Below are positions 1 through 64,000 of a DNA stretch of 64,000 bases, in pieces. This DNA is from Alphaproteobacteria bacterium (GTDB taxonomy: Bacteria; Pseudomonadota; Alphaproteobacteria; Rhodobacterales; Rhodobacteraceae), in NCBI GenBank assembly GCA_030425145.1, contig JAUHVK010000001.1, positions 1 through 64,000 of the forward strand, read 5' to 3'. A program made the translations under genes and the position numbers. The notes below the pieces were generated by a model. The model did not search any database. It had not been told where the DNA came from and was given only the letters and a program-made list of their open reading frames with translations. Each line of letters starts with the position of its first letter. The stretch's first letter is position 1.

Positions 1-33
1 GAGATCGGTGCAAAGGGAAACTCTGGCAGGCAT
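1..33 (-). CDS. 5' end of an unidentified gene downstream of flhB (cut by window start)
   Basis: On the minus strand an ATG at 33-31 is preceded by AAAGGAG with a 6-nt spacer, a very good ribosome binding site, and 11 codons (MPARVSLCTDL) stay open to the window edge. The position, 90 nt after flhB on the same strand, suggests a further gene of the flagellar operon. Too little is visible to name it. The call rests only on the ribosome binding site and the context. A plus-strand frame ending at 98-100 is the alternative explanation of this edge. Confidence 0.4.
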   Translation of the reverse strand, partial: MPARVSLCTDL

Positions 34-123
34 CGGAAACTCCTTTGCCGCCATGGAATCAGATCGCCGGCGCACCGAGAACCCCAGAAATCCAAAATGA
101 GTCAGACGCCAGCGCCTTTGGTA

Positions 124-1203
124 TCAGTCGTCACGGGTCAACCTTTGCTGCATGCGTCGTGCATAACCAATCGCAGCCGCCACCGCTTTGTAATGAGATG
201 TCTCGATAAACATTCCGATCTCCAGATTAGCATGCAGATCTCGTGCGGTCGGGGGATCCCGAAATAGAGGAACACCCGATTGCATGGCAATCTCACGGAT
301 CTTTCGCGCAGTTTCGTCAGTGCCCTTTGCCACGCATTTCGGGACAGTGTTCGACTCTCCGCTCCATTGCAGCGCTACTGCATAGTGGGTGGGATTGGTG
401 ACCACCACAGACGCTTTTGGAACATCCAGCAACATCCGGTTGGTCGCGATCTCCTCGGCTTTGGCGCGCCGCTGCTGGCGGATGCTCTCATCTCCTTCCT
501 CGTTCTTGTGCTCATCCCTCATCTCTTTGTAAGACATACGGTTTTTCCGGGCATGCTCTTTGTATTGCCACAAGACGTCTATGGCCGCGAAGGCTGCAAA
601 AATCCCGAGAGTAGCCCAAAGCCAATCCATTGCGACGATGTATTGGTTCATCAGCCCGTACCCGTCACCACGCAGTAACGCGATTTCAAAGTGGGGAAAG
701 CTGTTCATAGAAAAATGGGCCATCAGTGCCGAAAAAATGAGAAACTTCGCGACGTTCTTTCCGAACTCAAACAACCCGGAGAGTCCGAACTTTTTTTTCG
801 CATTCGCCACGAGAGAAAGGCGGTTCAGCTTTGGTTTGATCTTGTCTGGCGTGAACAGAACCTGTCTCGCCGCGACCAAGCCAAGGACTACGACTGCGAA
901 CGGCACGAAAAATAGAAGCGTCAGGACGGGCAGAGTTGCCCCAAAGACGGCGTAGAACAACTTCGCGCCGTCAGGGCTGGAACGATCGGACGCAAACTGC
1001 CCAACGAGCGTCCCGAAATGCTGGACCAGCGTCACCATCTGGCTGCCGAAAATCACGCCGAGGACGATCATGAACACAGCCAAAGCAACAAAGTTGACCG
1101 CATCCTGGGAACGAACTATCTCGCCTTTCCTGCGCGCGTCTTCCAATTTGCGGCGGGAAGCTTCGTACGGCTTGTCGTTCTGATCTTCCTCGGTCTCGCT
1201 CAT
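124..1203 (-). CDS. flhB: Flagellar type III export gate protein FlhB
   Basis: A 359-residue protein with the FlhB layout. A charged N-terminal tail rich in Glu, Lys and Arg (residues 1-30) is followed by four hydrophobic segments (about 35-60, 85-112, 150-165, 187-212) and a cytoplasmic domain with the autocleavage motif NPTH at residues 270-273. In the family, self-cleavage between Asn and Pro switches export specificity from rod/hook to filament substrates, and FlhB sits in the inner membrane export gate with FlhA and FliR. The start ATG overlaps the fliR stop (ATGA), so translation is probably coupled. Length matches the family. Virulence-type YscU homologues are excluded by the neighbours flhA and fliR. 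Confidence 0.96.
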   Translation of the reverse strand: MSETEEDQNDKPYEASRRKLEDARRKGEIVRSQDAVNFVALAVFMIVLGVIFGSQMVTLVQHFGTLVGQFASDRSSPDGAKLFYAVFGATLPVLTLLFFVPFAVVVLGLVAARQVLFTPDKIKPKLNRLSLVANAKKKFGLSGLFEFGKNVAKFLIFSALMAHFSMNSFPHFEIALLRGDGYGLMNQYIVAMDWLWATLGIFAAFAAIDVLWQYKEHARKNRMSYKEMRDEHKNEEGDESIRQQRRAKAEEIATNRMLLDVPKASVVVTNPTHYAVALQWSGESNTVPKCVAKGTDETARKIREIAMQSGVPLFRDPPTARDLHANLEIGMFIETSHYKAVAAAIGYARRMQQRLTRDD

Positions 1204-1967
1204 TGCCGCTCACTGTATGGCAGCATGAGGACGGTCCGCGCTTTCTCTTGCCAAACACCGAGGAGGCGTTCGTGATGCAGGTAGAGAAAATGAATAGAGT
1301 ACAGCGCAACGAACGGTATGCCGATGAAGGACACCATGAATTGCGGCATCGCTTTGTTGATGAAGCCAACAAACAGGTAATACACAATCATCAGGCTCAG
1401 GAACGCTGCGGATAGGAAAACACCGTTATTGAAGATGTAGTTCACGAGTTCCGTTGTTTTCGCTGCAAAGAAACCGGTCAGCGCAGCAAAGGATGGGAAC
1501 TGAAGGCTGTATCCCGCGGCGAAGCTGTAAAGCATCTGGTCCGCCAAGGTGGTGGAAAACAGGATCGCCAATCCGGTCGTGGTGAGAATATGACTGACGA
1601 CCGGCATGGCTGTCGTCGCGTTTCCCAGCATCTGTGACAAAGAGATGGTCTGGCTGATAATCGCGCCGGCTTTTTCGAGAAGGAAAATCATGCCGCGTGA
1701 CATCAATCCGATGAAGAACCCGACTGTCGTTTCTCTCAACGTAAATTTAAGCAAGTTCGCTCCGGTAAGCGCCTCTTTCGGGAGATGGGGTTCCAAGGCG
1801 GGCGCCAACGCTGCGGAGAAACACAATGCGACAGATAGGCGAACCCGCACAGACACATAGGTTTCCGAGTATCCCGGTGCGAGAGAAAATGCGGGGCCTA
1901 TTCTCAGAAAAACCGCAGTCACCAGCCAAAATTGGGACATCAGTTCTGTGAACGTTCCCTCAATCAC
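1200..1967 (-). CDS. fliR: Flagellar export gate protein FliR
   Basis: A 255-residue, strongly hydrophobic protein with about six membrane segments. The conserved FliR opening is visible (LVTAVFLRIGPAFSLAPG near residues 15-32), as is the central stretch GFFIGLMSRG (about 83-92). FliR forms the FliPQR core channel of the flagellar export gate. The gene overlaps flhA by 4 nt upstream and flhB by 4 nt downstream, giving the order flhA-fliR-flhB on the minus strand. fliP and fliQ are not in the window. No own promoter is visible, so expression is presumably from a promoter upstream of flhA or of the transglycosylase gene. Confidence 0.95.
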   Translation of the reverse strand: MIEGTFTELMSQFWLVTAVFLRIGPAFSLAPGYSETYVSVRVRLSVALCFSAALAPALEPHLPKEALTGANLLKFTLRETTVGFFIGLMSRGMIFLLEKAGAIISQTISLSQMLGNATTAMPVVSHILTTTGLAILFSTTLADQMLYSFAAGYSLQFPSFAALTGFFAAKTTELVNYIFNNGVFLSAAFLSLMIVYYLFVGFINKAMPQFMVSFIGIPFVALYSIHFLYLHHERLLGVWQEKARTVLMLPYSERQ

Positions 1968-4057
1968 GGTGACACCGATACCGTTCCGACGAGTGCCGGC
2001 TTTGCGTCGATGCCGATCTCTTCGAATGCCATCACCGGGTTGCTGATCCCTTTGGCTGTGAGAATACTTCGCAGGAAACGGCGGCGGCGGCCGGGCGCGA
2101 CAAGCGCCGGAAACAGGCCTTTTTTGCCCACCCGTGCAAGTTCTTCAGCGATCCGCGCTGCCAGGCTTTCGAAATCCTTGGGGGACAGCGCGACATCCGG
2201 TGTTCCACGATCATTGGCGATTTCGCATTCCGAAAATCGCTTCTCCCAGTCTGAAGCGAGGTGAACCAAAGGGATCGTGCCGTCCTCGCGTCGCATGGAG
2301 GCAACAAGTTGGAAGCCGATGCGTTGGCGCACATGTTCGCAAATCGCCTCCGCGCTCTGCCCTTGGCCGCGCGTCTCCGCAATCGCCTCAAGGATCAACT
2401 GGAAGTTCCGGATCGACACCTGTTCATCAAGCAATAGCTTAAGAACCCGAAGCAGCGTATCGATCGCCACCTTGTCCGGGATGATCTGGTCGATCAGAGT
2501 GCGGTTTGCCTCCGCGCGGCTGGGGTTAGACAAAGAGCAAAGCTCGTCAAGCAGCCGTTTCAGCGACTTCATCGTCAGAAGCCGCCCGAGATTGCGCTTT
2601 ATCATTTCCAGAAGATGGGTCGCCAAGACCTCGCTCGGGGACACCACTGTCAGGCCGTTCAGTTGCGCCTCTTCCCGCGTCGAGTGTTGTATCCATCGCG
2701 CCGGAGCGCCGTAGACCGGTTCTTCGACATCCTGACCGCTGGGGAGTGCGGCTGTGTCGTCCGGGATCAAGGCCAGCATCAAGTCGGGATGCAGAACACC
2801 CCTCGCCACTTCGACACCGTGGATACGGAGAACATATGTGCCGTCCATAAGTAAGGCATCGTCGGTTAACCGGACCTCCGGCATGATCATGCCAAAGCTC
2901 TTGGCGATATGGGTCCGCATGTTCGTGATACGTGAATCCAATCCGTTGGCGGGATCGAGCACCATGTCCACAAGATCGGGCGCGAACTCTACATGGATGT
3001 CATCAAGGTCCAGAACATCGCCGATTGGTCGTTCGCGCGGCTGGGCCAATGGTTTTTCTTCCAAGGCTTCGGCTTCGTTGGCTGCATTGCTGCGATGGAC
3101 CCAGAATGCCAGCCCGCCAAGGATTGCCCCTCCCATCAGGAATGGAAGAAACGGCAATCCGGGAACCAAGGCAAACAACACCATGAGCACGGCCACAGTG
3201 GCCAGTGCTGCGGGGTGACGTCCCAACTGTGTGGTGATGGCAAGATCGGTTGCCCCTATCGCGCCGCCCCGGGCAAGAAGAAGCGCTGCCGCAATGGAAA
3301 TGATGACGGCAGGAATCTGCGTGACCAGCCCATCGCCTACAGTGAGAATTGCATAGGTTTCAAAAGCGGCCGCAATCGGCATTCCATGAACAACGGTGCC
3401 CATGATCAGGCCGACCACGACATTCAGGAGCGTGATCAGTAGGCCCGCAATCGCGTCGCCTTTGACAAATTTCGACGCGCCATCCAGCGAGCCGAAGAAT
3501 GTGGTTTCCTGCAATTCAATTTGCCGCCGCTTTCGTGCCTCTTCATGCGTGATGGCACCGGCCGCCATATCGCTGTCGATCGCCAACTGCTTGCCAGGCA
3601 TTCCGTCCAGCGCAAAGCGCGCGCCCACTTCGGCCATGCGTGCGGCACCCTTGGTGATCACCATGAAATTGACGATCAACAATACGCAAAACACCACCAA
3701 CCCAAGGAAAACGCTGCCGCCCATCACGAAGTCGGCAAAACCCTGAATGACATCCCCGGCGGCGTCCGTGCCCGTATGACCTTCGCCAATAATCAGCTTG
3801 GTGGAACTGATGTTAAGCGATAGGCGCAGCATCAACGACGCCAAAAGGATCGTCGGGAACGCCGAGAAATCCAGCGGTTTTTCAACGAATAGCGTGACGG
3901 TAAAGATCAGGATCGCCAATGCGAACGAGGCTGCCAGGCCGATGTCCAGAACAAATGCGGGAACGGGTAAGATCATCATGACAATGATCGCCATCAGCGC
4001 GACGGCTAGCCCGACAGTCGGGTTTGCAAACAGTGCTTGTACGGCGGGGCGCATCAC
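1964..4057 (-). CDS. flhA: Flagellar export gate protein FlhA
   Basis: A 697-residue protein with eight predicted membrane segments in the first 320 residues and a large cytoplasmic domain after them, the standard FlhA/FHIPEP plan. The cytoplasmic loop with TKGAARMAEVGARFALDG (about residues 135-152) followed by GKQLAIDSD is the family signature region. FlhA forms the nonameric ring that docks substrates and uses proton motive force during flagellar export. The 4-nt overlaps with fliR downstream and with the transglycosylase gene upstream point to a single transcript. Length is normal for the family and I see no frame disruption. Confidence 0.97.
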   Translation of the reverse strand: MMRPAVQALFANPTVGLAVALMAIIVMMILPVPAFVLDIGLAASFALAILIFTVTLFVEKPLDFSAFPTILLASLMLRLSLNISSTKLIIGEGHTGTDAAGDVIQGFADFVMGGSVFLGLVVFCVLLIVNFMVITKGAARMAEVGARFALDGMPGKQLAIDSDMAAGAITHEEARKRRQIELQETTFFGSLDGASKFVKGDAIAGLLITLLNVVVGLIMGTVVHGMPIAAAFETYAILTVGDGLVTQIPAVIISIAAALLLARGGAIGATDLAITTQLGRHPAALATVAVLMVLFALVPGLPFLPFLMGGAILGGLAFWVHRSNAANEAEALEEKPLAQPRERPIGDVLDLDDIHVEFAPDLVDMVLDPANGLDSRITNMRTHIAKSFGMIMPEVRLTDDALLMDGTYVLRIHGVEVARGVLHPDLMLALIPDDTAALPSGQDVEEPVYGAPARWIQHSTREEAQLNGLTVVSPSEVLATHLLEMIKRNLGRLLTMKSLKRLLDELCSLSNPSRAEANRTLIDQIIPDKVAIDTLLRVLKLLLDEQVSIRNFQLILEAIAETRGQGQSAEAICEHVRQRIGFQLVASMRREDGTIPLVHLASDWEKRFSECEIANDRGTPDVALSPKDFESLAARIAEELARVGKKGLFPALVAPGRRRRFLRSILTAKGISNPVMAFEEIGIDAKPALVGTVSVSP

Positions 4058-4722
4058 TTCCGCCGATCCAGCTGTATGAACGGACCACGTTCAGAAGCAT
4101 CCGGCATGAACAGAGATCCGGGTCTTGCGGCACCTGATTGTCCCCACAAAGACACGGCCACCTGTGTCGGTGCTGGTTCGTACATCGATCCACGCGAAGC
4201 CACCGTATTGCGAATGCTGCGAAATCGGGCCTTGTACCGCTCGGCATATTCGGGCGTACGGCTGTGGTAAGCACCCGCTGCCGCCGTCCACGACCCGAAT
4301 TCGTGGTAGAGATCGCTCAGGAAACGCGCCGCGTAGAGCGCGTTGAGCTCGGGGTTGAACATGTCATCAAGTGATCGAAATCCGTTGCCATGCCAGCGGT
4401 AATTGATCTGGAAGCAACCGATATCAAGGTTCGTTTGGCCGCGTTTGATCTTGGAAAAGACGAAAGATCGCGCTTCATCTTCAGTCTGAAACCAAGAACC
4501 ATTTCCTGCATGGTTGACGGCCCAAGGCCATGGGTCTGATGAAGCACCGCGCCCGGTTTCCAAGCGCGTGATGGTCTGCATGACATCCAGCGGAACGCCA
4601 ATTTCGACAGACGCGCTGCGCGCCGCGCTGTCGCACACGCTTGCCCACGAAGCCGAAGCGCAGGCCAAGAGCGCAAGAAGACCCGATACCGACCAAATCC
4701 TGTTCACGTCGCGACCCCACAT
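4054..4722 (-). CDS. Secreted SLT-type lytic transglycosylase, flagellar operon
   Basis: A 222-residue protein with a signal peptide (hydrophobic core LLALLACASASWA, about residues 15-27) followed by a short goose-lysozyme/SLT domain. The catalytic Glu is probably E55 in TRLETGRG, and NLDIGCFQINYRWHG is the matching substrate-groove segment. Such enzymes cut peptidoglycan glycan strands. Because its stop overlaps the flhA start, a role in opening the wall for the flagellar rod is likely (inference). The ATG at 4722 lacks a clear ribosome binding site. A GTG at 4707 gives a cleaner signal peptide starting MNRIWSV and has GGGG upstream, so the true start may be 4707. Confidence 0.85.
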   Translation of the reverse strand: MWGRDVNRIWSVSGLLALLACASASWASVCDSAARSASVEIGVPLDVMQTITRLETGRGASSDPWPWAVNHAGNGSWFQTEDEARSFVFSKIKRGQTNLDIGCFQINYRWHGNGFRSLDDMFNPELNALYAARFLSDLYHEFGSWTAAAGAYHSRTPEYAERYKARFRSIRNTVASRGSMYEPAPTQVAVSLWGQSGAARPGSLFMPDASERGPFIQLDRRK

Positions 4723-4785
4723 TCTGCGGTTTCGCGGACGGTAGGTCGTAAACAGTTAGGATTCGGTTACGTCAGCCCGGAAGGT

Positions 4786-6318
4786 TCAGAAAAGCGACTG
4801 GAACAAGGCCGCGAGTCCACCGCCCGCAACCGCGCCGGTAACCGCCCAGACTGATTTGGTCTTGAAGGTGCTTGTCTTTGGCTCCGGCTTGCCCTGCGCT
4901 TGCGCGATCAGAACCTGCTCCATCAAGTCCGGCAAGCGCGGACCAAAGCGCGCCAAGACCAATGCGGTTTTCCCAAGGTCCTTGGCAAAGGCACGCGGGC
5001 CGATGCTGGTCTTGATGTAGTCCTCGACGATAGGCTTGGCGACATTCCAGATGTTCATCTTGGGATCGAGCGATCGGGCGACACCCTCGACAACCACCAT
5101 TGTCCGTTGAAGCAGGATTAACTCGGTCCGGGTTTCCATGCCAAAGCGTTCCGTCACCTCGAACAGGTAACTTAACAACCGCCCCATCGAAATACGTGTC
5201 GCGTCCATACCGAAGATCGGCTCACCCACAGCGCGGAGCGCGCGCGCGAATTCATCAACATCGCGATCATTCGGCACGTAGCCGGCTTCGAAATGGACCT
5301 CGGCCACGCGCTTGTAGTCGCGGCGGATAAAGCCAAAGAGGATCTCGGCATAGACGCGGCGGGTGTACTCGTCGATGTGCCCCATGATCCCGAAATCAAG
5401 CGCGATGATGTCGCCGTTCGGAGCCACCTTGAGGTTGCCCTGATGCATGTCTGCGTGGAAATAGCCGTCCCGCAGCGCGTGCTGCAGGAAGAGTTGCAAG
5501 ACCCGCTCGCTCAGTGCGACGCGATCATGTCCGGCGGCGTCGAGCGCATCATTGTCGCCCAAGGGAATGCCCTCGGCCCAGCCAAGAGTCATCACGCGAC
5601 GACCAGACAATTCCCATTTGACTTCGGGCAGTTGGAACCCCGGATCGTTAGACGTATTAGCGGCAAATTCGGACGCGGCAGCGGATTCGAGCCGCAGGTC
5701 CAACTCGCCCTTTACGACGCCTTCGAAATGTTTGATGACGTCCATCGGGCGCAGCCTGCGCGATGAGGGCGACAAGAGCTCGATCATGCTGGCGGCGAGA
5801 TAAAAGGCGTCGACATCCCTCTGGAAATTCCGCTCTACATTCGGGCGAAGTACCTTAACGGCCACGGTCTCGCCGCTCTCTGTCAACCGGGCTTGGTGCA
5901 CTTGCGCAATCGACGCCGCAGCAACTGGCTCGCTGAATTCCGAGAACAGGGAATCGACGGAGACACCCAGTTCCGTTTCAAACGTGCGCTTGGCTTCGGA
6001 CACGGGAAACGGCGGTAGCTTGTCCTGCAAGACACGCAACTGCGTTGCCATCTCGTCGCCAACCACGTCCGGACGTGTGCTGAGAACCTGACCGAACTTG
6101 ATGTAGGCCGGCCCCAAAGCCGTCAACGCGCGCGGTGCTGGCGGCATGTTCGGATCACCGTAATAGCCCAGCCATTTGAACGGCCAGCCCAAGAGCCTTG
6201 CAGCTAATCTAAGAGGCTTGGGCGCGTCGAAGGCATCGAGGACGACGCCCATGGCACCTGTACGTTCCAGCGTCGCGCCCGTACGGATCAGGCGCAGAAT
6301 GTTGTGCGGGCCTCTCAC
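4786..6318 (-). CDS. ubiB: Ubiquinone biosynthesis accessory kinase-like protein UbiB
   Basis: A 510-residue member of the ABC1/ADCK/UbiB atypical kinase family. Visible motifs are the family-specific KxGQ segment (KFGQ, residues 74-77), the nucleotide-binding lysine in VAVKVLRPN, the catalytic-loop equivalent FHADMHQGNLKV and the metal-binding IALDFG. A hydrophobic glycine-rich tail (about 490-507) is a probable membrane anchor, as in other UbiB proteins. The protein supports aerobic ubiquinone synthesis at the membrane. Its ATG lies one base after the ubiE stop region, so ubiE-ubiB form one minus-strand operon; mutM diverges upstream. Name and role follow from family knowledge. Confidence 0.95.
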   Translation of the reverse strand: MRGPHNILRLIRTGATLERTGAMGVVLDAFDAPKPLRLAARLLGWPFKWLGYYGDPNMPPAPRALTALGPAYIKFGQVLSTRPDVVGDEMATQLRVLQDKLPPFPVSEAKRTFETELGVSVDSLFSEFSEPVAAASIAQVHQARLTESGETVAVKVLRPNVERNFQRDVDAFYLAASMIELLSPSSRRLRPMDVIKHFEGVVKGELDLRLESAAASEFAANTSNDPGFQLPEVKWELSGRRVMTLGWAEGIPLGDNDALDAAGHDRVALSERVLQLFLQHALRDGYFHADMHQGNLKVAPNGDIIALDFGIMGHIDEYTRRVYAEILFGFIRRDYKRVAEVHFEAGYVPNDRDVDEFARALRAVGEPIFGMDATRISMGRLLSYLFEVTERFGMETRTELILLQRTMVVVEGVARSLDPKMNIWNVAKPIVEDYIKTSIGPRAFAKDLGKTALVLARFGPRLPDLMEQVLIAQAQGKPEPKTSTFKTKSVWAVTGAVAGGGLAALFQSLF

Positions 6319-6319
6319 G

Positions 6320-7072
6320 TCAGATTTTCCATCCCGAATGAAGGCAAGCGATGCCCATGCTCAGGTTGCGGTACTTGGCGTTCTCGAACCCAGCCTGACG
6401 AACCATGCTTAGGAAGGTGTCCTGATCGGGGAACTTGCGGATCGACTCAACTAGGTACTGGTAGCTGTCACGGTCATTGGCGATGGCCTGCCCCATGCGC
6501 GGGATGATGTTGAACGAATACAGATCGTAGACCTTTTGCATGAGGTCGTTCGGAATCTGGCTGAATTCCAACACCATCAACCGCCCACCAGGGCGCAAAA
6601 CGCGGAACGCTTCATTCAGCGCTTCCTGCGGGCGGGTCACGTTCCGGATGCCAAAGGAGATGGTGTAAACATCAAACGTGTTGTCTTCGAACGGCAGGTT
6701 CATGGCGTCCCCGACAACCCAGTCGAGGCTTTCGCTCATCGCATTGGCCTCGGCGCGTTTGCGGCCTTCGATCAGCATCGGCTCTGTCAGGTCCAGTACC
6801 GTTGCGTGACCCTGTCCTGCGCGCTTGAGGAAACGAAAAGAGATGTCGCCCGTACCGCCGGCCACATCGAGCAACTTTTGACCCGGACGAGGCGCAAGCC
6901 AATCCATCATCGCATCTTTCCAGACGCGGTGAATGCCAAAGGACATGGCGTCATTCATGACATCATATTTCGACGCAACAGAGCTGAACACACCCTGAAC
7001 GCGGCCCGCCTTTTCATTTTCAGGAACGTCCTGGAACCCGAAATGCGTCGTAGATTGATTTTGGTCTGCCAT
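6320..7072 (-). CDS. ubiE: Demethylmenaquinone/ubiquinone C-methyltransferase UbiE
   Basis: A 250-residue class I SAM-dependent methyltransferase. It has the UbiE N-terminal signature [19 protein letters not shown] (about residues 27-45), the SAM-binding loop [13 protein letters not shown] (about 68-80) and the C-terminal family block [15 protein letters not shown] (about 158-172). It C-methylates the quinone ring in ubiquinone synthesis. ubiB follows after one base on the same strand. The gene is divergent from mutM with an 85-bp gap that must hold both promoters. The ending HSGWKI is the usual UbiE C-terminus. Confidence 0.96.
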
Positions 7073-7157
7073 AAGCCTTGTCGTTTTCCGTGCCAGACCT
7101 TCTTATAGAGCGCCCACCCGGCGTTACAATGCGACGACAAGAGACAGGATACCCGGA

Positions 7158-8009
7158 ATGCCCGAATTGCCAGAGGTTGAGACGGTACGACGCGGGCTTG
7201 CTCCAGCGATGGAGGGATTCGTGATTGCGCGAGCGCAGGTTAACCGACCGGATCTGAGATGGCCTTTCCCCGAAAACATGGCGAACCGGTTGACCGGAAA
7301 GAGGGTGCTCGGTCTGCGGAGACGCTCAAAGTATATCTTGGGCGATCTGGACAGCGGAGAGACCCTGCTCATTCATCTAGGCATGTCAGGACGTTTGCTG
7401 GTTTCAGGTGACCCGCTCGGCCAGTTTGTGCACACACATCCTGCGCCCGAGAAACACGACCATGTGGTGCTAGACATGGACAATGGTGCGCGCATTACGT
7501 TCAACGATCCCCGCCGCTTCGGAGCCATGGACCTTTTTCCGACCGAGACAGGCGAATCGCACCCACTCCTGGCGTCCATCGGTCCAGAACCCTTGGGCAA
7601 CAGCTTTGACGAAAGCTATCTCGTAGATGCTTTGGCAAAGCGAAACATACCGATGAAAACCGCCCTGCTCGACCAGAAACTGGTGGCAGGTCTTGGCAAT
7701 ATCTATGTTTGCGAAGCTTTGTACCGATCAAAAATTCATCCCACCCGCCCCGCGCGTCGCGTCTCAAGAGACCGCATTTCGCGTCTGGTTCCGATCATTC
7801 GAGAGGTGCTCTCTGAGGCTATCGACGCCGGTGGTTCTTCGCTGCGTGATTTCCGTCAAGCCGATGGAGAGCTTGGATATTTTCAGCACAACTTCGATGT
7901 TTACGGGCGCGAAGGAGAACCGTGCCGCACCGAAGCGTGTTCGTCGACCATCCGTCGGATCGTACAATCCGGACGATCAACCTTCTACTGCCCAACCTGT
8001 CAAAGATAA
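7158..8009 (+). CDS. mutM: Formamidopyrimidine-DNA glycosylase (Fpg/MutM)
   Basis: A 283-residue DNA repair glycosylase/AP lyase that removes 8-oxoguanine and formamidopyrimidines. The N-terminus MPELPEVE supplies the catalytic Pro2 and Glu3 after Met removal. The helix-two-turn-helix region contains [14 protein letters not shown]. The C-terminal zinc finger is complete: CRTEAC, then 16 residues later CPTC, with the DNA-contacting QSGRSTF between them. The start ATG at 7158 is fixed by the catalytic N-terminus. An enoyl-CoA hydratase gene follows 65 bp downstream on the same strand; the pairing is common in this order but has no obvious functional meaning. Confidence 0.97.
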
Positions 8010-8074
8010 CTTGAACGCCACGGATGAGATGCGTAAGGCTTCACGCCTGAGATCACCGGACGGAGCCCTCACTC

Positions 8075-8851
8075 ATGGCTTATGAGACGATTATCGTCGA
8101 AATCGAAGATCATGTCGCCACAATCAAACTGAATCGACCAGACGCTTTGAACGCGCTGAACAGCCAACTGCTTTCTGAGCTGGCCAGCGCGCTGGAAGAT
8201 GCCGACAGGAACGAGAAGGTTCGGTGCATCATCCTGACAGGTTCACCCAAGGCTTTTGCTGCGGGCGCGGACATCAAGGAGATGTCCGAGAAGAGTTTTG
8301 TCGAGATGTTCATGTCCGACTTCTTCGGTTCGGAATCGCAGGCAGTATGCAAGGTACGCAAACCGATCATCGCAGCCGTATCCGGCTACGCGCTGGGCGG
8401 TGGTTGCGAGCTTGCCATGATGTGCGATTTCATCATTGCAGCGGATACTGCGAAATTCGGCCAGCCGGAAATCAACCTTGGCGTGGTTGCCGGCATTGGC
8501 GGCACACAGCGTCTGACACGTTTTGTCGGCAAGTCGAAGTCGATGGATATGCACCTTACCGGCCGTTTCATGGACGCCGAAGAGGCGGAACGGGCGGGCT
8601 TGGTTAGCCGCGTCGTTCCCGCGAAATCTCTGATGGAAGAAGCACAATCTGCGGCGGCCAAGATCGCAGAGAAATCCATGGTCGCAACCTTTGCCGTGAA
8701 AGAGGCTGTGAACCGCGCATATGAGACCACGTTGACCGAGGGTCTCTTGCTGGAACGTCGCCTTTTCCACTCGCTCTTCGCAACCGAAGACCAAAAGGAA
8801 GGGATGGCGGCGTTTCTGGAAAAGCGTACAGCGCAGTTCCGGGACCGGTAA
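8075..8851 (+). CDS. Enoyl-CoA hydratase (short-chain crotonase)
   Basis: A 258-residue crotonase-fold protein. The oxyanion-hole segment [11 protein letters not shown] (about residues 63-73) and the second one, [16 protein letters not shown] (about 101-116), are intact. Both acid/base glutamates expected in true hydratases are present, in GCELAM and in FGQPEINLG. This supports hydration of trans-2-enoyl-CoA to 3-hydroxyacyl-CoA in beta-oxidation or a related route. No dehydrogenase or thiolase gene is adjacent (a thiolase lies at 26.8 kb), so the physiological chain length cannot be read from context. It is not the FadB fusion type, which would be far longer. Confidence 0.9.
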
Positions 8852-9006
8852 TCGCAAAAACAGGGCTTTTCATAGGGGCCGTCTGCGTCTATACGCGCCC
8901 GATACATGCGTGTGATGCCCGCTAGGCAAGATTCGATCCGGTCGATGGTTCCGGGCGTGCTGTCATATGCAACCCGATTTGAACGAAACGAACCAGGAAG
9001 ACTCAC

Positions 9007-9270
9007 ATGGCAAATTCGCCCCAAGCCAAGAAGCGCGCAAAGCAGAATGAAAAGCGTTTCGCGGTTAACAAGGCGCGTCGTTCGCGCATCCGCACGTTCC
9101 TGCGCAAAGTTGAAGAAGCAATCGCGTCCGGCGACAAGGAAGCAGCAACAACTGCCCTTCGCGCGGCTCAGCCCGAACTCATGCGCGGCGTGAACAAAGG
9201 CGTGTTCCACAAGAACACTGCATCGCGGAAGATGTCGCGTCTCGCGGCCCGCGTCAAAGCTCTCGCTTAA
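9007..9270 (+). CDS. rpsT: 30S ribosomal protein S20
   Basis: An 87-residue, very basic protein with the S20 opening [17 protein letters not shown] and the terminal block [21 protein letters not shown]20 is a primary 16S rRNA binder in the small subunit body. The ribosome binding site is weak (AGGAAG at 8995-9000, 6 nt before ATG). A Rho-independent terminator follows at 9309-9337, so rpsT is a single-gene transcript separated from dnaA. The rpsT-dnaA neighbourhood is common in Rhodobacterales. Confidence 0.97.
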
Positions 9271-9308
9271 AGAATCATCGGCTGTCAAAACAGCTTTCGA
9301 AAATCAAG

Positions 9309-9337
9309 ACGCCGCTCCAGTTGGGGCGGCGTTTTTT
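9309..9337 (+). terminator. Rho-independent terminator of rpsT
   Basis: The stem ACGCCGC (9309-9315) pairs with GCGGCGT (9326-9332) around a 10-nt loop, and a run of six T starts within the stem end (9332-9337). It stands 38 bp after the rpsT stop. Confidence 0.85.
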
Positions 9338-9676
9338 GTCGGCGCTTGCGCAGTTCTGCACCGGTGAGAGATTCTTTTCAGACATTGTTTGAGTCAATAA
9401 CGAAGTTCAGTTGATGCACCTTCATCCACCCTTATAAATCGGGACTGCGAGTCACACCGCGTGGGGGGACAGGCTCCACCAGTTCACAATCGAGATCGGA
9501 AGAAATCTCAATTTTGGTCTGGTGGAATAATTGATGCTAGATCAACCGCCTCGTCCAAATTGATGCAAGGGCTAAAGCGAACACCATTTGCCAGGCGTTC
9601 CTGACCCTCTTCTTGGTCTTCCGTTTGGTATGGGAAGACACGGATCATCTTTTGCCAACTGTGACTCAAGGAGGTC
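9338..9676 (+). promoter_or_regulatory. dnaA upstream region with four GANTC sites
   Basis: This 339-bp stretch between the rpsT terminator and the dnaA leader ORF holds no convincing gene on either strand. It contains four GANTC sites, the recognition sequence of the CcrM methyltransferase: GATTC 9370-9374, GAGTC 9391-9395, GAGTC 9449-9453 and GACTC 9663-9667. In Caulobacter the dnaA promoter is regulated by CcrM methylation (established knowledge); transfer of that idea to this genome is inference. I do not see a perfect DnaA box here, which argues against this gap being the origin. A clear -35/-10 pair could not be fixed. Confidence 0.45.
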
Positions 9677-9745
9677 ATGAAAATGCCTTCCGAAAAGGGG
9701 ATCGCGTGCAACCACACGCGTAGACAGTGGAACAGGGACAAATGA
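9677..9745 (+). CDS. Candidate 22-codon leader ORF overlapping the dnaA start
   Basis: ATG at 9677 is preceded by AAGGAGG (9668-9674) at a good spacing, the best ribosome binding site in the whole dnaA region. The frame encodes 22 residues beginning MKMPSEKGIAC and stops with TGA at 9743-9745. That stop overlaps the preferred dnaA ATG at 9742 in the arrangement ATGA, so ribosomes ending here could re-initiate on dnaA. No similarity is recognised and the peptide is polar and basic. It could be a translational coupling device for dnaA or chance. Conservation of frame and Shine-Dalgarno in related genomes would decide. Confidence 0.4.
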   Translation: MKMPSEKGIACNHTRRQWNRDK

Positions 9746-11127
9746 CACAAGACCAGTGGGGATCGATTCGAGATGAGCTGCATCAAACGATGGGGGCCAA
9801 CAGCTTCCAAAGCTGGATCGAACCACTGATTTTTGTCGGCACAGGTGACGGAATCGCCCGTTTCAATGTGCCCACCAACTTCCTTGGCAACTACGTATCG
9901 CAGAACTATGGCGATCTGCTCTTATCCAAAATCACGCGGGTAAACCCAACGGTCCGCCGTATTGTGTTCGACACCGTTACGGCTTCCGCCGAAGCGACGG
10001 CGAAACCGGTGGCGACTCCTGAGGCAGAAAAAGAACCTCTCGCGGCTCCGCAAGTGCAGACCAATGGGTCCACATCTCCGGATAACTTGAACAGCTCCCC
10101 GCTGGACAAGCGGTTCACTTTCGACTCCTTTGTTGTCGGAAAACCGAACGAGTTGGCACATGCTGCGGCGCGCCGCGTTGCCGAAGGCGGCCCGGTAACC
10201 TTCAACCCGCTCTTTCTCTATGGTGGCGTCGGACTTGGCAAAACGCACCTCATGCACGCTATCGCATGGGAGTTGCGCACACGGCATCCGCATCTGAACG
10301 TGCTGAACCTGTCTGCCGAACAGTTCATGTATCGCTTCGTCCAAGCTCTGCGCGACCGCAAGATGATGGACTTCAAAGAATTGTTCCGGTCTGTCGACGT
10401 GCTGATGGTGGACGACGTTCAGTTCATCGCTGGCAAGGACAGTACGCAGGAAGAATTCTTCCACACGTTCAATGCTCTTGTGGACCAACACAAACAGATC
10501 ATCATTTCGGCTGACCGTGCGCCTGACGAAATCAAGGATCTTGAAAATCGAATCCGCTCGCGCCTGCAAAGCGGCCTCGTGGTGGACCTACACCCAACAG
10601 ATTACGAACTGCGCCTCGGCATCCTTCAGTCGAAGTCCGAAATGTATTCGCGGATGTATCCCGGTCTCGAAGTTGAGCGCGGCATCCTCGAATTCCTCGC
10701 GGCGCGCATTGTGAGCAACGTGCGTATCCTCGAAGGCGCGCTTACGCGTTTGTTCGCGTTTGCGTCCTTAGTCGGTAAACCGATCTCGATGGACCTGACA
10801 CAGGAATGCTTGACCGACATCCTGCGCGTGTCAGAACGCAAGGTTTCGATCGAAGAGATCCAGCGTAAGGTGGCAGACCATTACCTCATCCGACATTCCG
10901 ATCTCGTCGGCCCCAAGCGGGTGCGTACATTCGCCCGTCCGCGCCAGATCGCGATGTATCTCTGCAAGCAGTTGACCACACGTTCTTTGCCAGAGATCGG
11001 TCGGCACTTCGGCGGACGCGACCACACGACAGTCATGCATGGTGTCCGCCGGATCGAAGAGCTCAAGAAACAGGACGCGCAGATCGCCGAAGACGTGGAA
11101 TTGCTGCGTCGGTCGCTCGAAGCCTGA
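9742..11127 (+). CDS. dnaA: Chromosomal replication initiator DnaA
   Basis: 461 residues from the ATG at 9742. Domain I (about 1-80) opens MTQDQWGSIRDEL. A variable linker is followed by the AAA+ domain with Walker A GGVGLGKTH (about residues 156-164), Walker B VLMVDDVQFIAGK and the arginine-finger region DRAPDEI. C-terminal domain IV carries the DnaA box-binding signature GGRDHTTVMHG. DnaA melts oriC and regulates genes through TTATCCACA boxes. I prefer ATG 9742 to the in-frame GTG 9727 because the family starts at MTxxQW. An upstream leader ORF overlaps this start. dnaN follows after 154 bp, and the proposed oriC is 45 kb away. Confidence 0.98.
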   Translation: MTQDQWGSIRDELHQTMGANSFQSWIEPLIFVGTGDGIARFNVPTNFLGNYVSQNYGDLLLSKITRVNPTVRRIVFDTVTASAEATAKPVATPEAEKEPLAAPQVQTNGSTSPDNLNSSPLDKRFTFDSFVVGKPNELAHAAARRVAEGGPVTFNPLFLYGGVGLGKTHLMHAIAWELRTRHPHLNVLNLSAEQFMYRFVQALRDRKMMDFKELFRSVDVLMVDDVQFIAGKDSTQEEFFHTFNALVDQHKQIIISADRAPDEIKDLENRIRSRLQSGLVVDLHPTDYELRLGILQSKSEMYSRMYPGLEVERGILEFLAARIVSNVRILEGALTRLFAFASLVGKPISMDLTQECLTDILRVSERKVSIEEIQRKVADHYLIRHSDLVGPKRVRTFARPRQIAMYLCKQLTTRSLPEIGRHFGGRDHTTVMHGVRRIEELKKQDAQIAEDVELLRRSLEA

Positions 11128-11146
11128 GTCCCAGAGACAACAAAAC

Positions 11147-11178
11147 GGGCAGTTGCGTGTCTTACTGCACGCCTGCCC
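11147..11178 (+). other. Hairpin between dnaA and dnaN
   Basis: GGGCAG, TT, GCGTG (11147-11159) can pair with CACGC, CTGCCC (11168-11178) around an 8-nt loop, giving eleven pairs with a two-base bulge. The sequence after it is not T-rich, so it is a weak terminator at best. It may act as a processing or attenuation structure between the dnaA and dnaN parts of the transcript. Confidence 0.45.
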
Positions 11179-11281
11179 TTGACCCTGCGCACAATCCGGC
11201 CAAGAAATTGCAAAACAAAGACTTGGATAGAGACCCTGAAGCGGGTTACTGTCGGCGTCCGGTCAGTCGGGGGATGTACGC

Positions 11282-12400
11282 ATGAAATTCAGCATGGAAC
11301 GCGGAACGCTGCTTAAGGCAGTGGCACAGGCGCAATCCGTTGTCGAACGTCGCAATACTATCCCCATCCTCGCCAACGTTCTGATCGAGGCTGAGGGTGA
11401 CAAGGTCCAATTCCGCGCGACAGACCTCGATATCGAAGTGGTCGATCGCGCTGTCGCACAGGTCGAGCGCGCCGGGGCAACAACAGTTTCTGCCGTAACG
11501 CTGCATGAAATCGTGCGCAAACTGCCGGACGGTGCGTTGGTATCTGTGTCTGAGGACAGCGCCTCGGGGCGACTGACGGTTGAGGCGGGACGCTCGAACT
11601 TCTCTCTGGCCACCCTGCCGAAAGAAGACTTTCCGGTGATGGCCTCGTCAGAATACAGCGCGAATTTCTCGGCTCCTGCTCCAGTCCTGCGCCGCCTGTT
11701 CGATAAGTCCAAGTTTGCAATCTCCACGGAAGAGACCCGGTATTACCTGAACGGCGTCTATATGCACGTTTCCAACAGTGAGGACGGTCAAGTTCTTCGT
11801 TGCGTTGCCACCGATGGCCACCGCCTTGCCCGGATTGACGCCCCGCTGCCGAATGGCGCGGCCGACATGCCCGGCGTGATCGTTCCGCGCAAGACAGTTG
11901 GCGAGTTGCGCAAGCTCCTGGACGACGATGATATGGAGATCGCGGTCTCCGTCTCGGAAACCAAGGTACGATTTGCGACACCGGACATCACCCTGACGTC
12001 CAAGGTCATCGACGGTACGTTCCCTGACTACACACGCGTTATCCCTCAGGGCAACACGCGCCGTCTGGAAGTCGATGCAGCGGAGTTCGCCAAGGCGGTT
12101 GACCGAGTGGCGACTGTGTCGTCTGAACGTTCGCGTGCGGTCAAGATGCAGCTGGACGAAGACCGCTTGATCCTGTCGGTCAACGCGCCTGACAGCGGCG
12201 CTGCTGAGGAAGAGTTGGCTGTAGCCTACGGGGATGATCGGCTCGAGATCGGGTTCAACGCGAAATATCTGCTCGAGATCGCGAGCCAAGTGGACCGTGA
12301 AAACGCTGTGTTCATGTTCAACTCATCCGGTGATCCGACCCTGATGCGCGAAGGAAATGACACCAGCGCCGTCTACGTCGTCATGCCAATGCGGGTGTGA
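11282..12400 (+). CDS. dnaN: DNA polymerase III beta sliding clamp DnaN
   Basis: A 372-residue clamp subunit of normal length. It begins MKFSMERGTLLKAVAQAQ, has the first-domain segment RRNTIPILANVLIEA, the inter-domain motif FAISTEETRYYLNGVYMH (about residues 143-160) and the C-terminal hydrophobic pocket ending VVMPMRV. The last residues form the binding site for polymerase and other clamp clients. The homodimer rings DNA and gives processivity. It belongs to the dnaA-dnaN-recF-gyrB cluster. recF starts 29 bp after its stop. Confidence 0.97.
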   Translation: MKFSMERGTLLKAVAQAQSVVERRNTIPILANVLIEAEGDKVQFRATDLDIEVVDRAVAQVERAGATTVSAVTLHEIVRKLPDGALVSVSEDSASGRLTVEAGRSNFSLATLPKEDFPVMASSEYSANFSAPAPVLRRLFDKSKFAISTEETRYYLNGVYMHVSNSEDGQVLRCVATDGHRLARIDAPLPNGAADMPGVIVPRKTVGELRKLLDDDDMEIAVSVSETKVRFATPDITLTSKVIDGTFPDYTRVIPQGNTRRLEVDAAEFAKAVDRVATVSSERSRAVKMQLDEDRLILSVNAPDSGAAEEELAVAYGDDRLEIGFNAKYLLEIASQVDRENAVFMFNSSGDPTLMREGNDTSAVYVVMPMRV

Positions 12401-12429
12401 TCACCAAGCGCCTGTAAACGGGGGCGCTG

Positions 12430-13539
12430 TTGTCGCTTCATATCAACCGCCTCAGGTTATCTCACTTCCGGTCCCATCTGCATGTGTCGATTGACCCCGA
12501 CCCACGTCCTGTCGTGCTGTTCGGACCAAACGGCGCTGGCAAGACGAATCTGATCGAAGCAGTCTCGCTCTTCTCGCCCGGTCGAGGAATGCGACGTGCG
12601 TCAGCACAGGACATGACCAGACGCCCCGAGGGTCTGGGTTGGAAGGTCAGTGGACTGGTCGAAACTCCCGAGGGTATGCAGGACATCGCGTTCCAATCCG
12701 AGAATGGCGCCCCGCGACAAGTTCGGATCAATGAGAAGCCGGCCGCTCAAACTCGCCTGGGTGAACTTGTCCGTCTGCTATGGCTACTTCCTTCTATGGA
12801 CCGTTTGTGGATCGAGGGAGCGGAGGGACGGCGCAGGTTTCTTGATCGTATGACGCTCAGCTTTTTCCCCGAGCACGGCGATGTTTCGTTGACCTATGAA
12901 AAGGCCATGCGTGAACGCAATCGGCTGCTCAAGGATCAGGTCCGCGATCCGATGTGGTACAAGGCGCTGGAAGCGCAGATGGCCCAGTCCGGCGCAACCA
13001 TTCATGCGAACCGACTGCGGGCATTGGAGCGAATCTCCGCAGCGCAGGATCAGGCGAGCACCCAGTTTCCGGCAGCAGAACTCGACCTAATCCAGACCGA
13101 AGGCGAAATGCCGGAAACGGAAGCCGATCTGCGCGCCGCTTTTGAAGAGAGCCGTTTCCGCGACCTTGCAGCAGGCCGTACGCTGGTCGGTCCCCACCGC
13201 GCTGACTTGTATGGTGTCTTTGCCGCCAAAGGCGTTCCCGCGTCTGACAGCTCTACCGGCGAACAGAAAGCTCTGCTCATCTCGCTCGTGCTGTCCAATG
13301 CCCGCGCCTTGGTCGAGGATTTCGGAGCGCCACCAATCGTACTGCTCGACGAGGTAGCAGCACATTTGGATGCTGGTCGGCGGGCGGCGCTATACGACGA
13401 AATCTGCGCACTCGGGGCACAGGCTTGGATGACGGGAACGGGTCCTGAGCTCTTTACGGAATTGGGCGACCGGGCACAGTATTACGAAGTCACGGAAACC
13501 GAGCAAGGGACTGTCGTCGAGCCGCGTTCCGCCCCTTGA
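12430..13539 (+). CDS. recF: DNA replication and repair protein RecF
   Basis: A 369-residue SMC-like ATPase. Walker A is LFGPNGAGKTNLIEAVS (about residues 30-46), the ABC-type signature region is SSTGEQKALLISLVLSNA (about 275-292), and Walker B with the following D-loop is VLLDEVAAHLDAGRR. It loads RecA at single-strand gaps together with RecO and RecR. The start chosen is TTG at 12430, which gives MSLHINRLRLSHFRSH, the normal RecF opening; there is no in-frame ATG nearby. The gene lies between dnaN and gyrB, as in many bacteria. gyrB has its own promoter downstream. Confidence 0.95.
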   Translation: MSLHINRLRLSHFRSHLHVSIDPDPRPVVLFGPNGAGKTNLIEAVSLFSPGRGMRRASAQDMTRRPEGLGWKVSGLVETPEGMQDIAFQSENGAPRQVRINEKPAAQTRLGELVRLLWLLPSMDRLWIEGAEGRRRFLDRMTLSFFPEHGDVSLTYEKAMRERNRLLKDQVRDPMWYKALEAQMAQSGATIHANRLRALERISAAQDQASTQFPAAELDLIQTEGEMPETEADLRAAFEESRFRDLAAGRTLVGPHRADLYGVFAAKGVPASDSSTGEQKALLISLVLSNARALVEDFGAPPIVLLDEVAAHLDAGRRAALYDEICALGAQAWMTGTGPELFTELGDRAQYYEVTETEQGTVVEPRSAP

Positions 13540-13559
13540 CAATTCGTCCGCTCCTGAAT

Positions 13560-13568
13560 TGTGGATAC
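13560..13568 (-). promoter_or_regulatory. DnaA box upstream of the gyrB promoter
   Basis: TGTGGATAC, read on the minus strand as GTATCCACA, matches the DnaA box TTATCCACA at 8 of 9 positions. It lies 22 bp before the -35 hexamer of the gyrB promoter, a plausible place for DnaA to act on gyrB transcription. Function is inferred. Confidence 0.5.
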
Positions 13569-13574
13569 CCCTAA

Positions 13575-16064
<2,490 letters not shown>

Positions 16065-16094
16065 CGGGATCGGGTTGGCTGTGCCAATTTGATT

Positions 16095-16118
16095 GTTTGG
16101 GGGACCAGTCCCCCAAAC
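16095..16118. repeat. GTTTGGGGGAC-CA-GTCCCCCAAAC palindrome after gyrB
   Basis: A perfect 11-bp inverted repeat with a two-base centre starts 31 bp after the gyrB stop. A run of six T follows only about 10 bases later (16128-16133), so it may end transcription, but imperfectly. From memory this palindrome recurs behind genes in many Roseobacter genomes. Only one copy is evident in this window. Confidence 0.7.
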
Positions 16119-16231
16119 GCCCTGAGGTTTTTTCTCCCAAAGAAACCCTGTTTCGTAGTGCGTTTCGGGTCTGGTGGATCAGTGATGACGGTCCTACCAT
16201 CCCGCAACAGAGCAGAACGAGGGAGGACGCG

Positions 16232-17461
16232 ATGGATCTGGGCGTATCGGATCGCGTGCGCACGCTGATAGAACAGGTGCGCAGCATGGTTGAAACCGAG
16301 ATTGCACCGCTGGATGGTGAATTCCACGACGAAGTTGGCAAACACCCGTCAGGAGACCGGTTCCAGCACACGGAGCGCCAACTCGAGATCCTCGAAGGTT
16401 TGAAGGCCAAAGCCAAGGAGCGCGGCCTTTGGAATTTCTGGCTTACCGACAGCGACAAAGGTCATGGCCTGACCACTGTCGAATACGCTTATATCGCTGA
16501 AGAAATGGGCAAGGTGCATCTTGCCGCCGAAGTCTTCAACTGCAACGCGCCTGACACCGGCAACATGGAAGTGCTGGAACGGTACGGCGAGCAGTGGATG
16601 AAAGACCGCTGGCTGACACGGTTGCTCGATGGCGAAATCCGATCCGCCTATGTGATGACGGAACCCGACGTGGCGTCCTCCGACGCCGCCCAGCTTGCGT
16701 TCGAGGCAAAACGCGACGGTGATGACTGGGTCCTGAATGGTGAGAAATACTGGATCTCCGGTGCAGGAGACCCGCGCTGCGAGCTTTATATCCTGATGGC
16801 TTGCACCGCACCCGACGCCGCCAAGCACAGTCGCCATACGATGTTTGTGATGGATGCAGACACAACGGGCATCGAAGTTCTGCGCCCCATGCATGTCTTC
16901 GGACAGGATGACGCACCCCATGGTCATATGCACCTGCGTTTCACGAATGTACGTGTGCCTGCCAAGAACATCGTGCTGGGCGAAGGGCGCGGGTTCGAAG
17001 TGGCTCAGGGGCGGCTTGGGCCGGGACGCATCCACCATTGTATGCGGTCCATTGGCTTGGCGGAGAAGGCATTGGAGCTCATGTGCCGGCGTGGCTTGCA
17101 CCGTGAGGCGTTTGGCAAGCCGCTGGTGGAGCTGGGGGCCAATTACGACATTATCGCCAATGCCCGCATGGAGATCGAACAGGCGCGCCTGCTGTGCCTT
17201 AAGGCGGCGTGGATGATGGACACCCAAGGCACGCGTGCTGCGCAACCCTGGATCAGTCAGATCAAGGTGGTGGCGCCTCTTATGTCGCTCAAGGTGGTGG
17301 ATGAAGCGATGCAGCTCTATGGCGGCAGCGGAATCAGCCAGGACACGCCATTGTGGCGCATGTGGACCCATCTGCGCACCCTGCGCTTTGCTGACGGCCC
17401 TGATGCAGTGCACCGCCGTCAGGTCGCGCGCGCCGAACTGCGCAAATACACAAACGGATGA
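16232..17461 (+). CDS. Acyl-CoA dehydrogenase (ACAD10/11-like)
   Basis: 409 residues from ATG 16232, preceded by GGGAGG; the longer in-frame opening at 16097 is rejected because it runs through the gyrB-trailing palindrome. The ACAD fold is clear: AYVMTEPDVASSDA (about residues 131-144), WVLNGEKYWISGAGDP for flavin contacts, GRGFEVAQGRLGPGRIHHCMR, and YGGSGISQDTPLWRMW near the C-terminus. The closest layout is the ACAD10/11 group, which handles branched or 4-hydroxy acyl-CoAs. Its last 4 nt overlap the phosphotransferase gene downstream; in vertebrate ACAD10/11 the two activities are fused, so a joint function is likely (inference). Confidence 0.9.
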   Translation: MDLGVSDRVRTLIEQVRSMVETEIAPLDGEFHDEVGKHPSGDRFQHTERQLEILEGLKAKAKERGLWNFWLTDSDKGHGLTTVEYAYIAEEMGKVHLAAEVFNCNAPDTGNMEVLERYGEQWMKDRWLTRLLDGEIRSAYVMTEPDVASSDAAQLAFEAKRDGDDWVLNGEKYWISGAGDPRCELYILMACTAPDAAKHSRHTMFVMDADTTGIEVLRPMHVFGQDDAPHGHMHLRFTNVRVPAKNIVLGEGRGFEVAQGRLGPGRIHHCMRSIGLAEKALELMCRRGLHREAFGKPLVELGANYDIIANARMEIEQARLLCLKAAWMMDTQGTRAAQPWISQIKVVAPLMSLKVVDEAMQLYGGSGISQDTPLWRMWTHLRTLRFADGPDAVHRRQVARAELRKYTNG

Positions 17462-18480
17462 GCGCGCCGTTCGACACCGGCGCTGTCGAAATCTGGATGG
17501 CAGCGCATGTTCCCGGATTCCGCGGGCCGATCTCGGTTGAGAAATTCGCAACCGGCCAATCCAACCCGACCTTCAAATTGACAGCTACATCGGGGGCGTA
17601 TGTGCTGCGGCGCAAGCCACCCGGACAGCTTTTGAAATCCGCGCATGCCGTCGACCGCGAATTCCGGGTCCAGCGGGCCTTGGCGAAGACAGATGTCCCT
17701 GTGGCCCGCATGCATGCCTTATGCGAGGACGAGTCAGTGATCGGCTCGATGTTCTACGTGATGGATCACGTGGACGGCCGAACCTTTGTGGATCCCCGAC
17801 TGCCCAGTGTCCCTGCAGAGGAACGCGCGGCGATTCTTGACGACATGAACCGTGTGCTCGCGGCGATCCATTCTGTCAATCTGGGCACGACGGGCCTTGG
17901 CGACTACGGACCGCAGGGCAACTACTACCAGCGACAGATCGACCGCTGGACCAAGCAGTACCGCGCCAGTGAAACGGAAACGGTGCCCGATATGGATGCC
18001 TTGATCGACTGGCTTCAACGCAACGTGCCCGACGATGATGGCCGGGTGACGCTGGTTCACGGGGATTACCGCATCGACAACCTGCTCTTTGCCAAGAACG
18101 GGACAGAATGCGTTGCGGTTCTGGATTGGGAACTTTCGACGCTCGGCCACCCCTATGCCGATCTTGCCGCGGTGATCATGCAGTGGGCCTTGCCTCCCGG
18201 CGAAGTTGGACGGGGACTGAAAGGCGTGGATCGCAAAGCGCTTGGGCTGCCATCTGACCAAGCCTTTATTGATACCTATTGTGCCCGCACCGGGATTGGG
18301 GGGATCGACCGCTTCGGATTCTACCTCGCGTTCTGCTTTTTCCGGATGGCGTCGATCCTTCAAGGCGTCAAACGCCGCGCGCTCGATGGCAATGCGTCCA
18401 ATCCCGAACGTGCACTTGAATTGGGTGCATTCGTTCCAGCCTTCGCCGAAGGCGGGCTTTCGGCGGCCAAAACCGCATAG
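17458..18480 (+). CDS. APH-family phosphotransferase paired with acyl-CoA dehydrogenase
   Basis: A 340-residue kinase-fold protein of the aminoglycoside phosphotransferase/choline kinase superfamily. Visible parts are the glycine-poor nucleotide loop FATGQSNPTFKL (about residues 25-36), the lysine in VLRRKPPGQLL, the Brenner-type catalytic loop LVHGDYRIDNLLF (about 199-211) and the metal-binding VLDWELSTLGHPYADLA. It is not an antibiotic resistance gene by context: it overlaps the ACAD gene by ATGA. Bacterial pairs of this type (LvaA/LvaC of levulinate catabolism) and ACAD10/11 phosphorylate 4-hydroxyacyl-CoA before its isomerisation. That substrate is inferred here, not shown. Confidence 0.88.
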   Translation: MSAPFDTGAVEIWMAAHVPGFRGPISVEKFATGQSNPTFKLTATSGAYVLRRKPPGQLLKSAHAVDREFRVQRALAKTDVPVARMHALCEDESVIGSMFYVMDHVDGRTFVDPRLPSVPAEERAAILDDMNRVLAAIHSVNLGTTGLGDYGPQGNYYQRQIDRWTKQYRASETETVPDMDALIDWLQRNVPDDDGRVTLVHGDYRIDNLLFAKNGTECVAVLDWELSTLGHPYADLAAVIMQWALPPGEVGRGLKGVDRKALGLPSDQAFIDTYCARTGIGGIDRFGFYLAFCFFRMASILQGVKRRALDGNASNPERALELGAFVPAFAEGGLSAAKTA

Positions 18481-18499
18481 GCGACAGGTTTGGAGAAAT

Positions 18500-18576
18500 T
18501 GGTCGGGCTGAGAGGATTCGAACCTCCGACCCCCTGCTCCCGAAGCAGGTGCGCTACCAGGCTGCGCTACAGCCCG
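18500..18576 (-). tRNA. tRNA-Pro (anticodon CGG)
   Basis: A 77-nt cloverleaf on the minus strand. The acceptor stem CGGGCTG pairs with CAGCCCG, the discriminator is A, and CCA is encoded (18502-18500). The D arm contains AGCCTGGTAGCGC, the anticodon stem-loop is CCTGC-TTCGGGA-GCAGG with anticodon CGG, and the T arm has GGTTCGAATCC. The unusual C1 start is normal for proline tRNA. It reads proline CCG codons. It lies between the phosphotransferase gene and a convergent exporter gene; no integrase or attachment repeat is seen beside it. Confidence 0.97.
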
Positions 18577-18663
18577 ACCGTGCCCGGGGAACTACTGCCA
18601 GCGTGCGGATTTGACAAGCCTTGATTTGGCAAAAGCACTGCTGAATTTGCGATGAAGGCAAAA

Positions 18664-19644
18664 CTAATCGCGGCCACCGCTGTTCATGGGCTCATCCCGA
18701 AACCGACCCGAGCGCATGATGTCGCCAAGACGGGGCATGGACGGCGTTGCAAACCGGGTTCGGGTGCGCAGAACCGGAGTTGTTTTTGAAGCGCCGCCTC
18801 GGCTTTCGCGGAAGACGATATAGAGGCCGGATGCGATGATGATGGCGGCACCGACAGCGGTGTAGACATCCGTGGTCTCGCCAAAAAACAGAAGGCCGAA
18901 ACCGGTAGCCCAGAGAATCTGCGAATACTGCATAGGCGCGACGATCGCCGCCTCACCTGTCCGATAGGCGGTGATGATGATGCGACCCGCGATCCATGCC
19001 ATGATCGAGATGATTGCAAGCATCCCGAGATGTTCGACCGGCATCGGTTCATAAACAAACGCCAGTGCCAATCCCATCACCACGAAGTTGGCGACCATCG
19101 GGTACAACAGCATCACAACAGTTCGCTCTTCTGCTCCGATCTTGCGCACAACGATCGACGCAAAAGCGCCTCCGAACGCTGCCAGAATCGCGGCGAGGTG
19201 GCCAAGGTTCAGCGCGGTGGAACCCGGCCGCAACACAACCATCACCCCGACCAAGCCCACGAGCACCGCCATCCAACGCCGAAGTCTGACGGTTTCCCCG
19301 AGGATCGGGATCGATAGAACGGTGATGATGAGAGGTGTTGCGAAGAGAATTGCGTAAGTCTGGGTCAGTGGGAGAACCGAAAACGCATAGAACGCTGAAA
19401 CCCCAGTGACGACAGCGGCAACGGTCCGTATGGCCATCCACCAAGGATGCACCGGAACCAGCGTACCCGGAGTAGCATCGCGCATCAGCATAATCGTGGC
19501 GAGCGGAAAGCTCAGCAGAACACTGAAGAATACGATCTGGATCGGTGAATAATTTGCACCGAGAATTTTGATGAATACGTCGTGACTCGAGTAGAGACCA
19601 AAGGCAACCAGGGCCAGCACAGCGCCTTTGACATTCGAAGACAT
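18664..19644 (-). CDS. DMT-superfamily (EamA) transporter
   Basis: A 326-residue membrane protein with ten predicted transmembrane helices in two EamA repeats (about residues 5-140 and 150-285). Typical DMT features are the start MSSNVKGAVLALVAFGLYSS, the segment GVSAFYAFSVLPLTQ and the second-repeat end LLFFGETTDVYTAVGAAIIIASGLYIVFRE (quoted only as landmarks around 255-285). A soluble basic tail of about 40 residues follows. The family exports metabolites or amino acids. The substrate cannot be told; the neighbour leuB may be coincidental. Confidence 0.85.
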   Translation of the reverse strand: MSSNVKGAVLALVAFGLYSSHDVFIKILGANYSPIQIVFFSVLLSFPLATIMLMRDATPGTLVPVHPWWMAIRTVAAVVTGVSAFYAFSVLPLTQTYAILFATPLIITVLSIPILGETVRLRRWMAVLVGLVGVMVVLRPGSTALNLGHLAAILAAFGGAFASIVVRKIGAEERTVVMLLYPMVANFVVMGLALAFVYEPMPVEHLGMLAIISIMAWIAGRIIITAYRTGEAAIVAPMQYSQILWATGFGLLFFGETTDVYTAVGAAIIIASGLYIVFRESRGGASKTTPVLRTRTRFATPSMPRLGDIMRSGRFRDEPMNSGGRD

Positions 19645-19665
19645 GGCTGGCCCCTTTACCTGGAG

Positions 19666-20775
19666 TTACAGGCTCGCGTCTAGTGCAGCGACGATGGCAT
19701 CGCCCATTTCAGACGTGGACATCGGTGTGCCGCCTTCCGGACCCATCAGATCAGCAGTCCGGGCGCCGTCAGCGAGCACTTTCTCAATCGCAGCTTCAAG
19801 GCGTGCGGCCTCGTCACCCTGATCGAAGCTGTAGCGCAACGCCATCGCGAAGCTGAGGATACATGCGATCGGGTTCGCCTTGCCCTGCCCTGCAATGTCC
19901 GGTGCAGAACCGTGCACGGGTTCGTAAAGTGCTTTGGGACGGCCGTTTGCCATTGGTGCGCCAAGCGACGCCGACGGCAACATGCCAAGGCTGCCGGTGA
20001 GCATGGCAGCAGCGTCCGACAGAAGATCGCCGAACAGATTGTCGGTCACAATCACATCAAACTGCTTGGGCCAGCGGCACAGCTGCATAGCACCGGCGTC
20101 GGCATACATGTGCGACAGCTCGACATCCGGGTAATCCTCGTCATGCACTTTCTGTACGACTTCGCGCCAGAGAATGCCCGACTCCATCACGTTGGCCTTC
20201 TCCATGGAACACACCTTGTTCCCGCGGCGGCGCGCCAGTTCGAAAGCAGAACGCGCAACGCGGTCGATCTCGGATTCGGTGTAACGCTGGGTGTTGATGC
20301 CAACACGCTCATTGCCTTCCTCGAAGATGCCGCGCGGTTCACCAAAGTAGATACCGGACGTCAATTCACGCACGATCATGATGTCGAGCCCGGCAACAAC
20401 GTCTTTCTTGAGCGACGAGAAGTCGGCAAGCGCGTCGAAACACTGAGCAGGGCGAAGGTTCGCAAAAAGATCCATCTCTTTGCGCAAGCGCAGCAGGCCG
20501 CGTTCCGGTTTCACGCTGAAATCAAGGCTGTCATATTTGGGGCCGCCAACAGCACCCAACAGCACGGCATCAACTTCCTGAGCCTTCGCCATCGTGTCGT
20601 CGTGGAGCGGCGTGCCGTGTTTGTCGTAGGCGGCACCACCGACAAGGTCTTCGCTCACATCAAACGCCAGATCTCGCTTGGCTCCGTACCAATCGATAAT
20701 CTTGCGCACCTCGGCCATAACTTCGGGGCCAATCCCGTCGCCGGGCAGTATCAAAAGCGAAGCGTTGCTCATCAT
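19666..20775 (-). CDS. leuB: 3-isopropylmalate dehydrogenase
   Basis: A 369-residue NAD-dependent beta-decarboxylating dehydrogenase of normal length. Landmarks are [13 protein letters not shown] at the N-terminus, [15 protein letters not shown] (about 96-110) with the isopropylmalate-contacting residues, [15 protein letters not shown], the metal-site region [15 protein letters not shown], and the NAD loop [20 protein letters not shown]. It performs the third step of leucine synthesis, oxidising 3-isopropylmalate. Two adjacent ATG codons (20775 and 20772) follow AAGGA; the second has the better spacing. leuC and leuD lie 2-4 kb upstream on the same strand, separated by two unrelated genes. 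Confidence 0.97.
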
Positions 20776-20844
20776 GGGTTCCTTTGATCAACTGGATTGT
20801 GCTTCGCGTAGACCCGCAAGGCTCCATGGTCAAGGCAAGGCCGC

Positions 20845-21798
20845 CTAAGGCAGGGTCAAGTCGACCGTAATCAGACTGTGGTGCTGATCCTGGAGCACAG
20901 GCAAGACCTTTGCATCGACGACCCCGAGGTCAGGTGAAGGCAGCACGTATGACACACGCATCGGGCCTGGCGTGTCCCAATGGGCGGTGGTCTGACCTGC
21001 CAGCGGGTCGTTCACATGCTGTGCCGAGAGAAACTCTGCCATCGCATCACGATATCCATCCCCCCGGTCAGGATCGAGATTGGTATTGGCCGTGAAGAGG
21101 TATGGCCGATCCACCTGCCCGATGATTTGCTCCCACAGGCGCAGCTCATCCCGATTTCGCCGTCCATTCCGGTCTTCAGGACCGTCGAACACCGGCGGCC
21201 CGGCATGCCCGACCAAGAGCGATAGCCGGTGTGCGTGACCCTGAGCGCCAATCTCGACCGGAACAATCCAATGTCCGCCCGAGGACAGGCGTTGCGTATC
21301 GCGACCGGTATCCGACTCTGCCATCAGCCCATCTGGCACATCGCGCCACAGCAGATCGTTGAAGGATCGTACTTCGGTATGAAAAGTCGGATATCGCGAG
21401 AGGATAGCAAGCGCCTCCTCACCTGGAAAGCGGCCAAAGGCTTGCGAATCCTCGGGCTCACCGAACCTTCCATCGCTATCCATGTCGGCCAATGTTGGGA
21501 CACCGGCATTCGAGCGCAATGGGATGGCGAAGGCATACCCCCCGTCAATCAGGTCCGCGAATGCAGCAAGTGTTTGCCCACTCGCATCGAAATCGAACCG
21601 GGTGAGCACAACGATGTCCGCGTCGGCAGATTGAATCTCGTTTGCGAAAGTGACGAGTTGCTCATCCCGGTTGGCTAGGTCACGCAACAACAGGCCCGGA
21701 CCATTCCGCGTCACAGGGGCGTGCCAGAGTGCGACCCGAAGATCCTGGGCTAGCGCCATACCCGTCGAAAAGATGACCGCGGCGCACAGCCCGATCAA
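20845..21798 (-). CDS. Secreted endonuclease/exonuclease/phosphatase-family protein
   Basis: 317 residues from a TTG at 21798 that overlaps the stop of the preceding membrane protein gene (TTGA). This start gives a good signal peptide, MIGLCAAVIFSTGMALAQ, while the longer frame to 21981 merely antisenses nothing useful and overlaps the upstream gene. After the signal peptide come EEP-type segments: ADIVVLTRFDFD near residue 60, a FGEPEDSQAFGRFPG loop, LVGHAGPPVF and LFTANTNLDPDRGDGY (about 235-250), where the family normally has GDFN. Asn-Thr-Asn-Leu-Asp fits a divergent catalytic block. Activity (nuclease or phosphodiesterase) is inferred; it may be a periplasmic hydrolase. Confidence 0.75.
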   Translation of the reverse strand: MIGLCAAVIFSTGMALAQDLRVALWHAPVTRNGPGLLLRDLANRDEQLVTFANEIQSADADIVVLTRFDFDASGQTLAAFADLIDGGYAFAIPLRSNAGVPTLADMDSDGRFGEPEDSQAFGRFPGEEALAILSRYPTFHTEVRSFNDLLWRDVPDGLMAESDTGRDTQRLSSGGHWIVPVEIGAQGHAHRLSLLVGHAGPPVFDGPEDRNGRRNRDELRLWEQIIGQVDRPYLFTANTNLDPDRGDGYRDAMAEFLSAQHVNDPLAGQTTAHWDTPGPMRVSYVLPSPDLGVVDAKVLPVLQDQHHSLITVDLTLP

Positions 21799-22631
21799 AC
21801 CATTTGCAATTCGTCTTCCTGTGCGTAGGCGCGGCGGCGCTTTTCTTCGATCAGAGCGGCCACACGGAAGAACGCAATTCCCCGCATCATCAACGTCAAT
21901 GGAAGAAAGGCCCATGCGCACAGCACCCAGATGAAAATCTCCGGCATCACGAGCATCGAGGCATCGAAGGTGCCAATCCACATCCGCAGCAACGCCGGGA
22001 TCAGGAATGGCAGCAAGAACCCTAAGGCGAGGTTAAAATGCGCATCGCGTTTCAGGCGGAACAGCACGTCACGGCCCGAGGTCGGATCAAACAGCGGGAG
22101 ATTGATCCAGAAGTTGAACGCGGTTTTCCGGATCGGCCAGAAAATGAACCGGGCATATACCCAGAACAGAAACAACGCGACCAGTGAGACCAAGAACAGG
22201 AGGCTGGAGATTCGCGTCGCAGCAGTGATGTCAAACCGGAACGGCAGATCAGCATAAGCAATCGACATCAAACGTACTGGTGAATACGGGAAGTCAAACA
22301 TGGTGGCCGCGGTGACGGAGAGCGACTCCAGCATTGTCGGTGGCAGGTTCGGATCGCGCGCGCCTGACGACATCAGCAAGGCGGCAAACAACACGCTGAA
22401 GAACAGCGCGAGAAACCTTAAGCGATTGAACGGCGGCGCATTCCGGAATTCCAGAAAGGTCGGATACTCGCTGTTGTACTCGGCAAACGTCACCACCGCC
22501 GCGACAAGCGCAACCAACGCTGCCATTTGCGCTGCATCGCTGGAGGTTCCTGGCATCACCAACGACGGCAACACCACAAGCAACGCCATCAACAGCGCCC
22601 GCACAGCTGATCCGATGATCCGCTTGACCAC
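21795..22631 (-). CDS. Conserved Rhodobacterales-type integral membrane protein, unknown function
   Basis: A 278-residue protein with about seven predicted membrane helices, for example ALLMALLVVLPSLVM (about 12-26), MAALVALVAAVVTFA, FLALFFSVLFAALLM, a pair near 140-160 and the C-terminal pair LLPFLIPALLRMW and FIWVLCAWAFLPLTLM. It ends with a basic, then acidic tail. I do not recognise a characterised family. Its stop overlaps the TTG start of the secreted EEP-like gene, so the two are probably translated together and may act in the same envelope process. It lies between leuD and leuB on the same strand. Confidence 0.75.
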   Translation of the reverse strand: MVKRIIGSAVRALLMALLVVLPSLVMPGTSSDAAQMAALVALVAAVVTFAEYNSEYPTFLEFRNAPPFNRLRFLALFFSVLFAALLMSSGARDPNLPPTMLESLSVTAATMFDFPYSPVRLMSIAYADLPFRFDITAATRISSLLFLVSLVALFLFWVYARFIFWPIRKTAFNFWINLPLFDPTSGRDVLFRLKRDAHFNLALGFLLPFLIPALLRMWIGTFDASMLVMPEIFIWVLCAWAFLPLTLMMRGIAFFRVAALIEEKRRRAYAQEDELQMV

Positions 22632-22755
22632 TCTGGTTTCCCTTCAAATCGGATGGACGCGATACGCTGCCGCGGCCTTATTCCAAATTTGTGCCGCCAG
22701 GTTTTGGCGGACTGCCTCATTCTTGCCCCAGTTTTGCCCAAGTTCGCAGAGCGGC

Positions 22756-22869
22756 TCAACTCTGCTTTGCGTCTATCTCTGTGAAATCATTGGATTCGCC
22801 GAAAAACTGGTGCGCGATTACATCAGCGCTTGCCGCAAAATATGGCAGCGGACGGAACAGCCACAACAT
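22756..22869 (-). CDS. Candidate 37-codon small ORF between leuD and the membrane protein gene
   Basis: Minus-strand ATG at 22869, stop TGA at 22758-22756, encoding 37 residues that begin MLWLFRPLPYFAAS, a short hydrophobic stretch. It starts just beyond the leuD terminator and has no good ribosome binding site. The rest of the 305-bp gap (22632-22936) shows nothing else apart from that terminator. It could be the remnant of a small membrane protein or chance; I give it low weight. Confidence 0.22.
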   Translation of the reverse strand: MLWLFRPLPYFAASADVIAHQFFGESNDFTEIDAKQS

Positions 22870-22880
22870 CTTGTAGGTCG

Positions 22881-22911
22881 GAAAAAACAAAGGCCGCCCC
22901 AAAGGACGGCC
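22881..22911 (-). terminator. Rho-independent terminator of leuCD
   Basis: Read on the minus strand: GGCCGTCC, loop TTTG, GGGCGGCC (22911-22892) forms eight pairs with one G-U, followed by TTTGTTTTTT (22891-22881 region). It lies 26 bp after the leuD stop. Confidence 0.88.
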
Positions 22912-22936
22912 CAAGTCATTCGCTGTTTTGTAAGGC

Positions 22937-23542
22937 TTAAACCCAGGGGCGAGCCTGAGATGCCTGCGCCTCGAAGCTGTCGATCGCAGAGGCCTTCTCC
23001 ATCGTCAAACCGATGTCATCCAGGCCGTTCATCAGGCAATGCTTCTTGAAGCTGTCAAGCTCGAAGGAAAAGCTCTCGCCGTCTGAACTGGTGACCGTCT
23101 GGTTCTCCAGATCAACAGTCATCCGCGCGTTGGAGCCTTTTTCAGCATCCTTCATCAGCACTTCCACAGCCTCTTTCGGGAGAACGATCGGCAGGATGCC
23201 GTTCTTGAAGCAGTTGTTGTAGAAGATGTCAGCGAAGGAGGTCGAGATAACCGACCGAATGCCAAAATCCTTGAGCGCCCACGGCGCGTGCTCACGCGAA
23301 GACCCGCAGCCGAAATTGTCACCGGCTACGAGAATTTCGGCATCGCGATACTGCGGCTTGTTGAGAACGAAATCAGGGATTTCGTTTCCGGCATCATCGT
23401 AACGCATTTCGTCAAACAGGTTCACACCCAGACCCGAGCGCTTGATCGTTTTCAGAAACTGCTTGGGGATGATCATATCAGTGTCGATATTCACCAGCGG
23501 CATAGGCGCCGCGATCCCGGTGAGTTTTTCGAATTTTTCCAT
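22937..23542 (-). CDS. leuD: 3-isopropylmalate dehydratase small subunit
   Basis: A 201-residue swivel-domain subunit. Recognisable parts are [23 protein letters not shown] (residues about 17-39, cited as landmark), [19 protein letters not shown] with the substrate-binding Ser/Arg loop, and [17 protein letters not shown]. With LeuC it isomerises 2-isopropylmalate to 3-isopropylmalate. The ATG shares one base with the leuC stop (TAATG), so translation is coupled and the subunits are made together. A strong terminator follows. Confidence 0.97.
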
Positions 23543-24945
23543 TACATCATCTCCCGCACATCGGTGAGTTTTCCGGTGATCGCCGCAGCCGCAGCCATCG
23601 CGGGCGACATGAGGTGTGTTCGACCACCACGCCCCTGACGGCCTTCGAAATTGCGGTTCGATGTGGCCGCGCAGCGTTCACCCGGAGCCAGCTGGTCAGG
23701 GTTCATCGCAAGGCACATAGAGCACCCGGCAAGACGCCATTCAAAGCCAGCTTCTTTGAAGATGTCAGCCAGTCCTTCTTCCTCGGCCTGCGCGCGCACA
23801 AGGCCAGAGCCCGGAACAACCATCGCCCGTTTCACTGCGATCTTCTTGCCCTTGAGGATTTCGGCTGCTGCGCGAAGATCCTCGATCCGGCCATTGGTGC
23901 AGGAACCGATAAAGACCGTGTCTATCTCGATGTCCGAGAGCTTCTGACCCGGTGTCAGGCCCATATACTCGATCGAGCGCTTCGCTGCGCCAACCTTGCC
24001 ACCCTCAAAGCTTTCGGGGGCAGGAACCTCTGCGGTGATCGGTAATACGTCTTCAGGCGAGGTGCCCCACGTCACGACCGGTGCGATGTCTTCACCCTTG
24101 ATGGTGATTACTTTGTCCCAATGCGCGTCTTCGTCAGAGAAGAGGGTTTTCCACCAGGTCAACGCTGCTTCCCATTGCGCACCTTTCGGCGCGTGCGGGC
24201 GGCCTTTGACGTATTCAAAAGTCTTTTCGTCCGGAGCGATCAGCCCAGCGCGAGCACCACCTTCGATCGCCATGTTGCAGACGGTCATGCGACCTTCCAT
24301 CGACAGATCGCGGATCGCTTCACCGCAATACTCGATGACATAACCCGTACCGCCAGCAGTACCGGTCTTGCCGATCACCGACAGGGTGATGTCCTTAGCG
24401 GTCACACCGGGGCGCAGCTTGCCGGTGATTTCGACCTTCATGTTTTTGGATTTCTTCTGGATCAACGTCTGGGTGGCCAGAACATGCTCGACCTCGGACG
24501 TACCAATGCCATGCGCCAGCGCGCCGAAGGCACCATGCGTCGCAGTGTGCGAGTCGCCACAAACCACGGTCATGCCCGGCAGGGTCCAGCCCTGTTCCGG
24601 CCCGACGATGTGAACGATGCCCTGACGGACATCGGACACCGGATAATAGTGGATGCCGAAATCCTTGGCGTTCTTGTCGAGCGCCGCAACCTGAATCGCG
24701 CTGTCTTCGGTCATGTTCTTGGGGTCTTCACGACCCGGCGTCGTGGGGACGTTGTGATCCGGAACCGCGATTGTCTTGTCCGGTGCACGCACCGACCGAC
24801 CTGCCATCCGCAGACCTTCAAAAGCCTGGGGGCTGGTCACTTCGTGAACGAGGTGACGGTCGATGTAGAGAAGGCAGGTGCCGTCGTCGGACTCATGTGC
24901 GACATGGGCATCCCAGATTTTGTCATAGAGCGTTTTGGGGGACAT
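23542..24945 (-). CDS. leuC: 3-isopropylmalate dehydratase large subunit
   Basis: A 467-residue aconitase-family protein. The 4Fe-4S cluster cysteines are present: one in [16 protein letters not shown] (about residue 348) and a pair in [14 protein letters not shown] (about 408-421). Other family marks are [21 protein letters not shown] and the N-terminal [15 protein letters not shown]. With LeuD it forms isopropylmalate isomerase of leucine synthesis. The ribosome binding site GGGAGAGG precedes the ATG. No run of leucine codons typical of attenuation is seen in the leader, although a 28-codon frame exists there. Confidence 0.97.
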
Positions 24946-25205
24946 TGGTCCTCTCCCTTGCGTTTCTAAAATATCGTGTTGGGTCGTCAGGGTTCGGGCG
25001 CAGCGTTATAGCCGCGCGAGCACCGTGTGGGTCGCACCGAAAAAACGTTCCCGCAAACGCGCACGTTCGGCCAGATCGAAAACCATTTCCATATGCGCTG
25101 CCTTACATCATCGCCCCGTCTTGCTGCAAGTGCGGCGCTGCTCTCCAACCTTGAGAAACGCCTCCAGGCATGTGATCCGACACCGAAATCCTCTCGTGCT
25201 TCAAA
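24946..25205. other. Gap upstream of leuC (leader region)
   Basis: This 260-bp stretch separates leuC from the small ORF at 25206. It should carry the leuCD promoter on the minus strand, but I could not assign a convincing -35/-10 pair. A 28-codon minus-strand frame (25092-25006) has four separate Leu codons but no run and no terminator-type alternative hairpin, so I do not call a leucine attenuator. Nothing else is evident. Confidence 0.4.
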
Positions 25206-25349
25206 ATGACGGGTAAAATGCTGACAAAACTGAACATAATAAATCTTGGGCTTATTACTATTCTTGGCGCGGGCCTGATCGCGAACACGGCTGGTGCGGA
25301 TACAGGTTTACGTCCCGTGGCCATCGTGTTGCCATTTGCAGATTCTTAA
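25206..25349 (+). CDS. Candidate small secreted protein (47 codons)
   Basis: ATG at 25206 (or the in-frame ATG at 25218) opens a frame of 47 (43) residues ending TAA at 25347-25349. The peptide has the profile of a signal sequence: basic start MLTKLN, hydrophobic core LGLITILGAGLIA, a possible cleavage site after NTAGA, then a short tail rich in Val, Leu and Pro ending FADS. There is no strong Shine-Dalgarno. It stands alone between leuC (divergent) and the MscS gene. No family is recognised. The strong signal-peptide character in so short a frame is the main support. Confidence 0.4.
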   Translation: MTGKMLTKLNIINLGLITILGAGLIANTAGADTGLRPVAIVLPFADS

Positions 25350-25409
25350 CCGGTTGCGCTAGCGCTATAGCAGTGCGACGCTGTTCCTACGCAGCCAGCC
25401 GGGAATAGA

Positions 25410-26744
25410 ATGGGCCCTGATGTCGTCTCACCTGAAACGCTGACCGAGGTCACACTCGATTTTTATGTTTGGGCTCAAGCGTTCTTGTCCAATTTATTGA
25501 GGCCCTGGAACGCCTACCAACTGCTGATCGCTCTTGGCATCTTTGTGACGGCGCACCTTTTGGCTGCCCTGATCAAGCCAAGAATGCACGAATGGATGCG
25601 CGGCCTTGAAGGCTGGCCGAAATGGCGGATGCGCGCTTTGGTCGTGTTCCATCGCCGCCTGCGCATGGTTCTCTTCGTCGCGCTGATCTGGCTGGTTGTT
25701 TTCGTCATGCGAGAAATCACATGGCCATCGCGTTCTTACTTGCTTGCGATCATCGCCAATCTTTCGACGGCTTGGCTCCTCATCGCCTTTGCAACCCGCC
25801 TGATCAAGAACGCGCTAATGCGGTCGGTTGTGCGCTATGGTGCTTGGATCTGGGTCACGCTTTCGATCACTGGTCTGGCGGGAGAAGCCCAATCCCTCCT
25901 CGATAGTGCTGCAGTAACCATCGGCGAAACACGGCTGTCACTATGGTTGGTGATACAGGCCATCGTCATTGTCGCAACGCTTCTGACCCTGGCCCGCATC
26001 ATCAGCAGTACGACCGCTGCAACGATCCGGCGGAATGAAGATATTTCCCCGTCGATGCAGGTGCTTGCAATCAAGTTCCTGCAAGTTGCCCTCTTCGGAA
26101 CTGCGTTTTTTCTCGGTCTTCGCATCGTCGGGGTCGATCTCACAGGGCTTGCGGTGCTGTCCGGGGCCATTGGTGTCGGCCTCGGCTTTGGCCTTCAAAA
26201 GGTCGTATCGAACCTCGTCTCCGGCATCATCATCCTGCTCGACAAGTCGATCAAACCGGGTGACGTGATCTCGCTCGGCGATACCTTCGGGTGGATCAAC
26301 AGCCTTGGTGCGCGCTACGTGAGCGTGGTCACACGCGATGGCAAGGAATACCTGATCCCGAACGAAGACCTGATCACCGGTCAGGTGGTGAACTGGTCCC
26401 ACTCCAACGAATTTGTGCGTTTGGACATTTACTTTGGGACAGCCTATTCCGACGATCCGCACAAGGTCCGCGAGATCGCAATCAATGCGGCGAAATCGGT
26501 TGACCGTGTCCTCAGCTTCAAACCGCCGGTGTGTCACATCGTAGGCTTTGGCGACAGCTCTGTGGACTACATCCTGCGCTTTTGGATCCGTGATCCAACG
26601 GGCGGGCTGACCAATATCCGGGGCAACGTCTACCTCGCACTTTGGGACGCATTCCATGACAACGGAATTTCGATCCCGTTCCCGCAGAGAGAGGTCAAAC
26701 TACTGGAAGGGTCGCAACTTGCGACAACAACGCACCCGGACTGA
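25410..26744 (+). CDS. MscS-family mechanosensitive ion channel
   Basis: A 444-residue membrane protein with about five to six helices in the first 250 residues and the MscS core after them. The pore helix is AIGVGLGFGLQKVVSNLVSG (about residues 252-271), rich in Gly/Ala packing positions, followed by the beta domain IKPGDVISLGDTFGWI and LIPNEDLITGQVVNWS. The C-terminal alpha/beta part is PFPQREVKLL. It would release solutes on hypo-osmotic shock. It is longer than the small E. coli MscS (286 residues) because of additional N-terminal helices, as in YbdG/YnaI types. Confidence 0.93.
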   Translation: MGPDVVSPETLTEVTLDFYVWAQAFLSNLLRPWNAYQLLIALGIFVTAHLLAALIKPRMHEWMRGLEGWPKWRMRALVVFHRRLRMVLFVALIWLVVFVMREITWPSRSYLLAIIANLSTAWLLIAFATRLIKNALMRSVVRYGAWIWVTLSITGLAGEAQSLLDSAAVTIGETRLSLWLVIQAIVIVATLLTLARIISSTTAATIRRNEDISPSMQVLAIKFLQVALFGTAFFLGLRIVGVDLTGLAVLSGAIGVGLGFGLQKVVSNLVSGIIILLDKSIKPGDVISLGDTFGWINSLGARYVSVVTRDGKEYLIPNEDLITGQVVNWSHSNEFVRLDIYFGTAYSDDPHKVREIAINAAKSVDRVLSFKPPVCHIVGFGDSSVDYILRFWIRDPTGGLTNIRGNVYLALWDAFHDNGISIPFPQREVKLLEGSQLATTTHPD

Positions 26745-26813
26745 CGGAACGTTGCGGCTGACTCCGCAAAGCCTGTCGCACATACTGCGCGCGACAAAAT
26801 AAAGGAGTCTCTC

Positions 26814-27992
26814 ATGGCAGACGATATCGTACTTCTCGACGGTGCGCGCACCGCTATCGGCACCTTTGGCGGATCATTGGCTGCCACGCCTCCGTCCGAC
26901 CTTGGGGCAGCAGTCGCCAAAGCCGCGATGGAGCGGTCCGGGGTCGAAGGTGGTCAGATCGGGCATGTCTTTTACGGGCATGTCATCAACACCGAACCCC
27001 GCGACATGTATCTCAGCCGGATCGCGGCGATCCAGGCCGGGATTCCTGAAACGACCCCCGCTATGAACGTGAACCGCCTCTGCGGATCGGGCGCTCAGGC
27101 AATTGTGTCGGCCATTCAATCCCTGATGCTGGGCGATGCGGAATTCGCTCTGGCTGGCGGCGCCGAAAGCATGAGCCGTTCTCCCTATATCGTGCCGGAT
27201 CAGCGTTGGGGCGCTAAGATGGGCGACATCCGCACACTCGACATGATGCTGGGCGCACTGAACTGCCCCTTCGGCACAGGCCACATGGGGGTGACGGCGG
27301 AAAACGTCGCGGCCGAGCACGACATCACCCGCGACGCGCAAGACGCCTTTGCGCTGGAAAGCCAGAAGCGCGCGGCGAGAGCCATCGAGGAAGGCCGCTT
27401 CAAGAGCCAGATCATCCCGGTTGAGGTCAAAGTCAAACGCGACATGGTGCCGTTCGAGACGGATGAGCACCCCAAGGCCACCACGATGGAAGCGCTCGGC
27501 GGTCTGAAGACCGTGTTCCAGAAAGACGGCACCGTCACGGCCGGCAACGCCTCGGGCATCAACGATGGTGCAGCGGCTGTCGTTCTGGCCACCGCGTCTG
27601 CCGCCGAAAAGGGCGGCCTCAAACCCAAAGCGCGCATTCTGGGCTATGCCCATGCCGGCGTCCGACCCGAGGTGATGGGCATCGGCCCCGTGCCTGCGGT
27701 CGAAAACCTGCTCAAGCGGACAGGCCTGTCGATTAATGATTTCGACGTGATCGAAAGCAACGAGGCCTTCGCGGCACAGGCGCTTGCCGTGAACAAGGGA
27801 CTTGGCCTTGATCCGGCGAAAGTGAACCCGAACGGCGGTGCTATCGCGCTCGGTCATCCCGTTGGCGCAACCGGTGCGATCATCACAGTCAAAGCACTCT
27901 ATGAACTGGAGCGCATTGGCGGATCGAAGGCGCTGATCACCATGTGCATCGGCGGCGGTCAGGGCATCGCACTGGCTATCGAACGCCTGTAA
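26814..27992 (+). CDS. Acetyl-CoA acetyltransferase / beta-ketothiolase
   Basis: A 392-residue thiolase. The acyl-accepting cysteine is in NVNRLCGSGAQAIV (about residue 89), the catalytic histidine in GGAIALGHPVGATGA (about 348) and the second cysteine in MCIGGGQGIA (about 378). Length and motifs fit biosynthetic/BktB-type thiolases that condense or cleave short beta-ketoacyl-CoAs. The ribosome binding site is AAAGGAG. No reductase or PHA synthase gene is adjacent, so a role in polyhydroxyalkanoate synthesis cannot be claimed from context. A hairpin follows at 28018-28045. Confidence 0.93.
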   Translation: MADDIVLLDGARTAIGTFGGSLAATPPSDLGAAVAKAAMERSGVEGGQIGHVFYGHVINTEPRDMYLSRIAAIQAGIPETTPAMNVNRLCGSGAQAIVSAIQSLMLGDAEFALAGGAESMSRSPYIVPDQRWGAKMGDIRTLDMMLGALNCPFGTGHMGVTAENVAAEHDITRDAQDAFALESQKRAARAIEEGRFKSQIIPVEVKVKRDMVPFETDEHPKATTMEALGGLKTVFQKDGTVTAGNASGINDGAAAVVLATASAAEKGGLKPKARILGYAHAGVRPEVMGIGPVPAVENLLKRTGLSINDFDVIESNEAFAAQALAVNKGLGLDPAKVNPNGGAIALGHPVGATGAIITVKALYELERIGGSKALITMCIGGGQGIALAIERL

Positions 27993-28017
27993 ACTTCGGG
28001 CAATACTCTGCTTTCAA

Positions 28018-28045
28018 AACCCGGCTGACCACCCTCGGCCGGGTT
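28018..28045 (+). terminator. Probable terminator after the thiolase gene
   Basis: AACCCGGC (28018-28025) pairs perfectly with GCCGGGTT (28038-28045) around a 12-nt loop; the tail AATTCATTC is only moderately T-rich, so termination may be partial. Confidence 0.55.
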
Positions 28046-28101
28046 AATTCATTCTTCACCATGATCCCGGACAGTCCCAAAACGGAATGACGGAGGTCTG
28101 G

Positions 28102-30240
28102 ATGAGTCTCGCCAACAAGCTGGCAGAGGAACGGCGTGCCCGTTTGGCCGCTGAACGCCTTTTGGAACTCAAGCAGGCCGAACTGTTCGCCGCCAATCGC
28201 AAGCTGGGCAATCACGCACAGAAACTCAGCAACGAAATCGTTGAAACGCGGGCCGAAGTGGCGATGGTGCGCGGCGAAAACCAGCGCGTCAAAACCGAGT
28301 TGGGCGTTGCCAACGAAAAGATCCAGATCGCCGAACGCCGCTTGTGGCACTCCATCGAGACCATTCAGGACGGTTTCGCCTTTTTCGACGCCGACAATCG
28401 CATGATCGTCGCCAACCGCGCCTATCTCGCGGTGTTCGAGGATTTAGAAGAGGTGCAGCCGGGCATCACCTATCCCCGCATCCTTCAGCTTCTGACCGAG
28501 GAAGGCATCGTCAATATCGGCGATGAACGCCCCGCCGACTGGCGCGCACGAATGCAGGACCGGTGGCAACAAGACGATCCGCAGCCAATGGAAATCCAAC
28601 TTTGGAATGGTGAGCATGTCCGCATCTTCGACCGACGTGGCCCGACTGGTGACGTGGTCAGCCTTGCGCTCAACATCACCTCCAGCGTTCGGTACGAGGA
28701 ACAGTTGCACGATGCGCGAGAACGGGCCGAAGCCGCGAACCGCGCGAAATCAGCATTCCTTGCCAATATGAGCCATGAGATCCGCACGCCAATGAACGGG
28801 GTCGTCGGCATGGCTGATCTGCTGACAGAAACCGATCTTGACCCGGAACAGCGCCTTTTTGTGGAAACGATCAAGCATTCTGGCGAGGCGTTGCTGGTCA
28901 TCATCAATGACGTCCTCGATTACTCGAAAATCGACGCCGACAAGCTGGTTTTGCACCCGGAGCCTTTCGATCTCGAAAAGACGCTGCAGGAGGTTGTGAT
29001 GCTCTTACAACCCTCCGCGCAGGCCAAAGGTCTTGCGCTTACAATCGATTATGATCTCAACCAGCCGACAAAGTTCGTCGCAGACCCGGGGCGCATCCGT
29101 CAGATTGTCACCAACCTGATGGGCAACGCCGTCAAATTCACGCTGGAAGGCCATGTTCAATTGCGGGTCGCCGGAGAGCCGGTTTCGGAGGCCGAAACCA
29201 AACTGAGCATCACTGTCGAAGACACAGGCATCGGGATCGACGCAGATAAAGTCGACCATGTTTTCGGCGAATTCAATCAGGTCGAGGATGACCGCAACCG
29301 CCAATTTGAAGGGACTGGGCTCGGTCTGACGATCACCAAACGTCTGGTCGAGCTTATGGGCGGAAAGATTTGGGTCACGTCCGAGGCTGGTGTGGGAAGT
29401 TGTTTCGGCTTTTCCGTGACGCTAGCTGTTGATCCGGGTGCATCCGAAACTGCGCCAATTCTCGGTGCGGCGATCCAGAGCATCCTTGTGATAGAAGGCG
29501 ATACAACCGAAACGTCGCTCAGCAATCAGATCAGGGCACTCGGCGGTAAAATCGAATCCATCAGCGACCCGGCTAGTTTGACGTCGGAACACGTCGGACG
29601 CGCAAATCTCATCGTGACGTCCATCGAAGCGTCCAGCCCGATGTTTGCGGCCACAGTCGACACTCTGAAGCATCTAAAATCAACGACGCCAGTAGTGTTT
29701 CTCTCGTCCGACCCGGGCCATATAGCGGAAACCGGTTTACCAAATATCCACTGCCTCCAGAATCCTTACACGCGCACCGATCTGATCGAGGCCGTTCTGA
29801 AATCTGCGCGCCCAAGCGAACCGGAGAAAGCGACGCCCGCACCTGTTCCGCCGAGTTTGCCAAAGGTCTTGCTGGCCGAGGACAACCGGACCAACCAGCT
29901 CGTCTTTCGCAAGATGATAGGCAAGCTTCAGATCGACCTCGCCATCGCAAACGATGGGTTCGAAGCCGTGACAGCTTTCGAAACAGATGCACCCGACATC
30001 ATCTTCATGGACATTTCAATGCCCGGCATGGATGGCAAAGAGGCCACCGCGCGTATCCGCCAGCTTGAGGGCGCGGGGCCGAATGTGCCGATCATAGCAG
30101 TCACCGCACATGCTATGGACGGCGACCGCGACATGATCCTCAAAGCCGGACTGACCGATTACCTCACCAAACCGCTGCGCAAGGATGCACTGCTCGAAAA
30201 GCTGGAACTATACTGCCCGCAGCTTCAGCTGGCGTCGTAA
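28102..30240 (+). CDS. Hybrid sensor histidine kinase/response regulator with a degenerate receiver
   Basis: 712 residues from ATG 28102, chosen because GGAGG lies 5 nt upstream; ATG 28087 has no such site. Order: N-terminal coiled coil (about 1-70), PAS-like domain (about 80-190), HisKA with H225 in MSHEIRTP, HATPase with DTGIG (374-378) and GTGLGL (404-409), a receiver-like domain at about 461-570, and a full receiver at about 590-705 with phospho-acceptor D637 in IFMDISMPG. The middle domain has VTSIEA where the Asp should be, so it is probably not phosphorylated. No membrane helix is seen, so it is cytoplasmic. Its signal and its output are unknown. It overlaps yaaA at the 3' end. Confidence 0.9.
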   Translation: MSLANKLAEERRARLAAERLLELKQAELFAANRKLGNHAQKLSNEIVETRAEVAMVRGENQRVKTELGVANEKIQIAERRLWHSIETIQDGFAFFDADNRMIVANRAYLAVFEDLEEVQPGITYPRILQLLTEEGIVNIGDERPADWRARMQDRWQQDDPQPMEIQLWNGEHVRIFDRRGPTGDVVSLALNITSSVRYEEQLHDARERAEAANRAKSAFLANMSHEIRTPMNGVVGMADLLTETDLDPEQRLFVETIKHSGEALLVIINDVLDYSKIDADKLVLHPEPFDLEKTLQEVVMLLQPSAQAKGLALTIDYDLNQPTKFVADPGRIRQIVTNLMGNAVKFTLEGHVQLRVAGEPVSEAETKLSITVEDTGIGIDADKVDHVFGEFNQVEDDRNRQFEGTGLGLTITKRLVELMGGKIWVTSEAGVGSCFGFSVTLAVDPGASETAPILGAAIQSILVIEGDTTETSLSNQIRALGGKIESISDPASLTSEHVGRANLIVTSIEASSPMFAATVDTLKHLKSTTPVVFLSSDPGHIAETGLPNIHCLQNPYTRTDLIEAVLKSARPSEPEKATPAPVPPSLPKVLLAEDNRTNQLVFRKMIGKLQIDLAIANDGFEAVTAFETDAPDIIFMDISMPGMDGKEATARIRQLEGAGPNVPIIAVTAHAMDGDRDMILKAGLTDYLTKPLRKDALLEKLELYCPQLQLAS

Positions 30241-31004
30241 GGCCGGACAAAGACAGGCGCGTCAGGCTTGGACAAGTCCTCTCGATAGGAATACCCGCCC
30301 AGATCGAAATCAAGGATGCCTTCGGGTTCGGTTAGCCGCCGCTGAATGATGAAACGGGCCATTGATCCGCGCGCCTTCTTGGCAAAAAAGCTGACAATCT
30401 TCGGGCCTTTGCCATCACCCTTGTCTTCCATGAAAGCAGGCGTGACGATCCGCAGTCCAAGTGGCTTCGGCGGCACGGCGCCAAAATATTCCTGACTGGC
30501 GCAATTGATCAGTGTGTCGGTGCTCACCTCGGCCGCCTGCGCCTTAAGTTCCTTGGCGATCTGGTCGCGCCAGTAGTCATAAAGGTTTGTACCGCGCCGG
30601 GTCTTCAACCGGCTCCCCATTTCAAGGCGGTAGGCCTGGATCCCGTCCAGCGGGCGCAGAACTCCGTACAGACCAGACAGGATACGCAGATGGTCCTGCG
30701 CCCAGCGCATCTCGTCCGCATCCAGCGTTTCGGCCTCAAGACCCTGATAGGTATCGCCAGCAAACGCCAAGGCAGCCGGGCGCACATCGTCTTTTACGGG
30801 CGCTTCGTTAAAGTCACGGAACCGGTCGCGGTTCAGCTTGGCGAGATCATCACTCAAGTCCATCAGCGCCTTGAGATTGCCCAGCGTCAGATTGCGCGCG
30901 GTCTTGGCCAGACGATTGGCATCTTCCTGAAACACGGGTTCCGTCAGCGTCACGTCACGCTCGGACCAGTCAAGGCGTTTGGCTGGAGAGATCACGACGA
31001 GCAT
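30225..31004 (-). CDS. yaaA: Peroxide stress protein YaaA (UPF0246)
   Basis: A 259-residue protein with the family opening MLVVISPAKRLDW and the internal blocks LRILSGLYGVLRPLDGIQAYRLEMG (landmark, about 106-130) and INCASQEYFGAV. In E. coli YaaA lowers intracellular free iron during peroxide stress and binds DNA structures (family knowledge). It is convergent with the hybrid kinase gene and overlaps its last 16 bases (30225-30240). recQ lies 36 bp upstream on the same strand, so both may be co-transcribed. Confidence 0.93.
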   Translation of the reverse strand: MLVVISPAKRLDWSERDVTLTEPVFQEDANRLAKTARNLTLGNLKALMDLSDDLAKLNRDRFRDFNEAPVKDDVRPAALAFAGDTYQGLEAETLDADEMRWAQDHLRILSGLYGVLRPLDGIQAYRLEMGSRLKTRRGTNLYDYWRDQIAKELKAQAAEVSTDTLINCASQEYFGAVPPKPLGLRIVTPAFMEDKGDGKGPKIVSFFAKKARGSMARFIIQRRLTEPEGILDFDLGGYSYREDLSKPDAPVFVRPYDAS

Positions 31005-31040
31005 GGCGGCACCTTTGTTCTGCTTGTGGTCCCTGTGGAT

Positions 31041-33095
31041 TTAGTTCGCTGCCTGCAAAACGTCCAGAAACGTCTCGGCAAAGCGTTCGGCATGGCGCTC
31101 TCCGATGATCCGGGCGATCCCGCTTTCATCGCTTGGTTTGGCATTTGCGAGCTTAGCCAATTGCCCGGCGGAACATGTCATGGGTTTGAGCGTCCCACAT
31201 GCCCCCCGGATCAAACGCGCCTGCGATTCAAGCAGCGCATCGTACAGACCACCCGCGCCACTGGTCGCCAGCTTGCGCCGTGCAGGGTGCATGTCCGGCG
31301 TATCTCCGGCGATAGCCTCCAGGAAAGCGCGACCGTAGCGTTCAAGCTTCTTGGCGCCGACACCATTGATCCGCGCGAGATCATCCAATGTGCGCGGGCG
31401 GGTTTCAGCCATCTCGATCAGGGTTTTGTCCGGGAAAATCACATATGCCGGGACCGATTGTTCTTCGGCCAACGCACGCCGCTTCGCTTTGAGCGCAGAC
31501 AGCAATGGCGCATCTTCATCGCTGACAAGCATCCGGACCTGAGGCCGACGCTCACTCGCCGCCTCGATGCTGTCGCGCCGCAGGTTGATTGACGCTTCGC
31601 CACGCAGGATCGGGCGCGCGGCTTCGGTCATCACCAAGGCGCCATGCCGTTCCGGATCCGGCCGCATCAGGTCATGCCCCATCATCTGCCGGAACACCGC
31701 CTGCCATTCACCGCGTTTCAACTCTTTGCCAACTCCGAATGTCGGCAACGTGTCGTGACTGCGTGCCAACGCCTTTTCGGTCTTTGTCCCCAGCAGGATG
31801 TCGATCAGATGCCCCGCGCCAAAGCTCTCACCGGTACGCAAAGCTGCGGACAATGCCTTTCGCACAGCCTCGGTACCGTCAAAAACCTCGGCCGGTTTAT
31901 CGCACAGATCGCAATTGCCACAGGTAACCTCGCCTTCGCCGAAATACCCCAACAGTGTTTTTCGTCGGCATTCCAACGCCTCGGCAAGACCTAGAAGCGC
32001 ATTCAATCGCCCATGATCAGCGTGCCTGCGCTCCGGTGGTGCCATGCCTTCGTCGATCTGCGAACGGCGCAAACGAATGTCATCCGCGCCGTAAAGCGTC
32101 AGCGTTTCAGCAGGTGCGCCATCACGCCCAGCGCGGCCGATTTCCTGATAATAAGCTTCGATGGATTTTGGCAGATCGGCATGAGCGACCCATCGGATGT
32201 CGGGCTTATCGACCCCCATACCAAAGGCAACGGTGGCGACGACTATCAATCCGTCTTCGGTGGCGAAACGGGATTCCACGTGGCGACGGGCGTCCGGATC
32301 CATCCCGCCATGATAGAAACAGGCGGTGTGCCCCTCGGCATTAAGCGCTTGGGCCAGAGTTTCCGTCTTCGCGCGGGTTCCGCAATAGACGATGCCGGAC
32401 TGATCCTTACGGGCGGCTGCGAATTTTAAGATCTGATCCCGCGGTTTGTTCTTGGGCGCGAACATCAGGTGGATGTTGGGTCGGTCAAATCCCCGCAGAA
32501 AGGTCGTTGGCGCGCGACCGTCGAACAGACGAGTGACAATCTCTTCCTGCGTTTCCCCATCGGCCGTCGCCGTGAAGGCAGCCAGCGGCACATCCAGCGC
32601 ACGGCGCAATTCGCCGATGCGAAGATAATCGGGGCGGAAATCATGGCCCCATTGGCTGACGCAATGGGCCTCGTCGACAGCAATCAGCGACACACCCGCC
32701 TGTTGCAACAGTCGCTGCGTCCCACCGGACGCGAGGCGTTCAGGTGCCAGATAAAGAAGCTTCAGTTCGCCGGAATGAAGCATGTCCCAGACAGCACCAT
32801 TCTCTTCGTCGGTATTGGCCGAGGTCAATGCGCCCGCCGCAACACCCGCTTCGCGCAGCCCACGCACCTGATCGCGCATCAGGGCAATCAGCGGCGAAAT
32901 GACGACGGTTACACCGTGGCGCACCAAGGCAGGAAGTTGAAAACAAAGCGACTTGCCGCCACCAGTTGGCATGATCGCCAACACGTTATCCCCATGCGCC
33001 ACGGCTTCGACGATCTCGGACTGGCCGGGACGAAAGCTGTCGAATCCAAAAACATCGCGCAGAATGGTGTCTGCGTCGGACATGTCGCGGGGCAT
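31041..33095 (-). CDS. recQ: ATP-dependent DNA helicase RecQ
   Basis: A 684-residue superfamily 2 helicase. Motif 0 is FGFDSFRPGQSEIV, Walker A is AIMPTGGGKSLCFQLPAL (about residues 39-56), motif II is DEAHCVSQWGHDFRPDY, motif VI is YYQEIGRAGRDGAPAET. The RQC zinc site is present (CRRKTLLGYFGE, then CGNCDLC), and an HRDC domain covers about 530-610. It unwinds recombination intermediates in the RecF pathway (recF is at 12.4 kb). A second basic C-terminal segment of about 70 residues resembles another HRDC-like end. Start codon could also be the ATG at 33083. Confidence 0.96.
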   Translation of the reverse strand: MPRDMSDADTILRDVFGFDSFRPGQSEIVEAVAHGDNVLAIMPTGGGKSLCFQLPALVRHGVTVVISPLIALMRDQVRGLREAGVAAGALTSANTDEENGAVWDMLHSGELKLLYLAPERLASGGTQRLLQQAGVSLIAVDEAHCVSQWGHDFRPDYLRIGELRRALDVPLAAFTATADGETQEEIVTRLFDGRAPTTFLRGFDRPNIHLMFAPKNKPRDQILKFAAARKDQSGIVYCGTRAKTETLAQALNAEGHTACFYHGGMDPDARRHVESRFATEDGLIVVATVAFGMGVDKPDIRWVAHADLPKSIEAYYQEIGRAGRDGAPAETLTLYGADDIRLRRSQIDEGMAPPERRHADHGRLNALLGLAEALECRRKTLLGYFGEGEVTCGNCDLCDKPAEVFDGTEAVRKALSAALRTGESFGAGHLIDILLGTKTEKALARSHDTLPTFGVGKELKRGEWQAVFRQMMGHDLMRPDPERHGALVMTEAARPILRGEASINLRRDSIEAASERRPQVRMLVSDEDAPLLSALKAKRRALAEEQSVPAYVIFPDKTLIEMAETRPRTLDDLARINGVGAKKLERYGRAFLEAIAGDTPDMHPARRKLATSGAGGLYDALLESQARLIRGACGTLKPMTCSAGQLAKLANAKPSDESGIARIIGERHAERFAETFLDVLQAAN

Positions 33096-33179
33096 GGATG
33101 ACCTGTCAGGTTCTTAACTACATCTGCTCTTTGTCTGACAGTCTCATACTAAGGATGCGTGAACAAGCCTTTGCGCCGG

Positions 33180-33473
33180 TCAAAACCCGTAGAAAAACCC
33201 GGCATTGTTCTGAAGCACGATGCGCAGGATGTAGACGCCGATCAATGCCACCAGCGGCGCGAGGTCGATGCCCGACATTGGCGGTAAGATACGGCGCAGG
33301 CGGGAATACATCGGCTCCAGCAAGCGGTTCAGACCATCCCAGATTTGCGCAACAATGGGCTGACGCAGGTTCAGGACCTGAAAGTTGATCAGCCAACTCA
33401 TGATGACGTGGGCAATGATAAAGAACCACACGATATCAAGAAGCAGCATGAGTATCTGGAAGAGCGATTGCAT
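33180..33473 (-). CDS. YggT family membrane protein
   Basis: 97 residues from ATG 33473 (MQSLFQILMLLLDIVWFFI); the longer frame to 33578 adds a polar stretch unlike the family and is rejected. Two hydrophobic helices (about 3-30 and 68-88) flank the family segment LEPMYSRLRRILPPMSGIDLAPL. YggT proteins are small inner-membrane proteins linked to osmotic/potassium stress and, in some bacteria, cell division, but their function is not settled. The gene lies downstream of a thioesterase gene that diverges from it. Confidence 0.9.
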   Translation of the reverse strand: MQSLFQILMLLLDIVWFFIIAHVIMSWLINFQVLNLRQPIVAQIWDGLNRLLEPMYSRLRRILPPMSGIDLAPLVALIGVYILRIVLQNNAGFFYGF

Positions 33474-33610
33474 CTTACGAATTTCCCTTGGCAGTGATCC
33501 TTCAACAGGTAGGCGCAAGCGCGCCGAAGAACAAGTCAGAGCAATTGCCGCGAGGTCGTGATTGACGTGACTGACCATTAGGTCAACTACGCGACCAACA
33601 GGAGAACCCG

Positions 33611-34162
33611 ATGTATCCTTTCATCCGCATGGCGCTTGGCCTTTGGAAAGCGCGCAAAGCCCCGAAGCTTGGACCGTTTGCAACATATGTCTCGCACCAC
33701 AGATGCTGGCCGTGGGACATCGACATGTGGATGGAACTGAACAACGGCCGCACGTTGACGCTTTACGACCTCGGGCGCATCCCCTTGGCTCAGGTTAACG
33801 GATTGATGTCCATGATCCGCAAGGAAAAGTGGGGGCTGACGATGGCAGGCGTTGTTGTACGGTACAGACGCCGCATCCGTACGTTTGAACGGTTTGAAAT
33901 GCGCAGTCGGCTTCTGTGTTGGGACGCGCGTTTCCTTTACATTGAACAGTCGATGTGGAAGCAGAACGGCGAATGCGCCAACCATGCGGTATATCGGTCT
34001 GCTGTGACCGACAGAAATGGGATTGTCCCGACCCACCGCGTCATCGAAGCCATGGGAATGACCGACACGCCATCGCCGGACATGCCCGAATGGGTTGCGG
34101 ATTGGCTACGCGCCGAAGACGCGCGACCTTGGCCGCCGATGCAGGAAACGGCCGCACAGTAA
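33611..34162 (+). CDS. Thioesterase-like (hotdog) protein of the THEM6 type
   Basis: A 183-residue protein that opens MYPFIRMALGLWKARKAP and contains the hotdog-fold landmarks CWPWDIDMWMELNNGR (about residues 35-50) and GLTMAGVVVRYRRRIRTFERFE. The arrangement D-x-N near residues 39-47 resembles the 4-hydroxybenzoyl-CoA thioesterase group and eukaryotic THEM6. The substrate is unknown. AGGAG precedes the ATG. An MFS transporter gene follows after 55 bp on the same strand. Confidence 0.8.
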   Translation: MYPFIRMALGLWKARKAPKLGPFATYVSHHRCWPWDIDMWMELNNGRTLTLYDLGRIPLAQVNGLMSMIRKEKWGLTMAGVVVRYRRRIRTFERFEMRSRLLCWDARFLYIEQSMWKQNGECANHAVYRSAVTDRNGIVPTHRVIEAMGMTDTPSPDMPEWVADWLRAEDARPWPPMQETAAQ

Positions 34163-34217
34163 CTCTGCTTGCCGGTCGGCGGTTTCGCACCCATAACCTC
34201 GGACAGGGGGATATGGC

Positions 34218-35558
34218 ATGGCGAACGCTTCTCTGCGCAAACGGATCTGGGGTTGGTTCTTTTTCGACTGGGCTAGCCAGCCCTATAATACCCTTTTGAT
34301 CACCTTCATTTTTGCGCCCTACATCAAGGAATTGGTGGGGGATGGCACCGCTGCGCAATCCGCCTGGGGGTTTGGTATCGGAACAGCCGGACTTGTGATT
34401 GCCATTCTCGCCCCGGTGCTTGGGGCCTTGGCTGATACGGGCGGCAACCGGATGCGCTGGATCTGGCTATTCTCGATGATGTACGTCGTTGGAGCGGGTG
34501 GACTTTGGTTTGCCGCGCCGGGCGATTTCAACCTCATCCTGATCCTGACCTTCTTCGCCATCGGCATGATCGGGATGGAGTTCTCAACCACCTTCACTAA
34601 TTCGATGCTACCCGATCTGGGCACGCCCGAAGAGATCGGGCGCATATCCGGCAATGGCTGGGCATTCGGTTACGTTGGTGGGCTGATCGCGCTTGTAATC
34701 ATGCTCTTGTTCTTCGCCGACAACGCCACAACAGGCCGTACCCTGATCGGTTTGGAACCTGCATTTGGCCTTGATCCGGCTGCGCATGAAGGCACGCGGT
34801 TCGTTGGTCCGTTGGTTGCGATCTGGTTTGCAGTGTTCATGATCCCCTTCTTCCTGTTCGTCAAAGAACCAAAACGTCCAAGAGCCCCCAAGGGTGCGGT
34901 TAAGCTCGCCGTCGGCGATCTCGGGACCACGCTGAAACGACTGCCGCAGGATCGTTCACTCTTCGCCTTCCTTGGCTCGGCGATGTTCTACCGGGATGCA
35001 TTGAACGGCATGTATGCGTTTGGAGGTATCTACGCGGCCGGTGTGCTCGGGTGGAGCGTTCAGAATGTCGGGATCTTCGGCATCATTGCGATTATCGCCG
35101 GTGCCTTGGCGGCGTGGCTCGGTGGGATGGCGGATTCCCGGTTCGGCCCAAAACCTGTGATTGTGGCCTGTATCCTCGCGCTGACGACTGTCGGAGTGGC
35201 AATTGTCCTGATCTCGCGCGAAACGATGTTCGGCGTTCCTCTACCCGAAGGATCAGCACTGCCCGACATTGCATTCTACGTGATCGGCGCAATCATCGGA
35301 GCCGCCGGAGGTGTCATTCAATCCGCCAGCCGCACCATGATGGTGCGACAAGCCAACCCCGCCCGCATGACCGAAGCGTTCGGTTTGTACGCATTGGCGG
35401 GCAAAGCGACCAGTTTTCTGGCACCGCTGCTGATCGGGGTCACAACTTACGTCACCGGTTCCCAACAATTGGGTGTGAGCCCCGTGATAGGACTTTTCCT
35501 GATCGGGCTTGTGTTGTTAGTCTGGGTCAACCCACACGGGAAGCGGGCAGTGACATGA
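34218..35558 (+). CDS. UMF1-type MFS transporter (Atg22-like)
   Basis: A 446-residue membrane protein with about twelve helices. The family opening is WGWFFFDWASQPYNTLLITFIFAPY (residues about 11-35, landmark only), and the half-transporter repeats carry GAGGLWFAAP and MMVRQANPARMTEAFGLYALAGKATSFLAPLL. The UMF1/Atg22 group is thought to export amino acids or similar solutes; the substrate is unknown here. mepA starts 4 nt before its stop (ATGA), so the two are coupled. Confidence 0.88.
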   Translation: MANASLRKRIWGWFFFDWASQPYNTLLITFIFAPYIKELVGDGTAAQSAWGFGIGTAGLVIAILAPVLGALADTGGNRMRWIWLFSMMYVVGAGGLWFAAPGDFNLILILTFFAIGMIGMEFSTTFTNSMLPDLGTPEEIGRISGNGWAFGYVGGLIALVIMLLFFADNATTGRTLIGLEPAFGLDPAAHEGTRFVGPLVAIWFAVFMIPFFLFVKEPKRPRAPKGAVKLAVGDLGTTLKRLPQDRSLFAFLGSAMFYRDALNGMYAFGGIYAAGVLGWSVQNVGIFGIIAIIAGALAAWLGGMADSRFGPKPVIVACILALTTVGVAIVLISRETMFGVPLPEGSALPDIAFYVIGAIIGAAGGVIQSASRTMMVRQANPARMTEAFGLYALAGKATSFLAPLLIGVTTYVTGSQQLGVSPVIGLFLIGLVLLVWVNPHGKRAVT

Positions 35559-36478
35559 AACGGTTTTCGATTATCCTCGGTCTCGCCTTTCTACTGAGCG
35601 CCTGCGGCGGCGACAGCGGATCGCGCAACTCAGATACATCTGCGGCAAGCATCCCCCGCGTAACCGGCGTCCTGAGTACACGACAGGCCAAGCAGCTCTT
35701 TGGCGATATGAACAACGCCTCCAGACAGTCTCCGGCAGCACATGGCAGCTATGCCAAAGGCTGCGCCGCCGGCCAGGTACAATTGCCGGAAACGGGGCCG
35801 ACATGGCAGGCGATGCGGCTGTCGCGGAACCGAAACTGGGGTTTGCCGATTACGATCGATTTCCTTCAGGACTTGTCTCGCATCGCTGCACGAGAACCGG
35901 GTTGGAACGGTCTTTACATCGGCGACATCAGCCAGCCGCGCGGCGGCCCGATGCTCACGGGCCACGCCAGCCACCAGATCGGATTGGATGCCGATATCTG
36001 GATGAGGCCCACCGATCGGCTGAACCTCAATCGGACAGAGCGGGAAAACATCTCCTCCATCTCGATGCGACGCTCCAATGGCGCGTTCACGAATGACAAG
36101 TGGACGAAATCGCATCACAGCATCATCAAGGCGGCGGCCAGCGATCCGCGCGTTGCCCGGATTTTTGTATTCCCCGGCGCCAAGGTCGCCATGTGTAATG
36201 CCGAAAAAGGCGACCGCAGATATCTGCGAAAGGTCCGCCCTTGGTACGGGCATCACTATCACTTCCACGTCCGACTGGCCTGCCCACGCGGCATGTCCGG
36301 CTGTGTTGATCAGAATCCCCCACCGCGTGGCGATGGCTGTGACGAGGCGCAACAATGGGTGAACAATATTCTGAACCCGCCGCCGCCTGATCCCAACGCA
36401 CCGAAACCAAAACCGAGACGCGAACTCACATTGGCAGACCTCCCGGCACAATGTGCCGCAGTTCTCTCGTCGAACTGA
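35555..36478 (+). CDS. mepA: Penicillin-insensitive murein endopeptidase MepA
   Basis: 307 residues from ATG 35555, overlapping the transporter stop. A lipoprotein-type signal peptide is visible: MKRFSIILGLAFLLSACGG, with lipobox LLSAC. The M74/LAS-type zinc site is complete: GHASHQIGLDADIW (His and Asp ligands, about residues 139-152) and WYGHHYHFHVRLACP (about 236-250). Four or more conserved cysteines in the C-terminal half suggest disulfides, as in MepA. It cleaves D-Ala-meso-DAP cross-links in the periplasm. The next gene is in the same reading frame only six codons past its TGA. Confidence 0.93.
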   Translation: MKRFSIILGLAFLLSACGGDSGSRNSDTSAASIPRVTGVLSTRQAKQLFGDMNNASRQSPAAHGSYAKGCAAGQVQLPETGPTWQAMRLSRNRNWGLPITIDFLQDLSRIAAREPGWNGLYIGDISQPRGGPMLTGHASHQIGLDADIWMRPTDRLNLNRTERENISSISMRRSNGAFTNDKWTKSHHSIIKAAASDPRVARIFVFPGAKVAMCNAEKGDRRYLRKVRPWYGHHYHFHVRLACPRGMSGCVDQNPPPRGDGCDEAQQWVNNILNPPPPDPNAPKPKPRRELTLADLPAQCAAVLSSN

Positions 36479-36496
36479 TGGGTTTGGAATAGCGTT

Positions 36497-37324
36497 TTGG
36501 CCGAAGAGAACGGTGTCGCCCGGTTCCTGTCGTCCTACCATTGGACCAAGGAACGCGATGGGTTCGGCGGGTATTCGGCAATTTCACTGACGCCCGATGG
36601 CGCGGGATTTGTCATTCTCAGCGACCGTGCGCATCTGATCGAAGGCAGTATTTTCCGACACGAGGGGCGGATCATTGGGGTGCGCTCTTCAGACATGTCT
36701 CAACTGGACATGCCAGACGCCCTGTTTCTTGATCCATCCGTTCGGGACACCGAAGGCTTGGCGCAGGACGCGCAAGGTCGGTTGTACATATCGGTCGAAG
36801 GCACGAACCGCGTCCTATACCGCGATCTCGACGGCAGTTGGTCCGCCCTGCCCGATCATCCCGACATTCAGTCCTTACCGAACAATCGCGGTTTGGAAGC
36901 ACTTACGATTGCCAAAGACGGTACGCTCTACGCCCTGCCCGAAGTGTCAAAGGACCTCAATGCACCATTTCCCGTATTCCGGTTCAGACAAGAGAACGGC
37001 TGGGACCTACCGATGTCGATCACGCGTAGCGAAGGCTTCCTACCGGTAGGTGCAGATATTGGTCCGGATGGACTGCTTTACGTTCTTGAACGTGGATTCA
37101 GCGGGTTCGGCTTCTCCTCGAGGGTACGACGGTTCGAACTTTCCGACATTGATGGTTTAGCCGGCGAAACGCTCTTCACGACGGAACCACGCCAGCACGA
37201 CAACCTGGAAGGCATCGCCGTCTGGATAGCACCGGATGGAAGCCTGCGGCTGACGATGATTTCGGACGACAATTTCTTCTTCCTCCAGAAAACCGAGATC
37301 GTCGAATACGCCATCGCCAAATAG
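36497..37324 (+). CDS. Esterase-like-activity-of-phytase domain protein, apparently without signal peptide
   Basis: 275 residues from a TTG at 36497. The fold is the phytase-like beta-propeller domain (PF13449): GYSAISLTPDGAGFVILSDR (about residues 25-44), LPNNRGLEALTIAKDGTLYALPE and LERGFSGFGFSSRVRRFEL. Homologues I know of are exported, yet no signal peptide precedes this domain, because mepA coding sequence ends 18 bases upstream. The upstream frame is the same as that of mepA, so readthrough of the mepA TGA would produce a fused lipoprotein. No ATG or GTG start is available near the domain edge and no good Shine-Dalgarno is seen. Confidence 0.75.
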   Translation: MAEENGVARFLSSYHWTKERDGFGGYSAISLTPDGAGFVILSDRAHLIEGSIFRHEGRIIGVRSSDMSQLDMPDALFLDPSVRDTEGLAQDAQGRLYISVEGTNRVLYRDLDGSWSALPDHPDIQSLPNNRGLEALTIAKDGTLYALPEVSKDLNAPFPVFRFRQENGWDLPMSITRSEGFLPVGADIGPDGLLYVLERGFSGFGFSSRVRRFELSDIDGLAGETLFTTEPRQHDNLEGIAVWIAPDGSLRLTMISDDNFFFLQKTEIVEYAIAK

Positions 37325-37361
37325 CTTGTCTGTAGTGCGGCCACGCTATATGCAGCGCGCC

Positions 37362-37380
37362 ATTCCCGATTGACGGGAAT
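37362..37380 (+). promoter_or_regulatory. Leader hairpin upstream of the queuosine precursor transporter gene
   Basis: ATTCCCG (37362-37368) and CGGGAAT (37374-37380) form a perfect 7-bp stem with loop ATTGA. The CCCG and a second CCCCG at about 37385 can each pair with the CGGGAG ribosome binding site ahead of the ATG at 37416. This could control translation. I do not recognise a known preQ1 riboswitch consensus here. Confidence 0.35.
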
Positions 37381-37415
37381 CAAGTCCCCGCAACCTTGGC
37401 AAAACGGGAGTCACA

Positions 37416-38045
37416 ATGACCCGCGCTCATATTCCTGGCATTATCGCCATGGCCTTCATCGTGTTGGCCTCCAACATCCTTGTGCAGTTCCTGTTCGGAA
37501 ACTGGCTGACATGGGGTGCCTTCACCTATCCGTTCGCTTTCCTTGTCACCGACGTGATGAACCGGCTCTACGGTCCGGGTCCGGCTCGCAAAGTGGTCTT
37601 TGCCGGCTTTGTTGTCGGCGTGATCTGTTCCTTGATCGGAACTCAGATCCAGGGTGAATTCGGCCCGCTCGTCACACTGCGGATCGCGCTGGGATCGGGC
37701 GTCGCATTCCTTACCGCCCAGCTTCTGGACGTATCCATCTTCGACAAGATGCGCGAAGGCGCTTGGTGGCGCGCACCCTTGGCGTCCACCCTGATCGGGG
37801 CTTCAGTCGATACCGCGCTTTTCTTCAGCATCGCCTTCTCCGCAACACTCAGCTTTATCGAACCGGCAAATGACGTGTCCTGGGCAGGTGAAATGCTGCC
37901 GCTCTTGGGCACAGGTCCGGTTGCACCGCTGTGGGTGTCGCTGGCCGTTGCAGACTGGATGGTAAAAATCGGACTGGCCCTGCTGGCACTGATACCATTT
38001 CGACTCATTGTTCTGCGATTTCGCGAAAAAGCCGCTCTGACATAA
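37416..38045 (+). CDS. yhhQ: Queuosine precursor transporter (YhhQ/VUT family)
   Basis: A 209-residue membrane protein with about six helices. It begins MTRAHIPGIIAMAFIVLASN and has the family region WGAFTYPFAFLVTDVMNRLYG (about residues 30-50), followed by basic ARKVVF. COG1738 members import queuine or preQ0/preQ1 for tRNA queuosine modification (family knowledge). No que gene is in the window, so import rather than synthesis cannot be judged. A possible regulatory hairpin lies in its leader. The next 60 bp downstream lead into the 16S-tail-complementary element. Confidence 0.9.
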   Translation: MTRAHIPGIIAMAFIVLASNILVQFLFGNWLTWGAFTYPFAFLVTDVMNRLYGPGPARKVVFAGFVVGVICSLIGTQIQGEFGPLVTLRIALGSGVAFLTAQLLDVSIFDKMREGAWWRAPLASTLIGASVDTALFFSIAFSATLSFIEPANDVSWAGEMLPLLGTGPVAPLWVSLAVADWMVKIGLALLALIPFRLIVLRFREKAALT

Positions 38046-38120
38046 GAAAAGAGTTGCGCGATACGGAAAGCCTGTCACGCTGAAGATGCGTTTTATTAAC
38101 AGCTGAAAGGAGGTGATCCA

Positions 38121-38177
38121 GTGTCGAGAGAGGTATTGGAGAGAGGTGTCGGAACAGTTCGAGAGGAACACATCTAG
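38121..38177 (+). CDS. 18-codon mini-ORF behind the extended Shine-Dalgarno
   Basis: GTG at 38121 stands 7 nt after GGAGG (38109-38113), an optimal distance, and the frame encodes MSREVLERGVGTVREEHI before TAG at 38175-38177. The peptide is charged and has no hydrophobic segment. The start overlaps the last base of the 16S-complementary stretch. It may be a regulatory leader peptide or a decoy ribosome loading site rather than a functional protein. Confidence 0.4.
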   Translation: MSREVLERGVGTVREEHI

Positions 38178-38246
38178 GGCAGCCCCTGGGTGATGAACCC
38201 GTCGAATTGGTGTGGAACCTAACCGGACCCGCCTCCGTAAGTCTCG

Positions 38247-38275
38247 AAGGGTCGCCCATGTGGCGACCCTTTTTG
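38247..38275 (+). terminator. Strong Rho-independent terminator ahead of arfB
   Basis: AAGGGTCGCC (38247-38256) and GGCGACCCTT (38262-38271) form a perfect 10-bp stem with loop CATGT, running directly into TTTTTG. It ends the short unit 21 bp before the arfB ATG, so arfB is either expressed by readthrough or from a promoter inside or near this hairpin. Confidence 0.9.
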
Positions 38276-38295
38276 TATGAGCTAAGTAGACCGCG

Positions 38296-38718
38296 ATGTT
38301 ACAGATTGCAGACACCATCACCATTGAAGGCTGGGAACTGACCGAGCAGTTCATTCGCGCGTCTGGCCCGGGTGGTCAGAACGTGAACAAGGTGTCCACC
38401 GCTGTCGAATTGCGGTTCGAGGCAGAGCGGTCTCCCAATCTTCCGGGTTCTGTCAAAAACCGTCTGCGGCGCATCGCCGGGCGGAAATGGACCAAGGATG
38501 GGGCAATTGTTCTACAGGTGGATGAGACCCGGTCTCAGGCACGAAACCGGGAGATCGCGCGGGAACGGCTGAAAGAAATGATCGTTGCGGCGCTCACTCC
38601 ACCCAAGCGCCGCGTGCCGACCAAGCCAACGCTTGGTTCAAAGAAACGCAGGCTCAAGGCCAAGAAAGTGCGGGGTGAAGTGAAATCACTTCGTGGAAAA
38701 GTCGATCCAGAGACCTGA
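38296..38718 (+). CDS. arfB: Alternative ribosome-rescue factor ArfB (peptidyl-tRNA hydrolase YaeJ)
   Basis: A 140-residue protein with the release-factor catalytic motif GGQ in RASGPGGQNVNKVSTAVELR (about residues 22-41) and a basic C-terminal tail (KKRRLKAKKVRGEVKSLRGK, about 114-133) that enters the empty mRNA channel of stalled ribosomes. It lacks the codon-recognition domain of RF1/RF2, as expected for ArfB. It frees ribosomes stuck on non-stop mRNA. The gene directly follows the terminator of an element complementary to the 16S tail, which hints at a translation-linked control (inference). Confidence 0.95.
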   Translation: MLQIADTITIEGWELTEQFIRASGPGGQNVNKVSTAVELRFEAERSPNLPGSVKNRLRRIAGRKWTKDGAIVLQVDETRSQARNREIARERLKEMIVAALTPPKRRVPTKPTLGSKKRRLKAKKVRGEVKSLRGKVDPET

Positions 38719-38763
38719 CCCAAGCCAAGGGCAATTGATGCGTCCACGCAAACGTTCCCCAGA

Positions 38764-41361
38764 TCAGAACCGATCGAGCAGACGCTCCAGATATTCGAGT
38801 TCTTCCTCGGGGCGTTCACCCTCGCCAGACCGCCGCCGGATTTCATCCAGCAATTCGCGCGCGCGGCGATAGACATCTTCTCCCTGTAGCAGGTTCTCGT
38901 TCGACCCGATCTGACCGTTGGACCCGACATTCCGGCCCAGGGGGTCACGCTGCTGACCGGGATCGGCACCGTCAGCCATGCCCTGCTGGCCCTGACCCTG
39001 CTGTTGCTGCTGAGCCATCGCTTCGCCAAGGTTGCGCATCCCTTCCCGCAGCGCTTCCATCGCTTCCGACTGGTTGTCGATCGCACCCGCAAGATCATTT
39101 TCGCGCAGCGCTTCTTCGGCGCCTTCCATAGCACCCTCGGCCCGACCCAGCGCCTCACGCGCAGCATCGCCAGCTTCGGTTCCTGCACCAGGCAAGTTCT
39201 GCGACTGGCGGTTAAGCTCCTGCCGCAAGGCGCGCTGCCGGTCGGCAAGACTTTCCTCAAGGCTCTGGCCTTCACCGTTCTGCCCTTGGCCCGGCTGTTG
39301 CCCCTGACCCTGTTGCTGATCCTGACCTTGTCCTTGCTGCTGGCCTTGGCCCTGTTGCCCCGGCTGCTGGCCTTGTTGCCCTTGCTGACCAGGATTGAAT
39401 TGCTCTTGCAGATCTCGGAATGCCTGATCCGACAGACCTTGCTGTTCGCGGAGTGTTTCGGCCAGACCTTCCATCGCCTGTTCACCCGGGGACTGGCCTT
39501 GCTGACCTTGGCCCTGTGTAACCTGCATGTTCTCCATCATCTGACGAAGCTGCTCCAGCGCCTCCTGCGCTTCAGCCATGCGGCCTTGCTCCATCAATTC
39601 TTGAATGCGGTCCATCATGTCCTGCAGGTCATTCTGACTCATCTCCATCATGTTCTGGTTCTGGGTCATCTCCTGATCAGGATTGTTCTGCTGATCCTGC
39701 TGTGCCTGACGTGAAAGCTGCCGCAGATAATCGTCTGTTGCTTCGCGCAGTTCCTGCATCAACTCCGCGATTTCCTGATCGGACGCCCCGTTGCGCATCG
39801 CTTCGGACAGACGGTCCTGTGCACGCTGCAAACGCTCCAACGCGTCTTCAAGGTCGCCTTCTTCCAACCGGATCGCCAAGTCCCACATCGCTTGCGAAAT
39901 CTCGGCCTGCTGGTCGTCGGTCATTGTGACCCGAGACAGAGCCTCGACCCGGCGCATGATCGTCCGAAGGCGGAGGAAGTCGGTACTGGAGCGAAACACA
40001 TCGTCCGGCCGGTGCGAAATGGCCCGCATGAGCATCGCCACATCCGCAGCGTTTTTCCGGTTCCAGAGAAGCGACCGGCGCAGATCAATGATCGCACTGG
40101 CCATCGGATCAAAAAAGCGGCGACCGGGAAGGTCGATCACCTCTGGGACCGCCTCGCCGATCTGGTCCGCTTCGTCCGTCACAGTCAGGCTGATCGTGAC
40201 CGGGAGGTTAGCCCATGGATGTTCGGAAAAATTATCCACGAGAGTTTCGGTGAAATCCGACCGGTCGCCGGCAATCGGCATCGGCAAAGGAAGCTCGATG
40301 GTCGCGCGCGGCTCCGGGTCGATCCGCAAACCGTAGCGCCTGTCCACTTCGGTCAGCGCCAACTCAATCCGAGCAGTCCCGGTTGCGACGGCGTAATCAT
40401 CGCTGGCGGAAAAGGGGATTTGCGCTTCACCCTCGTAGCTGACTTCTATGTCGCCATCACGTGCCACTTCGGGTGCACGATCCGGGATCGCCACGATCTC
40501 CCACGCACGGCCACCCGGACCTTCGATCTCAAGCTGGCCGGAGCGTGTGACGGTGAATTCCTGTGCGGTGTTGGTGGAAGCTTGGACAAGGTCTTCCGGC
40601 GTCGCCGTCGGCGCGGCTCGGTTCGAAACCGTTTCCGTAACGCTCAATACGCCCACTTCCCCATAAAAGCGCAGAGTGATCCGGCTGCCTTCGGGGGCAT
40701 CAAGGCGGGTGCCGTCAATGTCGTTAAGGTAAATTGAAGGACGTCCCGTGTAGTGCGGTGGCTCGAGCCATCCTTCCCATGTCGGTCCAGAGGCGAGGTC
40801 CGTTCCCGTTGGGCCCATTGCCGAAACCGTCTGCACCTTGAGAACCGATCCGAACACAACCGCCACAAGGAACGCCAAAACGGCGACATAGCGCAAAGCA
40901 AAGGGATCAGCCTTGGAGACGCGCAGATCAGGTTCTGCCGCCTTGGCATCCTTGAGGCGCGCGACCATCCGAGCCTGATGCGCGTTCCAGACGGCAAGGG
41001 ATGCGGGATCGTTGGCACCAATTGCCTGGTGGTCCATTGCCGCCAGAATAGGGCTGCCGGGAAGCGTCGAATCCAAACGCGCAAGCGCGGATGCCGGCGA
41101 TGGAAAGCGAAAACGGCGCACGCCGCGCACAAGTGCCCAAATCGCCGCCAGAACGGAAACGGCCAGCACGACCCATACCGCCTCGACAGACAAGTAATCG
41201 TGCAGTCCCAACATCAGAAAGGCCAAGACCGCGAAGCCGACCGACCAAAGTGGCCAGAACGCGCGCACGATGACTTCTGCACCCATCCCCAGGCGGGTCA
41301 GGAAAAGCGGCCACTTCAATGCGGCATCAATCTCCGAGGGCAGGTTGTCCCGTGCGGTCAT
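38764..41361 (-). CDS. DUF4175 (TIGR02302-type) membrane protein with a Gln/Gly-rich region
   Basis: An 865-residue protein. Three hydrophobic segments lie near the N-terminus (about residues 30-52, 59-78 and 155-172), followed by a large, probably periplasmic part. From about residue 540 the sequence becomes rich in Gln, Met and Glu with coiled-coil character (many repeats of the type MMEMSQNDLQDMMDRIQELM), then an almost pure Gln/Gly/Pro stretch (about 657-696), then more helices. This plan is typical of the alphaproteobacterial DUF4175 family, whose function is not known. lysA lies 36 bp upstream on the same strand, but the next gene upstream in sequence is unrelated. The long low-complexity part can mislead similarity searches. 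Confidence 0.88.
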   Translation of the reverse strand: MTARDNLPSEIDAALKWPLFLTRLGMGAEVIVRAFWPLWSVGFAVLAFLMLGLHDYLSVEAVWVVLAVSVLAAIWALVRGVRRFRFPSPASALARLDSTLPGSPILAAMDHQAIGANDPASLAVWNAHQARMVARLKDAKAAEPDLRVSKADPFALRYVAVLAFLVAVVFGSVLKVQTVSAMGPTGTDLASGPTWEGWLEPPHYTGRPSIYLNDIDGTRLDAPEGSRITLRFYGEVGVLSVTETVSNRAAPTATPEDLVQASTNTAQEFTVTRSGQLEIEGPGGRAWEIVAIPDRAPEVARDGDIEVSYEGEAQIPFSASDDYAVATGTARIELALTEVDRRYGLRIDPEPRATIELPLPMPIAGDRSDFTETLVDNFSEHPWANLPVTISLTVTDEADQIGEAVPEVIDLPGRRFFDPMASAIIDLRRSLLWNRKNAADVAMLMRAISHRPDDVFRSSTDFLRLRTIMRRVEALSRVTMTDDQQAEISQAMWDLAIRLEEGDLEDALERLQRAQDRLSEAMRNGASDQEIAELMQELREATDDYLRQLSRQAQQDQQNNPDQEMTQNQNMMEMSQNDLQDMMDRIQELMEQGRMAEAQEALEQLRQMMENMQVTQGQGQQGQSPGEQAMEGLAETLREQQGLSDQAFRDLQEQFNPGQQGQQGQQPGQQGQGQQQGQGQDQQQGQGQQPGQGQNGEGQSLEESLADRQRALRQELNRQSQNLPGAGTEAGDAAREALGRAEGAMEGAEEALRENDLAGAIDNQSEAMEALREGMRNLGEAMAQQQQQGQGQQGMADGADPGQQRDPLGRNVGSNGQIGSNENLLQGEDVYRRARELLDEIRRRSGEGERPEEELEYLERLLDRF
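39274..39392 (-). repeat. Low-complexity Gln-Gly-Pro coding repeat in the DUF4175 gene
   Basis: About 120 bp of imperfect tandem units of 9-15 bp (plus-strand CTGACC, CTGTTG, CTGGCC) encode a run of GQQ, GQGQ and QPGQ residues. The pattern is a likely site of length variation by slippage. Confidence 0.8.
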
Positions 41362-41397
41362 TCCGATCTCCCGGTTCGCTGACCGCAGGGAAATACC

Positions 41398-42663
41398 TCA
41401 CAGCCACGGAGGGATGGTATCTCGGTTTATGATTTCGTCAAAGTCGGGACGCTGCCGAATGACAGCGAATTGATCACACTTTGCCAAAACTTCAGGCACA
41501 AGCGGACGGGTGTTGTATTCGCTGGCCATGACCGCGCCATACGCGCCTGCCGATCTGAAGGCGACAAGGTCTCCGGCCCGCAACGGCGGCATCATTCGGT
41601 TTTTGGCAAAAGTATCGCCGGATTCGCAGACAGGACCGACAATGTCATAGGGTTGTTGCTCGACCCCGGCGTCCGGTTCAACAACGGGAACGATGTCATG
41701 ATGCGCATCGTACATGGCTGGGCGGATCAGGTCGTTCATCGCGCCATCAAGGATCAGGAAGTTCCGTCCTTCGCCTTCTTTCACGTAAATGACCCGGCTC
41801 ACCAAAATCCCGGCATTGCCTGCGATCAGCCGACCCGGTTCAATTTCGATCTCACAGCCAAGATGACCGACTGTGCGCTTGATCAAGGCACCGTAGTCGG
41901 ACGGCAAAGGCGGTGCTTCGTTGGAACGCGTGTAGGGAATACCAAGCCCACCCCCAAGATCGAGGCGCCGGATATTGTGCCCATCGGCCCGCAATTGCTC
42001 GGTCAGGTCCGCAACCTTGCGGTAAGCCAACTCGTAAGGCTCGAGATCGGTCAGTTGCGAGCCGATGTGAACGTCGATCCCGATCACGTCGATGCCCGGA
42101 AGCGCTGCGGCCTCTGCGTATACGGCACGCGCCTTGGCAATCGGAATCCCGAACTTGTTCTCGGATTTTCCGGTCGCGATCTTGGCATGGGTCTTGGCAT
42201 CGACATCCGGATTGACCCGCACGGTGATCGGCGCGGTCTTTCCCAGGCTTGCGGCAATCTCGGAGATGACCAGAAGCTCTGGCTCGCTTTCGACGTTGAA
42301 CTGGCGGATACCGCCTTCCAACGCGGCGCGGATTTCGGCGCGCGTCTTACCAACACCAGAAAACACGATCCGCTCTCCCGGCACGCCCGCGGCTTTGGCA
42401 CGCGCGTATTCACCGCCGGATACGACATCCATTCCGGCGCCCAGATCAGCCAATGTCTTGAGGATCGCTTGGTTTGACGCAGCTTTCATGGCGTAGCAGA
42501 CCATGTGCTCCATGCCGTCCAGGGCATCGTCGAACAATTGATAATGCCGGGTCAGGGTGGCGGTTGAATAGAGATAGAACGGCGTCCCGACGGCTGCCGC
42601 GATGTCTGCAACCGGCACGTCTTCCGCAAACAGTTCGCCGTCACGATAAAGAAAATGGTCCAC
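41398..42663 (-). CDS. lysA: Diaminopimelate decarboxylase
   Basis: A 421-residue PLP enzyme of the alanine racemase-like fold. The PLP lysine is in VCYAMKAASNQAIL (about residue 60), the glycine-rich phosphate loop in LDLGGGLGIPY (about 236-246), and the active-site cysteine motif in VGPVCESGDTFA (about 342-353). The end segment GAYGAVMASEYNTRP is typical. It makes lysine from meso-diaminopimelate, the last step of the pathway. It lies downstream of argH, the lipoprotein gene and a DUF2834 gene on the same strand, a common argH-lysA neighbourhood. Confidence 0.97.
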   Translation of the reverse strand: MDHFLYRDGELFAEDVPVADIAAAVGTPFYLYSTATLTRHYQLFDDALDGMEHMVCYAMKAASNQAILKTLADLGAGMDVVSGGEYARAKAAGVPGERIVFSGVGKTRAEIRAALEGGIRQFNVESEPELLVISEIAASLGKTAPITVRVNPDVDAKTHAKIATGKSENKFGIPIAKARAVYAEAAALPGIDVIGIDVHIGSQLTDLEPYELAYRKVADLTEQLRADGHNIRRLDLGGGLGIPYTRSNEAPPLPSDYGALIKRTVGHLGCEIEIEPGRLIAGNAGILVSRVIYVKEGEGRNFLILDGAMNDLIRPAMYDAHHDIVPVVEPDAGVEQQPYDIVGPVCESGDTFAKNRMMPPLRAGDLVAFRSAGAYGAVMASEYNTRPLVPEVLAKCDQFAVIRQRPDFDEIINRDTIPPWL

Positions 42664-42759
42664 ACAAGCCTCCAGAACAGACCGCGATGCAGTACCGCAG
42701 CCCGATCAATTGCGCCACCCCCTCCAAAGTGTCGCCGCATTGCGCCAGTTCTGGTGCGA

Positions 42760-43077
42760 TCAGGTGACGGGTCGAGAGCGCAGAAACAGGTAGAGGGGCA
42801 AACCGCAGCTGACACCGATGCAGTAGGTCGCCGGAATCGCGATCAGGGCGCTCCAGTTCCGCCGCACGGCGACCTCGGAAAGGATCCAGATGGTCAGCGA
42901 CACCGCTGCGATCGTCAGATCCCATGTAAGGCCAGTCGTGGCATCATTGACGTGCCACGCGTCGATCATCGCACCGAGGTTCCAGCCGTTCTCCTGAAAC
43001 CAGGACACGAAATAATACATCGGGTGGATGGCCCCCCAAATGGCAAGACCAAGATAGACCCAACGCATAGGCGTCAT
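42760..43077 (-). CDS. DUF2834-type small membrane protein
   Basis: A 105-residue protein with three hydrophobic helices (about 5-25, 48-70 and 78-98). It opens [22 protein letters not shown] and contains FQENGWNLGAMIDAWHVND, matching the DUF2834 pattern of short three-helix proteins with a central polar loop. Function is unknown. Its ATG overlaps the stop of the lipoprotein gene by one base (TGATG). lysA follows after 96 bp, in which I see no other feature. Confidence 0.8.
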   Translation of the reverse strand: MTPMRWVYLGLAIWGAIHPMYYFVSWFQENGWNLGAMIDAWHVNDATTGLTWDLTIAAVSLTIWILSEVAVRRNWSALIAIPATYCIGVSCGLPLYLFLRSRPVT

Positions 43078-43250
43078 CAGAAGCGGGCTCCTACGGTTAC
43101 CGGACCAGAGCTTACCGTCACGCCGGTCGAAGTGCGCACCCCTTCACTCCCAACCGACACGGTGGTGTTAACCGACGGTGTGATGGGAGGGCCATCGGCA
43201 CCGCAGCCCGTTAGTGCGACGACCGCGAGTATGAGCGCCGCGCGCGTCAC
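43077..43250 (-). CDS. Small lipoprotein between argH and lysA (LptM-like)
   Basis: A 57-residue frame starting with GTG at 43250 that overlaps the argH stop (GTGA). It begins [20 protein letters not shown]: a signal sequence with lipobox LTGC, then GADGPPITP, which echoes the LptM pattern GCGxKGPLxxP. The rest is a Val/Thr/Ser/Gly-rich tail. In many Proteobacteria a short lipoprotein of this kind lies beside argH/lysA/dapF, and LptM (YifL) of E. coli helps maturation of the LPS translocon LptD. That role is inferred from position and the motif. Missed easily because of the GTG start and small size. Confidence 0.75.
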
Positions 43251-44638
43251 CCCAGCACCTCTTTCCAGCGCGCAATCTGCTCGCGCACGCGCACCGGAGC
43301 CGTACCGCCATAGCTGGTCCGGCTGGCAACCGAATTGTGTACGCCCAACACTTCGAAAACGTCGGCTGTGATCGTCGCGTGGACCGACTGCATGTCCTCA
43401 AGGCTCAAGTCGGGCAAATCGCATCCTTTCCGCTCCGCCATCGCCACCAGTGACCCGGTTACATGGTGTGCATCTCTGAAAGGTAGGTCGAGTGTGCGAA
43501 CAAGCCAGTCCGCCAGATCGGTTGCTGTCGAAAATCCGGCGGAGGCCGCCGCTTCGAGGTTGGCGCGATTGCCAGTCATGTCCTTGACCATGCCTTCCAT
43601 CGCCGCAAGTGCCAGCATCCAGTTGTCGGCCGCGTCAAAGACCTGCTCCTTGTCTTCCTGCATATCCTTGGAATAGGCAAGCGGAAGACCCTTCATCACC
43701 ATCATCAGCGCGACGTTCGCCCCAAAGATGCGCCCGATTTTTGCACGGATCAGTTCCGCCGCATCCGGATTTTTTTTCTGCGGCATGATGGAAGAGCCGG
43801 TCGAGAACCGATCCGACAATGTGACAAACCGGAACTGAGCCGAAGACCAGATCACCAGCTCTTCTGCAAACCGGCTGAGATGCATGGCGCTGATGCTGGC
43901 GACGCTCAGGAATTCGAGCGCGAAATCGCGGTCACTGACCGCATCAAGGCTGTTGGCCATCGGACGATCAAAGCCCAGCGCCTCGGCCGTCATTTCACGA
44001 TCAATCGAGAAAGACGTGCCTGCCAGTGCCGCAGCGCCCAAAGGCGACTCGTTCATCCGCTTGCGCGCATCCTTCACACGGGACAGATCGCGGGCGAACA
44101 TCTCGACGTAGGCCATCATGTGGTGGCCCCATGTCACGGGTTGCGCAGTTTGAAGATGGGTAAAGCCGGGCATCACCCAATCAGCGCCCGCCTCGGCCTG
44201 TGCAAGCAAAGCGCGCATCAAGGCTTCAAGACCAGTCGCCGCCGCATCCAATTGATCCCGAACCCATAGGCGGAAATCTGTAGCCACCTGATCGTTGCGA
44301 GACCGGCCTGTGTGCAGTCGGCCAGCCGGTTCGCCGATCACCTCTTTCAAACGCGCTTCGACATTCATGTGGATGTCCTCAAGCGCGGTCGAGAAGGCGA
44401 ACTGCCCTGTTTCAATCTCTGACAAAACAGTGAGCAAGCCTTCCCGCATCGCCTCGGCATCGCTAGGTGTAACAATGCCTTGCGCCGCCAACATCGCTGC
44501 GTGGGCCCTTGACCCGGCAATGTCCTGAGCCGCCATGCGCTTGTCGAACCCGATTGAGGCATTGATCGCCTCCATGATCGCGTCCGGACCGGCAGCGAAA
44601 CGGCCGCCCCACATCTGGTTCGAGGATTTGTCGGTCAT
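43247..44638 (-). CDS. argH: Argininosuccinate lyase
   Basis: A 463-residue member of the fumarase/aspartase superfamily. The signature loop [16 protein letters not shown] (about residues 276-291) carries the catalytic serine, and [18 protein letters not shown] (about 155-172) the catalytic His. The start [14 protein letters not shown] is standard. It splits argininosuccinate into arginine and fumarate. A TlpA-like gene diverges from the same 22-bp intergenic space, so the two promoters must overlap coding sequence. The lipoprotein gene starts within its stop codon. Confidence 0.97.
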
Positions 44639-44660
44639 GGTCTACCCCTTCGGAGGGAAA

Positions 44661-45227
44661 ATGAAAAAAACACTTGCCGTCCTCCTCTATACGGGCCTCG
44701 TGGCGCTTGCAAACCCGGCTCTGGCGGATCTCGCCAAAGCCGAGGCGATGCGTGAAGGTGACATGAAAAAGCTGACCTTTCACGGCACGGCACAGCCTGC
44801 CGGCACAGCCGAGTTCTCTGCCTTCGATGGTTCGCCAATCTCGCTCAAGGCCTACAAAGGCAAATGGGTGCTGTTGAACTTCTGGGCGACATGGTGCGCT
44901 CCCTGCCGCAAGGAAATGCCGATGCTGTCAGAGCTGCAAACAGAATTCGGCGGCGATGACTTCGAAGTCGTGACCATTGCAACGGGTCGAAACCCGCCGC
45001 CAGCCATGAAATCGTTCTTCGACGAAATCGGCATCGACAACCTGCCTCTTTACCGTGATCCGAAATCCGGCTTGGCGCGGGAAATGGGCGTTTTGGGCTT
45101 ACCGATCACGGTGATCCTCAACCCCGAGGGCGAAGAGGTCGCGCGAATGCGCGGGGATGCAAACTGGGCCTCGGACAATGCAAAAGACATCCTTCGCACC
45201 ATTCTGGGACGGGACACGGCTGGTTGA
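44661..45227 (+). CDS. TlpA-type thiol:disulfide oxidoreductase
   Basis: 188 residues from ATG 44661, preceded by GGAGGG; an in-frame upstream ATG lies inside argH and is rejected. A signal peptide or membrane anchor is seen (MKKTLAVLLYTGLVALANPALA). The thioredoxin-fold active site is WATWCAPCRKEMP (about residues 78-90), a CxPC-like CAPC motif typical of TlpA/ResA. The cis-proline region is VLGLPITVILNPEG. Such proteins reduce apocytochrome or cytochrome oxidase cysteines in the periplasm; a cytochrome c gene is 2 kb away, but on the other strand and not in the same operon. Confidence 0.9.
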   Translation: MKKTLAVLLYTGLVALANPALADLAKAEAMREGDMKKLTFHGTAQPAGTAEFSAFDGSPISLKAYKGKWVLLNFWATWCAPCRKEMPMLSELQTEFGGDDFEVVTIATGRNPPPAMKSFFDEIGIDNLPLYRDPKSGLAREMGVLGLPITVILNPEGEEVARMRGDANWASDNAKDILRTILGRDTAG

Positions 45228-45607
45228 AGGTTGGCAGGAGCTTTGAACCAAATTGAAGTCGAACTGACATGCGGTGCTTCACCTCTTGAGTGGTTGTAGC
45301 TGCCACTCACACATGCCGCGATCTGACTTCTGGCTCAAAGCTCCTATATCCGCGAGGTGCGCCCATTCCGCGTCGTGTACTGGCGCAAGGCGCAGTCCGT
45401 GAGCAAAATGAGAGAGTGGACAGTGTCAGAGACCTGACGCATGGACACACCTTGGTTCGAGCCCCCGCCCGACAGGTGCGTTCTTGGCAGAATTGTGGCG
45501 CCAGACAAAGCGTTTCGCCACAATCCGCACCAATCGGTGGTCCCGATTCAACAATCCCTCAGCGTCGATCCCATTTTCCCGAAATCGCCGCCCAATTCGT
45601 GCCACAT
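45228..45607. other. Gene-free gap between the TlpA gene and ugd
   Basis: These 380 bases contain no convincing gene. Plus-strand frames of 65-150 codons here lack ribosome binding sites and recognisable sequence, and one runs through the ugd end. A GGTTCGAGCCC stretch at about 45454 looks like a tRNA T arm but no cloverleaf can be built around it. The ugd terminator occupies the right edge. Confidence 0.5.
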
Positions 45608-45656
45608 TTCGGACAAAATAAACAAACCGCACCGGTGAATAAGTGTAACCGGTGCG
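45608..45656 (-). terminator. Rho-independent terminator of ugd
   Basis: On the minus strand CGCACCGGT (45656-45648) pairs with ACCGGTGCG (45636-45628) around an 11-nt loop, followed by GTTTGTTTATTTT. It begins 3 bp after the ugd stop. Confidence 0.8.
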
Positions 45657-45658
45657 AA

Positions 45659-46975
45659 TCAGGGGAAACCGACGCGACCCACGCTTTCATACGCAACGAA
45701 CCCAGCCTCTTTGGCCACCGTCACATTGTAGATGTTGCGTAGGTCGGCCATCGCCGGGCGCGCCATGATCTTGGCGATTTTCTCGAGATTGAGCGCGCGG
45801 AATTCGTTCCATTCCGTCAGAAGCACGATCAGGTCAGCGCTCTTGGACGCCTCATAGGGATCATCGTTCCATTGTACGCCCGGCAATAGGGCTTCGCCCT
45901 CGTGTTGACCTTGCGGATCGCAGACGCGCACCTTGGCACCGCCACCCACAAGAGCTGGCACAATCGTCAGGGACGGTGCATCGCGCATGTCATCGGTATT
46001 CGGTTTAAACGTGACCCCGAGAACTGCCACTGTTTTCCCGTTGAACGACCCGTCGCAGAGATCCTGAAGCTTTTCGATCATCCGGCGTTTTGTGTCTTCA
46101 TTCACGGCAATCACGGCTTCGGTGATATGCATCGGGCTGGCATGTTCCTGTCCGATACGCGCAAGCGCCTTGGTGTCTTTCGGAAAACACGAGCCGCCAT
46201 AGCCCGGCCCAGCATGCAGGAACTTGTTGCCGATCCGGTTGTCCATGCCCATGCCCTTGGACACCTGTTTCACATCCGCGCCGACCTTCTCACACAGCGC
46301 CGCAATCTCGTTGATGAAGGTGATCTTGGTCGCCAGGAACGCGTTGGCCGCGTATTTGATCATTTCGGCGGATTCGAGATCGGTTGTGACAATCGGGAAG
46401 TCGCGCAGGTAAAGCGGGCGATAGATTTCGGACATCACAGACGCGGCGCGGTCGCTTTCGACCCCAACCACTACACGATCCGGCTTCATGAAATCATCAA
46501 TCGCCGCGCCTTCGCGCAGAAACTCCGGGTTGGATGCCACATCGAACTCAAGCTCAGGATTGGCCGTCGCAACAACGTCCCACACCTTACGATTTGTGCC
46601 GACGGGAACGGTGGATTTCGTGACAATGACAACGTAATCCTTCGCCGCCTTGGCGATCTCTTCTGCCGCAGCCATCACATAGGTCAGGTCTGCATGCCCA
46701 TCGCCGCGACGGGTCGGCGTTCCGACCGCAATGAACACAGCATCCGCGCCGTCGATGGCAGAGGCAAGGTCAAGCGTGAAGGACAGACGTCCCGCCTCTA
46801 CGTTCTTGGCCATCAGCGTCTTGAGGCCCGGTTCGTAAATCGGCACCTCACCGCGTTCCAGCATGTCGATCTTGCGCTGGTCCTTGTCCACACAGACAAC
46901 GTTGTGACCGAAATCGGAAAAACACACCCCTGACACCAGACCAACATACCCGGTCCCGATCATCGCAATTTTCAT
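45659..46975 (-). CDS. ugd: UDP-glucose 6-dehydrogenase
   Basis: 438 residues from ATG 46975 (MKIAMIGTGYVGLVSG, the NAD-binding Rossmann start); a longer open frame upstream is rejected because it precedes this fixed N-terminus. The catalytic cysteine is in GPGYGGSCFPKDTKAL (about residue 260), and the substrate/NAD segment TVAVLGVTFKPNTDDMRDAPS (landmark, about 312-332) is intact. It oxidises UDP-glucose to UDP-glucuronate for polysaccharides or modified lipids. No glycosyltransferase cluster is adjacent. A terminator follows directly. Confidence 0.96.
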   Translation of the reverse strand: MKIAMIGTGYVGLVSGVCFSDFGHNVVCVDKDQRKIDMLERGEVPIYEPGLKTLMAKNVEAGRLSFTLDLASAIDGADAVFIAVGTPTRRGDGHADLTYVMAAAEEIAKAAKDYVVIVTKSTVPVGTNRKVWDVVATANPELEFDVASNPEFLREGAAIDDFMKPDRVVVGVESDRAASVMSEIYRPLYLRDFPIVTTDLESAEMIKYAANAFLATKITFINEIAALCEKVGADVKQVSKGMGMDNRIGNKFLHAGPGYGGSCFPKDTKALARIGQEHASPMHITEAVIAVNEDTKRRMIEKLQDLCDGSFNGKTVAVLGVTFKPNTDDMRDAPSLTIVPALVGGGAKVRVCDPQGQHEGEALLPGVQWNDDPYEASKSADLIVLLTEWNEFRALNLEKIAKIMARPAMADLRNIYNVTVAKEAGFVAYESVGRVGFP

Positions 46976-47056
46976 GATACTGCCTCTTTTGCTCTCGCGA
47001 CGTGTATTGCGCGAGCCATGTTTCGCGGTCAACTCTGCTCGGCCAGAGGCCAAATA

Positions 47057-47089
47057 GAAAAAGGGCGCGCTGTGGCAGCGCGCCCCTTT
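47057..47089 (-). terminator. Terminator downstream of the cytochrome c gene
   Basis: GGGCGCGCT (47063-47071) and AGCGCGCCC (47077-47085) form a 9-bp perfect stem with loop GTGGC. On the minus strand it is followed by TTTTTCTATTT, so it ends the cytochrome c transcript before ugd; on the plus strand the tail is CTTTAA. Confidence 0.88.
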
Positions 47090-47123
47090 AATCTTCGTCC
47101 CGTTTAGGAAATCAGGACACGAA

Positions 47124-47552
47124 TTAAGGAGCAACCGAAACGAGGTACGAATAGACGTCTTCCATACCCTTGCGCAGGCGGAAGGACATCTTCGAACGTG
47201 CGCCGCCGTCATTCAGGTATTCACCAAGGAAACCCTTGGGGTCCTGAATAAAGCCAACAAATGTCTCTTCATCCCAAACCAGACCGGCTTCGCCTGCAGC
47301 GACAAGGCTGTCACCGTAGCGGAAGTCTTCAACGCCGCCTGCCTTGCGGCCAATTACGCCATAAAGGTTCGGACCAGTGCGACCACCTTTTACGATTTCG
47401 GTACCATCATCCGCCACGATCATGTGGCACGACTTGCACTTGTTGAATTCCTTTTCACCAGCTGCCACATCACCCGAGCCTCCGTGGCTTCCGGCGAATG
47501 CGGTGCCGGCCAGCGTAATTGCTGTGACCGCAGTTGCGATAATCAACTTCAT
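47124..47552 (-). CDS. Periplasmic c-type cytochrome (cytochrome c2/c550-like)
   Basis: 142 residues from ATG 47552 preceded by GAGGAG. The signal peptide MKLIIATAVTAITLAGTAFA is clear. The heme site is CKSCH (about residues 39-43), preceded by AAGEKEFNKC, and the distal Met is in ARSMSFRLRKG near the C-terminus. Length and spacing fit soluble class I cytochrome c of the c2/c550 type, an electron carrier between bc1 complex and oxidase. The longer open frame to 47666 lacks the signal peptide position and is rejected. It is transcribed alone, with a terminator after it. Confidence 0.93.
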   Translation of the reverse strand: MKLIIATAVTAITLAGTAFAGSHGGSGDVAAGEKEFNKCKSCHMIVADDGTEIVKGGRTGPNLYGVIGRKAGGVEDFRYGDSLVAAGEAGLVWDEETFVGFIQDPKGFLGEYLNDGGARSKMSFRLRKGMEDVYSYLVSVAP

Positions 47553-47836
47553 AGTTGAACTCCTCTTCCGTGTTCGGCGCACCCTAACGTGGACTCGCCT
47601 TGATAACCAATAACAAACCTTTGTATTTCCGCACCAGTTAGCCAGAGGCTTGGTTAAGTCAAGCAACCTGACGCGTCGGGAGCGTTTCGCGAGCCTGTGT
47701 CATGATGTCGATGTTCAAAACCTGACCATTGAGGCCTATATGAACAGAAGCTCGTTAAAGCATGGCCGCTTGTGCGTTTGAAGATGGGCTTCAATAACGC
47801 GCGTCATCACTTAGGTCTGGTGCGGGAGACACAGGT

Positions 47837-48385
47837 ATGACCGAGACACTCATCCCCGCATGGCATGGCGACACGCTGGAACCAGTGGAAAAGCTGGACG
47901 CCCATATCCGTGGGCTTAAACATAAGGCGGTTTCCGTGTTCGTTCTGCGCGGGGATGAAATCCTGATCCAAAGACGGGCGATGGGAAAGTACCATACGCC
48001 CGGCCTTTGGGCGAACACCTGCTGTACCCATCCGAACTGGAAGGAAAACAGCCTCGACTGCGCGCACCGGCGTTTGAACGAGGAGCTTGGTATCAGCGGG
48101 CTTTCTCTCGAATATCGCGATCGCGTTGAATACCGCGCCGATGTCGGTGGCGGCCTGATCGAACACGAGGTGGTCGATATCTTCGTGGCCGAGGTGGAGA
48201 CCGCCCCGGATATCTCGCCGAACCCCGACGAAGTCATGGCGACCCAATGGGTGCGATATGGCGATTTGGTACAGGAAGTGGTTAAGGACCCAAGCCGGTT
48301 TACCCCTTGGTTACGCATTTACCTTGACACATACGCGCCACAAATCTTCGGGGAATTGGCGGTTTCCTGCGTGAACCCGGCGTAA
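47837..48385 (+). CDS. idi: Isopentenyl-diphosphate delta-isomerase (type I)
   Basis: A 182-residue Nudix-fold enzyme. The active-site cysteine and metal ligands are in GLWANTCCTHPNWKENSLDCAHRRLNEELG (about residues 55-84, landmark only), and the second catalytic Glu in the segment GGLIEHEVVDIFVAE. It interconverts IPP and DMAPP for isoprenoids such as ubiquinone (ubiB/ubiE at 5-7 kb) and carotenoids. GGAGACACAGGT precedes the ATG. No carotenoid or bacteriochlorophyll genes are beside it. Confidence 0.95.
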   Translation: MTETLIPAWHGDTLEPVEKLDAHIRGLKHKAVSVFVLRGDEILIQRRAMGKYHTPGLWANTCCTHPNWKENSLDCAHRRLNEELGISGLSLEYRDRVEYRADVGGGLIEHEVVDIFVAEVETAPDISPNPDEVMATQWVRYGDLVQEVVKDPSRFTPWLRIYLDTYAPQIFGELAVSCVNPA

Positions 48386-48473
48386 AGCAGCAAATTTTAA
48401 ACACATTCGACCCTAATTATGGCCTAACTCCATCCGTAGTGGTTTATGTGGGGCTCGAACTGGGGAGTTTGAG

Positions 48474-49871
48474 ATGTCTGCTGCCACCGCCAGTGATCTG
48501 GAACGGTACATGTTGGATCTCGTGAACGAGGAGCGCACAAGCCGTGGCTTGGACGCACTGGTTCTAGATAAGGTCTTGAACGCGTCCGCTGATGCGCATT
48601 CCTTGTGGATGCTTGAAAACAACGTCTTCAGCCACACCGGCGTGGGAGGATCCACGCCGACGGAGCGCATGACCGCCGAAGGCTTTGACCTGTCCGGGTC
48701 TTGGCGCACGGCCGAAAACATCGCGGCTCAAAGTGAGCGGGGCGATGAAGGCCTGTTCGACGACGTGTATGATCTGCACATCGCTTTGATGAACAGCCCG
48801 GGTCACCGCGAAAACATCCTCATGCCAGAATTGGAAGTGGTGGGTATCGGAATTCAGACCGGTGCGTACACGTACGACTCCGGCACCTATTATTCCGTGA
48901 TGGTCACGCAGAACTTTGCGATGACCGGCGGACAGACATCGCCTGACATCATTGAAAAACCAGCTCCGACACCGCCCAGTGTCGATCCGCAGCCCGATGC
49001 TTCGGGCGTTCTGGTGGGCACGGCCAATGCCGAAAACCTTGTCGGAACGGATCAGGACGACCGGATCACAGGGTCCGGTGGCAATGACATCCTGTCCGGC
49101 GAAGGTGGCGCCGATACCGCTGTCTACGTGAGCGATATCTCCAATTACGGGCTGACAATCAGCAACGGCTCGATTGTGATCGAAGACCGCAGTGGCGGTG
49201 ACGGGACGGATACGCTCAACAGCATCGAAATCCTGGAATTCGACGGTACACCGTTCGAGCTCAGCCGGTTCACAAATGTGAGCACTCTGACAGATGCCGA
49301 CATGCTCGCGTTCTGCGAACTCTACGTCGCATATTTCAACCGCGCGCCGGATTCGACGGGATTGCTGTTCTGGGGGTCTGCACTGGCTGATGGCATGTCT
49401 ATGAACGACATTGCTCGGATGTTCTTCGATCAGCCGGAAACGCAGGCGCTCTACGGCGGGTCCAGCACGACCGGGGACTTTGTGACCGCTGTCTACTCCA
49501 ACATTCTTGGTCGCGCGCCGGATTCCGATGGGTTCAACTACTGGACCAACATCCTCGATTCCGGTGGCGTAGAACGCTCAGAATTCATTCTTGCAATGAT
49601 CGATGGGTCCAAAGCCGCAACTGGAAGCGTCGCCGATGCGCAATACCTCGAGACCAAGGCCGAGATCGGCGCGTACTTCGCGGTTGTGCATGGACTGAAC
49701 AACGTGGCTGTTGCCAACACAGTCATGCAGACCTTCGACGGAACCATTGCATCTGTTGTGGAAGCGAAAGACCTGGTCGACGATCATGCGAGCTTGGTGG
49801 ATACGGCACAAGGATCCGAATTCACGATCAGCGTGACTGGCCTTGTTGACGACGCCTTGGATTGGATTTGA
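48474..49871 (+). CDS. Secreted CAP-domain protein with RTX repeat and DUF4214 domains
   Basis: A 465-residue mosaic protein. A CAP/SCP domain covers about residues 5-140 (LVNEERTSRGLDALVLD, SPGHRENILMPEL, YYSVMVTQNFA). A short RTX-type calcium-binding segment follows (about 180-205, GTANAENLVGT and GSGGNDILSGEGGAD). Then come two DUF4214 repeats with YFNRAPDSTGLLFWG and NILGRAPDSDGFNYW (about 275-400). There is no N-terminal signal peptide, which fits C-terminal type I secretion as usual for RTX proteins, although no transporter is nearby. Function is unknown; CAP domains occur in secreted hydrolases or binding proteins. Roseobacters carry many such proteins. Confidence 0.88.
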   Translation: MSAATASDLERYMLDLVNEERTSRGLDALVLDKVLNASADAHSLWMLENNVFSHTGVGGSTPTERMTAEGFDLSGSWRTAENIAAQSERGDEGLFDDVYDLHIALMNSPGHRENILMPELEVVGIGIQTGAYTYDSGTYYSVMVTQNFAMTGGQTSPDIIEKPAPTPPSVDPQPDASGVLVGTANAENLVGTDQDDRITGSGGNDILSGEGGADTAVYVSDISNYGLTISNGSIVIEDRSGGDGTDTLNSIEILEFDGTPFELSRFTNVSTLTDADMLAFCELYVAYFNRAPDSTGLLFWGSALADGMSMNDIARMFFDQPETQALYGGSSTTGDFVTAVYSNILGRAPDSDGFNYWTNILDSGGVERSEFILAMIDGSKAATGSVADAQYLETKAEIGAYFAVVHGLNNVAVANTVMQTFDGTIASVVEAKDLVDDHASLVDTAQGSEFTISVTGLVDDALDWI

Positions 49872-49991
49872 CGCTCACACCCATTTCGTGAGCCGCATAT
49901 CCTATCCTTCGTAAGGCGTGAGCGACACCGCAATCTTGTAGTGGTCGATGCGGGTCTTGCCCGCATCGGCATACATCTCGTCCGTCGCAGA

Positions 49992-50576
49992 TCAGCTGCG
50001 CCCGCTTCTGCGCAAATATACATAGTACGCGCCGCCGCCGCCGTGCCGGATATGCGCCTCGGCCACATCCATCACCGCCGTATTCAGCGGCGCCATCTTC
50101 AACCACATCGGAACTTGCCGTTTCAGGACACCGCGCTGTCGGGGCATGGGATCATGCGGATCGTCCCGTTGGCCCTTGCCGGTGATCACCAGAACAAGCC
50201 GAAGCCCGCGGGAATACGACGTCAGCATAAACCGCGTCAGCTCTGTGTGCGCCTCGTCCAGCGTCATGCCATGGAGGTCGATCCGCGCTTCCGGCGCCAG
50301 CTTGCCGCGCTTCATCTTACCGTGGGTTTTACTGTCCATGATCGGTTTTGAGCGTGGTGCCACTTGTGGCGTACTGATCAACGACCTTGGTGTCCCTGCT
50401 TTCGTTCCAATGCCAAATGCTGTCGGAAGGTCCATCGGTTCAGGCTCAGGCTTGCGCCGCACCGTGGGTTTTTGCGGTTCCGCCGCGCGTCGCAGAGCCT
50501 GGGGCAGGGGGGTCGTCGTATGTGTGACCTTCTGCCAAAGCTCTTTCTCTTCGGGCCGAAGCCGCCTCCGGCTCAT
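49992..50576 (-). CDS. Smr/MutS2-domain protein
   Basis: A 194-residue protein. A basic, disordered N-terminal half is followed by the Smr domain (about residues 95-185) with IDLHGMTLDEAHTELTRF, the nucleotide-binding-like LVLVITGKG, and HGGGGAYYVYLRR. Stand-alone Smr proteins (YdaL/SmrB-type) are often endonucleases acting on nucleic acids; E. coli SmrB cleaves mRNA at collided ribosomes (family knowledge, not shown here). Its start overlaps the mltA stop (ATGA). After its stop, 29 further sense codons remain open in the same frame. Confidence 0.9.
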   Translation of the reverse strand: MSRRRLRPEEKELWQKVTHTTTPLPQALRRAAEPQKPTVRRKPEPEPMDLPTAFGIGTKAGTPRSLISTPQVAPRSKPIMDSKTHGKMKRGKLAPEARIDLHGMTLDEAHTELTRFMLTSYSRGLRLVLVITGKGQRDDPHDPMPRQRGVLKRQVPMWLKMAPLNTAVMDVAEAHIRHGGGGAYYVYLRRSGRS

Positions 50577-51616
50577 TGAAGCGCCTCGGGCAGAAACGCA
50601 TAGGCGCGCTGGATCGGCATCAGAACAACCATCCGCCCCGGATCTTTGATCCGTCCGGCCGCGCGGCCGGCTGCATCGCCGGTGCCAAAAAACACATCCG
50701 CCCGCTGAGCGCCCTTGATCGCAGACCCTGTATCCTGCGCGATCATCAAACGGCGCAACGGATCCTCGCCATCCTTTTCAACCCAAACCGGCGCACCCAA
50801 AGGCGTGAACGAAGGATCGACTGCAATGGTCCGCATCGGGGTAATCGACCGGTTCATCGCACCCAGCGGACCTTTGTCCGCCGGAACCTGACTGACCTCA
50901 CGGAAAAACACGTAAGAGTCGTTGTGGTAGAGCAGGTTCTCACCATCCACCGGATTACGGCGAACCCAATTCTTGATGACATCCGCAGACACCTGATGCG
51001 GCTGGTACACACCCTGCCGGACAAGCTCTTGCCCGATCGAACGATAATTGTGGCCGTTGGCTCCACCGTACCCCACACGGATCATCCGGCCATTCGGATA
51101 CCGGATGCGACCGGACCCCTGGACTTGGAGAAAGAAGAGCTCGACCGGATCATCGACCCAGGCAATCTCAAGCCCACGTCCTGCCATAACTCCACTTGTC
51201 AGAATCTCGCGGCGTGTCAACCAAGGCCGCGCATCATAGGCCTCGGGCGGCATCTTGTAGATGGGATGGCGATACCGCGGCGTGCGAACCGGAGATCCCG
51301 ACAATTCCGGCTCAAAATACCCGGTGAATAGGGGCTCCTGACCATCGGTGATCAGCATCGGGCGGAAGAACAGCTCGAAAAACTGCCGTGCGTCTTTCGC
51401 ATCAAAAGCCAAAGCGCACAGCGATGACCAATCCGGTTCATCCAGATCGGCGCAGGTGTTCTTGAAAACGGTAAGAGCCGCGTCGTGGTCGTCGTCGGCC
51501 CACCCCTTCAAATCCTCGAATCCAAGGATCGCGTATTGGGGATCCGGCTCATTGGGCACAACTGGTCCTGCCATTAGAACACCAAGACTTATGGCCGCGC
51601 CCAGCCGTCGGATCAT
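50573..51616 (-). CDS. mltA: Membrane-bound lytic murein transglycosylase A family protein
   Basis: 347 residues from ATG 51616, overlapping the tim44 stop by 4 nt; the longer TTG-started frame is rejected because ATG 51616 gives a proper signal sequence (MIRRLGAAISLGVLMAGPVV). MltA landmarks are FTGYFEPELSGSPVRTPRY (about residues 97-115), the groove region FLQVQGSGRIRYPNG and the 3D-domain end MIAQDTGSAIKGAQRADVFFG with the catalytic Asp. It cleaves glycan strands of peptidoglycan. No lipobox cysteine is evident in the signal sequence, so it may be soluble in the periplasm rather than lipid-anchored. Confidence 0.92.
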   Translation of the reverse strand: MIRRLGAAISLGVLMAGPVVPNEPDPQYAILGFEDLKGWADDDHDAALTVFKNTCADLDEPDWSSLCALAFDAKDARQFFELFFRPMLITDGQEPLFTGYFEPELSGSPVRTPRYRHPIYKMPPEAYDARPWLTRREILTSGVMAGRGLEIAWVDDPVELFFLQVQGSGRIRYPNGRMIRVGYGGANGHNYRSIGQELVRQGVYQPHQVSADVIKNWVRRNPVDGENLLYHNDSYVFFREVSQVPADKGPLGAMNRSITPMRTIAVDPSFTPLGAPVWVEKDGEDPLRRLMIAQDTGSAIKGAQRADVFFGTGDAAGRAAGRIKDPGRMVVLMPIQRAYAFLPEALQ

Positions 51617-52275
51617 TCGCCCGTGGCGACAAGCTGCCAGTTCGGATCGTCCACACCCATCCGTCGGGCGTAGGTCCAAACATCTTTTTGCCGCTTAACC
51701 TGGGTCGGCGACCCTTCAATGATCTCTCCAGAGCTGTCCCGCACCGCTGACGTCAGCTCACCGATATATTTGACCGTGATCTCAGCCATGGCCGTCGCTT
51801 CGTCGAAGGATGCGCCAACAAGCGACATTTCTCGAACACCGACAAATTCCGCTTCGATTGTCAGGCCTTGCTCTTCACGGGCTTCCACCACCTCGGCAAA
51901 GGTCTCGTACACATCATCCGCAAGGAACGGTTTGATTTCAGCCAGATCGCCACGTTCAAAACCCATGAGGATCATCTCATAGGCACCCCGCGCGCCACCA
52001 AGGAACTCGCCAACGCCGAACGACGGCTCGACCCGCTTCATCTTGGCGAGTGCGTCGGCCGCATGGCTGCCATCTTCGACATGATCAACGATATCGTGAT
52101 CCGGTCCGCCTTCGATCACTTCGAAATCACGGCGCGTGGACGAATGCGGCTCCGGCTGCTCGGAAAGTGGCGGCTTTTCGAAACCTTCGCGTGTTCCAAG
52201 AACGCTCTTCAAGCGCAAGATCAAGAACACGGCGATGCCAGCAAGCACCAAAAGCTGTATCAGCGGAGAATTCAT
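51613..52275 (-). CDS. Tim44/TimA-like domain protein
   Basis: 220 residues from ATG 52275 (MNSPLIQLLVLAGIAVFLILRLKSVLG), with one N-terminal membrane helix, an acidic linker (about 30-70) and a Tim44-like C-terminal domain (about 75-220) containing RGAYEMILMGFERGDLAEIKPFL and VYETFAEVVEAREEQGL. The mitochondrial homologue Tim44 links the import motor to the translocase; the bacterial function (TimA) is uncertain. Here the gene begins the tim44-mltA-smr unit, with 4-nt overlaps between the three genes, and diverges from fxsA. The context suggests an envelope role. Confidence 0.88.
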   Translation of the reverse strand: MNSPLIQLLVLAGIAVFLILRLKSVLGTREGFEKPPLSEQPEPHSSTRRDFEVIEGGPDHDIVDHVEDGSHAADALAKMKRVEPSFGVGEFLGGARGAYEMILMGFERGDLAEIKPFLADDVYETFAEVVEAREEQGLTIEAEFVGVREMSLVGASFDEATAMAEITVKYIGELTSAVRDSSGEIIEGSPTQVKRQKDVWTYARRMGVDDPNWQLVATGE

Positions 52276-52379
52276 CAGGACCTCGCCCAGACCAAAGTGG
52301 AAACGTCGTAGTTGCACTCTTATGTAGGGGTTGGGTGTTGCATAGTCCACCGCGCGCCCACTGAAAGGAGGCCCCTGTT

Positions 52380-52877
52380 ATGTGGCTATTTGTGGCTTTT
52401 TTGCTCGTTCCCCTGATCGAGATCGGTTTGTTCATTCAAATCGGAGGCTGGATCGGGCTGTGGCCCACCTTGGCGGTAGTGGTTCTGACGGCGATCCTCG
52501 GCACCTATCTTGTCCGATCTCAAGGCATCATAGCCCTCAACAATCTGCGCGGATCGTTTTCCCGACTGGAGGATCCGTCCGAACCGCTTGCGCATGGCGC
52601 GATGATCCTGCTGGCAGGCGCGCTTCTTCTGACACCGGGGTTTTTCACCGATGCCGTCGGTTTTGCACTTCTCGCGCCACCGATCCGCTCGGCGCTGATC
52701 GCCTATATGCGGAAACACGTCAAAGTGCAGCGCTTCGAAATGGGCCCTACGCCGGACCCATTTTCTCAGGATCCACGCACCAGACGCCCACGTGACGTGG
52801 TGATCGAAGGTGATTATGAGGAGGTGTCCTCGGCGAAAAAGCCCACCCATCAAGGTTCCGGCTGGACGAAGCATTGA
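52380..52877 (+). CDS. fxsA: FxsA family membrane protein
   Basis: A 165-residue protein with three membrane helices in the first 100 residues: MWLFVAFLLVPLIEIGLFI, GLWPTLAVVVLTAILGTYLV and GALLLTPGFFTDAVGFALL. The family motif region RSQGIIALNNLRGS is present. FxsA in E. coli relieves phage T7 exclusion by the F plasmid when over-produced; its normal role is unknown. AAAGGAGG precedes the ATG. secB follows after 66 bp on the same strand. Confidence 0.9.
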   Translation: MWLFVAFLLVPLIEIGLFIQIGGWIGLWPTLAVVVLTAILGTYLVRSQGIIALNNLRGSFSRLEDPSEPLAHGAMILLAGALLLTPGFFTDAVGFALLAPPIRSALIAYMRKHVKVQRFEMGPTPDPFSQDPRTRRPRDVVIEGDYEEVSSAKKPTHQGSGWTKH

Positions 52878-52943
52878 GGCTTGCGGGATCGGCTGCTAAG
52901 CAACGTCCAGCTTTTTCAAATGCTCGATCCGAGGGAGAGATAC

Positions 52944-53450
52944 ATGGCTGATACGCCGGAAACCGCTGGCAATGGCGCCGCACCGCAACAGGCACCTGTC
53001 AAAATGAACGTACTCGCACAATTCGTGCGCGACATGTCGTTCGAAAACATTTTGGCCCAGAAGGGCGTTCAGGGTGACGTGCAACCTGATGTTCAGCTTC
53101 AGGTCAATCTCGACGCAAAGAAACGGACAACCGAAAACCAGTACGAAGTGATCCTCAAGATCCAGGTCTCTTCCAAGGCAAAAGAAAGCGGCGACACGCT
53201 GTTCATGCTTGAACTGGAATATGCTGGCATCTTCCACATCGAAAACGTGCCGGATGAGCAGCTTCATCCGTTCCTGCTGATCGAATGCCCGCGGATGCTC
53301 TTCCCGTTTGTCCGCCGCATCGTTAGCGACGTGACACGCGACGGTGGCTTCCCGCCGCTGAACCTGGAAACGATTGATTTCCTTCAGCTTTATCGGACCG
53401 AACTTGCTCGCCGCACCACCGCGCAGCAGACCGAGACAGCAAACGCCTAA
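52944..53450 (+). CDS. secB: Protein-export chaperone SecB
   Basis: 168 residues from ATG 52944, preceded by GGGAGAG; the frame opening at 52881 is rejected because it adds an unlike N-terminus. Family segments are FVRDMSFENILAQKG (about residues 29-43), LDAKKRTTENQYEVIL, the patch LEYAGIFHIENVP and the conserved CPRMLFPFVRRIVSDVTRDGGFPPLNLETIDF region (landmark, about 117-148). The tetramer keeps precursors unfolded and delivers them to SecA. It is transcribed toward dnaQ, which is convergent 3 bp away. Confidence 0.96.
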   Translation: MADTPETAGNGAAPQQAPVKMNVLAQFVRDMSFENILAQKGVQGDVQPDVQLQVNLDAKKRTTENQYEVILKIQVSSKAKESGDTLFMLELEYAGIFHIENVPDEQLHPFLLIECPRMLFPFVRRIVSDVTRDGGFPPLNLETIDFLQLYRTELARRTTAQQTETANA

Positions 53451-53453
53451 GCG

Positions 53454-54143
53454 TTACATCCGCTTCCACAAAGCGGCATCTCCAAGCTTTTCGACAAAGG
53501 CGGCGTGAGCCGCCTTTTCGCTGTCCGACAGTCGAGAGGGCAACGGGGCAGAGCGCGGTTTCGGACGCCACTCCGACGCCTCTTGACCAAGTGAAGATCG
53601 GTCCTGCGACACGTTCAACCCAAAGTCCGGCTGCTTGCCCCCGATCAGCTCAAGATACACCTCGGCCAGAATTTCGGAGTCGAGCAAGGCACCGTGTAGC
53701 GTCCGTGAGGAGTTATCGATCCCGAACCGACGACACAGCGCATCCAATGACGCCGGAGAACCGGGAAACTTCCGCCGCGCGATCGCCAGCGTATCGACGG
53801 CCCGATCAAAGGGAATCGGCGCGCGTTTTACCCAGGACAGCTCCGCATTCAGGAACTTCATGTCGAACGCCGCATTGTGGATCACCAGCTTGGCGTCCCC
53901 AATGAAATCGACAAATGCCTGTGCAATATCGACGAAGAGCGGCTTGTCCCGCAGGAAATCATCCCCCAAACCATGAACCTCGAACGCTTCTTGCGGCATG
54001 GCGCGTTCCGGGTTGATGTATTGGTGATACGTCTTCCCGGTCGGAACATGGTTGAACAACTCGACCGCACCGATTTCAACGATCCGGTCACCCTGTTCCG
54101 GTTCGAACCCCGTTGTTTCGGTATCGAGAACAATCTCACGCAT
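53454..54143 (-). CDS. dnaQ: DNA polymerase III epsilon subunit (3'-5' proofreading exonuclease)
   Basis: A 229-residue DEDDh exonuclease. ExoI is [11 protein letters not shown] with Asp7 and Glu9-type residues, ExoII is [16 protein letters not shown], and ExoIII is [17 protein letters not shown] with the catalytic His/Asp. It proofreads within the polymerase III core. The start overlaps the coaE stop by 8 nt, and the gene continues the maf-aroE-coaE-dnaQ run, a block conserved next to the origin in alphaproteobacteria. It ends 3 bp from secB, which runs the other way. Confidence 0.96.
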
Positions 54144-54729
54144 CGGTCATCTGTTTCCTGATCTGCTCCAAGACATCGTGGACCTGCGCCTGCGCATGTT
54201 CAAGCGTATCGGTCACGATCACAAAATCTGAACGGGCACATTTCTCGTCGTTGGGCATCTGTTTGCCACGGATCGCATGGAATTGCTCTGCACTCATCGT
54301 GCCACGTTCAAGAACCCGTTTTTCCTGCTTTTCAGGTGAAACAGTGACACATGCAACCGCATCCATCTCAGCTTCTGCACCCGTTTCGAACAGCAAGGGA
54401 ATGTCGAAAACGATGATCTCTGCATCCGCCATTTCGGCAAACTGAGCGCGGTCATCGCGCACCAGCGGATGAACCACAGACTCGATCTGCTTCAGCGCTT
54501 CGGGATTGCGCCCGATGATCGTCCGAAGTGCGGACCTATCCACCGCACCGCCGGAAATGGCGTCGGGAAACAGCGCCTCCATCGGCGAAACCGCCGCACC
54601 GCCGGTGTCATAGAGCCGATGAACCGCCGCATCTGCATCCCACACCGCACATCCCGCCTCAGCAAAAAGGTGCGCGGTTGTGGATTTCCCCATGCCGATT
54701 GATCCGGTCAGTCCAAGCTTGAACGTCAC
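54136..54729 (-). CDS. coaE: Dephospho-CoA kinase
   Basis: A 197-residue P-loop kinase. Walker A is [14 protein letters not shown] (about residues 6-19). [16 protein letters not shown] holds the substrate-binding Asp, and [25 protein letters not shown] (landmark) and the LID segment [10 protein letters not shown] follow. It phosphorylates dephospho-CoA, the last step of CoA synthesis. It overlaps aroE by 4 nt and dnaQ by 8 nt, so the four genes are one transcriptional unit reading away from the proposed origin. Confidence 0.96.
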
Positions 54730-55556
54730 CGCAAGACCGCCGCGCGCACGTTCTCATCCACCTCAGGCCGTTTGCCGAACCACCGCTCAAATCCGGGAAC
54801 CGCCTGATGCAGCAACATGCCCAATCCATCGACAACGCGGCATTTCTGTTGTTCTGCCGTCGCCAGAAGTCTTGTCTGCAAGGGCGTATAAACAAGGTCA
54901 TTGACGATGGTGCCCGGTCTCAGACCGTCCAAGGGAACCCGCATCTCGGGTTTTCCAGTCATTCCCAGTGATGTCGTGTTCACCACAAGGTCTGCGTCTT
55001 CTAATACATTCCCTGCCTGCACCCATTCGACGACCTGGATGCGGTTGCCAAAATCCTCTTTCAGCTTTTCCGCCCGGATCCGTGTCCGGTTGCTCAGCAT
55101 GATCTTTGGCACACCCACATCCAGAAGTGACGCCAAAACGGCGCGGCTTGCACCTCCAGCCCCAAACACGACCGCCGGCCCCGATTTCGGGTTCCAATCA
55201 GGGATTGATTGCCGAATGTTTTCGATAAACCCGTACCCATCGGTATTGTCCGCATGAATGCGGCCATCCTTGCGGAAAATCAGCGTGTTCGCAGCCCCGA
55301 TCAACGTGGCGCGATCCGTGATGAGGTCGGCAATCTCCATCACCTTTTCTTTGTGAGGGATCGTCACATTCGCGCCGACAAATCCCAGATCGGCAAGGCG
55401 TGGCAGCAGGTCCGACAGCTTGTCGGGCTCGATGTCCATCGGGATGTAGTGCCCCTTCAGCCCATATTTACGCAGCCAGTACCCATGTACGTTGGGGCTT
55501 TTGGAGTGGGCGATAGGGTGGCCGATAACCGCAGCCAAAGGTATTTTGTCACTCAT
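54726..55556 (-). CDS. aroE: Shikimate dehydrogenase
   Basis: A 276-residue NADP-dependent enzyme. The shikimate site is [17 protein letters not shown] (about residues 11-27) plus VTIPHKE (about 63-69) with the catalytic Lys, and DNTDGYGF follows. The NADP fold has [16 protein letters not shown] (about 128-143) and [12 protein letters not shown]. It converts 3-dehydroshikimate to shikimate in aromatic synthesis. The start overlaps maf by 4 nt. The conserved block is intact. Confidence 0.97.
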
Positions 55557-56152
55557 CCGTCGATCCGTCCGGTCAATGTAAGGTGGTTCAAGAGTTCAAG
55601 TAACGGAAGTCCTAGCACCGTGAAATAGTCGCCTTGGACCTGCGTAAAAAGGCGCGCGCCCTCTTCTTCGAGCTTATAGGCACCAACAGAATGGCGAATG
55701 CTTTCCCAGTTCCGCTCCACATATGCATCCAGGTAACTGTCAGAGAAATCACGCATCCGCAGGCGCACAACACCAACATGACGCCATTTCGGTTCGCCAT
55801 TCTCATAGAGCACAGCCGCAGACATCAACATGTGTGACCGGTTCCGCAACACCCGAAGCTGCGCACGCGCCTCGTCCGGCGTGGCCGGTTTCGCAAAGAC
55901 GGCCTTTTCAACAGCCAGAACCTGATCACACCCAAGGACAAGCGCGCCCGGCATCTTGTCCGACACCTTGCGCGCCTTCATCTCAGCCAGCGTATCCGCA
56001 ATATCGCGCGGCGACGCTTCTTCAGCCTCTAACGCGCGGCGGATCGCTTCTTCATCGATTCGAGCTACCTGAACCTCGAATCGAATCCCGGCATTTCGTA
56101 GCAGATCCGCGCGGATCTGAGAACCGGAGGCGAGGACAAGATCAGGATTCAT
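55553..56152 (-). CDS. Maf-like nucleotide pyrophosphatase
   Basis: A 199-residue Maf/HAM1-fold protein. Landmarks are [15 protein letters not shown] at the N-terminus (the family usually has LASxSPRR, here SGSQIR), the loop [20 protein letters not shown], and [18 protein letters not shown] with the catalytic Asp. These enzymes hydrolyse non-canonical nucleotides such as dTTP/UTP or 7-methyl-GTP. The Gln-Ile pair replacing Pro-Arg suggests the YceF-like subgroup with a diverged specificity. Its start codon overlaps a perfect DnaA box, so initiator binding and maf expression are physically linked. Confidence 0.92.
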
Positions 56153-56160
56153 GTGGATAA
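56152..56160 (-). promoter_or_regulatory. Perfect DnaA box
   Basis: TGTGGATAA on the plus strand reads TTATCCACA on the minus strand, a full match to the DnaA consensus. It overlaps the maf start codon (56152-56150). Confidence 0.8.
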
Positions 56161-56365
56161 CCCTACGGACAAGGTCTGTTTCTTTCCTGCAGTGTTTTGG
56201 GGAAATCCGAGCTCTTCAGCAAGTCTGTAGACAAACCGTCAGGTTGTTCCTGCCTTTCGCGCAGCCTGTACCTCCTGTGAACGGGATAACTCGGCAGCGA
56301 AGATAAGTGTCGCGATCAACAGGTCCAGAATAAGTTATCCAGTGCCATTGAAGGCTATCAGCAGT

Positions 56366-56412
56366 GAAAACTAATTTTAAAACAGATACTTAGATAAAAT
56401 TTTTATTGAAAG
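56366..56412. other. AT-rich tract, candidate DNA-unwinding element
   Basis: About 47 bp that are some 80 percent A+T, including AATTTTAAAACAG and GATAAAATTTTTATTG, in a genome otherwise rich in GC. A second tract (TTTCTTTTTTCTTAATTT, 56516-56533 region) lies nearer to rho. Confidence 0.5.
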
Positions 56413-56474
56413 TTGGGCTTACACACAAATTCACTCACAAGTTCCAAACCTTGCACCGCCTGTTGAAAACTCGA

Positions 56475-56483
56475 TAATCCACA
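56475..56483 (+). promoter_or_regulatory. DnaA box, 8 of 9
   Basis: TAATCCACA differs from the consensus at position 2 only. It lies between the two AT-rich tracts of the proposed origin. Confidence 0.5.
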
Positions 56484-56661
56484 GGAACATGTCTGGACTA
56501 CAGATCTCAAAAACCTTTCTTTTTTCTTAATTTATTTAATGAAGAGCTGTCGTTTGACAGCTTCACTCCCCTCCGCTAAGAGCAGCACAGTCCTGTTCTG
56601 GACGAGACTTTCCTGAGACAACGATGATAAGACTGCGCATACCCGCAGTCCGGGATACTTC

Positions 56662-57930
56662 ATGACCGAAAAGCTGAACCTTGCCGATCTCAAGGCAAAG
56701 AGCCCCAAAGACCTTCTTGCGATGGCAGAGGATCTTGAGATCGAAAACGCATCCACGATGCGCAAAGGCGAAATCATGTTCCAGATCCTGCGTGAACGCG
56801 CAGATGACGGCTGGACGATTTTCGGTGATGGCGTGCTTGAGGTGCTTCAGGACGGGTTCGGCTTCCTGCGCTCTCCCGAAGCAAACTATCTGCCCGGTCC
56901 CGATGACATTTATGTCTCTCCTGAGATGATCCGCAAATTCTCTCTGCGGACAGGCGATACCATCGACGGTGAGATCAAGGCGCCCGAAGACAATGAACGC
57001 TACTTCGCGCTCATGGATTGCCGCCAGATCAACTTCCAGGATCCGGAACGCGCCCGCCACAAGATTGCGTTCGACAACCTTACGCCGCTCTATCCTGACG
57101 AGCGCCTGAAAATGGAGATCGAAGATCCCACCATCAAGGATCGCTCGGCTCGGATCATCGACCTCGTTGCGCCGATTGGTAAAGGCCAGCGTTCGCTGAT
57201 CGTTGCCCCGCCGCGCACCGGTAAGACTGTTCTTCTCCAGAACATCGCGCATTCGATCGAACGCAACCACCCGGAATGCTACCTGATCGTTCTGCTGATC
57301 GACGAACGCCCGGAAGAAGTGACCGACATGCAGCGTTCCGTGAAGGGCGAGGTTGTGTCCTCGACCTTTGACGAACCGGCCACCCGCCACGTTGCCGTGT
57401 CCGAGATGGTCATCGAAAAGGCTAAGCGTCTGGTCGAGCATAAACGAGATGTTGTTATCCTTCTCGACTCGATCACAAGACTTGGTAGAGCGTTTAACAC
57501 TGTCGTTCCGTCCTCCGGTAAGGTTTTGACCGGTGGTGTGGATGCGAACGCGCTCCAGCGACCCAAGCGTTTCTTCGGTGCCGCGCGGAATATCGAAGAG
57601 GGTGGATCGCTCACCATCATCGCAACCGCGCTGATCGACACTGGCAGCCGGATGGACGAAGTTATCTTCGAAGAATTCAAGGGCACGGGTAACTCTGAAA
57701 TCGTGCTCGACCGCAAGGTTGCCGACAAGCGCGTCTTCCCGGCTATGGATATTCTCAAGTCCGGCACCCGTAAGGAAGACCTGCTGGTCGACAAGGTCGA
57801 TCTTCAGAAGACCTTTGTCCTGCGCCGTATTCTCAACCCGATGGGAACCACGGATGCGATCGAATTCCTGATCTCCAAGCTGAAACAGACAAAAACCAAC
57901 TCGGAATTCTTCGACTCGATGAATTCTTAA
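56662..57930 (+). CDS. rho: Transcription termination factor Rho
   Basis: A 422-residue hexameric RNA helicase. The N-terminal domain holds the RNA-binding cold-shock-like fold ([25 protein letters not shown], landmark around 62-86). Walker A is [15 protein letters not shown] (about residues 178-192), followed by [13 protein letters not shown] and the Q/R loops [13 protein letters not shown] and [15 protein letters not shown]. It ends Rho-dependent transcripts. The 5' leader of rho contains a 7-bp hairpin, which would fit autogenous control as in other bacteria. mnmE starts 21 bp downstream on the same strand. Confidence 0.98.
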
Positions 57931-57951
57931 CCCCTGCGGGCGCGCAACGTC

Positions 57952-59235
57952 ATGGACACGATCTTTGCCCTGGCCACTGTGCCGGGAAAATCAGGCGTTG
58001 CTGTGATCCGCGTGTCGGGGCCGCAAGCGTTCGACAGCTGCACTGAGTTTGGTTTTGACGCCCCGACAGCGCGGAAAACTGCGCTGCGCCGGCTCGTTCA
58101 TTCTGCGCTCGGGTTTCTGGATGAAGCTTTGGTCTTGACCTTCGAGGATGGGGCGAGCTTTACGGGCGAACCTGTTGTCGAATTTCACGTTCACGGAAGC
58201 ATTGCGATCATCAATAGTGTTTTGGACTGTCTTGAATCGCTGCCGGGATTCAGACCTGCCGTAGCCGGGGAGTTCACGCGGCGTGCATTAAACAACGGTC
58301 GGCTTGATTTGACCCAAGTCGAGGCACTCGCTGATCTCATCGATTCTGAGACGGAGATGCAGCGAAAACAGGCGCTCAAAGGATTTACTGGCCGTCTGCG
58401 CGAACAATCGGAAACCTGGCGCGGTGATCTCATCCACGCATTGTCCTTGCTGGAAGCAACAATTGATTTCGCTGACGAAGAAGTCCCCGTCGATGTGTCG
58501 GACGATGTAGAGCGTCTGGTGCGGACTGTCATACAGACAATGGACTGTGAAATTGAGGGTTTTGGTATTGCGGAGCGTGTTCGTACTGGGTTTGAAGTTG
58601 CAATTGTTGGTCCTCCAAACGCGGGTAAATCCACTTTGTTGAACGCATTGGCAGGTCGTGATGCAGCGATCACTTCTGAAATCGCTGGCACAACGCGCGA
58701 CGTGATCGAGGTGCGGATGGATCTCGACTCCGTTCCTGTGACGTTTCTCGATACCGCAGGCCTTCGCGAAACTGACGATGCGATTGAAACCATTGGTATT
58801 CAGCGCGCTTTGGATCGGGCTCACGCTGCCGACCTGCGTGTTTTTCTTAAAGGTGACGGTAATTTTGGCGATCTGGTGCCGTTGAACCACGATATCGTTG
58901 TCGAGGGAAAAGCCGATCTCCGTGGGGATGGGAAAGGCGTTTCTGGCGTGACCGGCGCCGGAGTTCAGAATCTGATTGAAGAGGTCAAAACCTACCTTCT
59001 TGAACGCGCAACTTCGGCAGGGCTGGTTTCTCACGAACGGCAGAAAACGGTGTTGGTGGAGGGGCGACGCTCTTTGCTGAAGGCCCTGGATTTCGCGCGC
59101 TCTGGCCCTGAACGCTATGACCTTGCGTCCGAAGAACTACGTGCTGCGATTATTACACTTGAACGACTCGTCGGTCGTGTCGATGTGGAAGATGTGCTAG
59201 ATAAGGTGTTCTTAAGTTTTTGCATCGGAAAGTAA
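57952..59235 (+). CDS. mnmE: tRNA modification GTPase MnmE
   Basis: A 427-residue protein. The N-terminal domain binds formyl-THF (MDTIFALATVPGKSGVAVIRVSG, landmark), a helical domain follows, and the inserted G domain carries G1 GPPNAGKSTLLN (about residues 220-231), G2 TTRD and G3 DTAGLRET. The C-terminal CIGK supplies the catalytic cysteine motif. With MnmG it forms the wobble-uridine cmnm5 modification of several tRNAs. mnmG follows immediately (stop 59235, preferred start 59248), so both subunits are produced together. Confidence 0.97.
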   Translation: MDTIFALATVPGKSGVAVIRVSGPQAFDSCTEFGFDAPTARKTALRRLVHSALGFLDEALVLTFEDGASFTGEPVVEFHVHGSIAIINSVLDCLESLPGFRPAVAGEFTRRALNNGRLDLTQVEALADLIDSETEMQRKQALKGFTGRLREQSETWRGDLIHALSLLEATIDFADEEVPVDVSDDVERLVRTVIQTMDCEIEGFGIAERVRTGFEVAIVGPPNAGKSTLLNALAGRDAAITSEIAGTTRDVIEVRMDLDSVPVTFLDTAGLRETDDAIETIGIQRALDRAHAADLRVFLKGDGNFGDLVPLNHDIVVEGKADLRGDGKGVSGVTGAGVQNLIEEVKTYLLERATSAGLVSHERQKTVLVEGRRSLLKALDFARSGPERYDLASEELRAAIITLERLVGRVDVEDVLDKVFLSFCIGK

Positions 59236-59239
59236 GGAG

Positions 59240-59255
59240 TGTTTCACGTGAAACA
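59240..59255. other. parS centromere site 1
   Basis: TGTTTCACGTGAAACA, a perfect 16-bp palindrome identical to the alphaproteobacterial/Bacillus-type ParB binding site. It covers the preferred mnmG start codon. It is 2.6 kb from the proposed origin. Confidence 0.92.
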
Positions 59256-61122
59256 ATTTGATTTCGATGTCATCGTTGTTGGCGGCGGTCACGCCGGTTG
59301 CGAGGCAGCTCATGCCGCCGCACGGATGGGTGTGCGCACAGCGCTAGTAACTCTGACCGAAGAGGGTATTGGCGTCATGTCCTGTAACCCGGCAATCGGC
59401 GGGCTTGGGAAAGGGCATCTTGTCCGCGAAATCGATGCCTTTGACGGAATCATGGGTCGAGTTGCAGATAAGGCCGGAATTCAATTTCGCCTATTAAACC
59501 GGAGAAAAGGCCCTGCTGTGCAAGGCCCACGCGCGCAGGCGGATCGTAAGATTTACCAAACCGAGATGCTCGCCGCCACTAAGACGCAACAAAATCTTAA
59601 GATTGTAATCGGCGAAGTTACCGATCTTATTTTGAATGAGCTGGACGTCTGCGGGGTTGTGATTGATGGGGCGCAGCAACTGACAGCGGCCTCGGTCATC
59701 CTCACAACGGGTACATTTCTGCGCGGCGTGATCCACATTGGTGACCGGCAGATCTCCGGTGGGCGCATGGGGGAGCGCCCGTCAAATGATCTCGCGAAAA
59801 CCCTTGCTGGGTTTGATCTTCCGCTGGGGCGCTTGAAGACTGGTACGCCGCCTCGTTTGGATGGTCGGACGATCAATTGGGAAGGTTTGGACGAACAGCC
59901 GGGTGATGAAGAACCGGTGATGTTCTCGTTCCTATCGGACAAGCCGACAGCGCGTCAGGTGTCCTGCGCGATCACACATACCAACGAAAAAACGCACCAG
60001 ATCATTCGTGACAACCTTGATCGATCGGCGATGTACGGCGGTCATATCGAAGGCATTGGTCCCCGGTACTGCCCGTCGATCGAAGATAAAATCGTGCGCT
60101 TTGCGGACAAGTCCTCGCACCAGATTTTTCTGGAGCCAGAAGGCGTAGATGATCACACAATCTATCCAAACGGGATCTCAACCTCTCTGCCAGAAGACGT
60201 TCAGCTCGATTATGTGCGTTCTATCAAGGGCTTGGAGAATGTTGAAATTCTCCAGCCAGGTTATGCAATCGAATACGACTATGTCGATCCGAGAGCTCTG
60301 AACATTGATCTCTCGCTCAAGTCACGCGGGGGGCTTTATTTGGCTGGCCAGATCAACGGAACAACCGGTTACGAAGAAGCTGCTGCTCAGGGGCTTGTTG
60401 CAGGCCTGAATGCTGCGCGCCGTGCTGAAGGGGAAGAGCCAATCGTTTTCAGCCGCGCCGACAGCTATATTGGCGTTATGATTGACGACCTCACATCTCG
60501 GGGTGTGTCGGAACCTTATCGCATGTTTACTTCTCGCGCGGAGTATCGTCTGTCGTTGCGCGCCGACAACGCGGATCAGCGTTTGACGCAGAAAGCAATC
60601 GACCTTGGTTGTGTTGGTGAAGAGCGGAAAAAGGTGTTTGCCGAAAAGATGTCACGCCTCGAAAGGGGCAGGGCTCTGCTGGATGGTCTCACAGTGACAT
60701 CTCGACAGCTGGTCGACGCGGGCGTTTCGATTTCGCAAGATGGATCAAAGCGAACCGGGTTTGAAGCTTTGGCCATCGAGGCGGTCACCTGGGACGCACT
60801 TTTTTCAATTGAGCCAACACTGCAAGAGATTGACGCGGATACGCGTGATCAATTGGGCAAAGACGCGCTTTATGCGAACTATATTGAACGCCAACAGAAA
60901 GATATTGAAGCATTACGCCGCGACGAGGCGCAGATCATTCCTGTCGAGTTCGATTTCTCAGAGATTGAAGGTCTGTCAAACGAATTGAAGGTAAAGCTAA
61001 AATCTGCTCGGCCCGCGAATATCGCACAGGCGTCGCGCATGGACGGTATGACGCCGTCTGCACTTTTGTTGATTTTGTCCAAGCTTCGCAGCCTGTCTCC
61101 GCGTGAGCACGCCGCAGGATGA
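59248..61122 (+). CDS. mnmG: tRNA uridine 5-carboxymethylaminomethyl modification enzyme MnmG
   Basis: 624 residues from GTG 59248, chosen because AAGGAG (59234-59239) lies 8 nt before it. The other in-frame GTG at 59239 overlaps the ribosome binding site itself, although it would give the often annotated MFHVKQ start. FAD binding is by [21 protein letters not shown], and the signature [16 protein letters not shown] and [10 protein letters not shown] (about 195-205) are present. The C-terminal helical domain binds MnmE. The start codon lies within parS site 1. rsmG starts 4 nt before its stop. Confidence 0.96.
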
Positions 61123-61706
61123 ATGTTTCACGTGAAACATCGGACCGTCTGGAAATTTATCTTGGCCTTCTAAAAAAGTGGTCTCCCAAGATCAATCTCG
61201 TCGCGCCCGCAACCCTTAAGGTTGCCGAAACTCGGCACTTCGAGGATTCTTTGCAAGTTGCGAATCTGTGTCCACACGGAGCGAAGACATGGGTCGATCT
61301 GGGTTCCGGTGGCGGCTTCCCTGGTGCGGTTGTTGCCATTGCTCTTGCAGATAAAGGGGTTGAAGTCACACTGGTTGAAAGCGATCAGCGAAAGGCAACA
61401 TTCCTGAGGACTGTTTCACGTGAAACAAAAACACCCTTCCAGGTCATCGCAAAGCGGATCGAAGATGTGAATCCCTTGGGCGCAGACGTTGTAAGCGCTC
61501 GGGCTTTGGCGCCCTTGGATATGCTCTTGGCCTTCGCGGAACGTCACGCCGCTCAAAATGGAACAAGCCTCTTCATGAAGGGCGCAAATTGGCGCGACGA
61601 AGTGCTCGACGCAGAAAAAAAGTGGCGATTCACATGTGAAGTGCATAAGAGTGTAACACACCCTGACGCTGCCGTTCTGGAGATTGGAGGTCTTTCCCGT
61701 GTTTGA
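61119..61706 (+). CDS. rsmG: 16S rRNA (guanine-N7)-methyltransferase RsmG
   Basis: A 195-residue SAM-dependent methyltransferase (GidB). The SAM site is [20 protein letters not shown] (about residues 64-83), and [17 protein letters not shown] (about 125-141) is the family block. It methylates G527 of 16S rRNA; loss gives low-level streptomycin resistance in other species (family knowledge). Its N-terminal MNVSRETS and the internal TVSRETKT are both written by parS palindromes, an unusual use of coding sequence. The gene overlaps mnmG by 4 nt and parA by 8 nt. Confidence 0.96.
61124..61139. other. parS centromere site 2
   Basis: The same 16-bp palindrome, here extended to 18 bp by flanking A and T (61123-61140). 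It lies directly after the rsmG start codon and encodes VSRET of its N-terminus. Confidence 0.93.
61412..61427. other. parS centromere site 3
   Basis: A third exact copy of TGTTTCACGTGAAACA, inside rsmG, 270 bp before parA. It encodes VSRET again. Confidence 0.92.
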
Positions 61707-62511
61707 TCCCACGCGCCCGGCTGGCCCGAAAATCATTGCAATTGCAAATCAGAAAGGCGGAGTTGGCAAAACGACAACCGCAATAAACTTTGCTTCGGCG
61801 CTCGCGGAAATCGGGCAAAAAGTGCTTGTGGTTGATCTTGATCCCCAAGGGAACGCTTCGACGGGCCTCGGGCTGATGGCGGAGGACCGTAATGCAACAA
61901 CCTATGATTTGTTGCTAGATGATTTTCCGTTGTCGGACATCATCTGCAAGACAGGTCAGGAAAATCTGTTCATTATCCCGTCGACTACGGACCTCAGCTC
62001 TGCCGATATTGAGCTGATCGCCAACGAAAAACGCAGCTTTCTGTTACACGACGCGTTGCGGCAAACCGACATGGACGCGTTTGCGTTCGATTTTGTGCTG
62101 ATTGATTGCCCGCCGTCGCTGAACCTGTTGACCGTTAATGCGATGGTAGCTGCACATTCCGTTCTTGTGCCGTTGCAGAGTGAGTTCTTTGCCCTGGAAG
62201 GCTTGAGCCAATTGATGCTGACGATCCGCGAGGTGCGCCAGTCGGCGAACCCTTCGCTACGGATCGAGGGCGTTGTGCTGACGATGTACGATTCCCGGAA
62301 CAACCTTTCTCAGCAGGTTGAATCCGATGCGCGCGACAATCTTGGGGATCTGGTGTTCGAAACCGTAATCCCGCGAAATGTCCGAGTCAGTGAGGCGCCA
62401 TCCTTTGCGATGCCAGTTCTTGAGTATGACACAAACTCCAAGGGCGCGATTGCGTACAGGGCGCTTGCGCTTGAATTTCTTGGGAAAAACGAAGCCAAAA
62501 CAGCAGCGTAG
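61699..62511 (+). CDS. parA: Chromosome partitioning ATPase ParA
   Basis: 270 residues from GTG 61699, preceded by GGAGG (61686-61690) with an 8-nt spacer; a TTG at 61684 is in frame but precedes this site. The deviant Walker A is IANQKGGVGKTTTAIN (about residues 16-31), Walker A' LVVDLDPQGNAS, and Walker B FDFVLIDCPPSLNLLT. It forms ATP-dependent DNA-bound gradients that move ParB-parS complexes. It overlaps the rsmG end by 8 nt; parB follows 9 bp after its stop. The operon is next to three parS sites. Confidence 0.97.
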   Translation: MFDPTRPAGPKIIAIANQKGGVGKTTTAINFASALAEIGQKVLVVDLDPQGNASTGLGLMAEDRNATTYDLLLDDFPLSDIICKTGQENLFIIPSTTDLSSADIELIANEKRSFLLHDALRQTDMDAFAFDFVLIDCPPSLNLLTVNAMVAAHSVLVPLQSEFFALEGLSQLMLTIREVRQSANPSLRIEGVVLTMYDSRNNLSQQVESDARDNLGDLVFETVIPRNVRVSEAPSFAMPVLEYDTNSKGAIAYRALALEFLGKNEAKTAA

Positions 62512-62520
62512 GTAGAGCAA

Positions 62521-63432
62521 ATGGCCGAAAAGAAAGAACAAAGACGCGGCTTGGGCCGAGGGCTGTCGGCGCTCATGGCAGATATTGAGCCAAGCAAGGA
62601 CGCCGAAGCAACTGCGCCGCAACGGCCAGTGCGAACACTGACAGTTGATCAGGTTTTCCCGAACCCAGATCAGCCGCGCCGCCAGTTCGATCCGGAGGCG
62701 TTGGACGAATTGAAGATGTCCATCCGCGCCAAGGGCGTGATTCAGCCTTTGATCGTTCGGCCGCGAGCCAATGCGGAAAACCAGTATGAGATTGTCGCCG
62801 GTGAACGCCGCTGGCGGGCGGCGCAGGCAGCGGGTGTTCACGAAGTACCTGTTGTCATACGCGAGTTTTCCGACGAAGACGTTCTGGAAATCGCGATCAT
62901 CGAAAACATCCAGCGCGCCGATTTGAACCCGATCGAAGAGGCGGCGGGTTACGAACAACTGATGACACGTTTTGGGCATACCCAAGAAAAGGTGGCGCAG
63001 GCTTTGGGGAAAAGCCGCAGTCATATCGCAAACCTTCTGCGTCTATTGAACCTCCCGGATGTCGTTAAACAGGCGGTGGTCGACGGAAAGCTGTCGGCTG
63101 GACATGCCCGCGCGCTGATTACGGCGCCGGATCCCGTGTTGCTGGCAGGACAAATCGTTCGCCAAGGACTTTCGGTGCGAGAGACCGAGCGACTGGTGCG
63201 CGATGCTCAAAACGCAAGATCGGAGCCGAAGCCAAAGACGGCGTCGAAATCCACAGGGGGCGGCGTAAAAGACGCGGACACCAAGGCTCTTGAGGGCGAT
63301 CTGTCGGCCGCATTAGGCATGAAAGTGTCGATCAATCACAGTGCTGGCAAGGAATCCGGCGCAGTGACGATCAGCTATGACACGCTGGATGATCTCGACA
63401 AGTTGTGTGGCGTGCTCAGCTCAGCGAACTGA
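62521..63432 (+). CDS. parB: Chromosome partitioning protein ParB
   Basis: A 303-residue CTP-dependent clamp. The opening LGRGLSALMADIE is typical of chromosomal ParB. The N-terminal CTPase domain carries FPNPDQPRRQFDPEALDEL (about residues 46-64), the GERRWRAAQAAG motif (about 99-110) and ENIQRADLNPIEEA. The helix-turn-helix for parS recognition is in TQEKVAQALGKSRSHIANLLRLL (about 160-182). A basic linker and a C-terminal dimerisation domain follow. It loads on parS and recruits SMC and ParA. Confidence 0.97.
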   Translation: MAEKKEQRRGLGRGLSALMADIEPSKDAEATAPQRPVRTLTVDQVFPNPDQPRRQFDPEALDELKMSIRAKGVIQPLIVRPRANAENQYEIVAGERRWRAAQAAGVHEVPVVIREFSDEDVLEIAIIENIQRADLNPIEEAAGYEQLMTRFGHTQEKVAQALGKSRSHIANLLRLLNLPDVVKQAVVDGKLSAGHARALITAPDPVLLAGQIVRQGLSVRETERLVRDAQNARSEPKPKTASKSTGGGVKDADTKALEGDLSAALGMKVSINHSAGKESGAVTISYDTLDDLDKLCGVLSSAN

Positions 63433-64000
63433 TCAGCCTTTGGCCAGCTGGGCGATGAGATAATTCAGGACAGGACGACCAGTGGCTGTTGCGCCGATGC
63501 GGTTGTTTTCGCTCCAGATCAGGCCGTCGGATTGATGATCTTCTAGGCGCCTCTGGTCAATCACGTCTTTGACGTCGTCTATTTGTAGGCCTTCAAGAAG
63601 CCTCAACCCCATGATGAGGCGTTCATCTGCAACATCTAGCAGTGAGAGAGGGGTGGATTCACGAATTCCGGTTCCGGCGACAACTTCGCTGAGCCACTTC
63701 TCTGGCTGTTTCCAGCATTCGGTTGCGCGGCGGATGCCATCGATCGTCAGTCGACCGTGTGCGCCGGGGCCGATTCCGGCGTAATCACCGCCGCGCCAGT
63801 AAAGCAGGTTGTGTTCGGACTCGGCGCCGGGTTTGGCGTGGTTAGAGACTTCATAGGCCACGTATCCCGCATCTTCGCACAGGCGTTGGGTCAAGTCGTA
63901 AAGGTCGGCACCAAGATCGTCAGATGGCAGGCCGCGGAGCTTTCCATTCTGCGCGCGATCCCAAAAGGCGGTGCCTTCTTCGATAGTCAGTTGGTAGAGG
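63433..64000 (-). CDS. hemW: HemW-type radical SAM protein (3' part; cut by window end)
   Basis: 189 codons of the C-terminal half are visible; the reading frame stays open to the window edge, so the N-terminal radical SAM part with its CxxxCxxC motif lies outside. Visible blocks are YQLTIEEGTAFWDR near the edge, YVAYEVSNHAKPGAESEHNLLYW and GPGAHGRLTIDGIRRAT, which are the family markers of HemW/CPO-like proteins. HemW is a heme chaperone that resembles oxygen-independent coproporphyrinogen oxidase but lacks that activity. It is convergent with parB with only a stop-to-stop contact (63432/63433). Confidence 0.93.
   Translation of the reverse strand, partial: LYQLTIEEGTAFWDRAQNGKLRGLPSDDLGADLYDLTQRLCEDAGYVAYEVSNHAKPGAESEHNLLYWRGGDYAGIGPGAHGRLTIDGIRRATECWKQPEKWLSEVVAGTGIRESTPLSLLDVADERLIMGLRLLEGLQIDDVKDVIDQRRLEDHQSDGLIWSENNRIGATATGRPVLNYLIAQLAKG

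Follow-up and report, generated by a model that had tools for sequence, protein, structure and literature searches.

In the window, the whole 64,000-nt stretch of DNA analysed here, a short unit lies on the forward strand between two genes of the same orientation; all coordinates given below were read directly from the sequence. Upstream is Vut_1, a putative vitamin uptake transporter (37416-38045), and downstream is an arfB-like gene encoding an RF-1 domain (38296-38718), whose ATG at 38296 begins 21 nt past the terminator of the unit and which is a neighbour outside the RNA. A -35-like element, TTGCGC, is located at 38054-38059. Many relatives carry TTGAC 51-53 nt before the GGAGG of the unit, with 55 occurrences at -51 to -53 over 110 loci of the family, a term used here for the window-type loci of Rhodobacteraceae. 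No consensus sigma-70 site was found by a simple scan of the window unit. The probable 5' end of the transcript is placed in a short leader with an AACA block (38096-38104), where the model of the Rfam family CC2171 (RF01867) also starts.

The leader is followed by an extended Shine-Dalgarno (SD) sequence, GAAAGGAGGTGATCCAG (38105-38121), a 17-nt exact complement of the 16S rRNA 3' tail. The GTG start codon (38121-38123) stands 7 nt past GGAGG, its G being the final base of the 17-mer, and opens an 18-codon ORF, MSREVLERGVGTVREEHI (38121-38177), with a TAG stop at 38175-38177. The SD strand GGAGGTG (38109-38115) forms one side of a predicted lock helix whose 3' strand, CGCCTCC (38230-38236), is an internal anti-SD within the segment GGACCCGCCTCC (38225-38236); 97.7% of the cells of this helix (helix 1) are paired in 50 family sequences. 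The start-codon hairpin TCCAGTGTC/GGTATTGGA (38117-38140; helix 2) has 96.9% of its cells paired and displays one-sided variation only. The unit ends in an intrinsic terminator (38247-38275), a 10-bp stem AAGGGTCGCC/GGCGACCCTT at 38247-38271 with a T-run to 38274, where both-sided changes occur in 8 of the 12 pairs (helix 8). The coordinates, mini-ORF, internal anti-SD and terminator described for this unit in an earlier note on the window are thus all borne out by the sequence. We infer a stand-alone transcript of about 180 nt with its own promoter-like region and terminator.

Complementarity to the 16S rRNA tail

The tail itself, CTGGATCACCTCCTTTC, is known from relatives. Genuine 16S 3' ends bearing it were found in 2 of the 41 family genomes searched and in none of the other 39, which include the genome's own assembly. 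As this assembly has no detectable 16S end, the tail of the strain was taken from relatives, and on that basis the exact 17-nt match claimed from the window alone is confirmed. With the 16S 3' end pattern in just two of these genomes, rRNA operons seem to be absent from the set or masked in it. The same tail is carried by an RNA oligonucleotide in a Sinorhizobium meliloti paper on YbeY (PMC6943124).

The 17-mer occurs once in the window and once in the genome. In shuffled windows searched with three mismatches allowed, the mean number of matches was 0.16, with one or more in 15 of 100. The 11-nt core AAGGAGGTGAT is present three times in the genome (4.9 Mb); the other two copies have an ATG just 2 nt past GGAGG, and neither has the spacing of the window unit. 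Among 6308 NTG codons on both strands of the window, the second-longest contiguous upstream complement of the 16S tail is 9 nt. In the family the 17-mer is exact at 65 of 110 loci, a further 18 carry a change that preserves G-U pairing (GGTGGTCC or GGAAGG), 12 differ in the first base alone, and 15 deviate more strongly, for example GGTGCTCTAG. The complementarity is therefore kept in most family loci but not in all.

The 5' boundary of the match was examined at 30 class loci, drawn from 70 places with a search pattern that left the first two bases of GAAAGG free. The first base, G, was kept at 30 of 30 and the second, A, at 29 of 30, the exception being a G-U pair. The next base that would extend the pairing, A, was found in three of them, and codon 2 was TCN in all 30. 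At a second set of 30 loci, taken from a search of 385 genomes, the first G was kept at 27 and the next base was A at four; both sets include several close relatives. The first two bases being kept while the next is seldom A, the match tends to end where the complement of ...CUUUC ends.

The conservation search proposed with the original observation confirmed that the unit is kept in most family genomes. A nucleotide search with 206 nt matched 241 of 295 of them at E 0.001 or better, and a covariance model, R1, gave one match of at least 58 bits in 97 of 120, with a next best score of 38; the 50 family units used to construct R1 came in part from the genomes searched. The 110 family loci comprise 30 returned by the nucleotide search and 80 hand-picked from its listed rows, so that weak copies are under-represented among them. 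Outside the family, exact AAGGAGGTGATCCNDTG was found in 69 of 398 Pseudomonadota genomes, namely 68 of 135 alphaproteobacteria and one of 263 others (G728), by class totals counted by hand from rows, and a reversed-pattern control had none among the matches listed. The form AAAGGAGGTGRTCCNDTG was found in 73 of 385 alphaproteobacterial genomes spread over families, again with no reversed control among the matches listed; this exact form is thus absent from many alphaproteobacterial genomes, including reduced ones and MAGs. Among named genomes, a scan returned at least 119 stretches, and the matches listed include Sphingomonas, Novosphingobium, Mesorhizobium, Bradyrhizobium, Bosea, Methylobacterium, Azospirillum and Brevundimonas, as well as two MAGs titled Gemmatimonadetes and Nitrospinota. 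Phage and plasmid collections held no match to the unit, and a phage or plasmid origin was rejected on this ground.

A 16S gene end on the opposite strand would give the same 17-mer, and an rRNA fragment or a chance match was considered for this reason. However, the 16S sequence, in which CCGCAG would come next, stops at the edge of the 17-mer, and a match that is exact at so many family loci, present across the class and missing from the reversed controls among the matches listed is not expected by chance. Conservation refutes this explanation, to which we assign next to no probability.

The duplex of the window RNA with a free 20-nt 16S tail has a computed energy of -35.0 kcal/mol, and freeing the 17 nt in the window RNA would cost about 9.5 kcal/mol by computation (-76.2 to -66.7). 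On paper, invasion of the lock by the 16S tail is therefore favourable. Together with the recurrence of near-full tail complementarity across the class, these values lend support to the earlier suggestion that the transcript could capture 30S subunits. A decoy or sensor whose function lies wholly in binding the 16S tail, so as to withhold or count free 30S subunits, would account for the extent of the complementarity, its sharp 5' boundary and the stability of the computed duplex. A pure decoy would, however, have no need of a conserved stop codon, the site is computed to be closed in the free window-family RNA, and a single copy per genome would demand very high expression; we consider such a function unlikely.

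The mini-ORF and the Shine-Dalgarno lock

The mini-ORF has exactly 18 codons in 106 of the 110 family loci, the other four having 17, 20, 24 and 24. It starts with GTG at 107 loci and with TTG at three, and the 106 ORFs of 18 codons end in TAG (48), TGA (35) or TAA (23), which interchange. As a control, the +1 frame has no fixed length and scattered ends. In a one-mismatch search across the class, none of the 49 places listed had C as the first base of the start codon, which was always A, G or T. Start, frame and stop are thus conserved, with interchange of the stops, as expected of a translated small mRNA. Between nearest neighbours, pN/pS was 0.54 for codons 2-13, a value confounded by RNA structure, and 0.96 for codons 14-18; the wrong frames gave 0.84 and 0.95. 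The peptide therefore appears weakly constrained, and the fixed start, stop and length indicate that translation is more clearly selected than its product. At wider class loci the ORFs mostly have 14-31 codons, and their peptides are clade-specific (VSHCH..., MSHGSA..., MSSDF..., VSYLKRCHLAGIAR). Speaking against translation, Schrader 2014 describes intergenic Caulobacter ncRNAs as untranslated, although it counts two earlier ones as translated. At two loci, L035 and L214, the same module precedes ORFs of 56-59 codons that resemble small secreted proteins (MSHG... followed by a hydrophobic stretch), which have perhaps grown from a mini-ORF.

These features would also fit a plain small mRNA in which the peptide is the function and the strong SD merely ensures high expression, since start, stop and length are fixed, peptides are similar inside clades, and codons 2-13 show the lower pN/pS. 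Against this, the 16S module stays while the peptides differ between clades, the final five codons drift, and structure covaries through the ORF and the 3' region. We regard a function of the peptide alone as rather doubtful.

The window RNA has a folding z of -4.35. Covariance analysis, also proposed at the outset, was carried out on 50 units aligned from GGAGG, which were taken from 91 non-redundant units, 60 of them listed. RNAalifold returned 42 pairs, 20 of them with compensatory changes on both sides, and the fold therefore covaries. None of 500 shuffles was as good as the consensus structure on any of five measures and the structure beats all slid versions of itself, although it was derived from the very alignment on which it was tested. 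Ten units were left out (L011, L028, L066, L075, L087, L088, L093, L096, L099 and L102), among them L066 with a low SD pairing of 0.49.

In the family, the partner of the SD strand GGAGGTG is R(C/T)CTCC, some 110 nt past the start. A terminator was accepted by the script in 97 of the 110 loci, and SD pairing was at least 0.8 in 91 of these 97 units; among the first 60, it reached this value in 93% compared with 30% when the downstream part was shuffled. Variation in the lock helix is confined to the 3' side (GC/GU, UA/UG). This is expected if the 16S rRNA holds the 5' side, so the helix is not itself proved by covariation; covariation proper comes from the other helices. The start codon lies within a hairpin with TATTGGA, and the GATCCAG half may be held by this hairpin as well as by the 16S rRNA. 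The note had paired both halves of a GGA-N4-CCTCC segment with the extended SD. The pairing of GGAGGTG with CGCCTCC is supported, whereas that of GGA (38225-38227) with TCC is not; in the conserved fold, TCCA pairs with TGGA in the start-codon hairpin and CCGG (38223-38226) with TCGG of the ORF.

Clamps in other clades were compared in groups set by hand from peptides and record titles. Of 80 listed units, 53 were folded (sphingomonad 19 of 29, Bradyrhizobium 6 of 7, mesorhizobial 8 of 12, CC2171-type 20 of 32); in the remaining units no terminator was accepted. SD pairing of at least 0.8 was found in 5 of 19 sphingomonad units (control 40%), none of 8 mesorhizobial units (33%) and 1 of 20 CC2171-type units (48%). 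These three groups all fall below their shuffled controls, which refutes a class-wide SD lock. All six Bradyrhizobium units reached 0.8, with a shuffled control of 61%. In the CC2171 type, codons 3-5 (CATTGTC) instead pair with GACAATG directly before the terminator. All seven pairs of this clamp are present in 31 of the 49 distinct loci, compared with 13% in shuffles, within a search range of +70 to +230 that is broader than the pre-terminator segment, and it shows compensatory variants such as CATTGCC/GGCAATG and CACCAAA/TTTGGTG. The window family and the CC2171 type thus share a clamp that ties the initiation region to the 3' end, though in different registers, and one is predicted in sphingomonads. 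Across clades, the 16S module and the ORF are the only general features.

arfB and other neighbouring genes

Vut_1 lies upstream at 105 of the 110 family loci, arfB lies downstream on the same strand at 97, and 92 have both. The distance from terminator to arfB has a median of 43 nt (87 measured) and is 60 nt or less in 59 of the 87. Elsewhere the association fades. Among 149 wider loci listed, tblastn detected arfB in 14, namely 13 of the 17 with a family-type peptide, some of which have the gene about 0.7-1.1 kb off, and one of the 132 others, the Hyphomonadaceae locus L189, where it is divergent. Linkage to arfB throughout the RNA family was thus not observed. The coupling to ArfB expression that had been suggested for the window unit is not supported in that form; the two genes are mostly adjacent in the family and in family-type loci, but with one locus among the 132 others any control of arfB is at most lineage-specific.

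Read-through of the terminator into arfB is plausible within the family, and as a leader or attenuator the unit would yield arfB mRNA by such read-through, tied to ribosome supply. The order and strand shared by most family loci, and a gap often too short for a separate promoter, would fit this arrangement. However, the RNA occurs far beyond the loci that are linked to arfB, no arfB was detected downstream in 13 of the 110 family loci, and an antiterminator pairing with the terminator stem was not seen by eye. Since the linkage is largely limited to the family and family-type loci, read-through into arfB cannot be the general function, and we find the attenuator quite improbable as an account of the RNA.

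The neighbours vary by clade and include an aminotransferase IV, an AMP-binding enzyme, DUF188, an RNB-domain nuclease, an acyl-CoA dehydrogenase and others, according to gene calls that were made crudely by GC3 and in which 2 of 10 proteins scanned had no Pfam match. Because of this turnover, both a constant neighbour and cis-regulation of a single gene were rejected. At L043, an alphaproteobacterial tmRNA (2721-3019, reverse strand), truncated where the locus ends, is found on the same strand as a CC2171-type RNA and 1.2 kb upstream of it. No tmRNA was found in nine other loci of Caulobacterales or Hyphomonadaceae type (L296-L298, L207, L198, L238, L181, L189 and L259), and the idea of a ribosome-rescue neighbourhood was dropped.

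Several smaller observations were made at these loci. In all seven Bradyrhizobium-type loci (L183, L193, L197, L201, L219, L240 and L245), a tRNA-Gly(TCC) lies near the RNA, divergent in the five with positions shown, and the 14-codon ORF ends in KRCHLAGIAR with identical nucleotides. At L045, tandem short units (TTTTTTTTACGAAGTC-like) stand directly past the terminator. In the window, the DUF4175 protein encoded at 38764-41361 on the reverse strand contains long runs of low complexity that are rich in Gln and Gly (QGQQGQ...).

Relation to CC2171 and proposed function

CC2171 is a Caulobacter small RNA whose original report we take to be Landt et al. 2008. Its consensus opens with AAcaAucGAAAGGAGGUGAUCCAGUGUCU, the same 17 nt plus UGUC, which covers the 16S complement and the start region, and it resembles the window RNA in its length and 3' hairpin; CC2171-type loci above the Rfam cut-off likewise have a short ORF, predicted at L296 to be of the VSHCLQPRSQ type. 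It differs in being filed as an sRNA gene, in its ORF, and in carrying its clamp at codons 3-5 and not at the SD. The window copy matches the model over its full length with 35.6 bits (E 2.4e-6), short of the cut-off of 75 bits; agreement is strong in the first 28 nt and again in the terminator, and the middle is mostly skipped. It has the 5' module of CC2171 (AACA, GAAAGGAGGUGAUCC, start, UC) and lacks the helix that joins codons 3-5 to the pre-terminator segment, the clamp of the window family being found at the SD instead. Other family loci matched in place in 19 of 20 cases, at 26.9-45.4 bits, with L124 unmatched. Among 20 class loci, 19 matched at E 0.01 or better and nine were above the cut-off, as were six of 15 further loci, the best being L296 with 119.8 bits. 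Sphingomonad, mesorhizobial, Bradyrhizobium and Azospirillum loci (L145, L146, L183 and L214) score below the cut-off, and it is their 5' module, mini-ORF and size that suggest kinship of these four clades with CC2171.

We treat the window RNA as a divergent relative of CC2171 and, by Rfam's own criterion, not as a member. The earlier note knew of no named RNA class that fits; CC2171 shares the 5' module, though the window copy stays below the cut-off. A literature search covering titles and abstract openings, with the original CC2171 report outside its scope, led us to recognise no description of the 16S complementarity. Evidence of expression, beyond the CC2171 name itself, comes from Mesorhizobium huakuii, where the candidate MH_s33, annotated as RF01867, is tabulated with a sequenced length of 215 nt, and RNA-seq products are given for 34 of 35 non-riboswitch candidates, all except MH_s6 (PMC5596092). 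RF01867 also appears in a table row of PMC11701678.

Sequence comparison shows an SD extended to nearly the whole 16S tail, a start and stop under selection, a covarying fold that in the window family lies over the initiation site, a terminator and, in many relatives, a TTGAC-like -35 element at a fixed distance. We favour, with a probability of about 0.5, the interpretation that the unit encodes a stand-alone translation-gated small mRNA, probably dual-function and a relative of CC2171, which is loaded by pairing along the entire 16S tail and opens when a ribosome enters. An incoming 30S subunit would invade the SD lock with its 16S tail, the mini-ORF would be translated, and the ribosome would open the RNA and expose the 3' half, CCUAACCGG...CCUCC, an anti-SD sequence. 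The freed 3' half would act on other RNAs, and the RNA would be active as a riboregulator solely upon ribosome loading. Only tentatively do we extend this to an alphaproteobacterial class of riboregulators that would be clamped until a 30S subunit loads, with translation and not the peptide releasing a regulatory 3' half. Such RNAs, if they exist, would provide a direct RNA read-out of free-ribosome supply.

The small RNA that Rfam assigns to Caulobacter seems to represent a single branch of a far more widespread alphaproteobacterial gene, in which a mini-ORF is combined with a ribosome-binding site that complements almost all of the 16S tail. Should the RNA be gated by ribosome loading, it would give simple access to the way these bacteria gauge their ribosome supply; if the peptide alone matters, the locus would be a very widespread unannotated peptide gene.

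The translation-gated mechanism is reasonable in light of the extended SD sites known in Staphylococcus aureus, the SD-poor genes of Caulobacter and the translated regulatory RNAs of S. meliloti. In S. aureus, pairing with the 16S tail is likewise lengthened towards the start codon; those sites lie in ordinary mRNAs, whereas the window RNA is a single-copy small RNA that complements nearly the whole tail (PMC13009471). In Caulobacter, the SD is missing from most genes (PMC4117421). S. meliloti has small translated RNAs with regulatory roles (PMC10117765), and its rnTrpL/peTrpL is similarly a short RNA, with a 14-codon ORF, that serves as both sRNA and message. In contrast to the window RNA, rnTrpL is leaderless, and thus has no upstream 16S complement, and it is a tryptophan attenuator (PMC10117765, PMC7298713). 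The Caulobacter sRNAs SisA-D also carry a motif with an anti-Shine-Dalgarno signature, but their shared 10-mer is described as pairing with targets, whereas CCTCC of the window RNA pairs internally (PMC12559287).
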